NCBI GenBank assembly: GCA_930367215.1
Contig: OV884057.1
Location: 206,573,621-206,637,620 of the forward strand
Direction: 5' to 3'
Origin: Pollenia angustigena
Taxonomy: Eukaryota > Arthropoda > Insecta > Diptera > Polleniidae
DNA: 64,000 nucleotides
Position 1 is the first letter of the stretch. The number at the start of each line of letters is the position of its first letter. Of this stretch, positions 1 through 64,000 are shown piece by piece. Below the pieces are notes generated by a model. It was not told where the DNA came from and searched no databases. It worked only from the letters and a program-made list of their open reading frames with translations. Made by a program: the position numbers and the translations under genes.

Positions 1-90
1 TTGTGGAGTTAGTACATATGAACGAAGTCCTCAAAAAGTAGTAATAAACTAAAATTATTTTATTGGGGACTTAGTTCATTTCTTAAATGT
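1..90. repeat. Degenerate GGGGACTTAGTTCATT repeats, left block
   Basis: The motif GGGGACTTAGTTCATT is seen near position 65, with a related inverted form at about 10-30. The same motif recurs several times at 1975-2200. The helentron-like element starting at about 91 seems to lie inside this repeat and split it. No coding potential is visible. Family unknown. Confidence 0.5.
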
Positions 91-1636
91 TTTTATACCC
101 TTCACCACAGGTGTAAAAGGGTATATATAAGTTTGTCATAACGTTTGTAATTTCCACAATATTGATTTTAGACCCCATAAAGTATATATATTCTGGGTCC
201 ATATGAGAAGAGAAGTTTATTTAACGATGTCCGTCTGTCCGTCTTACGTTTGATATGTGTTTTCCGGATAATCCAGACATGATAGCGGCTAGGTTGTTTT
301 ACATTTATGTTACATACAGTCCACCATTTCTTGCTATTGAAATTCAACCAGATCGGTCCAAAAATTACGTAGATATGAGAAATAAACCACGACTACCTCT
401 AAATTTTTCCAAAAATCTCTTGTTGTTGTATTTTTTTTATTTCTGTATATCTTGAGAACGGCAAGAGCCAAAGTTTCCAAATTAGGTACACACATTAAGG
501 TTGCCAATACACACCATCCTACAAAATGTGGGCGGGATTGGAGAAGTGGGCGTGGTACCTCCCGTACAAAAAAAATTAAAAATTTTATAAAAACCTAAAT
601 TTAAGGGCTGCCATATGTCCTAAGGATATGAATTATATATCAAAATATCGGAAATTTTTAGTAGAACATAAAATCGGTTCAGATACAAAAAAGTTATGAC
701 CAAAATAAAATTTTCGGGAACCATAGATCTCCCGAGTCCAAGCTTTATAACTAAAGTAAATGGTAAATTTCTTCTTCAACACGTCGGTATATAAATCTGC
801 CAAATCGGTTAAAAAATGGCAGAGTTATAACCGAAATACTGAATCCACAAAAATTACTCTTTTTTATAATTAACTTTGTTAAAATATACATTTACAAGTT
901 TCTATTAATGTTTATATATAAATGTAACTGAAGTAAATGGTAAAATTCTTCCTTAACACGTCGGTATATAAAACTATCAAATCGGTTAGACAATGGGTAA
1001 TTTATGAGCAAAATACTCCAAAAATTGGCTAAAAAACATCAAAATTTTTATAAAACCTAAATTTAAGGGCTGCTATACGTCCTATGGATATGACTTATAT
1101 ATCAAAATGTCGGAAATTTGTATGAGTTATAACAGAAATACTGGGGTCTAATCACCGCATACGATATCGAGCAAAATTCATCGAAATTATTTATTTTGGT
1201 ATCTTGAAACTCGATATCGAATGAAATGTATTGAATTTGACATAATAGCATTCGACATCGAGTAACTCGACATTACATTTATCGAGTTTTCATTCGATAC
1301 GCCAGTGTCTATCGTATGCAAAAAAATTCAATAGTTTATTCGATACGATAGTATCGAATGCAGTGATTAGAACCCTGAATTCCCGAAAATTACTCTTTTT
1401 ATACCCTTCGCCGAAGGTAAAAAGGTATATACAATATTGATCCTACACCCTATAAAGTACATATATTCTGGGCCCTTATGAAAAGCGAAGTTCAAAACCG
1501 GTTGTCTCTTATTAAAAAAAAAAATATTTACCAGTTTTATTTAGTTTTTGTCTAATTTGCTCTGTATTCTGCTCGCACAATGGTGAAGGGTATATAAGAT
1601 TCGGCACAGCCGAATATAGCACTCTTACTTGTTAAT
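91..1636 (+). mobile_element. Helentron-associated (mini-me/INE-like) element, composite
   Basis: The left end is a TATACCC hairpin closed by GGGTATA. A TA-rich core ending ATATATATTCTGGGTCC (about 183-200) and a GTCCGTCTGTCCGTC tract (about 228-243) follow. The right end is a TTCGGCACAGCCGAA hairpin followed by TATAGCACTCTTACTTGTT. This order (TA tract, conserved core, GTCY tract, 3' hairpin) is that of dipteran mini-me / helentron-associated elements. A second left end starts at about 1396, so two copies may be joined. The middle (540-1120) has two tandem versions of an AAATTTAAGGGCTGCCATA block. Non-coding and non-autonomous. Confidence 0.75.
1144..1374. mobile_element. 231-bp MITE nested in the helentron-like element
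   Basis: The terminal inverted repeats are GGGTCTAATCACCGCATACG on the left and, reversed, GGTTCTAATCACTGCATTCG on the right. CTG is present on both sides (1141-1143 and 1375-1377). A paralogous empty site at about 49555 reads ATACTGAATCCC, which confirms the junction and a CTG duplication. The interior is rich in TCGATATCGAG-type palindromes and has no coding capacity. A 3-bp duplication suggests a Harbinger- or CACTA-like mobiliser, but CTG is not the usual Harbinger TWA target, so the superfamily is open. Confidence 0.7.
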
Positions 1637-1684
1637 TTTGCAATTAAAAATAATTTTAAAATAACTTCTATTGACTGAAACGCA

Positions 1685-2340
1685 GGAGCGCGTCCGGCGG
1701 ACGATTGTGGGGCGTGCGGCGGGCCCGTCACAACTTGATTACAAACTCCTGCCTTCAGCAGGGCGCAAGGATTTTCTCCTTTATAGAGCTTCTAAAATCT
1801 GCCTTGTTTCCGAACGAAGGCCGAACACGCAGAGAAGCTTTAGTTAGCGAAGACGGTGTTTTTTATACCATAGAGGAAAAGTTTTTTTTATCCTTGCGCC
1901 TAAAAGTGTTTTCGTTACATTTTTAATATATACACCCAGAGAAAAAACAACAAAACAATTTCTATATTTTTCTAATTTGGGGACTTAGTTCACTTTGATT
2001 AGAGGAATTTTTTCACTCTTGTGGAAATTTGGTGAAAATGGGGTCTTAGTTCATTTCTGTTAGGGACTTGGTTCATTTGTTTGGGGGCTTAGTTCATATT
2101 GGCTTTTTCGGGTTTTTTCCATAAATGAACGACGTCCCCAAATTTAGCGGATTTGTTCATTTTGGGTTTAGGGAGTTAGTTCATTGGCGACTTAGTTCAT
2201 ACCGCCCAATTCACTATACAGTTTTGGTTTTACAAATCACGAGAAAGATAGCGTGGTTGGTCCTTCGGCCGAACGCCAGGAGTTTATCCTCTTTGGCTTA
2301 ACAAACACCGTCGTCGCTTACTTCTAACCATAGATTATAA
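1685..2340. repeat. Partial copy of the GCGAAGCCGG palindromic repeat
   Basis: Segments at 1755-1935 and 2240-2330 match the tandem unit of the foldback at 50.4-51.1 kb. Shared pieces include GCGCAAGGATTTTCTCC, AGAGAAGCTTTAGTTAGCGA and TATACCATAGAGGA. They are followed by the same TATATACACCCAGAGAAAA edge. Between the two segments (1975-2200) lie the GGGGACTTAGTTCATT repeats. This is a rearranged or decayed copy. The 1705-1926 reading frame through it is an accident of the repeat. Confidence 0.55.
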
Positions 2341-3482
2341 ATTCGGTATTTGATATCTGGACTTTTCAGTTTAGGATTTAAACATTTTGGATTTTGAGAT
2401 TCCGACTTTTGAAATTAGGGATTTTAAACAAAATTTAGGGCTTACTCTCTATTGCGTTACGAAAGAAAAATCGTAGCAATTAAAGCGCTTTGTACTCTTT
2501 AATGTAATCGCGCAACAGTATTGGGCACATATTTTTTCTTTTCGCAAATCATCAGCTTTTATTTAATCAAAACTTTCAAATAAGAACACAATTCAGTAAA
2601 AAAAAATTTGGGTTTTTTGAAGCACTTCAGAGAAAAAGCGCATAATCAAGCGCTTCAATTAGAGAGCTCGTACACAACAGTAAATAATAAAGAATAAAAT
2701 ATACAAAAAGCTGACGACAACGAAGAAGGTTTTAAAGCGAAAAAAATAAAAATATATTATGGTTTACGAAAATGATTGAAAAAAGGCATTTAAACAAGTA
2801 AAAGCAAAAACATTAATGATTATGTTAATTTAGTTAGCCCTTAAAAACGCACTTTAGAAGTGCTTTGTTTGCATGTTCAAAGAAGCGCTTATTGTCAGCA
2901 AAAAATATTCCTCCACCCCATACAAAAATCAGGCATCCCATCAGCAGGTTTGAAGCGATTTGAGGTATGAATTCATACAAAAAACCTGCTCCTTTTGGAG
3001 CACATTTTTTACTGGGAAGCTTAACTTAACTTTCCTTTTCTATTTTTTTTTTACATGTTTTGACGTTTCACTACTGTCAATCTGCGCTATGTTTAATTTT
3101 TATTGCCGGTGTGCTTCGTTTAAAAAAAAAATTTCTAAAAGCACGTGCAAAAGCAATAGTGAGTATCAATTTTGCTTGGCCCCTTATCGCATTTAGCTTT
3201 CGTATTGCAATTGCATTCGCATCGCAATAGAGAGAAGCCCACATGCTTTTAACATTTTGGAATTTTAAAATTAGGGATTTTGAGACTATCCCTTTCTTAT
3301 GAATGATAAATATACCGAGACATAATTCGCAATTTTTGCATAAATTGAAAAAAGAAATAAGTACGAAAACTTAAGCCCTAAATTTGTTAAACGCAACTCA
3401 ATGACAAAAATAACATTGAAAGCAAAAACAATGTTAAAAATTTGTCATAGTTTTGTTGTTGCTTTCTACAGAAATGCATAGT
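2341..3482. other. Intergenic, AT-rich, no gene seen
   Basis: About 1.1 kb with short degenerate repeats of GGATTTTGAGATT type (2360-2440, 3250-3290) and A/T runs. The small reading frame at 2960-3196 is low in complexity and not convincing. Confidence 0.5.
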
Positions 3483-3483
3483 A

Positions 3484-3619
3484 CCGGTTCACACACATCA
3501 AGTTTGACTCGTCAAGTTTTGAGTTTTTAGGAAAGAGGGGGAAAAATGGCATTCTCTTTTACCTTCTCTCCCAAAAGCTCAAGACTTGACGAGTCAAATT
3601 TGACGAGTGTGAATCGGCA
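3484..3619. mobile_element. Small inverted-repeat element (about 136 bp)
   Basis: The left arm begins CCGGTTCACACACATCAAGT and the right arm, reversed, begins GCCGATTCACACTCGTCAAA. The arms share TTTGACTCGTCAAG and pair over about 40 bp around a 50-bp purine-rich loop. No target duplication was identified. It is most likely a hairpin MITE. A regulatory hairpin cannot be excluded. Confidence 0.5.
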
Positions 3620-4130
3620 CATATTGCGTTTTAAAATTATCAACGCCCCAAGATATGCAGCCATTAAAATTTAAAAATTCAATATAAATTTCTATAGAAA
3701 ACAACAAAAAAATTATGAAATATTTTCGATTTTGATTTTGACATCTTTCGTTAAACAGCGCTCCACAGCGCTAAAAAGATGCAGTCCACTGAAGTTGATG
3801 AACATTGAAATTTTGATGTTGTTTACATTTTGTTCTACTAATTTTTTATATGGCACTTTTTCCAACTTTTTTTAATGTAAATCTCATCTATGACAATTTT
3901 TATTTACGAAAATATACAACATACAGTAAATTTACATGCCATTTTAAACAAGCGAACATATATGAACTTTGAGCGTGTCTGTCCAAAAAATTAATAAATA
4001 TATCAGGCTTATATTTCGGAATCATAATATTTAGATATCTGACAACAAAATACCAAAAAATTAGCAACCAGTGAAATGCGCATAGAAGCTCAACAATAAA
4101 TTTCAGTGTATTTATCAAATATGAAAAACT

Positions 4131-4200
4131 GAGAATTTAGCACGTCATACGGAAATCGTATTAATAATAAACTTTGTATTCCCGAAAATAACTTTGATAA
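4131..4200. repeat. Dispersed repeat fragment (TATTCCCGAAAATAACTTTG)
   Basis: The block CGTATTAATAATAAACTTTG followed by TATTCCCGAAAATAACTTTG also occurs at about 45775-45830 and, split by a TTAA-flanked insertion, at about 41902-41911 plus 46009-46055. It is useful as an empty site for reading that insertion. Its own family is not recognised. Confidence 0.5.
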
Positions 4201-4239
4201 TGAAAAAAATTAATAAATGCCGCTCTTTAACCAATGTGA

Positions 4240-4656
4240 GCCGCGGCGCATAACGTTGTAAAAGCCACTTTTTTCAAAATCTGTTCTTTGCAACTTATCG
4301 TCAACATTACTCTCCTACATTGTTAAAACATCATATCACCCAAAATTGTGCACCTTTGCGTCTTCTAAATGCAATACAAAGTGAAAGAACGTTGTAAGTA
4401 ACTAAAAAATGCAATTGGAATAACGTTTTAAAAGCCGCATGCGTAGTGGAAAAACGTCTTAAATGACATCGCGATTTTGGAAATTTTTCCACTAAAAAAT
4501 AGTTATAAACTGTAAATTTTCCAGTTATTTTAAATTCAAATTGCTTAATATTTTGCATACAAGTTTTTATTGTCATTAATTTTGATAATCTAAAAAAAAA
4601 ATTTAACAATAAGTTATCCTGCCTTTAAAAACGTCACATACAACGTTATTCGCGGC
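4240..4656. mobile_element. MITE with AACGTT-rich arms, copy 1
   Basis: It begins GCCGCGGCGCATAACGTTGT and ends ACAACGTTATTCGCGGC. Internal segments such as GAATAACGTTTTAAAAGCCG recur. It matches the element at 21648-22155 in reverse orientation. Non-coding; the 4331-4609 reading frame is a by-product of the repeat. Confidence 0.6.
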
Positions 4657-4687
4657 ATTTCTACGCTTTTTCTCATTAATTAAAAAG

Positions 4688-6715
4688 ATTTTTTTTTTTT
4701 TTTATTATTGAATCTTTCTTATCGAAATTTACAATATGTATTCAAATCTTAATTCTACTTGTTGTTTATTAGTTGTTCCCAGTGTAACCACTAACTGCTG
4801 TATTCAAATTTTAAAAATGTCTTCTTGTTAGGCTCAAAGTATCGGTTCTTTTTGGTCTCTGGTGACCTTCGAACTGAAGCAAACCCCGAGCGAGGTAGTT
4901 AGGGTGGACCATTAGTTTATCGATGTAGCTTATTGAATATTTTTTAATTTCCTCCTGGATAGTGGGGACGTTGAGATTTCTGTGGATAATATCATTACGT
5001 ATATACCATGGGGCGCAGACAATTTGTCGTAATATTCTAGACTGTCTTCTTTGAAGCTTTTGGATGTTAGATGCGCATGCAGTACCCCATAATTGGATGC
5101 CATATGTCCATATTGGTTTTATGATGGACTTGTATAAGAGAATTTTGTTGTCTAAGGACAAGTTTGAGTTTCGACCGAGAAGCCAATGTAGTTGAGCTGC
5201 TTTAAGTTTCATAGCCGTTATTTTCGCTTCAATATGACGCGACCAGGTCAAGCGTCTATCTGTATGAATTCCCAAGTACTTAACATGGTTTTCTACCGGA
5301 ACAGTGATGTTATTTATTTTTACAGCTGGGCACGTTTGTCTTCTGAGCGTGGAAGTTAAGTGAGCACATTTAGCCGGGTTAACCTTTATTCTCCATTTTT
5401 CTAGCCATGCCTCTAGTTCATTGATGTGGGACTGCAGATTTTGCGATGCGACTTTTGGGTCATGGTTAACGCTAATAAATGCTGTGTCGTCTGCAAATGT
5501 AGAGGTATGCGTGCTCAGGTTTGTTGGCATATCCGCTGTGTATATTATATATAGAAGCGGTCCTAATATGCTGCCTTGGGGGACACCAGAAGTAATTTTC
5601 TTGAGGGGGGAGTATTTATCTTGCGACCTTACTATGAATGTTCTGCCTGTTAGATAGCTCTCCAGAAGCTTGTGTGTGTTTTGAGGAAGCATTCGTGTTA
5701 TTTTGATGAGTAGCCCATCATGCCAAACTTTGTCAAAAGCTTGGGAAATGTTTATAAACAGTGCTGAGCAGTATTGCTTTTTCTCAAACGCCGATCTAAT
5801 AAGGGTGACAATTCTATGCACTTGTTCTATTGTACCATGTTTCGCTCTAAATCCGAACTGGTGATCCGGGATGATGTCCTGTTCATTAAGATGAGGAGTT
5901 ATAATTAAAACGAATATTTTTTCGAAAAGCTTCGATAGGATTGATAATAAGCTTATCGGTCTGTATGACGCAACCTGGCTAGCATCTTGTCCTGGCTTGG
6001 GAATCATAACAATTATAGACCTCTTCCATGAGGATGGGAAGTATCCGACTCTTAATATAGCGTTAAAAATGAATAGCAAGATTCTGGAAGCAGACGATGG
6101 TAAGTTTCTTATCATTGACCCTGTGATACGGTCAAGTCCGGGAGATTTTCTAATATTCACTTTTTCTATTGCAGATTTTACTTGAGTAATGTTAAATTTT
6201 AATGGATGGTTTACCTTATCAGGAATGATTGGACGACAGGAACAAGTATGTGTAACGTGTGGAGTGAAAACTTTCTCAAGGTGGCCCGCGAAAGCGTTTA
6301 ATTTTTCATGTGGGCCAACCAAGTACGGTTTTCCAGTCTTAATGGAGATTCTTGGGTTATAGGGCATTTCATATGCCGTACAGCCTTCCATAAGCTATAA
6401 TTGGAGTTTTTTGTGGCATCTAGGCTGTTTAGATAGCCTTCTATTGCAGACTCGTGGTTTTGTCTCAATTTGTTGCGAAGAGTTGTTAGGCATAATTGTA
6501 GTTGGGCCTTAGTGGTTGGGGAACGACTGTTTTGCCATTGTCTTCTTAACTTCCTTTTTTCTCTGATAAGGGTCTCCATATCCGTCGATGTATTATAAGG
6601 AGCACGTTAAATTGTCCGCTTGATTGGGGTTGCATTTCTTGCTGCAGCATCCAAGACTTCTGTAAATCGGTCGACAGCTATTTGGATGTCAGATGAATTT
6701 TTTAGGGGAAAAAAG
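4688..6715 (-). mobile_element. 5'-truncated Jockey-type LINE
   Basis: The element reads right to left. At the 5' side (6710-6580) a decayed frame gives DIQIAVDRFTEVLDAAARNA, followed by the linker and reverse transcriptase. At the 3' side a short untranslated stretch ends in AATAATAAAAAAAAA at about 4688-4705. The truncated 5' end and A-rich tail are typical of LINE retrotransposition. A possible target duplication ATCTTTTT lies beyond the tail and near 6710, but both places are T-rich, so this is weak. ORF1 and the endonuclease are absent. Confidence 0.85.
4811..6579 (-). pseudogene. Jockey-clade reverse transcriptase, inactivated
   Basis: A 526-residue frame (4811-6391) holds the fingers-palm reverse transcriptase of a non-LTR retrotransposon. 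SPGLDRI is near residue 84, SYRPISLLS at 142-150, SGVPQGSILGPLLY at about 268-281 and FADDTAFIS at about 299-307. A C-terminal region follows with KYLGIHTDRRLTW and WGTACASNIQKLQ. The upstream part (6298-6579) is in another frame and joins by overlap, so at least one frameshift separates them. Motif A reads FINIS where the catalytic aspartate is expected, so the enzyme is predicted dead. In a live element this protein copies the element's RNA at a nicked target. The long open frame suggests a fairly recent insertion. Confidence 0.88.
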
Positions 6716-7454
6716 ATGAAAAGGTCTTTGGGCTTTCGAATTAAAATATTTTAAAACAATCGATTTAAACTTCAGTTAAAATAATTCTTTACTTTATTAA
6801 TAAAACTCCTTAAAAAAAAAAAATTACTTACCATGTTATCCTGTGACACCCCTAAATATGTAATTTTGCTTTTAAATGTTTTCATTCTGTTGTTGTCGTT
6901 GTTTTTTGATTTTGCAATTTATTTGTGTATCAGGTTTCAAATATTTATGCGCCAGTAACAAAATGATATTAAAATTAATTAGTTGCAAAAATTTTGTACA
7001 AATAAAACTTTCCGTTAAAGCAAATTATTTATTGCGCATATAAATAAAATAAAAACGCCAAATTGCCCAACTTAATTAACCTGCTAAAGGAATGTTTTAC
7101 AGCCGAGGCATCATAAATAAATTAATATGCCTTTTAAATAAATTTGTTATAATTTAAAATGAATCAAAAAAAAAAAAAAATATTTATTAAGAGTTATGTA
7201 ATTTAAATAAAATGGCCTTTAGTGAATAAAGCGCTTTAAAAAGTTTATTTAATGACATTTAAATTTTAAGAAGCAGTGGTAGGTATCGAAGGCTTTTGTA
7301 AATTATATAACGATTTATAGATTAGATAACGTTTTTAGGTGGAATAGGACTACAGCTATAAAGCTATCAGGCTTTTATGTTAAATTAAGTATATCTTAAA
7401 TCATACTGTACCAAATCTTTAAATCCAGTGTCCATAGTTCTAACCTTTAAATCA
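6716..7454. other. Intergenic, AT-rich, no gene seen
   Basis: A/T-rich sequence with A-runs (about 6815, 7170) and no convincing reading frame or inverted repeat. It ends at the 8-bp target duplication of the next hAT element. Confidence 0.4.
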
Positions 7455-8140
7455 CTCTTGTCCAGTGTTGCCAGAAGTAGGGAAAAATCCCTACATGTAG
7501 GTATTTTTGACTATTTTGAAACCAGAAACGTAGGGAAAATCGGACAGATTTTTTATTGTCACCAAAATGTAGGGATTTTTCGTCATATCGCATTATTTTA
7601 AAAATAAATACAGAAAAAACGTTTTTTTAGTGATCGTTAAAGTCGCTAAAAAATATATTTCCAGAGTTGTTTATGGTTCAAGAAGTGGGCGACACTAATA
7701 TGTATGTGCATCAGAGAACGGCTTTGTGCAATTGCAAAAAATCGCATTAAATGAACAGCAACAAATACACTCGTTTGCGGCCATACAATCAAACTTGCGC
7801 AACCGCAAACATTCGCTGCTGGTTTGCAGTCATTCAAATAATACACATCGTGCTTTGTTATTTATTCCAGCGTTTAGCTTCGTTTGTCAATTAAGCTGTT
7901 TGTGTGTTTGGTCCGACAACGATTGTTTTCGCAAAGAAAAAAAAAATACAAACAAAAAAGTCAGAAATCAAGCAATTATTACTCATGTAGACATTCAGCA
8001 GTTACTATGTAGTACAAGAAAAAAAATTGAAATGAAACTAAACGCACATATGTAGGTAGTACCTACTAGGTGCAAACAATTTCCATAGAAACAGAATACT
8101 TTTTTCTTATCATCTTAAAAAGTACAGTTGTTCTGTATGT

Positions 8141-8182
8141 ACAATGTATTCTTGTTATTGTTGTTATTATTGTTGTTAATTT
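8141..8182. repeat. TTG/TTA microsatellite
   Basis: An interrupted run of TTGTTATTG trinucleotides. It explains the leucine-rich reading frame over it, which is not a gene. Confidence 0.6.
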
Positions 8183-8856
8183 TAACAAAGCGTCTCATCG
8201 AGTGGTTTATTGTATTTATTGTTGCTAATGTCAACAAAGCGTCTCATCAAGTGGACAATGACTATTTGAATGCAAAAGTATCACAATGTGTGCCTTTTGA
8301 ATTTACACAAATAAGTTATATTGCGTGCGCAACAAAAATGCAAACAAAGCACTTTCAATAAAAAACGAATACATGCAAAAATCAAATGTGCACTAAACGA
8401 TGTAAAAATTACCAACGTCGAACTTTGTTTTGCAGGCAAAGAGTGAATGTTAATTTGAGCGTATGAATAAATCAAGAAAAATTGTGATTATGCAGTTCTC
8501 TGATGTGTATGTTTTTTCTTAGATATCACTTAATTGAATTTTTAAAAGTACATACATATCGCACCTATTCAAAAATACTGCACTAACTCGAAATTTTTAG
8601 TTTTTCACTTTTTGGAAATAATCGACAGGTATTATTCATATCTACTACCCACTGTTAAAATATCGAGCTATTTTATCTAACTTTTGGTAAAGAAACGGTT
8701 GGTTTAAAAATACTTTGTCATATGCCTTTCATATTATTTAAAAAATGTTTTGCTTCTGCTGAAAATTTTGAATTAATACAGTGTTGTTGAACAAGTGCGA
8801 AATGTATAATTTTTTTGAAGTTTTGTAATTATTTTTTGTCAAAGCTTTAATATATG

Positions 8857-9771
8857 TATGGGTGATTTTTTAGCTAATATCTTTTTGGCAACACTGGTTT
8901 AAACAGCTGACGCACGTTTCGTGTTTTGTTTCACTGTCAAACATCTTCAGTTTGGTCTATAATTTAAACATGAATCGTCTTACAAACGAACAACGCTTGC
9001 AAATTATTGAATTTTATTATCAAAATGTTAAGAAAGTTCATCGCGCGCTTCTTGTGTTCAGCGACGAAGCTCATTTTTGGCTCAATGGGTACGTAAATAA
9101 GCAAAATTGTCGACTTTGGAGTGAAGATCAGTCAGAGGCATTGCAAGAGCTACCAATGCATTCAGAAAAAGTCACAATTTGGTGCGGTTTATGGGCTGGT
9201 GGCATCATTCGAAGATGATGCGAATCGTATCGTTACTGTCAATGGTGAGCGCTACCGTGAGATGATATCCAACTTTTTTTTTGCCCAAAATGCAAGATTT
9301 TGACTTGCATGACATTTGGTTTCAAAAAGACGGTGCCACATGCCGCACAGCACGCTTAACAGTGGACTTATTGAGAGGCGAGTTCGGTGAAAATTTTATT
9401 TCACGTTCGGGACCGTTCAATTGGCCGCCTATATCGTGCGATTTAACGCCTTTAGACTATTTTGTGCGAGGCTATGTTAAAACTCATGTCTATACACACA
9501 TGCCCGCTTCAATTGACGCATTGGAAGACAACATTGAAGCATTTATTTATGAGATACCGGCCAAAATGTTGGAAAGAGTATGCCAAAATTGGACTAAGCG
9601 GATGGACCATTTGAGGCGCAGTCACGGTCAATATTTGCATGAAATAATCTTCAAACATTAAATTATATGGACCATACTATCGATTCAAATAAAGATTTCA
9701 TGAATTTTTCTGAATTTTATGTGTGTTTTTTTTAAACTTTCCCATAGCTCTAAAAAAATCACCCGATACAT
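8857..9771 (+). mobile_element. DD41D (rosa-like) mariner, internally deleted, copy 1
   Basis: The ends carry inverted GGGTGATTTTTT (8859-8870; reversed AAAAAATCACCCGA ending about 9766) next to TA on each side, as expected for Tc1/mariner. It is nested in the hAT element at 7463-10400. The transposase frame inside starts at 8970 and runs to 9661 with breaks. Confidence 0.75.
8970..9661 (+). pseudogene. Mariner DD41D transposase, deleted and frameshifted
   Basis: The start (MNRLTNEQRLQIIEFYYQN) is the N-terminal helix-turn-helix. It is followed almost directly by VFSDEAHFWLNGYVNKQN, so the second helix-turn-helix, the linker and the start of the catalytic domain are missing. The frame then breaks near 9215 and resumes as DLHDIWFQKDGATC. 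The three catalytic aspartates are visible in pieces: SDEAHF, QKDGAT and TPLDYF. Forty-one residues separate the second and third, which is the DD41D spacing of the rosa group. It ends HGQYLHEIIFKH. It cannot make an active enzyme. The same internal junction is found in the copy at 32.36 kb. Confidence 0.85.
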
Positions 9772-9774
9772 ATT

Positions 9775-10260
9775 TGAACAAAATTTATTTGTTCCCTGCG
9801 GGAAATTAGTGTCAATTGGTCCCACAGACTGGTCCTGGGAGTTGTGAAAATAGAACAGGTACATAAAGAAAGAACTCATGACCAGTGAAAGGAGAACCAA
9901 TCATGTAACTGGTTTATGAAGAACAAAAAGGTAGAAAAAGTAATGAATTACAGTACAGTCTTCACCGGTGGTGTGATACATTTTTTGGGAGTATCTAAAA
10001 TTTGGCTCTTGAATTTAATTCTTGGACGTGTTTTATTGAAATAATACTACATTTTAGTAACTGTCACTAAACATGTCCATTGAGAATAGATTTGTGACTG
10101 GTCAAATGGCGTCAATTGACCCCCTCCAATGACAACCCCATGTAAAAGTGATAGGTCTTATTCATAGAAAGTGTTAAAACTAGAACCGGTCTCTACCACC
10201 AAAGACCTATCACGGGACTACTTTGGTGTCAGTTCGCTTCCCTCTAGGGTTATTTCTAAT
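9775..10260 (+). repeat. hAT-internal repeat, also at 24.1 and 53.2 kb
   Basis: The block containing TGACCCCCTCCAATGACAAC, GAACCGGTCTCTACCACC and CCCTCTAGGG matches 24100-24640 on the opposite strand. Part of it (GGTGGTGTGATA through CCCCTCCAATGA) matches 53200-53375. It is probably the subterminal region of one hAT family. Similarity was judged by eye. Confidence 0.55.
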
Positions 10261-10408
10261 GTTTTTCCTTCTATTTTAATGACAATAATGCGTAGGGATT
10301 TTTGTAGGGGAAATTTTTTAAACGTGTAGGGAAAATCGGATTTTTTTTTTTATTTTGAGCATGTGTAGGTATTTTTTCAAAAAATCCACTGGCAACACTG
10401 CTCTTGTC

Positions 10409-11220
10409 TCAAAAACCGCTTAAAAGAAATTATTTTAACACGATAAACAAAACACATTGTTAAGATACATTAAAGAAACTTCTTGACTTTTTTAGCAATA
10501 TCAATTAAGTACTGAATTTTTTGATTTAACAATATTTTTTAGTAACGAAATATTTTACAACTTACGTAAGTTATCCTCGTGTGTGATTTTTCACACATTT
10601 GAAGTTTCTATGTTATTTGCACTATAGACGTAATCTAAATCTGTCGGCAAGTGTGAATATTTTTGATATTGTTGCGGACTGCATGCAATGTATGTTTTAT
10701 AAAGGGAGTGCTTATATACACTCAAGCTTTGTATGGTTTGCTGTTGATCACCAACGGGATAAAAACATAATTATCCTTACGTAGAGCATGACTGTGATTA
10801 CAAAAGAATTGTTGCACCACAGCAATGTAGACAGAAATTGCATATGTGTGATAAGCCAAACATAAAGTTTGAGTAGTTGATGTAGTTTGAGGGATAACAA
10901 AATTTGTATATGTATACAGAAAAGTTTTAATCATCCAATTCCAATTCTATGATAAAAAACCTTGATTTAGTTGGACTTCTAAGTTAAAAATTAGTTCTGC
11001 TGCAAGAAAAATTGTCTGAGAAAACTTAAGCCCGTACTTTGAGGCTATTATCATAGGAAGTAATTGTTTGAGGAAGGCCTTGTTTGATTTTGTTTGCATT
11101 GTTCTAAGATTACAATTTTGCTGAAATATCATAAGATCCTCTTAGAATGAAAAGGGGACCGGTAATAATTGTAGGGAACTTTAGAAAATAATGGATGCAT
11201 TTGTTTATTTTTAGAACCAA
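10409..11220. other. Intergenic, no gene seen
   Basis: About 0.8 kb of AT-rich sequence between the hAT element and the next inverted-repeat element. Short frames at 10599-10784, 10722-10934 and 10947-11132 lack recognisable motifs. Confidence 0.4.
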
Positions 11221-11959
11221 TAACACTGTGCTAGTTAAAAAAAAAATAAATAGAAAGATATACCGTTATATCGAAAATGGAGGAGGTCGTACAACATATA
11301 TATCCGCGTAACTCAAAAACGGTTTAGTTTATAAAAATTACTAAAAACCGGAAGAGCTAGGCTTCCAATTTTTTCCAAACAAAACAAGTCATAAATGATT
11401 TAAATCTGTTAGCAACTTTTGATATTATTCACAAAAGTCATAAAATTTTAATTAATTTAAAGGTACGGTCACATATGGCAAACAATTGTCAAATTTTGTT
11501 TGCCGGCATTTTTAAAAAATTTGTTAAAAAAAATAAAAATTTTATTTGCTGGTCACACTACGCACATTTATTTGCCCATTTTTGTTTGTTCAAACAGATA
11601 TTAAATTGCTTCAAATAAAAAATGGGAAAACATATTTGCCCTGTGTTCACATATAAAAATATTTGCCTAAAAATAAATATTTGAACAAATTGTCAAAAAT
11701 AAAAATTAAATAAATAAAATTACTTTTTATTAAAACTAAAAATTATCATTTTGATGCAAAATATTGAAACATTTATGGTTTTATGGTATAGAAGAGCGAG
11801 AACAACAGTTTTAAAAGTAAAAAAGGATTTACATAACAAATAAAGAGATAAATGCAATTTGGCGAAGTAATTTCCAGTCTAATACAACTAAATTAAACTA
11901 TATTATGAACTAAAGCAATATTCGTTACGGTTTAGTTACGCAAGCAAAAAAGTGTTTTT

Positions 11960-12320
11960 AGACAGTGGATCTATTGTAAATTATATACCGATCTTCACGA
12001 AATTTAGTTGTATGATTTCTAGGCATATAAATTGAGTTTGTGCAAAATTTAACGATAAAAGGTGCATTCCGCCACCAATTTACGTTAGTTTTTGTTACAG
12101 AAATATCGATTTTTCGGGAGGTTGTTTCATATTTTAGTCCATAACGCTTTTCCTACTGAACCAAAAGTGCTAAATTTCAATCCAAACTGCTTAAAAGAAC
12201 TTGAGTGAACTTGCCACCAAAATTTTCTTAATCGATATAACAATGTTCATCCGTCCGGTTAGCTGTCCATGTTAACCTTATTCGCAAAGTACATGTCGCA
12301 ATTTTTGAGATAATCGGGTG
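11960..12320 (-). repeat. Decayed helentron-like fragment
   Basis: Pieces such as CCGATCTTCACGAAATTTAG, AATCCAAACTGCTTA and GTCCGGTTAGCTGTCCATGT match parts of the helentron-like families at 61.7 kb and 41.1 kb. The order is partly scrambled. Confidence 0.5.
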
Positions 12321-12519
12321 TGTTCTAAAATCCGAATTCACTCGAAAGTGGATTAATTTAGCATTTTTTGTGTTCTGCAATTCACCACCACATGTTTTTA
12401 TTCGTTTTCAATTAGGGTAGTAAGGGGTTAGTGAAAGTAAAACAAATCGACTTTTATTCTTATATTTGAGAACATTTTAAGCAAAAACAGAATTTTGCGA
12501 ATATCGCGAATTTTTGCAA

Positions 12520-12845
12520 ATTTCCACTGATTTCGCAATTTTTACAGAATTTTTGCCATTCCTTGTAGTGTTAGGGACTTTTAATCAACTTTAAAGCTTA
12601 TTCCAAATATATTAAATATTTTCGCGCATTTTCGCTATTTTTAAAATTTTTTGTTTTTCCAACATTTTGTTTTTTAACCGATACATTTTTGGGTTTGCTT
12701 CCAACTTTGCAATTTTTCGTGATTTTCTGCTAATTTAGCAATTTTTATCAAATTTTTGACATTCCTTATAATTTTAGGGACTTTTAATCAATTTTATGGT
12801 TTGTTTGAAATATTAAAATTTATCGCTATTTTTGCAAATTTTTTG
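12520..12845. repeat. Tandem repeat, two units of about 190 bp
   Basis: Both units contain CGCAATTTTTACAGAATTTTTGCCATTCC-like sequence (only partly identical), then AGGGACTTTTAATCAA, then a TTTCGC-rich tail (about 12535-12640 and 12735-12840). Identity was judged by eye and is well below 90 percent. Confidence 0.5.
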
Positions 12846-14392
12846 CAATTTTCGCATATCTTTGTTGCGTTTTTCGGCAATCGTCGCCATTATTAAGATA
12901 GCCCCACCGTAGTCACCTATTTTACAGGGCACTATCAAAGAAAACATCATCAATTTTTTTTCCTGCACAAGAACTTCGAATACACAACAACATGCGGATT
13001 TCAGAACACCAATTTCTGAATTATGCGGATTCCAAAAACACACCTGGTAGTAATGAAATGTTGTTTTTAATGTCATAAGAGGTGGAAAGAACCGGTCAAT
13101 AATTTCATATAGCCCCCATAAAAACTTATTTCTGGAGAAGAGTCCTTGTGCCCATAGGCAATCTATTATCACCTTACCAAATGTTTTTGTAATCGATCCA
13201 TATTTTACCATATCTCTTATACAAATACCACTTCTGTAAATAGCTTTTGATGTCATAATAATCTTATGAATGTCGGTTTTGGCAATAATTTCTATAAAAG
13301 GTTGTATGTCGTGTCAAAATTTCGTCTTGTTAGGCCGATATTGGTTCTTTGTCACTTGCTACAATCACTTCAAGACGAAAATAAATCTCATAAAGGTGTC
13401 TATGTCGGTATATTATTTGGCGCTAATATGTTTTATATAAAACTTAAATTCATTATATAATTTTATTTTGACGGGTCTCTGATTGTCCAATGACCCCAAA
13501 CTGGTACACTCTCAAAAATGTATCTATTTATATAGATACGCCATGCTTGCAATTCGTAATTCGTAACACAGGCTCATATAATTTACCTATTTACTTAAGA
13601 AAAATGTATTTTGTAATATCTTGAATCCTAAATCTCATTGCTAAAAAGAGAACACAGGAAAATTGTTTACATAAATAAGTGTTTTCGTCATTAAAAACTT
13701 ATTTAATTTTGTTAATTTTTTCAATTTTATTCAATAATTTTTATTTTAAAGCTTTTTATTTGCCGCTGTTTGTTCTTACAAAATTTTTGTAAGAACAAAT
13801 ATTTATTTGCCTAAAAACAAGGAAAATATTTGACGTTAAATGGTCACATTAGGAGCATTTTTGTTTGCTAGCAAATAATTTTGTTTGCCCAAAATCAGCT
13901 GTTTTTCTGTTTGCCTCTCAAAAATATTTTGTGGTCAGATTAGGGCAAACAAATATTTGATATTTTTTGACAAATGTTTGCCATATGTGACCGTACCTTA
14001 AGAATTTCATAAACCGCATTATTTGAATGGGAGCCTCCCTAAGAAATGGTAACAAAACATTAATTGAGGTCGGTCATACATTATAGCACAAGGGGCTCGC
14101 CCTGGGCATTTATGGGACTTTTTCGTCAATATATTTCTAGTCTGCATTGAACATTTTGTATGAGAGCACCTTAAGGAATGGAGATAGCGGAAATAAATGA
14201 TTGAGATGAAAAAATAAGTGGGGTTGGTCATACATTTGACCCATCTATCTAGAGGCATCCTAGACACTGCAGGTGCCAAATTTAAGAATTTTAATATAGA
14301 ATAATAGAAGCCTAGATGCATTTTCCAATTTTTTTATGAATTTTTAACAAACAAAAATTTCGAAATTTTGATAAAAAAATAATTTTTTTTTA

Positions 14393-14420
14393 CAAAAAAA
14401 AAAAAAAAAAAAAAAAAAAA
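14393..14420. repeat. Poly(A) run
   Basis: An uninterrupted stretch of about 29 A residues. No LINE-like sequence is recognisable next to it, so it is reported only as a simple repeat. Confidence 0.7.
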
Positions 14421-14681
14421 TATGTTTCTAAAACGACTGCGCATTTAAGAAAAAAGTTTAACCTTTCTTAAAGGAAATTGCGGAATTTTGAGTTTTTTTC
14501 AATAAGTTACGCGAACATATGTTGTGCAACCTCCTCCATTTTCGAAAAAACGGTGTATCTCGAAAACCAGAGTTAACCTAATAAAAAGGCTAGCACCACT
14601 GGATTCAGCGTACCCGAATTAGGTTAAAACAACAAGTGCCCAGCTTGTCTAAAAAAAGTGCCAACTTCTATCACAGTGTTA

Positions 14682-16563
14682 TTATCTGCTTAGCTTGTCC
14701 TGTATGTTTGCTACTGAGAATTTCTTCCCAAACTTTTTTACTTCACGAGAAAGTGGACAACAAATTCAAATTTTAACTGCAGGGGTAAGTTAACAAAATG
14801 TTTTTGTCTGAATACATAAAAGAGCTTAAGTGTTTAAAAAAGTAAAAAGTTCTCGGAAAAGCAAGAATGGATTATAATTTAATTTCGAAAAGTCTACGGA
14901 ATTCTCCAAGAAAAACCCTTGTGAAAAAGAACCTGCTAAAGGTCTGGTGGTCTAACGACTGAGTTGCAAGCTATGCTTTTGCTAACCACCTCTGTAGCAG
15001 GAAAATATAAATGAAAAGTGCCTCCTGCAAAAATTGAAACCGATATTGACTCAATAATATTTAACTGACATTTTCAATTCATAAATAGCATTTCAAGAGA
15101 GTCCAGCGCTTTATATTGAGACAAAAGCACAAATGTGGAAAAGATTTACGTGTGTCCCAAAACACATCAGACCGAATACATAGTACCCTTTCCACTATTG
15201 TGTTGTGAGTATAAAAATCATATTTTCCTTTATGTAGCGTGCACAATGATTCGACTATCATTTAAATTTTCAACTTGCTTTTTTAAAGTTCTTCCCTCTT
15301 ATTTAGGTAAATAGTTTTTTTACTTGTAATTAATTTTTTTTTTTAAATTTTAAAACTATTTTTTTTTCAATGCAGACTTTGAAATTTTTTTTTGTTTTAT
15401 GTCCCACTCGTTTGAAGTTGGTTTGTTAGCGGTGGTGTTGTGTTTTTGTAAAACTTTTTGAACGATAAAATTGCCTTAAAAACTAAAAATATATTTTATT
15501 GTTCTACAAATATCAAAACAAAATGTATTCTCGACGTATAGAAATTTGCATGTATAAAAAAAATAAAATAAAAAAAAAAAAAAATTGTTTCGACTTCACC
15601 TTCAGCTACGAAACAGATATTTTCCACATCAACTGCATGGAACAACCCTTAAAATATTTTATCGAATAAAGCAAATATTTTCGAATACAAACAAAAAAAA
15701 ATTACAAATGGAGGTACATGGGTTAAAATGGTATAAAATATAGAAAAATTAGTCCTAACAATACAGTAATTTTCTAACAGTCGGAATTTTCAAAATTATT
15801 CGAATGCTTTTAATTCCGGCTATCCTGGCAATTTAATGCGGGGCTTACCTCAAATTTATTTTAAGTTAAAATTTAGAAAATAAAGGACAAATGTTTTGCA
15901 TCTTTCATATATTTAGACCGAATTTATTGAGCCGAATTTTCAATTCATAAATAGCAGTTCGTGCACTAAATAAAGAGTTACATGAGCACCTGCCACAAGG
16001 CCTATTCTTATAGTGGAGCTTGGCCACTGGGTGACAAACAATGTGTTTACCTAACACCCCTGTATGTGAGCAAAACTAAAACACAAAATGAGCAACTTTG
16101 AGTTAATAATCTGGCAAATTAAACACTGGGCCCTCACTTAGGAGCTGGAGTTTCTAACCTCCGCTGCCTTATGAATAGGCAGCCACATTTGTTGAACAGC
16201 AACAGCCCCTAGAGATAGTCCACCATCACTCGCTCCTAGAGAAAGATCATCCCATTAATCCCTTTTACAACCAATACGTGATCCCCGATAGTATCTCTTT
16301 GTTAATAAAGTACCTTTCTGTTGCCTTTAGTTGTAAGTTCATGAGTTGAATTAGGCACCCCCATCAGACGGAGAACAACTTGTATGAAAAGCAGAATTCT
16401 ATCAGAAAACTAAAGCTTCCGCAAAGACAATCATCCTGAGAGACAGTTTGACTAACGGAGTTCTCAATAGCAGTCAGTTTGGTGTCGAGTGACTGGGGAA
16501 TACTGACTGCCGTAGTACCAGATACGAAGGATCTCTGGTTAGCATTCGTAAAAGAGAAAACAC
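14682..16563. other. Intergenic, no gene seen
   Basis: About 1.9 kb. A phrase TTTTCAATTCATAAATAGCA occurs twice (about 15073 and 15940), suggesting an old repeat. The stretch 16130-16400 is less AT-rich but carries no convincing frame. Confidence 0.4.
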
Positions 16564-16566
16564 TAA

Positions 16567-16828
16567 GGCCCAAATTTACAGTCATTAGTTAGCTAATAAC
16601 AGCAGTTTAACATATCTAATATTATTTCCAGCTCTTTCTTAACCATTAGTTAAACCCTTTATGTTATTGGTAAACTACTTTTATTATTTATTATTTCAAT
16701 AGAGTTACCATTTTTTGGTCTGATTAAAATTTTTACTTAACCAATTATTTTAAATATTATACTTTAGTTAAGCATTTAGTTATCATTTTAGTTTACTAAA
16801 AATTAACTAACGACTGTGAATTTGAGCC
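16567..16828. mobile_element. Harbinger-like MITE, 262 bp
   Basis: The inverted repeats are GGCCCAAATTTACAGTCATT on the left and, reversed, GGCTCAAATTCACAGTCGTT on the right. They are flanked by TAA on both sides (16564-16566 and 16829-16831). A TWA 3-bp duplication with a GG-start repeat fits PIF/Harbinger. The arms continue as ATTAGTTAGC / GTTAGTTAAT. Non-coding. Confidence 0.75.
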
Positions 16829-16831
16829 TAA

Positions 16832-17417
16832 GACTTTACAAGGCTTATCATTATGGTTCTTTGCCAGATTCTAGGCTGACAATACCTGATTATCCCCAAA
16901 AAATGTAACACAAAAAAGTGAAATATCTTTGCGATGATCCTTAAGCCCCCAAGGGGAGACAACAGCTCGGAATCATTGGTCTCGACTTCTATAAAAATAA
17001 AGTTTACTTTAACGTATCAAAAAACGTAAATTAAATTCAGGGATCCTTAATGATCAGTTTAAGTTAAAAATCTTTTGAGTGATGGAAGAAAAGTTTTTAA
17101 AAATGGAAGCGTGATAATATACGCAAATTTAACTTTAGAAACGAATCCCAATCAGATCAAATTTGTGTCAGATTCAATGTAGACTGAATATGCATACGCC
17201 CAGCCCAGCTGTTTGTTTTTTATATGAGAACTTAGTTTCTCTAGCTGTCAAAGTTCTATATGAAAAAATTGACGGCTAGAATAACTCTCTCGAATGCATA
17301 TGTCGTATGAATGCGCCTTGCGTGAGATCGAAGTATTCTAAAAACTAAATATTAAACAAACTAAAAAGCATTGAAACCTGCATGTTTCCAATTAACTCTA
17401 TTTCCTAAACAATTAGA
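16832..17417. other. Intergenic, no gene seen
   Basis: AT-rich sequence without reading frames or clear repeats. Confidence 0.35.
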
Positions 17418-19047
17418 CGGTGTTACATATGAGCACTTTTTTAATACTCTAAAAGCGACCTAGTGTAGGTTATATACCTTATTGAGTGGATCATAAATGA
17501 ATTTCAAAAAGTTCGGAAACAGCCTCACATTTCGGAGTTATTCCGAACAAACCATTTTCGGGTAGGTTCGAGTACTTATGAACACGTAACTCAGTTGATT
17601 TAAATCCGATTTTTATTTTAGAAATGGGGTCTTAATTTGGGGGCATGTCGTAAAAGTGAGCATATTAAAAGATATGTATACTTAGTTTTAGAAGAACGTT
17701 TTTCAGACGTAAAAAAAAATTTGGGGTGAGGATCCGGGATGGCATAAGTGGTGCCCAGAATTTAAAGTCGGATTAAAAATGAAGCCACTGTCAAGCCATG
17801 AACAACGATATGCGATTTGATGGGATCAGACTTTAAATGGCAGCGCTACATATAAAAAAACCAAAAGGGCTGTATTTGGGGGCGTGGCAGAAAAAAATAT
17901 TTCCTGTCTTAGAAACTTCATTGACATATCTTTCATTCTACGGGGGGTGACTGGCACAATTTTTATACCCTCCACCACAATTAGTTGTGAAGAGGGTATA
18001 TTAAGTTTGTCATTCCGTGTGAAACTTTTTTTAGCCATGTCCGTCTGTCTGTCCGTCTGTCCGTCTGTTGAAAACACGCTTACTTTCGAACAACTCAAAA
18101 GAATAGAACAAACTTGGTGCCAAATTGCTTGTAGTAATCCTAAGCAGTTTGGGATTGAAATCCAGCAAATCGGTTCAGTAGGACCAGAGCTATGAATCAA
18201 AATGTGCAACCACCACCTAAAAAAATTGATAATTTTGTTACAAAAAGTAACATAAATGCTGGAACAAGGCACCGAATGAGATCAGATTTTGCAAAAATTT
18301 GTTTTATTGGACTGGAAATCACGCTGTTAAATTTCGTGAAGATCCATCTATAATTTACCCTAAGCCCCATATAAACCCTACTCCCGGAAAACAGTTTAGT
18401 ACACCTAAAACCATATTTAATAACAAAGGTCACAGTTTAAGATAATAATAATAAATATACATCATACAGATATTACTCCTTAAACATTCGAACTGCCGGT
18501 GGAGGGTATCAAAGATTCGGCACAGCCGAACATAGCACTCTAACTTGTTTTTTTTGTAAAAGCTTAATTTTTCACTTTTGAAAAACCTTAATAACTTTTT
18601 AATTTTTTACTCGATTTTATTTAGTGATAGCTGGTTTGACTCAAAACTAAATTAGCTTTAATTAAATATATACAAAAGGGTATGTTTCTAAACAAAATAA
18701 TTTAAAAAAATGCCACCAAAGTTGAAAAACCTAGAAAAAATAAAATTAAAATCAGATATAATTAAGAATATCACTTCAAAAATTGTATGCACATACCAAA
18801 GAGTGTACATATTCAGAAAGGCACATTTCTCTTCTTTCTGAAACCGTTCAAAAAATAAAAATCCGATATAAATCGACTGAGTCACGTGTTCATAAGTACT
18901 CGAACGTACCCGAAAATGTTTTTTTCGGAATAACTCCGAAATTTTAAGGTGTTTCCGATCTTTTTAAAATTGATTTATGATCTACTCAATAAGCTATATA
19001 TAACCTGCACTAGGTAATTTTTCAAGTATATTTTCACTGTAGCACCG
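17418..19047. mobile_element. Long inverted-repeat element, about 1.63 kb
   Basis: Arms of about 200 bp face each other (17418-17630 and 18840-19047). The ends are CGGTGTTACA and, reversed, CGGTGCTACA. Shared blocks include ACCTAGTG.AGGTTATATA, CGGAGTTATTCCGAA, CATTTTCGGGTA and GTTCGAGTACTTATGAACAC. The middle holds a helentron-like copy (17961-18556), inserted later. No target duplication was resolved and no transposase is present. Confidence 0.7.
17961..18556 (+). mobile_element. Helentron-associated element, family 1
   Basis: It begins TATACCCTCCACCACAATTA, forming a hairpin with the following GAAGAGGGTATA. A GTCCGTCTGTCTGTCCGTCT tract lies at about 18040-18068, and GGTGGAGGGTATC comes near the end. 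The 3' hairpin TTCGGCACAGCCGAA is followed by CATAGCACTCTAACTTGTTT. The hairpin a few bases before a CTAA and the T-run fits a helentron 3' end. The usual TATATATATTCTGGGTCC core is deleted here compared with 47.5 kb. Overlapping frames at 17826-18433 are not genes. Confidence 0.8.
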
Positions 19048-19913
19048 TGTTATTTAACTATCGTAGAAAAAGTCTTTTTTTGATATTTTTCAATAATTTT
19101 CTGGTTTTAGAATTTTTGTAATTCATTTTGCAAGAAAAAACTCAAAAACCTAAACCGGTTTAATAACCAAAGTTGGCGTAAAGTTTTTTAATACTTCTAC
19201 AGCCAACATTTTACAAAATTCCGATTCACTTTTCTACCCAGAAAAAATTCTCGCCGATTTTTTTTTTCAATTAAAAATTAATCAAAAATAAAATAGATTT
19301 TAATAAAAAATTAAATCAAGTGAATTAACCGTTTTCTTTTATCAACAAAATTAATTAATTAGATGTATATCACAATTTTTGTAATTGAAATCAACTTTTA
19401 TATTTCTCTGTGTACTGTGTACTTTACACTATCTACCAATATTATGAAGAACTCGATTTCGATAAAATTTTTTTGAAAAGCGATTTAATTTAATTTATTT
19501 TCTCTTCTCGGAAAAATAAAAATTTTTTTCCGCTTTCTGGAAGACTACAAAAACTTTTCACTTTCCGGGAAATCAGGAAGTTTCTGGAGTGAAATTCTTT
19601 TTTATAAAATATGTAGAAAATACTACACTTGATTATTAAGAGCAATTTCAGTTATTCTCTTTTCTATCCACGGTGCATCGTTTAAACATTAATAGAAATA
19701 AAGTTTGTGTTTTTTTATTGCCTTGGAAATGTTTTGTTTATATTTTTTTTTATTTATTTATTTTACATTGATGTAAAGAGTTTTTTTTAAGCCCGACAAA
19801 AGACAGAAGTATTTTTACTAACAGCCTGTTCATCGATTTCGAACGTTAACGTTCGAATAGAAAATTATATTTAAAACAAAAAAAAAAAAATTCGAAAATT
19901 TGTTTAGGTTCTT
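19048..19913. other. Intergenic with a 20-bp perfect palindrome
   Basis: AT-rich. TTCGAACGTTAACGTTCGAA at 19838-19857 is a perfect 20-bp palindrome. A possible 176-bp TA-flanked MITE is listed separately at 19237-19412. No gene is seen. Confidence 0.5.
19237..19412. mobile_element. Possible 176-bp TA-flanked MITE
   Basis: The left end is CCCAGAAAAAATTC and the right end, reversed, is CACAGAGAAATATA, with TA on both sides. It resembles the CACAGAAA element at 22257-22516. The inverted repeat is short and imperfect, so support is modest. Confidence 0.4.
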
Positions 19914-19919
19914 AAGTGT

Positions 19920-20262
19920 AATGGCCATTTTCTCAATGTATCGACAAACTGTCTGTTACTTAATGTCAACATAAATTTATTGGACCGATAAACTATCCGT
20001 TATAGATTTTGGGTTTCTCAATATACCGACAAAAAACAAAGTTTTCAGCTGGCAACGCCACTCAAAATACATGTAAAAGTTGGGAGTCAGCTGATTGAAT
20101 TTATCTGTACGGTAAATAAAAGGAAAATAAATATAATGCAGATGAGTGCCGGTTAGGTTTGCGATAAAATCGAAGGAAATGAGACATTGAGAAAACCAAA
20201 TATATTTAATTTGCAGTTTTTCGTTTGGAAACAAGATAATCGCCTAATGAGAAAATGGCCAT
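19920..20262. mobile_element. 343-bp MITE with ATGGCCATTTTCTCA ends
   Basis: The inverted ends ATGGCCATTTTCTCAATG and, reversed, ATGGCCATTTTCTCATTA are flanked by AAGTGT on both sides (19914-19919 and 20263-20268). The interior repeats phrases such as CTCAATATACCGACAAA. The 6-bp direct repeat is unusual and may be part of a longer decayed duplication. Confidence 0.65.
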
Positions 20263-20394
20263 AAGTGTTCTTAATGAAGCAGCAATTTTTTTTCGCAACC
20301 ACACACATTTTTTATTAAGAAAACGTTTGCAATTTCTGCTAACAGCAATTTAAAATATTAAAATTTGAGTCGACGTCTACTTCAGCAACAATTT

Positions 20395-21042
20395 CACAAC
20401 AAATAATAGGCCAAATGGCCGCCACGACCTCGGCGGGACACCTCCATCTGATGGTCTAAATTTTCGATGAGGTTGAGGCATAATTGAGGTTCTATACCGT
20501 TAATGTGCCGAATTATCTAATTTTTTAGCTCTTGAATTGTTGCTGGCTTATCGAAGTACACCTTTTCAAATAACCCCAAAAAAAGAAGACCAACGGTGTC
20601 AAATTACATGATCTTGGGCCAATTGACATCGCCACCACGTGAGATAACACGTCCGTTGAATTTGTCTCGCAAGCTGTGTGGCAAGTGGCACCTTCCTTTT
20701 GAAACCAAATATAGTCGACATCCATATCTTCCAATTCGGGCCATAAAAAGTTCGTTATCATCTCATCGGCCTCATTTTGGTAAAAATACGTCCCGATGAT
20801 GCCGGCAGCCCATAAACCGCACCAAATAGTCACTCTTTGTGGTTGCATTGGTTTTTTGACAATCACTCTTGGATTATCATTCGCCAAAATGCGGCAATTC
20901 TGCATATTGACGAATCCACTGAGGTTAAAATGTGCCTCATCACTGAATCACGAAGTGCACGATATGCATTTTGATTTGAACGCCCATTTTCATAATAAGC
21001 CTGAATAACTTTAACGCGTTGCTCGATTGTGTATTTTTCCAT
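20395..21042 (-). pseudogene. Mariner DD41D-type transposase, second subfamily
   Basis: Reading leftward, MEKYTIEQRVKVIQAYYENG starts at 21042. The frame breaks at the junction to FSDEAHFNLSGFVNMQNC, then gives VTIWCGLWAAGIIGTYFYQ, WFQKEGATCHTA and GPRSCNLTPLVFFFWGYLK. A shifted tail (VYFDKPATIQELKN) runs to about 20395. As in the mariners at 8.97 and 32.36 kb, the region between the first helix-turn-helix and the first catalytic aspartate is gone. The second catalytic aspartate is glutamate (QKEG) and the third is valine (TPLV), so the enzyme is dead. It is clearly diverged from the other two copies. No inverted repeats were resolved. Confidence 0.8.
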
Positions 21043-21376
21043 GGTTCAAATTGAGTTGGTCTGAAATTGAGGAATGTCAAATGAAATGCAGAAAAAAATT
21101 TGACGTTTAGGTGTGGTTCACATTCAACATCGGCCCTTAAATTTAACCACCCTTTATATTCTTTTAGGGCGCATTTAAGAATCTACCGTGTTAATTGATT
21201 CAAATTCTGAGCTATTTAGTGAATCTCGTAGCTGTGTGGTAAAGTCTTCTCTAACATTGGTGTTATAAGATGTTAAATTTTTACAAAACGTTTTAAAAAA
21301 TAATAATAAATACGTCATAAATTTCTGGGAAAAATTTGCATACGGTTTCTGGAAAATGTGCATGGTTGTGAAAAAA

Positions 21377-21641
21377 TTGTTGCTTTATTGTGAACACAAG
21401 CAAAAATGTTGTTGCCATTGTGAACGTAGCTAAAATCTTTAAAAAAAAAATAACACAAAAAATAAAATTTTAATTAAAAAAACTTTTCGAAAAGTCAATA
21501 AAAAAAATTAATATTTCAAAATGATTGCGGGCATAAAGGCAAAACAGCTGTTCTAGACGAAGTGCATACTTGATTTACAATTTTGGGCCAGTTATTTAAG
21601 CATGCTACAAATTTTACAAACAATGTTGGCCTCTAATGCGT
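21377..21641. repeat. Direct duplication, copy A
   Basis: The stretch TTGTTGCTTTATTGTGAACA through CAATGTTGGCC is repeated at 22159-22700. Shared landmarks are AAAAATGTTG.TGCCATTGTG, GATTGCGGGCATAAAGGC and GACGAAGTGCATACTTGAT. The two copies flank a MITE (21648-22155). Copy B has its own insertion. Confidence 0.7.
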
Positions 21642-21647
21642 CAATTG

Positions 21648-22155
21648 AAGCACAGCCGCTAATAACGTTTTAAGTTACAAAATAATTTTTTTCAGGAGAG
21701 CAAAAAAACGTTTTTAACAGGCAAGATTATTAATTTTTTTTTTTTTTTTTAGATTATAAAACATAATGATAATAAAAATTTTTATGCAAAATATCAACAA
21801 ATTTAAAACTTAAATTACATGCAAATTAACAGTTTATAACTTTTTTTTAGTGGAGAAACGTTTCATATCCACAATCACGATGTCATTTAAAGAGTTCTTC
21901 CACACAAAGCATCATGACTGGTGGCTTTTAAAACGTTATTCCACGTTTAAAACCATTTACTTTGCATCATTTTTAAGTAACTTACAACGTTATTCCACCA
22001 GCTGACTCTTTGTATGTCGTTTTTAAAGGCTTTAAGGTGCATAATTTTGGGTGATTTGAGGTTTAAACAGTGTACGAGAGTAATGTTAACGGTTATCTGC
22101 TAAAAAACTTTTTTTGCAAAAAGTGGCTTTTACAACGTTATTCGCGGCTGTGCTT
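21648..22155. mobile_element. MITE with AACGTT-rich arms, copy 2
   Basis: The ends are AAGCACAGCCGCTAATAACG and, reversed, AAGCACAGCCGCGAATAACG, flanked by CAATTG on both sides (21642-21647 and 22156-22161). It matches the copy at 4240-4656 in inverted orientation: ACAACGTTATTCGCGGC, GGTTATC.GCTAAAAAAC and AAAACGTTATTCCAC. No coding capacity. Confidence 0.7.
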
Positions 22156-22158
22156 CAA

Positions 22159-22700
22159 TTGTTGCTTTATTGTGAACACAAGCAAAAATGTTGCTGCCAT
22201 TGTGAACGTAACTAAAATCTGTGAAGAAACTAACACAAAAAATTAAATTTGAATTACACAGAAACAATAGTAAATCGACTTTAATTAAACAATTCGTTCA
22301 GACAATTGTTTACTAAATTTGCCCCTGCAAATTAATTGATCATATCATTCAACGGATTTGTATTTTCGAGTCAGGCGACACGAAATATGTCAATTAATAA
22401 AAAATTAAATGCATAATTGTGTTTTGATTAAAAAAATTAATTCCAGCAAACAAAAAATTAATGTACACCAATTAATTATTTCAATTGAACAGTTTGTAGC
22501 AAAATTTTTTTCTGTGTAAGAAACTTTTTTTTTCGAAAACTCAATACATGAAATTAACATTTGAAAATAATTGCGGGCATAAAGGCATTACGGCTGTTCT
22601 AGACGAAGTGCATACTTGATATACAATTTTGGGCCATATATTTAAGCTTGCCGAAAATAAAACAAACAATGTTGGCCGCCAAGGCGTCAATTCTTGCCAG
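22159..22700. repeat. Direct duplication, copy B, interrupted
   Basis: It matches copy A at 21377-21641 on both sides of a 260-bp insertion at 22257-22516. It runs on into the decayed mariner that follows. Confidence 0.7.
22257..22516. mobile_element. 260-bp TA-flanked MITE with CACAGAAA ends
   Basis: The ends CACAGAAACA and, reversed, CACAGAAAAA are flanked by TA on both sides (22255-22256 and 22517-22518). Copy A of the surrounding duplication gives the empty site (TTAATTAAAAAAAC), confirming insertion at TA. The interior is full of TTAATTAA-type phrases. It is probably mobilised by a Tc1/mariner-like transposase. Confidence 0.75.
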
Positions 22701-23225
22701 TTTATCAGCATAAAATTGTGACTTTATGTAGCCACACATGAAGTTATCAAGAGGTGCCGATCGCATGACTTTTGAGGTGAGTTAATAGGTCCATTTCTCG
22801 GAATTAACTTATCACCAATATAAAAGATATATAGAAATCTGCATGGTGCGAAGCGTCATCCTGTTAAAAACACATCACGCCTGGATTATTGCAGTCCATA
22901 TTTTCACATAAAAAATCATTGATTATGGTGACCATAACGCAAGCTCCGGCTCCATTTTTGAGCAAGTATGGTTCAATTATATCACCAGCGAGAAAATCGC
23001 ACCAAATGGTGTTGTATTCTGGCTATAAAGGTCCTGTTTATAATTGAAGTCTATATGGAATATAAAGGGTAATTTTGTTTATTAACAAACCTCTTGTAAA
23101 AAGTGAGCCCTACTGCTGAACACAATTCTACGTCTATTAATTGCGCGAATAGATGAAGGATCTTCAAAGTAAATTTGAATGAGTCGTTCGAGTTTTTCAA
23201 GAGTAAGTCACCAATAGTTACCCTA
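22700..23225 (-). pseudogene. Heavily decayed Tc1/mariner transposase
   Basis: No long frame remains, but minus-strand pieces in order read LIQIYFEDPSSIRAINRRR, IVFSSRAHFLQEV, FVNKQN-like residues, IWCDFLAGDIIEPYLLKNGA, INDFLCENMDCNNPG, QDDASHHAD, ISRNGPINSPQKSCDR and a VATKSHNFMLIN-like tail. These match mariner blocks around the first and second catalytic aspartates and the segment before the third. The helix-turn-helix piece again runs straight into the SDEAHF-equivalent. Multiple stops and frameshifts make it a relic. Confidence 0.6.
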
Positions 23226-24095
23226 AAATCAAGTGCTTAAAATTTAACTGGAAATAAACTCGAGTTCAAAACTGTTTTTAAATGCTGTTCAAGTTTCAAA
23301 ATATTTTGCATATATTCTTTTGATTTCAAATTCCCATTTTACTGTAGAATTCTAACTAAAGTATATCTCTACCCTTGAAACTTGAAATTCTAACTTGAAC
23401 ACCAATTGTTTTGCACTTGATTTCCAGCAAAATTGCTTATTGGGTCTATTTATAATGACCTGCCGAATTACACAGACCATAAATGTCAAAAAACCAGTCC
23501 AGTATGACAGTTCGTTGGACAGCTTATCCTTTTGTTAGTTTTATCGAGCTTAAAAAACACCCTTAAGTTTTCGTTTGTTTTGTTTTTTATCATTTCCAAC
23601 TGTTTTTTTATTCCACCAATACATTTAAACAAGTGCAATTTACATTTATATGTTTCGAGTAGTTTGAACTTACAAATTCAATAGATGTTTTATGTTGTAT
23701 TCAAATTTTTACACCGTTTTTTTTTTGTTGCTAGAACAGATAAAAACAATACAATTTTATATGTTTTTTACATAAAAAAAATCAAGGACCTTTTTTAAGT
23801 CCATTTAAGAAGAGTTTATAAAGTTTTTGTTCATAAAATTTGTTTCTACAGGCTCTTAATAGATTTATGGAGTAGTTTTTAATGTGTGTAGCTTATCAAA
23901 TTTTCTATGTTGTTTAAAAAATATTAAAAATTAAATAATCGGCAAAGGCAAAACAGTAAAGAATACTATGCTCCTCTGATTGTCTATCGACTAGAAAATA
24001 CACTATTTTAAATGTTTTGACTTAGAGAAGTGCGCAATATAAATTTTATTAAAATCTGTTCAGTATCAGCAGAGTTATAACCCTGCAGGAGATTA
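23226..24095. other. Intergenic, no gene seen
   Basis: AT-rich sequence, T-runs near 23730, no convincing frame. Confidence 0.35.
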
Positions 24096-24099
24096 AGCA

Positions 24100-24640
24100 T
24101 TACAATTGTCAAAATGCACAATCACTAGAACAAGTGGTACTATTCCCTAGAGAAAAGGAAACTAACACTTAACTTGTCACGTGACAGTTCTATTGTGATA
24201 GGGACCGGTTCGAGTTCTTACACTTTATATGAAGGGGACTTGTCACTTTAACATGGCGATGTCCTACGAGGGGGTTAATTGGCACCTTTTTGACGCTTTG
24301 TCACAGAAAAAACCTTAATGGACACATTCAATTTCAGTTAAAATAATGCCTATCGCAAATATTGCCCCAACTTAACGATGTTATTAGGGCGGATCCCCTT
24401 CATTTAAAGTAATAGAACCAGGTAGAATTAATCAGTCATTACCCACACAAAATCCAGTTACATGACAAGTTGTTTGTCAACTACCTTCTGGAGTAACTAC
24501 TCATTTAGCACATTATCACCAGTTAAGTGATATGTTCTGTTCCTTTTTAGTATTAAACTGCTTTCACTTGTCACGGGATAAGTACCTTAAAACCAACTGA
24601 CACAAATTTCCCGCACGGTTGCTAAAGGGGTTAGAGTTTT
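24100..24640 (-). repeat. hAT-derived repeat, reverse orientation
   Basis: In reverse it contains AACCCCCTCGTAGGACA, GAACCGGTCCCTATCAC and CTCTAGGGAATAG in the same order as 9980-10260 of the hAT at 7463-10400. It is diverged (I estimate well under 80 percent by eye). The following 24640-25140 is rich in CTAGTACTAG-type palindromes and may be the rest of the element. No ends were found. Confidence 0.5.
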
Positions 24641-25144
24641 GATATTAAAATTCTAGTGAGTACCAGTACTTGATGTAGTACAAGGACACCATTTGTAGAC
24701 TTAAGACAAAATTAAAATTCGAGTGAATATTTGTATTTTGATGATGCTTCTGAAATTTGACTTTAAAAAATAATGTTTAAATGCTAATTTTTTTATACAC
24801 AAGAACTAGTAAAAAACTGGTTCTAAAGCACCCAATGTGGTCCAAGGATACAAGTACACGTCTAGAACCAATAGCAATAGTGATTATCCAAGCCCACTCA
24901 TTGCTAACTTGAGCATTAAAATGGTAAAGATAAGTTCACATTTGAGAACTAGTACTAGATATTTTATTATTAGTATGGTACTAGTTTCATACTAGTTCAA
25001 TCTCTGACAGAAAAGCGTTCAAATTTGCTACTTATGCATATGCAGGATGCATAAATAAAAAATTGGTTTGTTTTTACATTTTCAGAAACTGGTTTTCGAT
25101 TATATCGAATATATAAATCTTATAGATAGAACCAGTTAAGAACG

Positions 25145-26380
25145 CTTTCTTCCTATGTTTGTCAATCAAACCTAAATGAGGTGAAAAGGTATCAAAAAGG
25201 GGAAGAACAAGAAATTCAATTTCTTTCCTTTACTTTTCCGTGCTACATGTGATAATGTTCTAATTTTCAATAAAATTGAACTTAGAAACATAATATTAAG
25301 GGTGCAGGTGAATGACAACCTTTAAAATGAAAAATTTTGGTAACTTTAGAATTTTGGTTAATTTTTAACATTTTTTTTTTTAAATTAGACATGCATAATC
25401 CTGAGTAAAATAAGAATATTAAAGTGGAGCTTTTTGGCACTTTAATTAATTTACGTTAATATTAGTCATAGAAACATAAAATTAAACATTCTACTCGACT
25501 TTTTGATTCTTTTTTGTTTTTCAATTGATATTACCCAGCAAAAACTTAGACTACAAAACAATGCGTTGAGTAATCAGAAAAACATAAAAGCACTACTTAC
25601 AATTCTACTGAAAGAACCAATGAATTTTACAAGGGATGTCCCAAAATGAACGCTTTCAAAAGTAAGTCATTATTTTTTTACCTACATATATCCAGAAAAA
25701 AGTAGATATAGAAGTTGTTATGGAAGTAGTTATAGAAGAAAGCATGATACAAATACACAAGGTAGTTCCACTTCTCTCTCACAATATTTTTTCTGAAGTT
25801 TATCGGAATTATTTGAAATTAGTTTTTTTGTAAATATTAAAAAAGCGTTGCCAAAATAAATACAATTAATTCCTTTCGGAAGTTATTAGTTAAAATGTGT
25901 AATTTGTCTTACAAATTATCAATATTTTATTTTGATATTAGTAAGAAAGTATACTTGGCCATATGATATCAAGGCGAATTCTCTACCCGTGTTTTGATTT
26001 TAGAATGTCTTTTTTAGAAATGGTTCTCTTGAGCAATCATGGACCTTAAGAAATTAAATTATGTAAGATTCATATAAGTGTTCTTTGTGCCGAATATTAT
26101 CTAGGCATCTACATCAACATATATGAGATTTTTTCGTCATGAAGTGGTTTGATGAAGGGGGTTTTTATGGGGCCTATGTTTAATTCTAAGCATAACATTT
26201 ACCATGACAGTGTAGCTTTTACAAAAGTTCTCGTGTCCAAATTATTTATCACTACCATTATAATACATTGGTAATACATTAATAAAAAAGCTATAGACTT
26301 AAAAGCCTATATATGTTCATGAGTTGTTTTTTGTGAAAGCTACGATCAAAATAGCACCGATTTGAATAACATTCGATAGG
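25145..26380. other. Intergenic, no gene seen
   Basis: About 1.2 kb of AT-rich DNA without frames over 60 codons or clear repeats. Confidence 0.35.
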
Positions 26381-26560
26381 AGGATTTAAAATCGGGTCGG
26401 TTCTGAAAATCGCGTGATTTTAAAATAACACGTGTGATTTTGTGGTGCTCTGAAAGTCATATCGTTTTTGGGTTCTGCGTGTGCTTTCGGTAATTAAAAA
26501 TCACACCGAAACACACAAAAACGGAACACCAAAATATCGCACGTGTGATTTTCGCCACAA
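26380..26560. repeat. CGTGTGATTTT inverted and direct repeats
   Basis: CGCGTGATTTT, ACGTGTGATTTT (twice) and AAAAATCACACC occur within 180 bp and can pair. They sit just downstream of the PITHD1-like pseudogene and may be part of an unrecognised foldback element. Confidence 0.4.
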
Positions 26561-26589
26561 AGAGCAATACATTTTTGTATTATCATCGC

Positions 26590-27056
26590 ATGTCACCACT
26601 TTTGTTGAATATTCAATTTCGGCTTGACAGTCTCTTGATAATTCAAATTCTTGATCCCCTTTAGCCCAATGGTCATCAATAGTAATGGCAGGACGGTTTT
26701 TTAATAATTCAATTTTATCAGGATGTAAATTATCTTTGGCCTCCGCCACAATAGTTTCCTTTAACTTAATGTTGCCAGTAAAGGTAATATTTAAAAGTAA
26801 CTCGTCGTCGTCATTGGCTCCCGCCACATAATTTCCTTTAACTTGCCGGTAAAGGGACTATTGAAAAGAAACTCTTCATCGGCATTACTTTGAACAAACT
26901 CCGCTAAGTGCAAACGCTTTTCATTTGTTTTAAATAATTTACCACTACCTTCCGATTCTTCATTTAAACATTTCAGGTTTTCCACATCGATCTTTTGTTA
27001 CAGACTATATTTTATGCCCATTTCTACGGCATGTTCATCATCGGTGGCCTCATGCC
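26590..27056 (-). pseudogene. PITHD1: PITH-domain protein (PITHD1-like) fragment, broken
   Basis: Reading leftward from 27056: HEATDDEHAVEMGIKYSL, an in-frame TAA, QKIDVENLKCLNEESEGSGK, then LHLAEFVQSNADEEFLFNSP and FTGKLKEI. A second, out-of-register version of the same module then follows (NDDDELLLNITFTGNIKLK). It continues with KNRPAITIDDHW, DQEFELSRDCQAEIEYSTKV and ends at VVT. This is the first half of a PITH domain, as in PITHD1 and the C-terminus of TXNL1. In those proteins CLNE..EGSGK, ADEELLFN.PFTG and YSTKV are conserved. The partial tandem duplication of the ADEE..FTG module, the stop and the missing second half make it a pseudogene. An AATTGTAG just upstream of the homology could be an old splice acceptor. 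Confidence 0.75.
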
Positions 27057-27155
27057 TACAATTTATTAATTCACATGAATATTAAAAGTTTTTTAATAAA
27101 AATATTCTACAATCTTTGGAAGAAAGCACTGAACTTGTGTAGTGTACGACCGGCA

Positions 27156-30144
27156 CACAGTGGCTGAAAATTTTATTTCATTGGCCAAAATTCCAATTAT
27201 TGTTTGTCACCGATTTCAAAAATTTTAATTTGGTTTAATAGTAAACATAGGTAGCCAAAAAATTAGGTCAAAATATTGGTAATTGTGGTTGTGCCATGTT
27301 GTTAAACACAACTTTTTTTTTAATTCAGAAAAAAGTGGTTTTTTTAATATTTAATCCGAAAGAAATTATCATTGCACAAAAACTATCAGCGATAATGACC
27401 TGCTCACTTTTTTGCTAGGTTGGTAGTCTTGTTCTCTTTAAAAAGGTAATATTTGCGACTATTGTGTTATTTATATTTGGGATGTTAGGACATATTTTCT
27501 AAACTACTATATTTTTTTTCAAATTTCAACTTTAGTAGAATAGAACTTTTGCGGACCAAAAGGGACCAAGAAGGTGAAACCACTGATAGAACGGTAATTT
27601 TAATGAAATTTATCTGTTTTTATGACTCTAATAATATTCCGTGACCCTATTTTATAGCAGATAAATAAAAGGAATTTAAGTTTTTTAATCCTTTTTATTC
27701 TACCTGTATTTGGTATGAACAAAGAATGAAAAAGGTTTAAAAGCAAGTGACATTCGGATGCAAACTCAGTAGATATAATATATCTGAGCAATAACAACGT
27801 TTTTCATAAGCATGGAGGGCTTCAGCTATAAAGAATTGGCCGGAGAGTATTTTAGAAACAAAAGCGAGGAAGATGTTAAAAATATCATTCGAAAAAAAGG
27901 AAACTTAAATTCCTATAGCACTGAAATACAATTGGACTTAGAAAATAAATTATATGTTTTCATCAAACATTTAAAACAACGGTACAGGAAAGTTGATTAC
28001 AGCAAAGATAGATTTTATAAGAGCTTTGCAAACTGGTTAGACAACGAACTTTCTGTCCAGATCGCTTCAGAAACTTGAAATCAAAACACACGTGGGAGAC
28101 CACAAAAATCGCTGGACAACTGTAGCGATTGATATAAGAGGCGGAAGCTTAAGGATATAAATGAAGAAATCGGATATAAAATATTCAAGATATTTTCCTA
28201 CATCAATTACGATCGCAGAAAAAATTGAAAAAAGTGGATATCATTGAAAAAGTTGTTAAAGCTAGTCCATTGAGCACAAAACGGATTCTTAAAAGTATAC
28301 CAACTCCAAGCGATGCAAAACAATTCACAAAGGAGGGGGCATTACCATTATTTCTGGATTTAAAATTAACAAAACAGCAATATTTACAGCTCAGATTGCG
28401 TGCGATTGAAAAAGGCTCAAATCTGTATCCAGCATATCATCACATAACAGCTGCTGTGGACTGTTTGCCATTAAAGGACACTATTACAATCACATCAATT
28501 TCGGCAGAGGTAAAACTACAATCTCTACTTGATCACACAGCCGAACGCTTGCTACAATCAATAAAAGGAAATGAGTTAAAGAAATATGGAAACACAAAGT
28601 TAATTCCTTTTTGTAAATGGGGATGTGATGGTTCTTCCGGACAGAAACAATACAAACAAGTAGTATGTGAAAATATTTCGGACTCAGATATGTTTATAGT
28701 ATCATTTGTACCATTGCGATTAAAAAAGATTTTGGAAGATTCAGAGCCTTCGACTAGTACAACGCAAACAAAGAATATTTGTAAAAATGAGACACCATCT
28801 TCTACGAAATATTGCAGACCTATTAAATTTGAATTCAAAAAAGAAACTCATGATGCCTTAACAAAGAAGTTAGTGATATCAAGGCCCAAATTGCAATACT
28901 ACAGCCATTGCAGTTAGATTTAGATGGGCAGCAAATTGAAGTTAGCTTCCAATTAGTGCTAACAATGATAGATGGAAAAGTAGGCGAGGCTTTGACTAAC
29001 ACGAAGGCTGCATACAGCTGCATCATATGCCATGCAACACCAAGCCAATTAAGCCAAGTCCCGACAAAATCATTAGATAATACTGATGCATATGAATTTG
29101 GATTATCACCACTACATGCAAGAATACGACTTATGGAACGCATACTTAAAATCAGTTATGATTTGGATTTCGGATCTTCAGGATCAATAAGAAACAACGA
29201 AACCAACAAGGAGTTAAGAAGTTCAAAAAGGAAACATGTTCAAGATGAATATCGCAAATTTGGGTTGATTATAGATCAGCCGAAACAAGGGTCAGGCAAT
29301 ACAAATGATGGCAATACCGCAAGAAGATTCTTTTCAGATCCAGAAACAGCATCTGAAATAAGAGGTGTTGATTTTAACCTAATTTTTAGATATAAAATAA
29401 TCCTAGAAGTACTTGCGTGCAATGATGAAATTGACTCTAGAAAATTAGGAGATTTTGCTAAGGAAACTGCAAAAATATAAGGATTACAGATTTTATAGAG
29501 AGCACAATACTAGAAACATTTCACGAAATTTAATGAAGATCTATTTAATATATTATTGGCAACGTCACATCCGTTCATCTCCAGTATTCGAAATCAATGG
29601 AAAGTGGAACATCGGGATTTAGATGAAGAAGTCAAAAAACTACTAAAGAACAGAAATAACATGGAACAGAATATGGAATATTTGCAATTAAATGAACAAT
29701 AATTATAATTCATTACATCTAAGACAGACATTGTATTAGTAAAAAATAATAATAACAATGTAACAATGTACAACAGCTAATAAAATCAATTTTTTTCTAT
29801 CTTTTTTTTTTAATGTTAAAATTTTTTTCATGGTGTAAACATTTAATTTTTTGAGTGTCCCATTATTACAAAAAATGTTAGTGATTATTATTTAAATCTA
29901 AAAATTACATTTTTAAATAATTAAAAGAAATAAAAAAACCATATTACACGCTTAAGTAAAACAAAAATCTAAAGTTCCACTTTGCCCTTAAATTCCGCAA
30001 TGACTACTCAACCGATCTTAATGAAATTTAAAGTGGAGAAAGTTTAAGAATCTATCTGTCGATTAAAAAATTTTACTAAAATAGCTCCTTCGGTTCAAAA
30101 GTTACAGATTTTTGGCCAATGAAAAACGATTTTCAGCCACTGTG
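27156..30144 (+). mobile_element. Transib / RAG1-type DNA transposon, 2,989 bp
   Basis: Both ends start CACAGTGGCTGAAAAT. The inverted repeats pair over 35 bp with three mismatches. The exact 5-bp direct repeat CGGCA lies outside each end (27151-27155 and 30145-30149). A 5-bp GC-rich target duplication and a CACAGTG terminus are hallmarks of Transib elements and of RAG recombinase products. CACAGTG is also the consensus V(D)J heptamer. At positions 27-35 of both ends is TGGCCAAAA, an A-rich block placed near where the nonamer of a 23-spacer signal would sit. The element carries one transposase relic (27812-29701) on the plus strand. No other gene is seen, and no RAG2-like Kelch sequence. Confidence 0.88.
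27812..29701 (+). pseudogene. RAG1-like (Transib superfamily) transposase, broken
   Basis: Three open segments in three frames (27812-28078, 28225-28917, 28908-29480) plus a tail. N-terminal part: MEGFSYKELAGEYF, then NTRGRPQKSLDNCSD after a stop. Core: IPFCKWGCDGSSGQKQYKQ (Asp codon 28627-28629, candidate first catalytic residue), then CIICHATP (a CxxC pair, about 29020). Next come AYEFGLSPLHARIRLMER and SGNTNDGNTARRFF, which resembles the GNFARKL stretch of the RAG1 core. After 29480 the frame shifts to KDYRFYREHNTRNISRN, then ATSHPFISSIRNQWK. Compared with relatives I know of, the segment just before KDYRFYREH, where the catalytic glutamate is expected, appears deleted. In RAG1 an Asp follows the LH pair; here LHARI has Arg. 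The frameshifts alone make it inactive. Assignment to RAG1/Transib rests on these motifs plus the element's ends. Confidence 0.75.
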
Positions 30145-30149
30145 CGGCA

Positions 30150-30570
30150 TTATTATAAATAGCAGTCATGGTACGTATGAGTAATATTGTAAACTGCAAA
30201 GATTACTTATACGTAATCATTTAAACCCCTCGAAAAATAAAAATTTTACCACAGTATCGGCAACACAAAATAATTTGAGGTGTTGAAGTTTTTTGTACGA
30301 CCATTCATCGCGTGAATAAAAGGTTTGTTCAGAGTTGAAAAAAGTCTAAAATTAGGATTTTGAAAGGACTGTGATCGTGCTAGAAGAAAAAGGGGTACGA
30401 TATTTGGCGTAAATACCTCTCATATATTTTTGGTTTGTTTGGTGTCAATTGTTCTGATTCTACCATTATTATTTACAGAATAAAGATTTTGACATTAAAC
30501 TTAGGTTCTGATTGTATTGTTCGTCTTGAGGACAGAGTGGAGGTGGTTTTTTAACACTTCTAATTCATGC
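30150..30570. other. Intergenic, no gene seen
   Basis: AT-rich spacer between the Transib-type element and the next hAT element. Confidence 0.35.
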
Positions 30571-30578
30571 CTTTGACC

Positions 30579-31790
30579 CAGTGTTGCCAATTTAGCCATT
30601 TAGTGGCTAGATTTAGCAATTTTTCACCCTGTTAAGCGATTAAAAAATGAGTTTAGCCATTAGCTATTTTTTAAGCCATTTTTTAACTTGTTTAGCCATA
30701 AAATTTTTTTGTCATTTTTTTTTTAAGAATAATTTTTATTTTATTATAAAAATTTATAAAAGTAAAATAAACATTTTGAACAATTAAAACGCCTTTATTT
30801 TAAATCACAACTTTTACAAATGTTGAAAATCTCTGTAATCTACGACGCTGAAACATCTTTAAAAATAAAGGAACAGAATTCCACTATTAAAATTTATAAA
30901 ATGGATCAACATAAACATCGCTGTTTCTTTCTGGTTGCAATTATTCCAATAAAGGGATGCAGGCGGTAACAAAATTGTTTTAGAAATTTCAGAATTGACT
31001 ATAAAGTTGCTCTCACTTCCATGGTCTAATGCTGAAGTACAGATGGTGTTTAGCGAAGTAAACATCGTTAAAAGTAATTTGAGAAATAGGTTACATTAAG
31101 CCACCGTTAATTTGATTTTAACAATTTGGTAAATATTTTTACCATAACAATACAATATTTATACCACCACCACAATAGTCGAGAGGGTACTATGCGTTTG
31201 TGCTGATGTCTGTAACACTTTAAAATATTAGTCCTTAGCCCACCTTTACGTATATCGATTAACTCAGAATCACTTTCTGAGTCGAATTACAATGTTTGTC
31301 CGGCTGGCTGGCTGTCCATGTAAACCTTGGCGCAAAGTACAGGTCGCAATTTAGCGATTATTTGATAAAATTTGGTACAAAGGTTCTAATGTGGTGTAGG
31401 GTATCATAAAGTCGGGTTCAACCGACTATACTTTTTTATTTTTTTTTTAGTGTGGATCTGGACTCAAAAGGTTGGGTAAATGTTGTCGTGATTATGATAT
31501 ACCTTCAAATTATTTAAAACTTATGATTATTTTAAACTAATGAGTGATTCCTATGAGATAAACAATAACGACATCGAATTTTTCGATGATTTAATTTTTT
31601 AAAATTAATTTATTTTAATATTAATTAACATTTATTCTTATTTAACAAATTGACAATTGCATCGTAAACAACTTTCAATGAATTATTTCTGTTTTGTTAT
31701 TGAATTTTAATGTGTTTTAATTTAAAAACGCTTTTAGCCATTTTTTCCGTAAATTTAGCCATTTTTGGTCACCAAGTTTTGGCAACACTG
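30579..31790. mobile_element. hAT element, 1,212 bp, non-autonomous
   Basis: The ends are CAGTGTTGCCAATTTAGCC and, reversed, CAGTGTTGCCAAAACTTGG. The flanks CTTTGACC (30571-30578) and CTTTGACG (31791-31798) match at seven of eight bases, fitting a hAT 8-bp duplication. Subterminal TTAGCCATTTTT motifs are repeated in both arms. No transposase. A family-2 helentron-like element is nested at about 31159-31440. Confidence 0.85.
31159..31440 (+). mobile_element. Helentron-associated element, family 2, short copy
   Basis: It starts TATACCACCACCACAATAGT, has GTCCGGCTGGCTGGCTGTCC and CAAAGTACAGGTCGCAATTT, and ends with the hairpin AGTCGGGTTCAACCGACT followed by ATACTTTTTT. It matches 41101-41668 with an internal deletion. 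Confidence 0.75.
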
Positions 31791-31799
31791 CTTTGACGA

Positions 31800-32265
31800 T
31801 AATAAAAGGAACAAAAGTGGCATTTAAAAATGATAATTCCTTTGTAAATTTCACGAGTAATATGTACCTTAAATATATCCCATGAGATTGAATTGCAACT
31901 TTTTGGAAAATAAAAGAATCGTTTTCCTCCAGTTATAAAAAAAAATTTCACAGTTTTTCCGTTCTAATTAGGAAACGTTTTTGATGAGAAAATGTAATTA
32001 AAATATTTTTATATCACAGAAAAAAATTAATTATGAATTTGCTACGTTTTTGTGGTCTTGATCTTTTGGTGGTAGAATTGAAAAAGATCTAATTGTAATA
32101 TTCCATCATGCGGACAAACCTCTATTTGCTTGATCCGCTATACTATATACATTTATACATTTATATATACATACGAATATATTACTAAAAGCTTTTGTAC
32201 TTGTTAATGTTAATGTAGAAGGTTGGAAAGTAACAATACAAGTGCCATGTATAATTTTGTAATGA
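31800..32265. other. Intergenic, no gene seen
   Basis: AT-rich; a short ATATATACATA region near 32160. No convincing frame. Confidence 0.35.
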
Positions 32266-32355
32266 TAATGTTGGCAACACTGGTTTAAACAGCTGACGCA
32301 CGTTTCGTGTTTTGTTTCAGTGTCAAACATCTTCAGATTGATCTATAATTTAACC

Positions 32356-34233
32356 ATGAATCGTCTTACAAACGAACAACGCTTGCAAATTATTGAATTT
32401 TATTATCAAAATGCGTGCTCTGTTAAGAAAGTTCATCGCGCGCTTCTTGTGTTCAGCGACGAAGCTTATTTTTGGCTCAATGGGTACGTTAATAAGCAGA
32501 ATTGTCGATTTTGGAGTGAAGATCAGCCAGAAGCATTGCAAGAGCTACCAATGCATCCAGAAAAAGTCACAATTTAGTGCGGTTTATGGGCTGGTGGCAT
32601 CATTGGACCGTACCTCTTTAAAGATGATGCAAATCGTAACGTAACTGTGAATGGTGAGCGCTACCGTGAGATGATATCCAACTTTTTTTTTGCCCAAACT
32701 GCAAGAGCTTGACTTGCATGGCATGTGGTTCCAACAAGATGGTGCCAAATGCCACACAGCACGCTTAACAATGGACTTATTGAGAGCGAGTTCGGTGAAC
32801 ATTTTATTTCACGTTCGAGACCGGTCAATTGGCCGCCTAGATCGTGCGATTTAACACCTTTAGACTGTTTTTTTATGGGGCTATGTTAAAGCTCATGTCT
32901 ATACACACATGCCCGCTTCAATTGACGCATTGGAAGTAGAGTTTTTTTTTCCCGGAGTTTTTCGATTCCCGGGAAAGCGGGAAAAATTTTTAAATTTCCC
33001 GGGATCCCGGGATCCCGCTCCATACAAATAATACAAAGTAAACTTGGTTTTATTAATGAAAAAAACTTTTATAAACAAACGTGAGGGAACTTGTTTACAA
33101 AGTAAGTAAAATAAATGCTTAAATACTACAAAAATTAATTGAAGATTGAAAGCGGAACTTGAATTATTATTACCTTTGGCTATTATAAGTAAATTCCGTA
33201 TTATGATGATCTAGTTCAAGATAAAATAAACATAACAATTGAGGTACTCAAGATATGAGATCAAAAAGTAAAATCATAAAATATATAAAATATTTTAATA
33301 AATTTATTAACATTTTTTAACGGCGTAGGAAATTACTTTCTGACACACTCAAAGCGTTTAGTGAGTCGCCAAAGATTATATTTCTGATTTTGTTTACTGA
33401 TTACCATGTTTCCGAAAAATTTCGTTTACTTTTTTACCGAGGTTGGACAAATAATTAAAAGTGCACCGTTGTTGCATGCTTCTAATGTCAAGGTTGATGC
33501 AAAAAGTAGCATCATCCGGACTACTTCTTACAAACTATTTCTTTTCATTAGGTCCATCTGTAATCTTTAGGACAATATGTTTTTCAAATTGTATGTTTGA
33601 GTAACTTACACGAGTTTCATTATTTTTTTATTTCGGTTTCCCCGCACTTCCCGGATATATTACCAAGCTCGATTTTTTTTTTGTAGATACGACTATGTTG
33701 CAATAACGGAGCGATATGTTTATGTATATCCTATTTTTAAGACTTGTCCATGGTCAATGAGAATTTACTGCCTGCATCTTATTTTGAATTTATGTTCTTT
33801 ATCAATTCATCACTTCACTAAATTTATTAATTATCAACTGTTGCACTGCCCATTCTGCTTTTAATAGATTTATTGCCGCAGGAGACATTGATTTACGTTT
33901 GTACACATTTCTTATAATTGATCAAATCGACAACACATCCACAGATGCTAATTTTTAGAGAAAAGAAAACTAAATTTCAGAGTAAAAATAGCTGTTTTCT
34001 GTAAACTATGAAGAACTTTTTATTTCCCGGGATCCCGCAACAAAAATCCCGGGAAAACGGGAAATATAATAAGTGAAATTCCCGGGAATTCCCGGGACGG
34101 GAAATCCCGGGAAAAAACCCTAATTGGAAGACAACATTGAAGCATTTATTCATGAGATACCGGCCGAAATACTGGAAAGAGTATGCCAAAATTGGACTAA
34201 GTGGATGGACCATTTGAGGCGCAGTCAAGGTCA
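32356..34233 (+). pseudogene. Mariner DD41D transposase, copy 2, split
   Basis: MNRLTNEQRLQIIEFYYQN starts at 32356 and continues NACSVKKVHRALLVFSDEAY, the same internal junction as at 8.97 kb but with three more codons (ACS). An in-frame stop replaces the tryptophan codon after VTI at about 32575. Later pieces read TVNGERYREMISNFFF, FQQDGAKCHTARL and CDLTPLDCFF. The 3' part (IPAEILERVCQNWTK) resumes at 34131 after the inserted element. The shared deletion shows both copies descend from one already-deleted parent. Confidence 0.85.
32937..34122. mobile_element. CCCGGGAAA-rich hAT element, 1,186 bp
   Basis: The left end TAGAGTTTTTTTTTCCCGG and the right end, reversed, TAGGGTTTTTTCCCGG are flanked by the exact 8-bp repeat ATTGGAAG (32929-32936 and 34123-34130). 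The intact mariner copy at 9520-9527 shows the single ATTGGAAG, which proves the insertion. Arms about 80 bp long hold runs of TTCCCGGGATCCCGGG. The interior is AT-rich and non-coding. An 8-bp duplication plus TAGRG ends fits hAT. Confidence 0.9.
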
Positions 34234-34239
34234 ACGTTT

Positions 34240-36640
34240 TTAAATATAATATTTTTAAAATTCCATTAATTTGAAGATGGACAGTTTCTGTACTTTTTGT
34301 TAAAAGTTTTTGAGAAAATTAAACATAAAGTGAAAAAACTGCTTTATTTCGGGAAAAAAATTTAAGGTTTTCAGACCACGATGTAATATTTGACTTGTTT
34401 GTCATTAGAAATAAAGTATTCTAACAAGTCTATTTTTTATATTTTCCCAATCCTTATCATTTTTAAGCTATTTTGTTTTTAAATCTCTGGCGCAGAGATA
34501 AGCCAGAAAACATTATTTCGGAAAGTTTAGAGCAAAAGCAAGAATAAATGACTGCTGCTGAGCTGTAATAACTGATCCGATCTAAAGCCCTACACAATTT
34601 TTATATTATTCATGTTGAATTTTTTACAAAAATAGCAAAAACTATGGTAGTATTTTCGCACTATTTTATCTAAAAAAATTATGGGAATTAGTAACACTAC
34701 ATATTTAATACAACAAAGTTTTATTTAATTAGGTACTTTAGCGTTTATCATAAAATCAGGTTTAGATAGGGCCGTTTGTTTTTTAGTAACAAAATCATTC
34801 CTAAAAAGATATAATTTTTTTTTACTGATTTTTAATATTTTAGTTAGTAAGGGCCTTTTGCGTTTAAGGTAATACTATATTTAAGTTATAATTTCGATAA
34901 AAGCAATTTGTCAAAATTATTAGTTTTGTCAATTTGAATTAAGGAAATTTGTATATCTCAAACTTTTTTAAGTGTTCAAAATATTCGTCGAGGAATCTCC
35001 TTTTTCCATTCCAAATAAATCAAAAATATTTTCAGATTCGATTTAACAATTTCATTTCAATAATCGGTTTGGCTTTCTGCGTGTGTCCTTGCAAATTTTG
35101 TATACAAAAAACAAATTTGCCTTTTTTTGAAATGTATTTAAGAATAAATATTTGGGGTATTCACAAAGTGTGCTATCATGTTTTATCGCCATAATGTTCT
35201 AACATTTTACAATGGTTTAAAAATATTGTTGTTGCTTTGTAAACAAAAAGTGTCTTAAATGAATAGAACGTTGCTTGCTATGTTTATTGTGCTGTCGTAA
35301 TTAATCAGAAGAGACCAGAGCTGAGCGGCTGAGCCGCATCACGTTAGTTCTTGTAGCCGTCGCCGTTGATGGTATAATTTTATCCGGTTAACATCAAAAT
35401 TTGACCTGCGGCTAGCAATTTTTGCAAGAAATCACTTGCGGCGTCAAATAAGATCGGCTTATGACTCTGCTGTTTGGTAAACAAACAAAATAAAATTTAT
35501 TTCTTATTTGAGTCTGCAAAATGGAAAATAGTCAGGTAAAATCCAATTTAATTTATTAATTCATGGAAAAGAATTAAAAAATATTTTGATGTTAGGTAAA
35601 TATTTATTTTTTATATTTGTTTTAAATCAGCTGTTTTAAATTCAAAAAAAATCACGCAAAATTATGAGGGGTTGTTCACAAAAGTCGTATTTTTTCATGT
35701 TATTATTTTAAGACAAATGACTTTATGACACCTTGTGAATCCCCCAATTGAAAATAGTTTACACAACCTCTTCATAAATGTCCTGCCTTAGAGGAAGGAG
35801 CCTTATTGCTTGACAACATGTAATTTTTAAGTATGAAGATCAAATTTTACCAACAAATCGACTTTCGAAGATCATTTTTATTGCAAAAGATTTAATTTTG
35901 TTATTAAGGAATAGTACTGAAAAGTTAATAATATACAAGCAAGAATTTTATCACAAAAGAACCGCTTAAAGGACATAAGTGAGCCGTCCTTGTATCGGCT
36001 TCCCATTGAACCTAAAGGCGAAATGACTCAGTGCAAGAAAATAAGGGTCATCGCCGCCAGCCTCAATACTTGCAATGCGAAATGAAACTAGACTGGGGTT
36101 TTTCAAAAGTTAGCTCGAGTTCCCGAAATATCGGCCCCTAAAGCTGTTGAATATTTTGAAAAGGGGTTTGGTATAAGTCAAAAAAATAAACTAAACGTAC
36201 TAGAATACTATTTCAGATGTCTTCAGTAGAATTGTATGGCGGTTCTTTGCTTAGAATATATTAACCCTCGAACAGGGTTAATTTTTGTCTTTTTTTTAAC
36301 TTCCACATAAAAGTATACTAAAATGGCACCTTAGAGAGTTAAAATGTTCGACGAATATTTTATGTCTCAAAGCGTAAAAGATCAAAAAATCGTGCAATGC
36401 TGGTAAAACGGGTTTTCGAAAAATTCAAAAACTTTAAAAATCAGTTTTACATACATTGCACGACTTTTTAGTCTTTTACGGTCGGATCATTGATGGAAAA
36501 TTCAGGACAATGGTACTATTTTCAGTACTTTTTCCTTTAAGAATACCACGGTACCCCTACGTCCGTTTAAGTACTCTTTTCTTGTTATGCTTCTTTGCTT
36601 AGAAACTTAGCGTTGATATTTTTTTTTAATTAACATTAAT
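34240..36640. other. Mostly intergenic, 2.4 kb, one weak exon candidate
   Basis: AT-rich with a less AT-rich island at 35310-35540 (see the entry at 35521). Elsewhere no frame with recognisable motifs. The frame at 34949-35194 is not convincing. Confidence 0.4.
35521..35535 (+). other. Possible short first exon (M-E-N-S-Q, then GT)
   Basis: CAAAATGGAAAATAGTCAG is followed directly by GTAAAATCC, a good splice donor, and preceded by an insect-like start context. Upstream (35310-35500) is a locally GC-richer stretch that differs from the surrounding repeats. This would fit a 5' exon of a host gene with long introns, but five codons prove nothing and no partner exon was recognised. Confidence 0.2.
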
Positions 36641-36644
36641 TACC

Positions 36645-37023
36645 AGGGCTGTGGAATCGTCAACAAAAAGTACTACCTCCGACTCCAACCGCTGAAATTC
36701 CAACTCCGATTCCTTATCTAACCTTAATGAAAAATGTATATGAGACTGGTCCTTATTTGACTTTGAACTCTTTTTTAATGCACTACCTTTTAAATGGTTA
36801 AATATAGCAAGAAAAGGATTCATTAAAAATTTTGAATCAATATTTTAAATATTGCATCGCCAATTTCAAAGTATTTTTATTTTGGAAATTATTAGAATAT
36901 TTGTCTAAATTTTTTATGCCGAAAAATTTTGGTGTCGGAGTCACGAATTTTTTGTGTGTACTTCGACTCCGACTCCGGTACAGAAACCTCAACTCCGACT
37001 TTACAACACCGACTCCACAGCCT
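36645..37023. mobile_element. hAT-like MITE rich in GACTCC
   Basis: The ends are GGGCTGTGGAATCG and, reversed, AAGGCTGTGGAGTCGG. Arms contain runs of CGACTCCGACTCC and CAACTCCGA. This GACTCCACAGCC-ended type is common in insect genomes and usually belongs to hAT. No clean 8-bp duplication was found. The arginine/serine-rich frames over it are artefacts. Confidence 0.6.
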
Positions 37024-37340
37024 TCTTGACAACATTGCCTCGACAAAATTTATTCTTATCAAAAGTATATATGATTGTTGGTGTATTTTAATTAAAAACC
37101 AAATAAATTATGTATTTTATTTATTTTCCAAAAAAAATGTTTGAAAAAAAGTACAGAAATGTTGAAAAAAGTACTCTTTTGCTTGGTAGTCAGTACCATC
37201 TAAATTTTTCAATTTTCCATTACTGGCTCGGATATATTGGATCATGAATAGCTTATTTAATATATAGTGCGTTCCTTAAAATTGCATCAAACATTGGGAA
37301 ATTAAGATTGTTTTAATCTGTTTTAATAACCAATGATTCT

Positions 37341-37445
37341 CTTAAGGCGAATTTAAATTGGTTACCGCATCAGCCCGCATGAGAAAGAGTTATCTTGGTT
37401 GTCAATTTCTTTTGTATGTAGTTGGACCTGTATAAATTCGCCTTG
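37341..37445. repeat. Small inverted repeat AAGGCGAATTTA
   Basis: AAGGCGAATTTAAATTGG near 37342 and TATAAATTCGCCTT near 37431 face each other across about 100 bp. A small MITE is likely. Confidence 0.45.
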
Positions 37446-37458
37446 GTTGCTTTCTTAA

Positions 37459-37649
37459 GGCCCAAATACACTTTTCAAATGCTTGTCCTGCCTGCGAATT
37501 TATCGTGTAGGTGTGCTTGACGTAATATTCGCCGTCATATCTAAATAATTTGATTTTCCATCCAGCATCGTCGGTGTGACACAAACAAACATATTTTCAC
37601 TAATACTACCACAATGCTTGATGAGTATTTTGATCAATGTATTTGGGCC
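37459..37649. mobile_element. 191-bp MITE with GGCCCAAATACA ends
   Basis: GGCCCAAATACACTTTTC and, reversed, GGCCCAAATACATTGATC form the ends. They resemble the Harbinger-like MITE at 16567. The flanking triplets (TAA and TTT) do not match, so the target duplication is unconfirmed. Confidence 0.55.
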
Positions 37650-38390
37650 TTTAGAACTGCATAGTGTTTTTTTTTTTTTCAAAAATCCCCCATTCTTCCA
37701 AAACCCCCACTGTGGGACTTTTTGTAATGAAAGTATTTAGCCTTTAATCTTTTATTAAGCATTGTTCTGTTCATATATTTTTTAGAATTTTTCTCCATTT
37801 TATCTTTTTCTTTTTGCTGTAGTGGTGTTCGCACCATCAAATACATAATTGAACAATTTTATTTCGTCGTTAGGACTACGCAAACAAACAAATTGCAGAA
37901 GCATAATAATATTCATTTGTGAGTTATTGCATGTACCAGAATGCAAAGAGGAGTGCTTGCATTTGAGGATATTTGTTGGGCTAGTTTTTATTTTGTTTTC
38001 TTTTCTGTTCTCTTTTGCATTATTCTATGGTTTTTTAGCTTTAAATATGTGTTTGTGTGTGTGTGTTGTTTTCCTTTCAAAGTTTCACAGCGGTAAATAT
38101 TGAAAGAACCGCAAGTGGCGGAGTTTTTTGAAGGCCTCTGTACTCCTTTCTTAAAATTTGCCTTCAGAAATATGACATCCAGAAGGTCTAAATTTCTTTT
38201 GAACAGACTTTTTAAAATATTCAATACACATTCGCCAGTTGACATATTTTACGCCCTTTTTACGGAAGGAAAAGAAATTGTTAAATATTCTTAATATTTT
38301 TTTTTGGTTTCGTTACTTTTTTACGCAAACGAATACGTTGCATGGGGGATGAACCTGATAATATGTAATAAAATTTGATTTTACGTATCT
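37650..38390. other. Intergenic; one unassigned frame at 38097-38294
   Basis: The plus-strand frame ending at 38294 (EPQVAEFFEGLCTPFLKFAF and on, stop TAA) has ordinary amino-acid composition. It has no ATG at its start, lacks a matching splice acceptor in frame, and shows no motif I recognise. It could be a transposon relic or chance. Confidence 0.25.
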
Positions 38391-39289
38391 GGTAGGGAAT
38401 TTATTTAATCGGGCTTTTGCTTTAATCGGTTAATCGTTCGATTAATTAACCGAGGTTTTGGTTTAACCGGTTAATAATCGGTTAAGTAAAGTTTTGTTAT
38501 AAATTAAGTAATTTCAATAAATAAAAATCCAAAAATTATTTATTATTTGGAGTTTATTTATAAAAAAAAAACAATCACATAACAAACAAAACAATTCTTG
38601 GACTAAAACGAGCAAACAAAAAAAAAAAAAAAAAAAACCATACATATTAATATGTATTTATTAAAAAATAAACTGTGAGTTCATTTTATTTTTTATTTTA
38701 ATAGTTATAGGAGATCTTATAAAAAAATCTTTTGGAAAAATAATTTGGTTTAAATTACGCTTAAATGATTCTTTTCTTTAGTTTTGTTAAAACTTGACTT
38801 TCTTTCACTTATCGAAGATGTCGGAGAAATCCAAAGAAATCCATTACACATAATATCTAATTTCTCAGTCTATTTCCTGGATTTCTCTAAACATATAAAA
38901 TCTTCCATTATGCCATTAGAGTACTGGGTTAATTTTTTTAAGATTTTGAATACATCTAATTGTTTCGGTTACTATCGAGAGTTTCTTCTGTTGTCAGGTC
39001 ATCATCTGGCATAGCTTAACACCGAACATTCTGCAAAAAAGTTTATATCCGAATCTCTTAGTTTCTGTTTTTGTACTGTGTTTTAAGAATGTATTGCTAG
39101 AGGAAAATATATTGTATGAAAAAATAATTTCTGAACACAAAACTTTTGAATATGAGACGAAACAAACAATAAAAAACACAATAAAACTATTAAAGATTTA
39201 ATTAAACAATGCCAAATCAAAAAAACTCGGTAGCAAATAAGAGGAAAAATTAAATAAAATATACAAATCAGAAAGGCTTAAGAACTCTG

Positions 39290-39775
39290 ACATACTACAA
39301 AGACAAATACGAACTAGCGCTTAAGACCAATAACTCTGTGTACCAACTATCAAGCAAACCAAAGACGAAACTTGAAAAGGAGGAAAAATCAAACTTGATT
39401 TAGAAAATAGGCTGTGAGGGGGACGGGTCCAACATATGCCCAAAAGTATATGTGAGGACTTCAAAATCAACACTCAACACAAGATTATCAGGAAACAAAT
39501 CTGATCAGAAAGCTGTAACAAAACCAATTCAACAAAAAACTGTCTTTGCGGCCCACTGTACAATAACGGGACACAAACCAAATTTTTATAATGTGAGCAT
39601 CTTACAATAAGAGAGTAACTATGCTAAGAGATAGACACTGGAAATGTTACATATAGTAAACACACCACCAAGCTAACGTCTCAATTACAAGACAGACACC
39701 GATAAGATTTCGCATATTTACAAATACACAATAAACAAACACCGACATAGAAAACAAAAATAAGATAAGGTCGGT
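39290..39775 (+). pseudogene. Penelope-like element, C-terminal GIY-YIG region
   Basis: A single reading phase interrupted by stops gives KVYVRTSKSTLNTRLSGNKS, TVFAAHCTITGHKPNFYNVS, ILQ-stop-ESNYAKR-stop-TLEMLHIVNTPP, and RLNYKTDTDKISHIYKY. These are the conserved C-terminal blocks of Penelope-like elements: the arginine helix, the AAHC..TGH box, E.NY..R..LEMLHI, and N.KTDTD.....IY. A GIY-YIG endonuclease normally sits here after the reverse transcriptase. The reverse transcriptase itself is not visible. Dead through several stop codons. Confidence 0.75.
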
Positions 39776-39935
39776 AAAACGAAATCAATGTGACACTATC
39801 AGTTGGTGAAAATATGACAAGCAGTTAGGACGTATCAACTTTTTTTATAGTTTTTAATTTGACAGTCTTTTAAATGTATGCATTGATAAGTGTTATGATA
39901 TAAAATTTAAATGTTAAATATATGTGTATTTTGTA

Positions 39936-39990
39936 GCCCCTGAAGATGACCATCGATGTATGGTCGAAATATCGGATGAAAAATAAAAAA
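39936..39990 (+). repeat. Penelope-type 3' hairpin
   Basis: CCCTGAAGATGACCATCGAT followed by GTATGGTCGAAATATCGG forms a GACCAT / ATGGTC stem. Such a stem is common just after the Penelope coding end, fitting the fragment upstream. Confidence 0.55.
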
Positions 39991-40148
39991 TACAAACATT
40001 TGTTTAACAACAACATTGGTTATCATACTACAAAAAATTTAAATATTGTTATATCGGTTAATCGACTGAAATTAACCGGCTTAATCGTTAATCGAAAAAA
40101 ACCAATTTTAAATTAACCGATCAATTAGTTGGGTAGTAATTGATCGGT

Positions 40149-40169
40149 TAACTATATATATATATATTG
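40149..40169. repeat. TA microsatellite
   Basis: TATATATATATATA run after the right arm of the composite element. Confidence 0.6.
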
Positions 40170-40184
40170 GTTCCTTTAGTTCCT

Positions 40185-40620
40185 ATAAGGAGCATAGGGC
40201 CTCCTTACGTTGTTTGAGGTTTCGGTAATCATTTGTTTTAAGATGAGTAGCTGATTGGGCTTCTGCATCCGATCCTGGAACTGGGGCTGCCAGCATGGCC
40301 TCCAGGCGGGCTGTTGGTGGCGATTGGTTATTTGAAGGCGCCAATCTCTCGCCTTGACGTTCCGAGTATCATTGGCACTCAGAATTTGTTAGGAGTCCGG
40401 CGCCACCCGGAAACCCTCTGAGACTTTCCTCCCGGAACCGCTGATTGTCCGCGACTGCATTTGCAGCTGTTCCGTATATCTACGGAACTTTCCACTATCC
40501 GCAACCTGTGGAGGCGCCCGATAGCACTCAGCTGTGCTTCCATCAGAGATGGCGGCGTTGACTGGTCAACGGTTAACCGAATGATTGCCCAAGTATCAGG
40601 TGTGAAAGAATTTAATGTTT
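40185..40620 (-). other. GC-rich block, probably LINE 5' region
   Basis: A sharply GC-richer block than its surroundings. Reverse reading contains CTATCGGGCGCCTCCACAGG, ACTTTCCGTAG-like words and one frame with ARLEAMLAAPVPGSDAEAQS followed by NDYRNLKQRKEALCSL. Its composition and style recall the 5' part of a non-LTR retrotransposon, possibly the family whose endonuclease is at 63.04 kb. I cannot name the family. Confidence 0.35.
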
Positions 40621-41100
40621 GACTAGCTGTTTAAGGCGGCTATCATTGAATTTTATATATTAACAAAATATCCGTTCCTTATTTAAAACACTTAAACTGT
40701 AAAAAATTAATTTTTACCCCTTGTTAACCCACCTTCAAACTTCAGTATCGTTGCGGCGAAAGTTAGCCTTATCTTATTATCTTAAGATTTTATACAACAT
40801 ACCTTCATAGAACAGTTGTAGGAAAGAAGGCCTGTACCTTGACCGTTTTTTGAGCCATACAATCTTGGAGCACTTTTATGCAAGGACTTAATAGTTATAA
40901 CTTTTAGTCGATAAAAATTGCGAATAATTATTACGAATAAATTTATATTTTTTTTATTAAGAATAATTATTATTTCCAATTTTTATTTAAAAAAATTGAT
41001 GATAACTATTAAACATAAATATTACTATTCCATAGATATATTACTAATTATTTTTAATAAATAGTTATAAATAATTAATAACATAACTGTTATAACTCAT

Positions 41101-41668
41101 TATACCCACACCACAATAGTGGAGCGGGTATTATTCATTTGTGCTGATGTGTGTAACGCCTTCAAATAAAGTATACCGATCGACTCAAAATCATTTTCTG
41201 ATTCGAACTAACGATGTCCGTCCGGCTGGCTGGCTGTCCATGTAACATTGGGCGCAAAGTACAGGTCGCAATTTTGGAGATAATTTGATCAAATTTGGGG
41301 CATAGGTTCTTATTGGCACAAGGACCAAGTCTGTTGAAAATGTGCCAAATCGTAGGACTACAAGGGAAGATAGGGGGAAATTTCTTCCTCTCAGAAGCTA
41401 TCAAACCGATTTTAATGAAATTTAAGACATAGATAGATCCATATCTATATGGACACATAAGCTATACAGTTTTTCAAAAATAGGACCACAAGGGGAGGTA
41501 GGGGCACTTTTTGCCTCTTACAAACTTTCAAACCCATTTTAATGAAGCTTATAAACATATGAGATAAATCCATATTTATATGGACATGTAAGCATGATGT
41601 GTTTTTTAATACTGTGGTGTAGGTTATCATATGGTCGGGCTTGACCGACTATACTTTCTTACTTGTTT
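41101..41668 (+). mobile_element. Helentron-associated element, family 2
   Basis: It starts TATACCCACACCACAATAGT (hairpin with GAGCGGGTA), then GTCCGTCCGGCTGGCTGGCT and CAAAGTACAGGTCGCAATTT. Two related blocks of TCAAACCGATTTTAATGAA type follow. The end is the hairpin GGTCGGGCTTGACCGACT plus ATACTTTCTTACTTGTTTT. Non-coding. Confidence 0.8.
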
Positions 41669-41980
41669 TATTATGTATTTGTATATGCACAAGCATAATC
41701 TGCAAAAATAAAACAATTAATATCAAGAAAATATTCAAAATAACTATTATTTATCTATTTATATCAGCGGTCATCACAAAGAGAGACAGTTAAAAATGTT
41801 TATGTAGGGGTGAGTGCAAAGAGAGGAAAATAAATTTACTCGTTTGAGACTTTAACTATGTGTTTTGTTCTTGTTTTTTGAAATTATGGCTTTTTACAAT
41901 TGTTTCGTTAACCTTCGTGTTGTGTGTGTGTGTGAAATTCACGAAAAGTGCTCGGCCCCCGGGGGCATAGCGTGCTGATC

Positions 41981-42532
41981 GTTGATCTATATATAAATAT
42001 ATATATATAAATGAACAATTTTTGTATGTTTGTTTGTTTGTTTGTTTGTTGGCTTATAGACTCCTAAACTACTGAACTGATTTTCCTGAAATTTTTACAG
42101 TAACATCACGGAAGCCCTTAAAATAAAATACGCTACTTATTTTTTCGACAGCGGCAGCGGAATTGGTGTCTTCCATTGGATGCCAATATTAAATATCGCA
42201 TATGTTAAGAGCCGCTGCACGCATTTTATTGAACTTTTGGTAGTAGGATCTTCTGAGCCCTATAATTGAAATAAAATAGCAGCGGGGGAAGTGGTCCCCC
42301 CATAGGACGCCAATGTTTAATATCGCATATCTTAAGAACTGTTAAAACTTTCTCTTTCACTATTGAAAATTAAAATAAAGCGGGTAGGCGCAGGGGAGGA
42401 AATACCTCCCATAGGATGCATATATTAAATATCGCTCAACTGAAGAACTATTAAAGGGAGAGTCTTCAAACATGGTTAAAGCTACTATTATGGTAAGCTA
42501 TAAATTTCAATATAGAAATGGATGGGGCAGAC
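41981..42532 (+). mobile_element. Helitron fragment, 5' part
   Basis: It starts near TCTATATATAAATATATATA and includes a GTTT microsatellite (42029-42051). It then has the block GATGCCAATATTAAATATCG ... GAGCCGCTGCACGCATTTT ... GCGGGTAGGCGCAGGGG, which is repeated in the element at 43964-45398. The match ends at 42532 inside GGGGCAGACAG, where hAT sequence begins. Confidence 0.65.
42029..42051. repeat. (GTTT)n microsatellite
   Basis: Six units of TTTG next to the Helitron-like start. Confidence 0.8.
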
Positions 42533-43043
42533 AGTAAGATTATACAAGAGTGTGCTACCAGATGGAACAGTAGCTTTGCATGCTACCGCGTATTTTGCAA
42601 TGTAAAGTCTATATGTCTTTATGCATCCACAAATAATAAAATTCCCCAACTTACTCCTAAAGATTGGATTCTTATTGTAAAATTAATTAATTTAACAAAG
42701 TTATCTTTATAAAAATTCGAAACGGAAAGGTTTTAACGAAACTGAAGATAAACGCCCAGCTTAAAGAGACCTAATGACTTCACTTATGGATACAAGTGAA
42801 TGTGACAGTAAAGCCGAATATGACATATCTCAGCTTTGTTAGTTTTCCAGATCCTGCTCAATTCGAAAAACCATCGCGGAATATTTAGCAAATAAGCGGG
42901 TGTCAGATTGTTTACCTATGGCCAGGCAATATTTAGTGACACCACCAACGAGTGCTCCGAGCTAGCGTATTTTTACTGATGCGGGGCATATTTACACACC
43001 ACATCAAAATAGGCTTAAAGGAGAAAAGGCTTCGAAACTTTAA
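42533..43043 (+). pseudogene. hAT transposase fragment with dimerisation domain
   Basis: The first part reads IIQECATRWNSSFACYRVF, then IPQLTPKDWILIVKLINLTK, the block found before the C-terminus of hAT transposases. After stops and shifts, 42888-43043 reads ANKRVSDCLPMARQYLVTPP, TSAPS-stop-RIFTDAGHIYT and NRLKGEKASKL. That is the hAT C-terminal dimerisation domain, with the conserved SER replaced by S-stop-R (GAG to TAG). The N-terminal zinc finger and most of the catalytic domain are missing. The left edge abuts Helitron sequence directly, so it was either captured or the Helitron was cut by this insertion. Confidence 0.8.
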
Positions 43044-43963
43044 TTTTTGAAGTTCAATATTGCTCTTCTGAGATTTTATTATTAATTTAACATGGTATGA
43101 ACAAGCAAGACTTTATCTTTTTGATGCCAGCTTTGAATATTTACAATGTACATTGTACATTAATCTGTGGCATTTTGACAAAACATCCTAAGTCAAATTA
43201 AAAAAGTTGAAAAAAATGTTTTAATCATACGAATTTTCATTCAAAATACGTTTTTGTTTATGTTCTTAAAATTTTGTATTACAAACAAAATTTTTCATTA
43301 ATTTTGGTCTATTTTAATATTTAATAATAATGATTTTTCCACCGTGTTTTTTTTTTAAACTTTTATGCTATCTTATGTCATCTTAAGATATTTTGTCAAA
43401 ATGCCACAGATACGTATTTTGTCTGGTTTTAAACTTAACTTAAAGAAGATTGTTATTTTTTGTGCAAGAGAAAAGTTTTTTTAACATTATTAAAAGTTAA
43501 TATTTTTTGTTTAATTAACACTTTAAAAAATTTTTTTTTTAAACCTATACGCAAAATATTCGCTTTAATATGGCGAATACGAATAACGTAAAACAGGCGA
43601 ATATTCATCATTTTGAATATGAATATTCGTCATCACATTACATCACTACTACCAACCAATGAAAACGACCGCAACATTTCTCATATCGTCATATTAAAGA
43701 GGAAATAACCTTTCTGCAGTTTTCAAAAGTTTACAGGATAGGGTAAAAAATGCTGTAAATTTTCCACTATTTATAATATTCAAACGAAAATTACACATTT
43801 TGATTAAAATGAAACAGAAATATATATCGGTTGAGAAAATGTTGTTTTTCTAAACACAGCTGATGTTATTTGTTATTTGGTTATTTGGAAATGTTAAAAT
43901 CTGAAACCAAATAACCTATCTGCAGTTCTAATTAGTATGAATATGGAATACATATGAATATTA
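43044..43963. other. Intergenic, no gene seen
   Basis: AT-rich sequence between the hAT fragment and the Helitron start. It may be the 3' tail of the hAT relic; no end repeat was identified. Confidence 0.35.
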
Positions 43964-45398
43964 TCTATATATATAAAAATGAATCCCTTTTCCCTTGGGC
44001 ACGGCATCACGGGTGAATGGCTGGACCGATTTCACTAATTCTTTTTTTGTTGTATTTGTTATTATTAGGAGAAGGTTCTTATGTAAGAAAAAATTTGGAT
44101 AGGGGCAGGGGAACTGGTACCCCCCATTGGATGCCAATATTAAATATCGCATATCTTAAGAGCCGCTGCACGCATTTTGTTGAACTTTTGGTAGTAGGAT
44201 CTTTTGAGCCCTAAAATTGATACAAAATAGCAGCGGGGGAAGTGGTTCCCCAAATAGGACGCCAATGTTTAATATCGCATATCTTAAGAACTGTTATAGT
44301 GAGTATGCTCAAACTTTGTAGAAGTCACTCTTATGGTATGCTACACTATCGAAAATAAAAATAAAGCGGGTAGGCGCAGGGGGAAAATACCTCCCATAGG
44401 ATGCATATATTAAATATCGCTCAACTGAAGAACTATTAAAGAGAGAGTCTTCAGACGTGGTTAAAGCTACTATTATGGTAAACTATAAATTTTAATATAG
44501 AAATGGGCGGGGTAGACAGAGGAGGAGCAGTACCCCTTATAGATAGAAATATAAATAAGAGCCGTTGCACGCATTTTGTTGAACTTTTCGTAGTAGGATC
44601 TTCTGAGCCCCAAAATTTAAATAAATTATCAGCGGTGGGTACCACTACCCATAGGACGCCAATGTTTAATATCGCATATCTTAAGAACTGTCGTAGTGAG
44701 AATGTTCAAACTTTGCAGAAGTCACTCTTATAGTATACTACACTTTTGAAAATAAAAATAAAGCGGGTAGGCGCAGGGGGAAAATACCTCCCATAGGATG
44801 CATACATAAAATAGGGCGATTCTATTCTGACGGGTGCAACATTTAGACGCTTTAAACGTCATTTACTAATAGAAAGAAACACATTCGCAAATAAGTTATT
44901 TCTATTTTTATATACTATTGTTATCTATTTACAAAAATTTATGTGAAACGATCAAATAGCCACGAGAGAGCTTTAAAGTGCATGACGGGTGCAACGAAAT
45001 CGGCCCACTTTCATAAGATCATACCACAAAAAACACAAAACTCTGTTTATTTTTAAACTGTTATTGATGAGATATCAGACGATGATTATCATAATCCAAT
45101 AATAAGAAATTTGCTGTTTAAGCCCCATTATGGCAACATGCAATGAATTTTCTGTTCGCGCCAAATCTATGAATCTTAATAATTCCAAGTGCACTACATA
45201 TTTATATTTACGCTTACGTCTAAAAAAATTATATTATTATAAAATATAGATATTTTACTTTAAATTGGCATCAAAAAAGTGTCAAATAGTGTGATTTGAA
45301 AATTGATGTTAAAAGTTGTCTAGAATAGAATCGGCCCAATATCTCTCAAGTGAAGAAGTGGTTAAATCAGTGTAGCGAAGCGCACCGGGTTAAGCTAG
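43964..45398 (+). mobile_element. Non-autonomous Helitron, 1,435 bp
   Basis: It starts TCTATATATATAAAAATGAA and ends GCGAAGCGCACCGGGTTAAG followed by CTAG and T, the TC...CTAGT structure of Helitrons inserted between A and T. The phrase GAATGGCTGGACCGATTTCA after the start is typical of many insect Helitron 5' ends. Inside are two direct repeats of about 400 bp (from GAGCCGCTGCACGC at about 44160 and GAGCCGTTGCACGC at about 44560). A 524-bp insertion sits at 44814-45337. No Rep/helicase gene. Confidence 0.8.
44814..45337. mobile_element. 524-bp TIR element with 4-bp duplication
   Basis: The ends GGGCGATTCTATTCTGAC and, reversed, GGGCCGATTCTATTCTAGAC are flanked by AATA on both sides (44810-44813 and 45338-45341). 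The Helitron repeat at 44403-44425 gives the empty site (CATATATTAAATATCGCTC). The motif GACGGGTGCAAC occurs twice inside. No coding capacity. Superfamily not assigned; a 4-bp duplication with a G-rich start might suggest Sola or a CMC relative. Confidence 0.75.
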
Positions 45399-46012
45399 TA
45401 TACATTAAATAATTACTTTGATAATATGCTTGCATGTGCCCGTGCAGAAAACTGAATTGTCAAATTGGTTTTTTTTTGTTGTTTTCTTAAGAGGACAATA
45501 TAATGAAGCAATTTATTTTATCTTTTTGCCCACTTACAACTGCAATTCGAGTCGGAAAGAACCCAACCAATTGTAGGGGAACGTAAGAAAAGATAAACTC
45601 ACTGTTTATTGTTGGTGTTTTGTTTAAGCTTTGATATTGTTACAAGTAAGACTTTAAGTGTTGAAAATTCTAATTCGCTTTAGGGTTTATTTTGTATAAA
45701 ATATATTTTTAGCTTTTCTAAAATCTTTGGAAAAGGTTTCCTGATGAGCTGGCCTAAGCAACGAGTGAAATGCGCAATCGTATTAATGATAAGCTATGTA
45801 TTCCCGAAAATAACTTTGACAACTACTTGATGTTAAATGTAGTTTCGTATTCGCAATAAATACAGCTTCAATATACTGAATAAATATAGAAATAAAATAT
45901 CAACTTTTAAAACATACTTAATTCAAAAAAAGTGTATAAAATTTTCTATTTGGGTCAAATTTGACCCGAAGACCGTTAACGTCAGCAAATTCGAACACCT
46001 TATGAAGGTTAA

Positions 46013-47133
46013 TAACAAATTTTGTAGTCCCGAAAATAACTTTGATAATAACATTTATTGTTTCTTTTACTGGTTAAGGTAAAAAAGTACTTAATGTTTG
46101 TTTAAGTTACACTATGCAACAAAATTATACTGTTATCGTGATTTTTGATGATTTTATTTTCTTGTTTTTGTATGTAACGGTCCTCTAGGTACAAAAACTT
46201 TGTCATTTGTAATATTACATGTTCAAAATTTTCCACACATATGCGTATAGGGAATAAAATTTATAAAAAACTCAATTTTGAAATCTTTGCAGATAGGTTA
46301 TTAGGTATTTAAGATGACGAAAGCCCCTTGTAACAGTCTTTCATCTAAAAGCCGTTTAGAATTTCTTTAAGAACAATGGAATGGGAACGGCTTGCTCCCA
46401 ATGACAACCAGTGTGAAAAATTAATAAGTATATAATGCGGCGAATAATGCTTGTGTCAACTAAATAAGGCCTTTTATTAGGCCTCTTTACTCATTATTGT
46501 TACCGCTGGCTTATATTAAATACTAAATAATCCTCTTATATCAGCATATCCGGCTGTAAATGCAAATTTAGCCAGATGTTTAAGAGTGTTTGTTAACGAG
46601 AGCAATACTTATTTGTGTTGTTGTGTATGAGGAGGGAAAAGTCTTGGAGCTGAGTTGGTAATTTCCAGTTTAGTTTAAACAACAATAATTCACAAACATC
46701 TTATTGTATTGTTTGTTTGCTTGTGTGTGTGTTTTTTTAAGATGAACAACAGAGAGAATTTTTTATAGCGGTTTGCTTTAAATAAACCAACTTTTAAAGG
46801 CGTTTTTTATTGTTAGTAATTTGAAAATAATTGTTTAGAGGTTAAAATATTGATACAAATTTATCAGTTATTAAATAAAACTAGTGTTTGGTGAGTGAAG
46901 CAAATTAAAATTCAGTATTAAAAAATATCAGTTTAACTTTTTGTTGTATTTAAAATATATGTATTTAGTTTTAATTTGTTTTTTATTAATTATTTTATCC
47001 CTAGGCCTTTTCGTATTTTGTTTGTGCTGAATATGTAATTACCATAAATATTTATATACATAAATTATAATATTTCTAATTTGATTTTTATAATATGTAA
47101 TTAATATGAATGTAAAATTAGTTAATTAGTTTT

Positions 47134-47164
<31 letters not shown>

Positions 47165-47215
47165 TAATTAAAATTAAAAATACGCAATTAAAGTTTTTTT
47201 TAAAAGAAAAAAATT
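46013..47215. other. Intergenic, no gene seen
   Basis: Begins with the right half of the dispersed TATTCCCGAAAATAACTTTG-type repeat, then AT-rich sequence with a poly(A) at about 47138-47161. No gene. Confidence 0.4.
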
Positions 47216-47219
47216 AAAA

Positions 47220-47285
47220 AGAGTATGTTCGACTATGCCGAATCTTACATACCTTCCACTATAGTATTAGAAAGAAAATTATTTC
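47220..47285 (-). repeat. Helentron-like 3' end fragment
   Basis: Reversed, it reads AGTGGAAGGTATGTAAGATT, CGGCATAGTCGAACATACTC, the terminal hairpin region of family 1. The rest of that copy is not visible. Confidence 0.6.
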
Positions 47286-47529
47286 CTTACTTCTATGGTA
47301 TGGCGTATATTGTGTCCAAAATCCTTTTCCGGCAGCATGTTTATATGGGCGCCTTCAGAATTCTTCTCAAATTTGCCTAAAAAATAAAAAATGGTTTCCT
47401 TGTATGACCTTCTATTAAAAAGAAGCTCCATCATCCATGATACAATTCAGCTAAAAAAATTTGTAACAAAGCTCGTATTAGATGTTTGATAATTAAGTTT
47501 TACTTGCGACTTTCTTATTTTTAATGATA

Positions 47530-48313
47530 TTTTTATACCCTCCACCACAATTAGTTGTGAAGAGGGTATATTAAGTTTGTCATTCCGTGTGAAACTTTTT
47601 TATTATTAATCTCAGACCCCATAAAGTATATACATTCTGGGTCCTTGAGTAATTCTAAGTCGATTTAGCCATGTCCGTCTGTCTGTCCGTCTGTTGAAAA
47701 CACGCTCACTTTCGAACAACTCAAAAGAAATGAACAAACTTGGTGCCAAATTGCTTGTAGTTATCCTAAGCAGTTTGGGATTGAAATCCAGCAAAATCGG
47801 TTCAGTAGGACCAGAGCTATGAATCAAAATGTGGAACCACCACCTAAAAAAATTGAAAATTTTGTTACAAAAAATAACATAAATGCTGGCACAAGGCACG
47901 GAATGAGATAAGATTTTGCAAACATTTGACTGGAAATCACGCTGTTAAATTTCGTGAAGATCCTTCCAAAATTTACCCTAAGCCCCATTTAAACACTACT
48001 CCCGGAAAACAGTTTAGTACGCCTAAAACCGTAAAAAATAATGCAATCATAACAAATTTTGGCTCGTCACAGTTTTTTAGGACTATAAATGATACTGTGA
48101 TATTTCGTGACGATCGGTCCATAATTTACCCTAGGCCCCATATAAACTCTACTACCGGAAAACAGTTCAGTCGCCTAAAACCATAATTAATAACAAATCG
48201 TCACAGTTTTAAGATAATAATAACATCATACAGATATTACTCCTTAAACATTCGAACAGTCGGTGGAGGGTATCAAAGATTCGGCACAATCGAATATAGC
48301 ACTCTAACTTGTT
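47530..48313 (+). mobile_element. Helentron-associated element, family 1, full copy
   Basis: It has the hairpin TATACCCTCCACCACAATTA...GAGGGTATA, core CATAAAGTATATACATTCTGG, tract GTCCGTCTGTCTGTCCGTCT (about 47673), GGTGGAGGGTATC (about 48261), hairpin TTCGGCACAATCGAA and end CACTCTAACTTGTT. It is the most complete family-1 copy on this strand. Internal blocks of CGTGAAGATCC / AAATTTACCCTAAGCCCCAT are duplicated with changes. Reading frames over it are not genes. Confidence 0.85.
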
Positions 48314-49117
48314 CTATTTATTTTTGATTTTATTGAACTGATCTCTCGCCAAATATCAAATCAGTCCATATTTCATTCCGCCCGCATACGTTATACGGAA
48401 TTCGGAAGAGCTTAAAATTTACAGATCTCTTAAGATCGCGGCTGAAGAGAGATCCTATCTGGGTCAATGAGTGTCAGTAGCCCAAGGAACTTCGGTCCTG
48501 GTTAAGCAAATTCACGTTGTAGTTGTGGTTCGGACTCAAAGTCGCGGAAAGGGAAATCTTAAAAAGTCTGTTTCGAGAATGATTTTTCACCACTTGTAGG
48601 AAAATTCGGTTGGCGAGGGAATTGCCCATAAGAGCTGTTGCTTTTTAATAGATGCTGCTGGCATATTTTAAAACCAGCGCACAGTGCGGCCGATAGCCAA
48701 AAAGCTGGCCAAAACTCAAAAAATAAAGTGTCTAGATAAGATTTTTTAGCATGCAGTTGGCTAGAGGGATTCAATAAGAAGTAAAAATTGTTAAGAGTAA
48801 CGTCCTAAGCCCCAAAACATTTCGTTATTTTCAGTTAGAGTTTCGCTTTTTTTTCAAGTGCAATATTGTGTAGTTATTCGGCAAAACCTTTAAACGTGTG
48901 ATAGCGCATGCAGCGAAGAAAATCTACGTTTGAAGTTTAGTAAAATACGTTAACAATTTTGTAAATGTCAGTTCTTTGACAGAAAATTTTTAGCAGCACA
49001 ATCATAAGGATACTTTTGTTCTTTTTTTTCCAATAAAATTTGAGTTTTCAAATCAAATGACAGTAAAACGCTGTCAAGTACTGTCTTCTAACCTTTTGGA
49101 GGTTACTTGGAAAATTA

Positions 49118-49790
49118 CACTATGCGACAGTCAAAATCGGGATGGGATGAAACCAACGGGAAATATTTTATCGGTAAAAAAGAAGTTATACGTGTCCCGG
49201 CGTTTCGCTGGGTCACGTCTAGGAATCGAGATATATCGATTTGAAAAATGGGCTAAAAACATCAAAATTTTTATAAAAACCTAAATTTTAGGGCTGTCAT
49301 ACGTCCTATGGATATGAATTACATACCAAAATATCGGATATTTTTTAGTAGAACATATTTTATAAAAAACTCGGAAAAACTGGTTCAGAAAGTTATGACC
49401 AAAATTAAATTTTTTTTAAAATACCCACTTTCGGGAACCATAGGTCTCCCCGAGTCCAAGCTTTATAACTCAAGTAAATGGTAAATTTCTTCTTAAATAC
49501 GTCGGTGTATAAATCTGTCAAATCGGTTAACAAATGGCGGAGTTATAACCGAAATACTGAATCCCCAAAAAAATTACTCTTTTTATACCCTCCACCGAAG
49601 GTAAAAAGGGTATATATAAGTAATTTTTGGGGATTTGATGTTTTTTAGCCCATTTTTCAAATCGATATATCTCGATTCCTAGACGTTACCCAGCGAAACG
49701 CCGCGACACGTACAACTTCTTTTTTACCGATAAAAACCCGGTAGTTTGAACCCTTTCCGATCACTGACCCCTACCATTTGTCGCACAGTG
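49118..49790. mobile_element. Palindromic element with CACTRTGCGACA ends
   Basis: The left end CACTATGCGACAG and the right end, reversed, CACTGTGCGACAA are flanked by TTA on both sides (49115-49117 and 49791-49793). The arms are long: AAAAAAGAAGTTRTACGTGTC, CGGCGTTTCGCTGGG and TCTAGGAATCGAGATATATC are present in both. The centre is filled with helentron-like sequence (TATACCCTCCACCGAAGG at about 49586 and CCGAGTCCAAGCTTTATAAC). A CACTR start with a 3-bp duplication suggests the CACTA/CMC group. Confidence 0.7.
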
Positions 49791-50389
49791 TTATTAAATA
49801 TCGATTAAGCCAAAATTCAGCTGCCACCTCCTGCCCTTTGAATTGTAATGGGGGTTTTTTCTAAGGATGCTTTGCCAAAACCTCCAAGTCAAAAATTTAA
49901 ACTTATTGGCATTTCCGTACTTTAAAAACCTCAGAAATATTTGGCATGGCTTAAACAACAATTATCAATAATAATGTTGCCCAAAAGTTATTAATAAATT
50001 GTTTAAACAAAAAATTATTCAACAATTTTTGCGATAAGCCATTATATTTCTTAAACAAATCGACTGCGTTAATTTCTCAAAAAAACCCATATGAATTTTT
50101 TTATAATTTTCGCTCAACTATAAAAATTATCTTATTTTTGGCTGTAGGAAATATCGCCCAAAGAAAAATCGCCAAAAAAAAAAAAAATTAAAAATCGCCC
50201 AAAAAAATTGCATGTAAAATTGGGCCTGATTTCATATGAAAAATGGCCCAAAATTTTTGGGCTATTTATCGTTATTGTTGGGTGATTTTTCGTTTTTTAA
50301 ATTTAAAATGTTAAAAATGTTGTATGAAAAATGGCCCAAAAAAATGGGCTATTTTTAAAATTATACCATAATCTTACATAGCAGAGAAA

Positions 50390-51150
50390 ACCATGTTTTA
50401 TTATGGTTGCAAACAACAAAACTATTTTTCAAGAAACTAATTTAACCATTATATGGTTGTCGGCGACAATGATTTGGTTAAATTTAACATAATATCGGTA
50501 CAATTTTTTTAAAAATGGTTTTGTAGCTTTTTCTCTGGGTGTATATATTAAATATATCGAAAATAAGGATTTTCTCTTCTATGGTATAACAAATACTGGC
50601 TTCGCTAACTAAAGCTTCTCTGTATCGCCGGCCTTCGGCCGGGCGCAAGGATTTTCTCCTCTATGATATAACAAAGACCGGCTTCGCTAACTAAAGCTTC
50701 TCTGCAAGGATTTTCTCCTCTATGGTATAACAAACACCGGCTTCGCTTACTAAAGCTTCTCTGCGTAGTCGGCCTTGTTCGGAAACAAGGCAGTTTTTCG
50801 AAGCTTTACTTAGCGAAACCGGTTTTTGTTAGACCATAAAAGAGAAAATCCTTGCGCCCGGCCTAAGGCCGGCTATACAGAGAAGCTTTAGTTAGCGAAG
50901 CCGGTCTTTGTTATACCATAGAGGAGAAAATCCTTGCGCCTGGCCGAAGGCCGGCTATACAGAGAAGCTTTAGTTAGCGAAGCCAGTATTTGTTATACCA
51001 TAGAAGATGAAATCCTTATTTTGGATATATATATTTAATATATACACCCGGAGTAAAAGCTATAAAAATATTTTATCCATATTATGTTTAATTTAACCAA
51101 ATCATTGTCACCGACAACCATATTATGGTTAAATAAGTATCTTTAAAAAA
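50390..51150. mobile_element. Nested palindrome with 82-bp GCGAAGCCGG units
   Basis: Outer arms: AACCATATWATGGTTGTCGG, ACAATGATTTGGTTAAAT and a CTCTGGGTGTATATAT edge on both sides. Inner arms: tandem units CTTCGCTAACTAAAGCTTCT ... GGCCTTCGGCCGGGCGCAAG ... TTTTCTCCTCTATG. The first unit is 82 bp and a second is about 59 bp. The centre is GCCTTGTTCGGAAACAAGGC near 50785. The right half mirrors the left. Fragments also occur at 1.7-2.3 kb. GC content is far above the surroundings. Confidence 0.75.
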
Positions 51151-51224
51151 ATCACTTGAAATTTTAACGGTATTTTAAAAAAAAATTTACACATTTTTGA
51201 TTATAAGTTAAGTTGCGGACGTTG

Positions 51225-51325
51225 CAAAGTGTCATAACGTCCTCGTCCTCGTCTTCGATGGACATTATGACACTTTAAAAGTGTCCAAGGACACTACGAC
51301 ACTGGACGTTATGACATGTCACCTA
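51225..51325. repeat. AGTGTCATAACGTCC hairpin
   Basis: AAGTGTCATAACGTCCTCGT and GGACGTTATGACATGT can pair. ATTATGACACTTTAAAAGTG lies between them. It sits inside the right part of the foldback element. Confidence 0.5.
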
Positions 51326-51585
51326 AATTTATATGAATAATAAACACTTTTTTGCAAATTTAGTAATTTTTTTTTTTTTTTTGGGAAAAAATTCGTTTTT
51401 GCTTTTTGGGTCATTTTTCATTTTCTTTTTGGGCCCTTTTTCGTTTTTTTTGGGCAAAATTTCATATTTACCTTTTTGGGTCATTTTTCATGTTCGCTTG
51501 GGCGATTCTTCATTTGGGGGATTTTTCATTTTTTTTTTTGGGCCATTTTTCTTTGGGCGATATTTCCTACAGCCCTTATTTTTAG

Positions 51586-51758
51586 GTTACAGAGTGTCCA
51601 CTACTGGTGATTTCCCAAGGTTACAATTATTCCAAGTAATTAAAGATATTTTGAAGGATGATGTCAACGTGATTTATGAAAAATGTTTGTGTGAAAACCA
51701 AAATGAGACTTATTATTTATCAGAAAGCGAGAAACCGCAAATATCAGATTCGGTGTAA
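51586..51758 (+). other. Unassigned open segment after a good splice acceptor
   Basis: TTATTTTTAG is followed by an open frame reading VSTTGDFPRLQLFQVIKDIL, KDDVNVIYEKCLCENQNETY, YLSESEKPQISDSV, then TAA. AATAAA overlaps the stop. Amino-acid content is protein-like, unlike the surrounding repeats. It lies within the second CACAGTG-ended element, so it may be a relic of its transposase or accessory gene rather than a host exon. The foldback element inserted exactly next to the acceptor and duplicated part of its T-tract. I recognise no domain. Confidence 0.35.
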
Positions 51759-52079
51759 TAAAAAAATTTTGTGATAACTAGAAAATTATTCTCTCCGATT
51801 TCATTATAGTTCCAGGCTCTGACGTATGTGAGGTTGGCCCGTTGTGGATTTAAATGCCCTGGGTGACGCCATCTTGTATTTTCCATTTCGAATTTTATAA
51901 TTATGACAGAAAATTCGTTATCAGCGACCGACCCCAAACCCCTCAAAAACGATTTGTAACTTGATTATGATATATACATAATATTTTACCCCTGGGGGTT
52001 GTCGATTAGGGGTGAAGGGGGTGAATTTCTTGAATTTTCGAATTTTGGCCATCTTTTTGGCAATAGGCCGCACTGTGCA

Positions 52080-52355
52080 TTGGGGTAAGGCAGCTCCAGC
52101 TCCTCGACAAGTTGCAATTGTATAATTCTGACGAGCTATACCCTCAAACTACAACCTGTATGAGCTGGTTACGCTCAGACACAGAGGTGGTAAATTTAGT
52201 ATTTATACTTAATAAAATTTTTATATACAAAATGTAAAACCATTGAAAAACATGCACGCCTAAAAAATTTAAAACATTAAAATATGAATACTTAACGTAA
52301 TTATAAACCTTTTGAATCAGATTTTTAATACTCTATACTTTGTTTTTATTTTTTT
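52080..52355. other. Intergenic, no gene seen
   Basis: Short AT-rich spacer with no recognisable feature. Confidence 0.35.
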
Positions 52356-52360
52356 TAAAT

Positions 52361-53150
52361 TAATGTATATATATAAAAAGAAGTGTACACTTTGACCATT
52401 AACTGCGAAAACGGGTGGACCGATTTCAACAAAAACGCTAGGGTACGTTGGGGATAGTCTGTAGATGGTTTATGTAAAGTTTGCATGAAATCGGCCCAGT
52501 GGTTCCGGAGATATGGCATATATATTTTCCTATATATTTCCATACAAATATCAACAAAATGCCCTCCATTTTGAACTCCTTTGAAACGGCAAAATAGGGC
52601 ATAAGCTCTCCCTCCCTATATCTTCCTAGATAATCAACCTGTTTTCTTAAATTTTGGCATGCAGGCACTGTAAAATCTGAAAGAAAATAGGGAATAGGGC
52701 GTGAAATAGGGCAAGAGGAGTAAAAGCTCCCCCTCCCTATATCTGCTTTACAAATCGACCGATTTTCTTGAAATTTTGCAGGAAAATAGTGTAGAAACTG
52801 GAAAGAACTATGGCATGAAATTTTTATTATTAAAGGCGTGAAAAAGGGCAATAGAGGTAAAAGCTCCCCCTCCCCAATCTTTTAAACTAATCAACCGGGT
52901 TTCTTAAAATTTGGCATGCAGACACTGTAGCATCTGAAATTGAAAGAGCATGAAATTGGGCAAGAGGAGTAGCTCCCCCTCCGTATATCTTCTTAAATAA
53001 TCAACTGGTTTTCTTAAAATTTGGCGGGCAAATAGTGTAACATCTGGAAAGAAGTAAAGCCTATAATTTTTATTATCTTCTTAACTCATCAACCGGTTTT
53101 CTTAAAATTTGGCATGCAGACACTGTAACATCTTAAAGAAATAAGTTATA
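52361..53150 (+). mobile_element. Helitron-like element with five tandem units
   Basis: It starts GTATATATATAAAAAGAAGT and has ACGGGTGGACCGATTTCAAC, like the Helitron start at 43964. Five units of about 110-135 bp follow (near 52604, 52727, 52861, 52971 and 53085), each with AGCTCCCCCTCCCTATATCT and TTTTCTTAAAATTTGGCATG or close variants. The 3' end was not identified. Reading frames over it are repeat artefacts. Confidence 0.55.
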
Positions 53151-53199
53151 TGGCAAAACAACGTTTGCCTGGCTAGCTGGCCCAATTTATTAAGAAGAA

Positions 53200-53375
53200 C
53201 TTTTTTTACCTGGTGGTGTGATATATATCTTTGGGAATATTTAAAAATAATTTTTTAAAATTTGTTCAAGGACTTGTTTTAGGGAATTTCATTGTAACCA
53301 ATGACTAACATTGTAACAATGGTAGCTGTAAGATGTAAATTATACCCCTCCAATGAAAACTCCATGTTGAAATCG
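53200..53375 (+). repeat. Fragment of the hAT-internal repeat
   Basis: GGTGGTGTGATATATATCTT, TGTTCAAGGACTTGTTTT and CCCCTCCAATGAAAACTCCA match 9961-10140 in the same order. Just after, AAAACGAAAACATGTCGTT is repeated about three times (53380-53440). Confidence 0.5.
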
Positions 53376-53451
53376 TTAAAAAACGAAAACATGTCGTTAA
53401 AAACGAAAACATGTCGTTAACAACGAAAACATGTCGTTTCACTACAAACTC

Positions 53452-55190
53452 TTTTTATACCCTTCACCTCAGGTGGAAAATGGTACACTCACAATATTAT
53501 TACAGTAACGGACTGTAGTTTATTTAAGAAATATTTCGTTCAGTCATTTTTAAATAAATAAACATTTTAAATTCCAAGCAAATTTATTTTTAACTGATTC
53601 TAACAGTTATTCAAACAACTAAGTGCATATTAATGCGGATTTTCAGTTGCACTTAATATTGTCCATTGATTGAGTTAAATTCTTCTTTATGATTAATTAA
53701 ATAAAAATAAATTACAACGAAAAGTTCATTTAATTTTTACTGTCAAAATTTCAACCGCAAATTCCGTAAAAACAAATGAATATTTAGTTATCTTATATAA
53801 ATTAATTGTCAAAAAATTAACTACATATTCCGTAAAAACAAATAAATATGCAGTTATTTTATATAATTTAACTACCAAAAATTAATTTTTACTTATCTAT
53901 AAAAAATGAATTGCTTGTTTTGTGTAGGCAATTCCCATTTTCTATTTGTTAAAATAATTTAGTTAAATACATCAAATTTTAAAAGTAAAATAATTGCGAA
54001 GCCATATCGGTCATGCTGCTGGTGTCTTATAATTAAGAGTTTTTCTGTAAACAACGTGGTCAGTCCAACAAAAGTAAAACAAACGTGTGTAACAGGGTAA
54101 GTAAATAATAATATTCTCCCTCTCTCGCTTATAAGAAAAACAAGCTGACAGGTGTCTGTCTGGTATTGTTAAGAAATTCGGCTCTTTTGTGGAGTAAACG
54201 AAAATTACTGAATTTAATAAAATAACTGAATATTTAACTATTTTTTACTGAATATGGGGTCAATTTTTTGACAGTAAAATTTTACAAAATAAATGAATAT
54301 TTAATTGTTTTTACTGAATATGGTGTTGAATTTTTGACAGTAAAATTTTACAAAATAACTTAATATTTATTTGATTTTACGGAATATGGTGTTGAATTTT
54401 TGACAGTAAAAATTAAATGAACTTCTTGTTAAAAATAAATGAAAAATAAGTAGACCGGCTTTTAATTGAATTTTCATTTATTTCATATTACAATTTCAGT
54501 TAATTTTACGTACAGAATATTGTGAGTGTATATATAAGTTTGTCATTCTGTTTGTTATTTCTACAATATTGATCTAAGACCCTATAAAGTATATATATTT
54601 TGGGTCCTTATGAGGAGAGAAGTTGATTTAACCATGTCCGTTTGTCCGTCCGTCTTTCCGTCTTACGTTTGATATGTGTTTTCCGGAGACTCCAGACATG
54701 ATAGCGACTAGGTTGTTTTACATTTATGTCACATATAGTCCACCATTTCGTGCTATTGAAATTCAGCCAGATCGGTCCTAAAATGGCTGAGATATGAGCA
54801 AAAAACCACGACTACCTCTAATTTTTTCCAAAAATCCCTTGTTGTTGTATTTGTATTAAGGTTATTAATACACAGCATCCCACAAAATGTGGGCGGGACC
54901 GGAGAAGTGGGCGTGGTATCAAAAATTGTAGAAAAACCTCATTTTTTGGACTGTTATATGACCTATATGATCGGAAATCTTTAGTAAAAAATATTTTTTT
55001 TCAAAAACTCGGAAAAACCGGTTCAGATACGAAAAAGTTATGACCAAAATAATATTTTTTTTTTAAATACCCACTTTCGGGAACCATAGATCTTCCCGAG
55101 TCCAAGATTTATAACCCAATTTTTTGTTTTTGTCTAGTTGCTCTGTATTCTGCTCGCGAAATGGTGAAGGGTATATAAGTTCGACAATGT
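53452..55190 (+). mobile_element. Helentron-associated element split by an insertion
   Basis: The left 34 bp (TATACCCTTCACCTCAGGTG) are at 53457-53485. The rest resumes at 54529 with TATATAAGTTTGTCATTCTG, then the core AAGTATATATATTTTGGGTC and tract GTCCGTTTGTCCGTCCGTCT. It ends near 55190 with GGTGAAGGGTATATAAGTTC. It is closely related to the copy at 91-1636 (shared TTTTCCGGAGACTCCAGACA-type block). The 3' hairpin is degraded. Confidence 0.8.
53486..54528. mobile_element. 1,043-bp long-TIR element at a TA target
   Basis: The ends CACTCACAATATT and AATATTGTGAGTG are perfect inverted repeats flanked by TA on both sides (53484-53485 and 54529-54530). Removing it restores GGTATATAAGTTTGTC of the host element. 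The arms extend about 400 bp and are tandem arrays: left ATTCCGTAAAAACAAATGAA units, right AAATTTTTGACAGTAAAA / TTTTACTGAATATGG units. The block AGTTCATTTAATTTTTACTG (53720s) pairs with CAGTAAAAATTAAATGAACT (about 54400). No coding capacity. A TA target suggests Tc1/mariner-type mobilisation of a foldback-like element. Confidence 0.85.
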
Positions 55191-55786
55191 CCAAGCTTGC
55201 ATTTAATTGTACCATGTTGTAAGTAGTCCATTTAATCTTAAATGGATCAAGTAGTCCAATATTATTTGCAGGGTTTACTAGACTTTCTTGATAAAATATT
55301 TTTACAAATAGTTTAATAAATGTGGAAATGATTTTTTGAAAATATATTTAAGTCAATTATAAGAAGTGTGACACCGTGAAACACCAGGCTTGACAGCTAT
55401 CTTGTAGTAATTTTTTTCAGTTTTTAGCTTCATTTAATAGTAAAACTTTATTTTAAATGTCTAATTCTGCTGCTGTTGTTTTTTTCTCTCTTGTGTAAAA
55501 TTGTAGTTAAATTAGTGACAAATATTGCAATAATTAATTTTTGTACAACAAATTGTTACAGCTAATTGTGTGTTATTACTTTTTCGCATGACTAAATATA
55601 ATTATATGTTAACAGACTTTTTAAAATTTAATTAATAAAAATTATTTAAATTATTTTTTTAATAGAATAATGAAGATAATAATGAAAAGCAAATTATTAT
55701 TATTTAAATGACATTTATAAAACCATTCACGGAAGGTGAAAGCAGTCCTTTTCTTGGATATCTCTAAGCGTATAAAACTTTCCATT
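55191..55786. other. Intergenic, no gene seen
   Basis: AT-rich. Its last part (TATCTCTAAGCGTATAAAAC, TTTCCATTA) matches 38880-38915 and is the left flank of the Gypsy insertion; the right flank is at 60178-60240. Confidence 0.45.
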
Positions 55787-56009
55787 ATACGATGTGGCAA
55801 CAACATTATTTTGGTACACTTTGGCAACGCTGATGATTGTTAAGATTCTTCTAGAACATTCTTCTTTTTTGATCGTACAGACGCTTAAGTCTTTTTTTAT
55901 ATTCAATCTTTTTTCATTAAATAAATAGTTTTAAGTTAATTTAAGAATTAACTATATTTGTTTAATTTTATCTATTTGCTTCATCATCGTAAGTATATCA
56001 TCCTCTACA
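55787..56009 (+). repeat. Gypsy 5' LTR, truncated at its start
   Basis: It matches the 3' LTR from ATACGAT to TCATCCTCTACA. Compared with the 3' LTR, the first about 21 bases and an 11-bp T-rich stretch are missing. A primer-binding site TGATGACCCCGAC follows at 56012, matching a tRNA-Trp type site except for one base. Confidence 0.85.
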
Positions 56010-56041
56010 TTTGATGACCCCGACAAAAAGAACGCAGCGCA

Positions 56042-56866
56042 ATGGACAACGATGGCAAGAGTGCAGACGTTCTTCCTGGTGCCTCACAGAATTTACCACC
56101 ACCACCATTACGGAATCTACCAACAGCCTCAGGTCAACACACTGAAGAATTGGCACGCATTTCCGTGAGGATTCCCCCATTTTGGCATGCTCGCCTAGAA
56201 CTTTGGTCGCAATTTGCCACAGCCGGGACAACGGCTGATCTGACTAAGTACCACACCGTGGTAGCAGCTATCGAATGTACAATTTTGTCCCAGGTGAGTG
56301 ACATATATTGAACATGCCAAAGGAAAATCAGCATACAACCCTTAAGAAACGTTTGCTGGAAGAATTCGCTGACTCTGAACAGAAACGGTTAAAAAAACTT
56401 TTGCAAGACATAGAACTTGGGGATATGCGACCATCGCAACTTCTTCGAGAAATGAAAAATTTGGCCGGTAACCAGGTCGATGATGCTTTTTTAAAATCTA
56501 TGTGGATGACGCGTTTACCAAGCCACATGCTTACCATAATTTCGATAAGTCGTAAGACTCTTGACAATATCGCTATAATGGCCGATAAAATATCAGAAGT
56601 CATCAGTTCAGGAACTTTCTCTGGCAAAAGCTCCAACAACAAACAACACAACTTTACAACAACAACTACAGCAATTAGCAAGAGAAGTCGCTAGTTTGAA
56701 GACACAATTTCAACGCTCGCGTAGTCGTAACAGATCCAATTCCGGCAATCGTAATCGTAGTAATACTCGTGAAGAAACTCAATCCAATGGAAAATGTTGG
56801 TACCACAGAAAATTCGGCTCTAAGGCTAAAAAATGCAAAGAGCCATGCAGCGAAAATTTAAACTAA
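56042..56866 (+). pseudogene. gag: Gypsy gag, frameshifted
   Basis: The first frame (56042-56311) gives RISVRIPPFWHARLELWSQF, a capsid-like start. The second (56308-56694) gives LLEEFADSEQKRLKKLLQDI and FLKSMWMTRLPSHMLTI. A third gives LQQLAREVASLKTQFQRSRS with a basic stretch, then CWYHRKFGSKAKKCKEPC, a C-x2-H-x9-C-x3-C finger typical of CsRn1-type Gag rather than the usual CCHC. At least two shifts break the frame. Gag would package the element's RNA. Confidence 0.8.
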
Positions 56867-59800
56867 GCAGTCTGTCACTATCGACGGTAAATGACAGACA
56901 AAAAGTTCTACACCGCCGTCTTATAGTTTTTGATAAAAATTCAAATTTAAAATTTCTCGTGGATACCGGAGCGGAAGTCAGCGTTATCCCTCCTAACCGA
57001 CTCCAACTAAAGTCCCCGGACAACAACATTTTTTTATTTGCTGCGAATAAATCGCCGATTAAGACATATGGTGAAAAAAGCTTAACCCTTAATGTAGGCT
57101 TACGTCGACCTTTTGCATGGAATTTTGTAATTGCAGAAGCTGTTTGATGGTAACACTAATATGGCTAGCAATTGCAGTATTTCGACCATAGAATCACCGA
57201 TTCTAGGTGTATCTACCGTCGACATCAACGATACGTTTCAAGTACTTCTCAAACAATTCCCTGGAATTACACAATCACAGCATTCAATCAACAACACCAC
57301 CCACGATGTTACTCATCATATAATCACAAGTGGACAACCTGTTTTCGCCAAGCCCCGTCGCCTAGCACTTACTATGCCTAAAGCCGCTAAAGCTGAAATG
57401 CAATCGTTACTCGACGCTGGTATCTGCCGTCCTTCATCTAGTCCTTGGGCAAGCCCACTTCACATGGTAAAGAAAAAAACGGTGAGTGGAGGCCTTGCGG
57501 GGACTACAGAAAACTGAACGCCATTACCGAACCGGATCGATACCCGATCCCACATATACACGATTTTACTCATTGTTTAGAGGATAGTGAAATTTTTTCA
57601 ACAATTGATTTGCGAAGAGCATACCACCAAATCCCTGTGGCGCCATCCGACGTGCCAAAGACAGCCATAACAACGCCATTCGGCATGTACGAGTTTACTC
57701 ATATGACATTCGGATTGAGAAATGCGGGACAAACTTTCCAGCGCCTAATGGACCACATCCTTCGTGAATTGGATTTCGCCTATGCTTATTTAGACGACAT
57801 TTTGATCGCCTCAAAAGACTTGGAGCAACATCAACAACGTAAATTTGGTATTTGAATGTAAATGTAATTTTGGTAAGTCCAAAGTAAAATTTCTTGGCTT
57901 TACAGTAAACGTAAATGGCATCTGTCCTCCAACGGAAAGAGTAGATGTTATAACTCAGTACAAATTACCGAAACGAGTTTGTTGCCTTAAACGTTTTATG
58001 GGTATGCTTAACTTCTTTAGAAGATTTTTGCCAAAAGCCGTTACCCAGCAGACAACCTTATTTGAATTTATAAATGGACCGAAGAGGGAAAACTTGCTTT
58101 TGAGCAATGCAAGGCACAGCTCCGTGACGCAACATGTCTTGCTTTTCCTAAACACAACACTCAACTTGCTCTGATGGTAGACGCCTCAGACATTGCCATA
58201 GGTGCCGTTTTACAGCAAGTGGTAAACGACAACTTTCAGACACTTGGTTTTTATTCAGAGCGACTAAACGAAGCTCAACGAAAATCCAGCACCTACGATA
58301 GGGAGCTATTGAGTGCATACAAAGCAGTCAGACATTTTCAGCACATGCTGGAAGGTCGTGAATTTTGTATATATACGGATCGCAAACCGCTTCAATTCGC
58401 ATTTAAACAGAAACTCGACAAGGCAAGCCCTAGGCAAATTCGTCACCTAGATTTTTTGAGCCAATTTACTACGGACATAAGGCACATACCTGGCAAAGAA
58501 AACGTAGTTGCGGACACTTTGTCACGCCTTGAAGCAATTCATGTAAACAACACGGTTCATTGTGCAGAATTGTCACGCCATCAGAACGACGATGAGGAAA
58601 TCAAATCATATCTCAACTCTAATTCAAGCTTGCAACTTAAATCGTTCGTATTGCCTAACACAAACTTTTCTATATATTGTGATATTTCAAACGGAGTAGT
58701 GTGACCATTCCTAACTAAGAAATTTCGTAAAACGGCATTTGATTCAATCCATAATCTTTGCCACCCTAATGCAAGAAAAACCACAAAGTTGTTTACTGAA
58801 AAATTCGTCTGGCCTAGTGTAAAAAGGGATTGCCATATTTGGGCAAGGGCTTGTATCACCTGCCAAAAGGGAAAAATTCATCGCCACAACAAAGCACCAC
58901 TCTGCGAATATTTTACTACTTCCGATCGTTTTGACCACATCAACATCGACATTGTTGGGCCATTACAACCATCTAAAGAATTCCGATATTGCTTAACAAT
59001 GATCGATCGTTTCGCCCGCTGGACGGAGGTATGCCCGTTAGAGGACATTACAGCCGAAAATGTCGCTTTCGCTTTTTATTCAACATGGATATCGAGGTTC
59101 GGCATACCATTATGAGTTACTACGGATCAAGGACGTCAATTGGAGTGTAATTTTTTTTAAAGAATTGACTTGGCATACAACATCTGAGAACGACAGCTTA
59201 TTATCCAGCTGCAAACGGTATTATCGAAAGATTTCACCGTCCCTTGAAAGCTGCTATTAAATGTTATGAATCAGAAAATTGGGTAGAAATTTTGTTGAGA
59301 TGAAACGCCATCTTACTAGTCTATGGATCTAGTTTACGTCTTCCAGGTGTGTTTTTAACAGAAGGTGATAAAAACGAAACCTCTCAAAATGAATTCGTCA
59401 ACAAACTCAGAAACTTTATGAACGTTCTTCGACCCACCAAAACTTCTTTCCGCGCTAAGGATAAACCGTTTATTGAAAAAGATTTACATACATCTTCACA
59501 AGTATTTATACGTAATTTAATGGCCTGCAAACCACTGCAAACTCCGTATGAGGGACCATTTCCCGTTTTAAAACGCCATTCAAAGTATTTTACTGTAAAT
59601 GATAAAGGAAAGAAAATGAACATTAGTTTGGACCGTTTGAAGGCAGCATTTATTTTAAATCCAGGAAACTCTACAAATGATAATCACAATTGTAATAGAC
59701 AACCGGCATACGTCGAACACCCAATTAATGAATCAACAGTGAACGAACCATCGGTCATCGAACCATCAGTCAATGAACCAACATCCAAAGAATCAACAGC

Positions 59801-59921
59801 CAGCGCGCTACCTCTAAGGGAACCTGCTAACATTCTCCTCGATCCTAACGGCGAACCAAGGACCATCACTTCGCGTTATGGTCGTAGGGTACGATTTTGC
59901 CTCAACCGGAAGGGGGAGTAA
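56833..59921 (+). pseudogene. pol: Gypsy pol, broken by shifts and stops
   Basis: It overlaps the end of gag. Protease: FLVDTGAEVSVIP near 56955. Reverse transcriptase: [20 protein letters not shown] (57490s), [41 protein letters not shown] near 57780. Connection: KFLGFTVNVNGI. RNase H: VDASDIAIGAVLQQ (58176), TYDRELLSAYKAVRHF, FCIYTDRKPLQFAF. Integrase: [10 protein letters not shown] and CITCQKG zinc finger (58750-58870), [16 protein letters not shown] (59115), ANGIIERFHRPLKAAIK (59210-59250, out of frame). The last frame ends TSRYGRRVRFCLNRKGE with its TAA touching the 3' LTR. At least five breaks; a segment after the protease is also missing. Not functional. Confidence 0.88.
59908..59921 (+). 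other. Polypurine tract of the Gypsy element
   Basis: GGAAGGGGGAGTAA directly precedes the 3' LTR start TGTGGCG. This is the plus-strand primer site and fixes the LTR edge. Confidence 0.8.
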
Positions 59922-60177
59922 TGTGGCGTACGTTCCCCCACATACGATCTGGCAACAACATTATTTTGGTACACTTTGGCAACGCTGAGGATTGTTAAGA
60001 TTCTTCTAGAACATTCTTCTTTTTTTTTTTCTTTTTTTGATCGTACAGACGCTTAAGTCTTTTTTTATATTCAATCTTTTTTCATTAAATAAATAGTATT
60101 AAGTTAATTTAAGAATTAACTATATTTGTTTAATTTTATCTATTTGCTTCATCATCGTAAGTATATCATCCTCTACA
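59922..60177 (+). repeat. Gypsy 3' LTR, 256 bp
   Basis: It starts TGTGGCGTACGTTCCCCCAC and ends CATCATCCTCTACA (TG...CA). It is nearly identical to the 5' LTR apart from a TTTTTTTTTCT expansion near 60022, TCTGG versus TGTGG near 59950 and a few substitutions, so the insertion is moderately young. ATTAAATAAATAG near 60090 is a plausible poly(A) signal. Confidence 0.88.
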
Positions 60178-61732
60178 ATGCCATTAATTTTAATTTTTTT
60201 AAATTTGTAACACTTCTAGTTGTTTCGGTTAATTCTTTTAAAACAGTTTCGTTTAAATATGCTAAATTCCCATTTCATACTACATATTATTTATGTTCAT
60301 TTAACATTCATGTAAAGTTAGAGCAAAATTACATTCAATATTGAAATAACACTCCGAGTCACGTTGAATGAAAGTTATTTGAAGTTCAAGCAACATGAAT
60401 TTCATGAAGAATCGATATGCGTAAATTTAAGAAACATTGTAAACACTTACCCGCGGAAACACAGAGAGAATATAATTATTTATTTTCCTGGAACACATGC
60501 TTCACTTTTTTGTTTACCCCTTTCTTTACAGAAGCACTCACAATTAAAAGACTCCACATAGAAAAAATTATTGCCGAATTATTTTCAAACAATTTTTTTA
60601 CTGTTTCAACAAATATTTTTGTTTGATTTTTATTTAACCAACAAAAATGTTGACAACTATTCACAAATATAATATGCGCGTTATTGGTTTCAAGTTTTCA
60701 TAATTTTGTATGAAATATTTAACGCTCCTTAATGTTGTCGTTTTTTGCATTTTTTTATTTCATCGTAAGCAAAACTTCTTTATGTGAAATATAAGAACTA
60801 CAACAAAAAACACATGTAGTCTATTTTTGGACGCTTAAAAAAAGTACAGCAATAAGAAAAATAATAAAATAGCGTGACGTGGTTTGTAGTAAAAAAAAAC
60901 AACAAAAACAATAGCAGGTAAAAAAAAAGTTTCACTATTTTGAAACAACAGAAACAACAACAACATTATAAGAAACAAAATAAATTTTTGGTTGGTTTCA
61001 AAGTTGGTAAAAAGAAACAAAATCCCGTATTCAATTTTTTCAAACTTGATCTTCTCCAACAGTGCTTGCTTGTGAGCGCGTCATTGCTTGTGAAAAAATT
61101 ATTGTTTGATTCAGCAAAATATTTGTTTGAAATTTACAAGAATTTCAGTAAACTTTTTGTTTGATTCACTTAAATTATTTGTTTGAAAAAATCAGTGTTT
61201 TTTTTAATAAAAAAATGCAAATAAATTTTTTGAATATGCGAATTTGTTTATAGGACCGATTTCAGAAAAAAATTGCTTGATTCTACAAATTGTTTGTTTG
61301 AATTGGAAAAATAATTTTTTCTGTGCAGCAGAATGCCCCGGTATGGTTTTCATCGTCATTCTACTTTGAAAATTAAAACGAAACTGGGAATACAAGAAAA
61401 ATGTGGACAACATTAAACCTGTATGAATACAAGAAAAGTCTAGATTACCAATGTGGACCAACCCGGAGGGAATGATATACCGCACCTCATTTTAAAGATA
61501 ACTATCCCAGCTAAGTAGTAGGCAACTTTTTCTTAATAAAAAGGATAGATTTGTTGCGTTTTGAAAGCATTTTAGGTAGATTTTAGAAAGCACTTTTTGG
61601 TTATATGGTGTTTAGGGGATCTTTTTACCATTGTGGACCAACCAGAAAACCAGGAATGATGGACCGCACCTCATTTTAAAGGTTACTATCCCAGCTTAGT
61701 GATAGATAGATAATAACTAAATAATTTTGACA
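60178..61732. other. Intergenic, no gene seen
   Basis: The first about 70 bp are the right target flank of the Gypsy. Then AT-rich DNA with repeated TTGTTTGATTC / TTTGTTTGAA phrases at 61080-61310, ending ATAATTTTTTCTGTG, which may be a CACAGAAA-type MITE with an unrecognised left end. GATGTGGACCAACC-type phrases occur twice (61455 and 61630). Confidence 0.4.
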
Positions 61733-62458
61733 AAAAACAAGTTAGAGTGCTATATTCGGCTGTGACGAGCCAAAATTTGTTACTATAGCGTTATTTTTTA
61801 CGGTTTTAGGCGTACTAAACTGTTTTCCGGTAGTAGGGTTTGTATGGGGCCTAAGGTAAATTATGAACCGATCGTCACGAAATTTCACAGTGTTATTTCT
61901 AGTCCTAAAAAACTGTGACGTACCAAATTTTGTTACGCTAGCGTTATTTTTTACGGTTTAAGCCGTACTAAACTGTTTTCCGGGAGTAGTCTTTATATGG
62001 GGCTTAGGGTAAATTATGGACGGATCTTCACGAAATTTGACAGCGTGATTTCCAGTCAAATGAAACAAATTTTTGCAAAATCTTATTTCATTCCGTGCCC
62101 TGATCCAGCATTTATGTTATTTTTTGTATTATCAATTTTTTAGGTGGTGGTTCCACATTTTGATTCATAGCTCTGGTCCTACTTAACTGATTTGGCTGGA
62201 TTTCAATCCCAAACTGCTTAGGATAACTACAAGCAATTTGGCAGCAAGTTTGTTCGATTCTTTTGAGCTGTTCGAAAGTGAGCGTGTTTTCTACAGACCG
62301 ACAGACAGACGGACATGGCTAAATCGACTTAAAATTACTCAAGGACCCATAATATATATACTTTATGGGGTCTGAGATGAATAATAAAAAAGTTTCACAC
62401 GGAATGACAAACTAAATATACCCTCTTCACAACTAATTGTGGTGGAGGGTATAAAAAA
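61733..62458 (-). mobile_element. Helentron-associated element, family 1, minus strand
   Basis: Reversed it runs from TATACCCTCCACCACAATTA (62458 side) through CATAAAGTATATATATTATG, the GTCCGTCTGTCTGTCGGTC tract (about 62300) and GAAATCCAGCCAAATC. Two tandem blocks of AAATTTGGTACGTCACAGTT type follow, then CACAGCCGAATATAGCACTC and TAACTTGTTTTT. It corresponds to the copy at 47530 in the opposite direction. The 3' end hairpin region lacks the GGAGGGTATC segment. Confidence 0.85.
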
Positions 62459-63035
62459 AAATACGGGAATTTTTTTTACTTTTTATAAATAATTTAAAAT
62501 ATGGAAATAAAAAATTTATGTTTTTCTTTTTATAATGTTGTTATTGTTTCTATACAAAACAAATAAGACAGGATATGGATTGAACAATGCTATTTAAACA
62601 TGTTTCGTTTAAAATTAATATGAAACAGTGATAATTCTGAATAATGTCCATACTTTGGCAGATATTTACTATGATTTTTAATCAACATTGCGCAATGTTA
62701 ATTAAACATTGATTTTTTTTTCTGCTAATTACTTTGTGGTTAATAGGTTTATTGCTTCACGTAGTGTTTTGCTGAAATACCGTTTTTTCACCGAAATTGT
62801 TTAAATTTTAAACAAAAACTTTAAAGTTATATATATATTTTATATTACCATCACCTCTGTATTACCAAAACGACATTAAAATACAATACAAACCAATTGA
62901 ATGCTGGCTTCTAAATTCGCCGTTACGGCTGTGGCATTATGGTTATGTCACGTCTAATTTGTGCTTAAGATCTGACTTACAAAACAAGTTAGCCTCAAAT
63001 CTTAAAAGCAATTTATTATTAGAAAACACAAATCC
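62459..63035. other. Intergenic, no gene seen
   Basis: AT-rich spacer; no frame or repeat recognised. Confidence 0.35.
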
Positions 63036-63045
63036 ATTCAGGTAA

Positions 63046-64000
63046 GTTTGTTTGGGAGACTTAAATGCCCAAATCGGACCCGAAATCACCAACACAGAAT
63101 GTAATATTAGAAAAGATGGTCTAGGCCGATTCGCGGAAAATGGAAATATTCTGCTGGAAAGATGCATCACTTCCATTATGGTAATCGGCGGAACTTTGTT
63201 TCCTCAACGCAGGCTACATAAACTTACCTGGGTATCGTTAGATAGCAATACTTAAAATCAGACCGATCATATTTCAATAAGATAGTGAAGAGGTTCACTC
63301 TTAGACCAACGCAACAAACGATAAAATGACATAGCGAGCGATCGCCACCTTGTAGTCGCTACTGTCGCATTGAAACTGCAGCGATGATGGAGAGGACATC
63401 GAGTACACGGAAGAGATTCAATTTACACAAACTCGATAACACAGCCGTTGCTGACTCCTCCTCGCAGGCACCAAAAGAGGCAGGACTTCAGAATGTTAAC
63501 AACACTAACCTCAGCTGGGAATAGACGATAAGAAGCATCACCGGTGCTGCACAAAGTCATAAAGGTTCTTAGAATAACTCACGCGTAGATTGGATTAGAA
63601 ACGAGACCTGTAAGCTTGTTCTTGCTAGAAAGGACGTTTAGGGCTTAAATAATATTTGTAGAATACGAACTAGTTAGATGCAGCGCCAAGACCGGCATAA
63701 CTGCTTGAATCGGCGTAATTAGAAAAGATTGGCCGATAGCATAGGCAAGGGAGCCAGGCAGCCGTTAAAACTAAACGTAGCCGAGATCTATACCTCGCAG
63801 TGAAATAACTTGTGAACAGCAATGGAGCTACTGTTGGCAGACCTCTAAAAAACGATTGCAATAACCTTTTAACATCTAGAGATCAGCAGCTGATATTGTG
63901 GCACTAATTTTACACGACTATGTTGTGCGCGCCCATCCTTCCGTATCAAACTTTGTGAAACTGTGAAATTCACATCCAGAACCCCAATATCTTTATCAAA
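63046..64000 (+). pseudogene. LINE endonuclease fragment, decayed, runs off the window
   Basis: LGDLNAQIGPEITNTECNI, DGLGRFAENGNILLERC, VIGGTLFPQRRLHKLTWVSL and QTDHISI are the conserved blocks of the APE-type endonuclease of non-LTR retrotransposons (GDxNA, TWxSxD). In another frame SDRHLVVATVALKLQ (about 63337) is the SDH motif with H preceded by R. After it come linker pieces: LDNTAVADSSSQ, NLSWE-stop-TIRSITGAAQ, NNSRVDWIRNETCKLVLARKD. The first D and N of GDLN are kept, but several stops and shifts inactivate it. The reverse transcriptase would lie beyond the window end. Confidence 0.8.

Follow-up and report, generated by a model that had tools for sequence, protein, structure and literature searches.

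The Transib elements are transposons of insects that have an ancestor in common with the antibody-recombining RAG1 of vertebrates. Drosophila Transib1-5 were reportedly assigned by Kapitonov and Jurka in 2005 to the Transib superfamily, in which we also place the element described below. In the available text of PMC11656972 the consensus of Transib1 has a length of 3,030 bp, and an invasion of D. melanogaster is reported at around 2013. For Hztransib, the accessible part of PMC1852546 gives a target-site duplication of 5 bp, with the sequence GCTCG. As set out in the available portion of PMC9435367, the Transibs fall into two subgroups: Subgroup I is the nearer to RAG1L, and in Subgroup II the zinc region is without its alpha11-alpha12 part.

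A peculiarity of this literature concerns the related RAGL elements. In the legend of figure 2 of PMC8355894 (available in part), RAGL ends are given under the name of a robber fly, Neomochtherus geniculatus. Notospermus geniculatus is named in PMC9435367, and the RAGL of the nemertean Notospermus appears in PMC7204232. From the accessible parts of these papers the discrepancy is probably a mix-up of names in the legend, and it could mislead searches for RAGL in flies.

We have analyzed a stretch of 64,000 nucleotides of the genome of the fly Pollenia angustigena (contig OV884057.1), hereafter the window. We regard it as almost certain that this contains a dead cut-and-paste DNA transposon of the RAG1-related Transib superfamily, probably of Subgroup II type. 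The element occupies positions 27156-30144, a length of 2,989 bp, and lies between exact copies of the sequence CGGCA at 27151-27155 (left) and 30145-30149 (right). It is bounded by terminal inverted repeats (TIRs) of 38 bp, the left at 27156-27193 (+ strand) and the right at 30107-30144 (- strand). The left arm starts with CACAGTGGCTGAAAAT at 27156, and the inverse of this sequence closes the right arm at 30144. The heptamer CACAGTG is found at 27156-27162, with its inverted copy at 30138-30144. Over their 38 positions the arms agree at 34, and over the first 35 at 32; when 200,000 pairs of 38-mers were drawn at random from the window and compared strand against opposite strand, the best pair had 28 matches. 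A blastn search within the window gave E = 4.9e-08 for the pair of arms. The initial annotation had described CACAGTG at both ends, 35-bp inverted repeats with three mismatches and an exact 5-bp duplication of CGGCA; we find all of these, with the repeats extending to 38 bp. Two traits of Transibs are therefore present, namely a GC-rich target-site duplication of 5 bp, seen here exactly and for a single insertion, and TIRs that open at both ends with a CAC sequence resembling the heptamer of a recombination signal sequence (RSS). That the evidence on ends and duplication comes from one insertion counts against the Transib reading. No second copy was seen by blastn in the window, where the best match beyond the element itself and its arms was 22 bp in length (E 0.004). 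A search of the window with the 15-bp end, allowing up to three mismatches, found only the two exact ends, where two chance matches are expected.

Internal to the heptamer, each arm contains a 9-mer with a weak sequence resemblance to the RSS nonamer. Scored against what we take to be the consensus nonamer, CCAAAATTC in the left TIR and CCAAAAATC in the right TIR match at 6/9 and 7/9 positions, respectively; of the 9-mers of the element, 2.4% and 0.3% do as well. Each is separated from its heptamer by 22 bp, the best-scoring of 20 spacers tried at both ends. An arrangement following the 12/23 spacer rule was rejected, since the best-scoring spacer is the same at each end. Because the available text of PMC8355894 describes Transibs with symmetric spacers of 20-22 bp, the spacing seen here is an already-described form. 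Similarly, the accessible part of PMC6941560 reports that some Transib ends carry exactly the heptamers that RAG uses; an end with the sequence CACAGTG is therefore neither special nor new.

The transposase gene is read on the + strand in several frames, which we have aligned by tblastn to the relative P0001 (673 aa). The N-terminal part at 27812-28174, with a GRP motif at 28094, corresponds to residues 1-115 of P0001 (59% identity), and the central part at 28180-28872, in a different frame, to residues 118-349 (85% identity). A part in a third frame at 28857-29477 matches P0001 from residue 345 on. The C-terminal part at 29479-29702, which ends with a stop, matches residues 596-612 and the end of the 345-666 match. 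Between the last two parts lies the junction of an internal deletion at 29477-29479, with KETAKI ending at 29477 and KDYR starting at 29479. The first catalytic acid is the D of GCDGSSG (28621-28641) in the central part. The second lies within TMIDGK (28962-28979) in the third-frame part, which also contains the CxxC motif as CIIC (29019-29030), GLSPLHARIR (29100-29129) and GNTARRFF (29310-29333). Among the 120 relatives listed, the first catalytic D is present in all 120, the second in 116 and the third acid, E, in 117, while both cysteines of CxxC are found in 119; the histidine columns at H566 and H571 of P0001 contain H in 117, the E and H columns being gapped in the other three. Over all seven columns (D, D, E and C, C, H, H), conservation thus ranges from 116 to 120 of the 120. 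The GRP columns are kept in 109 (G), 99 (R) and 103 (P). The family therefore has the DDE triad; the window copy retains both D residues, and its E has been removed by the deletion.

The copy has suffered further damage. There are in-frame stops at 28076 and 28130 in the N-terminal part, and relative to P0001 the frame changes at 28174-28180, around 28857-28872 and again in the C-terminal part, between KDYRFYREH (29479) and NEDLF (29532). The deletion at 29477-29479 removes residues 552-595 of P0001, i.e., 44 residues, including E588, the third catalytic acid E592, H566 and H571. In profile alignments E592 aligns to E962 of RAG1, and H566 and H571 to H937 and H942. Given the stops, the frame changes and the loss of the third acid, this copy is dead and makes no working transposase. 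Since both element ends remain, it could be transposed at most by an enzyme made elsewhere.

Relatives of the transposase are numerous: of 7,990 candidates scored, 932 proteins fell at or below E 1e-3. The closest of the 120 listed are P0001 and P0002, at 81% and 80% identity over the searched region. Named organisms among the 120 are an aphid, a moth and a beetle (three proteins), and the name Transib1-5 is attached to none of the 120. A tree of 121 rows, comprising these relatives and the window reading, was constructed by a quick method with midpoint rooting. The window reading is placed with nine database proteins in a clade of ten (SH-aLRT 100), standing apart from the named aphid, moth and beetle proteins; the clade label had been set beforehand by identity. 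Distinct in this tree, the clade may represent the undescribed dipteran lineage that the initial annotation had suggested. The nine proteins (P0001-P0006, P0010, P0013 and P0049) are 56-81% identical to the window element. P0001-P0006 are open frames of 673-679 aa that span the region deleted in the window copy, P0001-P0005 being 71-81% identical, so relatives with open frames exist in public assemblies. We advance only tentatively, as a doubtful proposition, that this is a so-far-nameless Transib lineage with live copies in insects that has spread between hosts, characterized by the exact V(D)J heptamer and a symmetric nonamer-like block spaced by 22 bp at both ends. Viral contigs searched by protein gave seven stretches fitting a pattern, none of which was confirmed, and the same search by end sequence gave no match. 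The single paper found to join Transib with Calliphoridae deals, by its title, with hAT elements of Drosophila; this is no proof that the family is unpublished.

The assignment to Transib comes from comparison with proteins of known structure. The joined reading of the transposase gave a single match up to E 10 in the PDB, to entry 6PQN (E 3.3e-83), with 157 of 378 aligned residues identical. Two ORFs from the element, searched separately up to E 5, also matched no solved structure but 6PQN, the one at 28180-28917 with E 8.1e-30 and the one at 28854-29480 with E 3.1e-39. The entry is labeled as a putative DNA-mediated transposase, which we take to be Hztransib of Helicoverpa zea. The three catalytic acids align to residues 109, 208 and 419 of the chain, and with an offset of 17 these become D126, D225 and E436, the catalytic triad given for Hztransib in the available text of PMC6941560; the identity that we have taken for 6PQN fits this. 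We also constructed a profile (A2) from seven of the nine clade members, leaving out the short P0013 and P0049. It was built from the clade only, because the moth protein in a broader alignment (A1, 24 of the 120 relatives listed) could bias the scores. A2 scored 470.2 bits with 6PQN, compared with 26.9 bits for amphioxus RAG1L and 15.2 and 14.2 bits for two RAG1 chains; for A1 the corresponding scores were 640.3, 56.1 and 37.0-44.5 bits. The initial annotation had reported a broken gene with CDGSSG, CxxC, GLSPLHARIR and GNTARRFF blocks in a Transib-type transposon. The location of these motifs among stops and frame changes confirms the first point, and the match to 6PQN and the clade profile strongly support the second. 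Its view that the motifs of the protein resemble RAG1-like sequences of other invertebrates more than Drosophila Transib1-5 finds no support in the profile comparison, in which the Transib-type chain is far ahead of RAG1L and RAG1. By sequence, the element is a Transib, distant from RAGL and RAG1.

The results with Pfam count against this assignment. The four transposase pieces gave no transposase or RAG1 match, and two unrelated ones below threshold. Of four relatives searched, P0006 (E 0.0014) and P0048 (E 0.0024) returned RAG1, in both cases below the cut-off. The precomputed domain PF26100 is present on many of the relatives listed, and our Pfam search of P0001 did not return it. Membership of another transposase superfamily was rejected, as no such match above the cut-off was seen in Pfam or the PDB with the pieces, the joined reading or the relatives.

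Between the cysteine pair and the C-terminal block, alignment coordinates show RAG1L to be longer than the profile by 37 residues and the 1,040-residue RAG1 by 42, and the alignment with 6PQN crosses the interval without a gap. The spacing from CxxC to LH is 25-32 residues in 113 of the 120 relatives listed, the other seven being missed by the pattern. The short interval points to Subgroup II, to which the element probably belongs as judged by interval length only.

Could these data be explained in another way? According to the accessible part of PMC7204232, RAGL elements likewise have CAC-type ends and duplicate 5 bp of their target, and our profiles match RAG1L and RAG1 weakly, most strongly in the C-terminal block. 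The element might then be a RAGL (ProtoRAG-like) transposon or a remnant of one, belonging to the RAG1-RAG2-like group instead of Transib. We consider this most improbable given the 470 versus 27 bits of the clade profile, the joined reading, which up to E 10 matches neither RAG1 nor RAG1L chains, and the extra 37 and 42 residues of RAG1L and RAG1 after the cysteine pair. Moreover, the 404 bp from the transposase stop to the right arm contain no ORF over 60 aa, so the window copy has no RAG2-like gene beside its transposase, as a RAGL element would. Such a gene may have been lost from this copy alone, with which the copy itself is compatible.

Other explanations accept the Transib origin and differ on what became of the copy. 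The persistence of a long, recognizable transposase reading would suit a host gene domesticated from a Transib. Yet the reading is interrupted at 28076 and 28130, changes frame several times and has lost its third catalytic acid, and both ends and the duplication are intact, as a plain insertion predicts; we attach next to no weight to domestication. Internal deletion is a usual source of non-autonomous derivatives, and both element ends have been kept here, so a deleted form might have been multiplied by an intact relative to give a non-autonomous family. Against this, the search of the window showed no other copy bearing the deletion, and we think such a family unlikely.

For the dead Transib copy that we favor, the ends, duplication, homology and lesions are read from the DNA, and we infer the chemistry of its movement from the family. 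Transposase subunits would bind the heptamer-headed ends, and the DDE active site would nick and hairpin the flanking DNA so that the element is released blunt-ended. Joining to a GC-rich target at positions staggered by 5 bp would generate the duplication of CGGCA.

The window contains other features. On the - strand at 26501-26994, with 156 bp separating it from the left duplication, is a degenerate gene for a PITH-domain protein (Pfam E 1.1e-12 and 5.3e-11); it is read in two frames and has an apparent partly repeated segment. The joined pieces matched 48 proteins of 69 candidates. The top seven are fly proteins at 44-51% identity, from Calliphora vicina (51%), Lucilia sericata (51%), Bactrocera neohumeralis (47%), Haematobia irritans (49%), two Drosophila (44% and 49%) and Glossina fuscipes (49%); the eighth is from a dragonfly (51%, over a shorter part). 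Taken by themselves, these matches make a fly host likely, probably one of the higher flies. The low identities to fly PITH proteins suggest that the local copy has decayed, and it is possibly a pseudogene. A reverse transcriptase ORF of 527 aa at 4811-6394 (- strand; RVT_1 E 8.2e-40) has relatives whose names mark it as Jockey/X-element type. Its best match is 97% identical over 72% of the ORF. The two organism names noticed among the 120 matches listed are a moth and a fruit fly, which makes the ORF indecisive as a marker of the host. An LTR retroelement at 55787-60177, presumably of Gypsy type from its motifs, lies in a stretch of raised GC content, with a reverse transcriptase (RVT_1 E 5.8e-24) and direct repeats at 55787-56009 and 59942-60177 that are 93% identical. 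Fragments of a transposase family are found at 8874-9661, 20525-20947 and 32269-32936, with 90% identity between 8885-9527 and 32271-32936; we take these from their motifs to be of the Tc1/mariner kind, and Pfam gave nothing above the cut-off for their three ORFs. A segment of 725 bp at 50425-51149 is about 80% identical to its own reverse complement and contains more inner repeats. Rfam gave no match over the window at gathering scores.

The initial observation was sound, and the element is of a known kind, an ordinary decayed insect transposon. Well-delimited Transib families with their ends help to map the end sequences that RAG1-related enzymes accept. Hztransib resembles the window element in its TIRs, in its catalytic columns, in its GC-rich 5-bp duplication and in the 157 of 378 residues shared with 6PQN. 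The differences are the damage to the window copy and its missing third acid, the duplication (GCTCG in Hztransib, compared with CGGCA) and the length (3,518 bp in Hztransib, compared with 2,989 bp). The catalytic core of ProtoRAG/RAGL and RAG1 has a common ancestry with that of the window element, and the ends are again of CAC type with a duplication of 5 bp, but they carry RAG2L, have a longer interval after the cysteine pair and show weak profile similarity. An exact consensus heptamer is found here with a transposase far from RAG1L, and a RAG-like end is thus no sign of a RAG-like protein.
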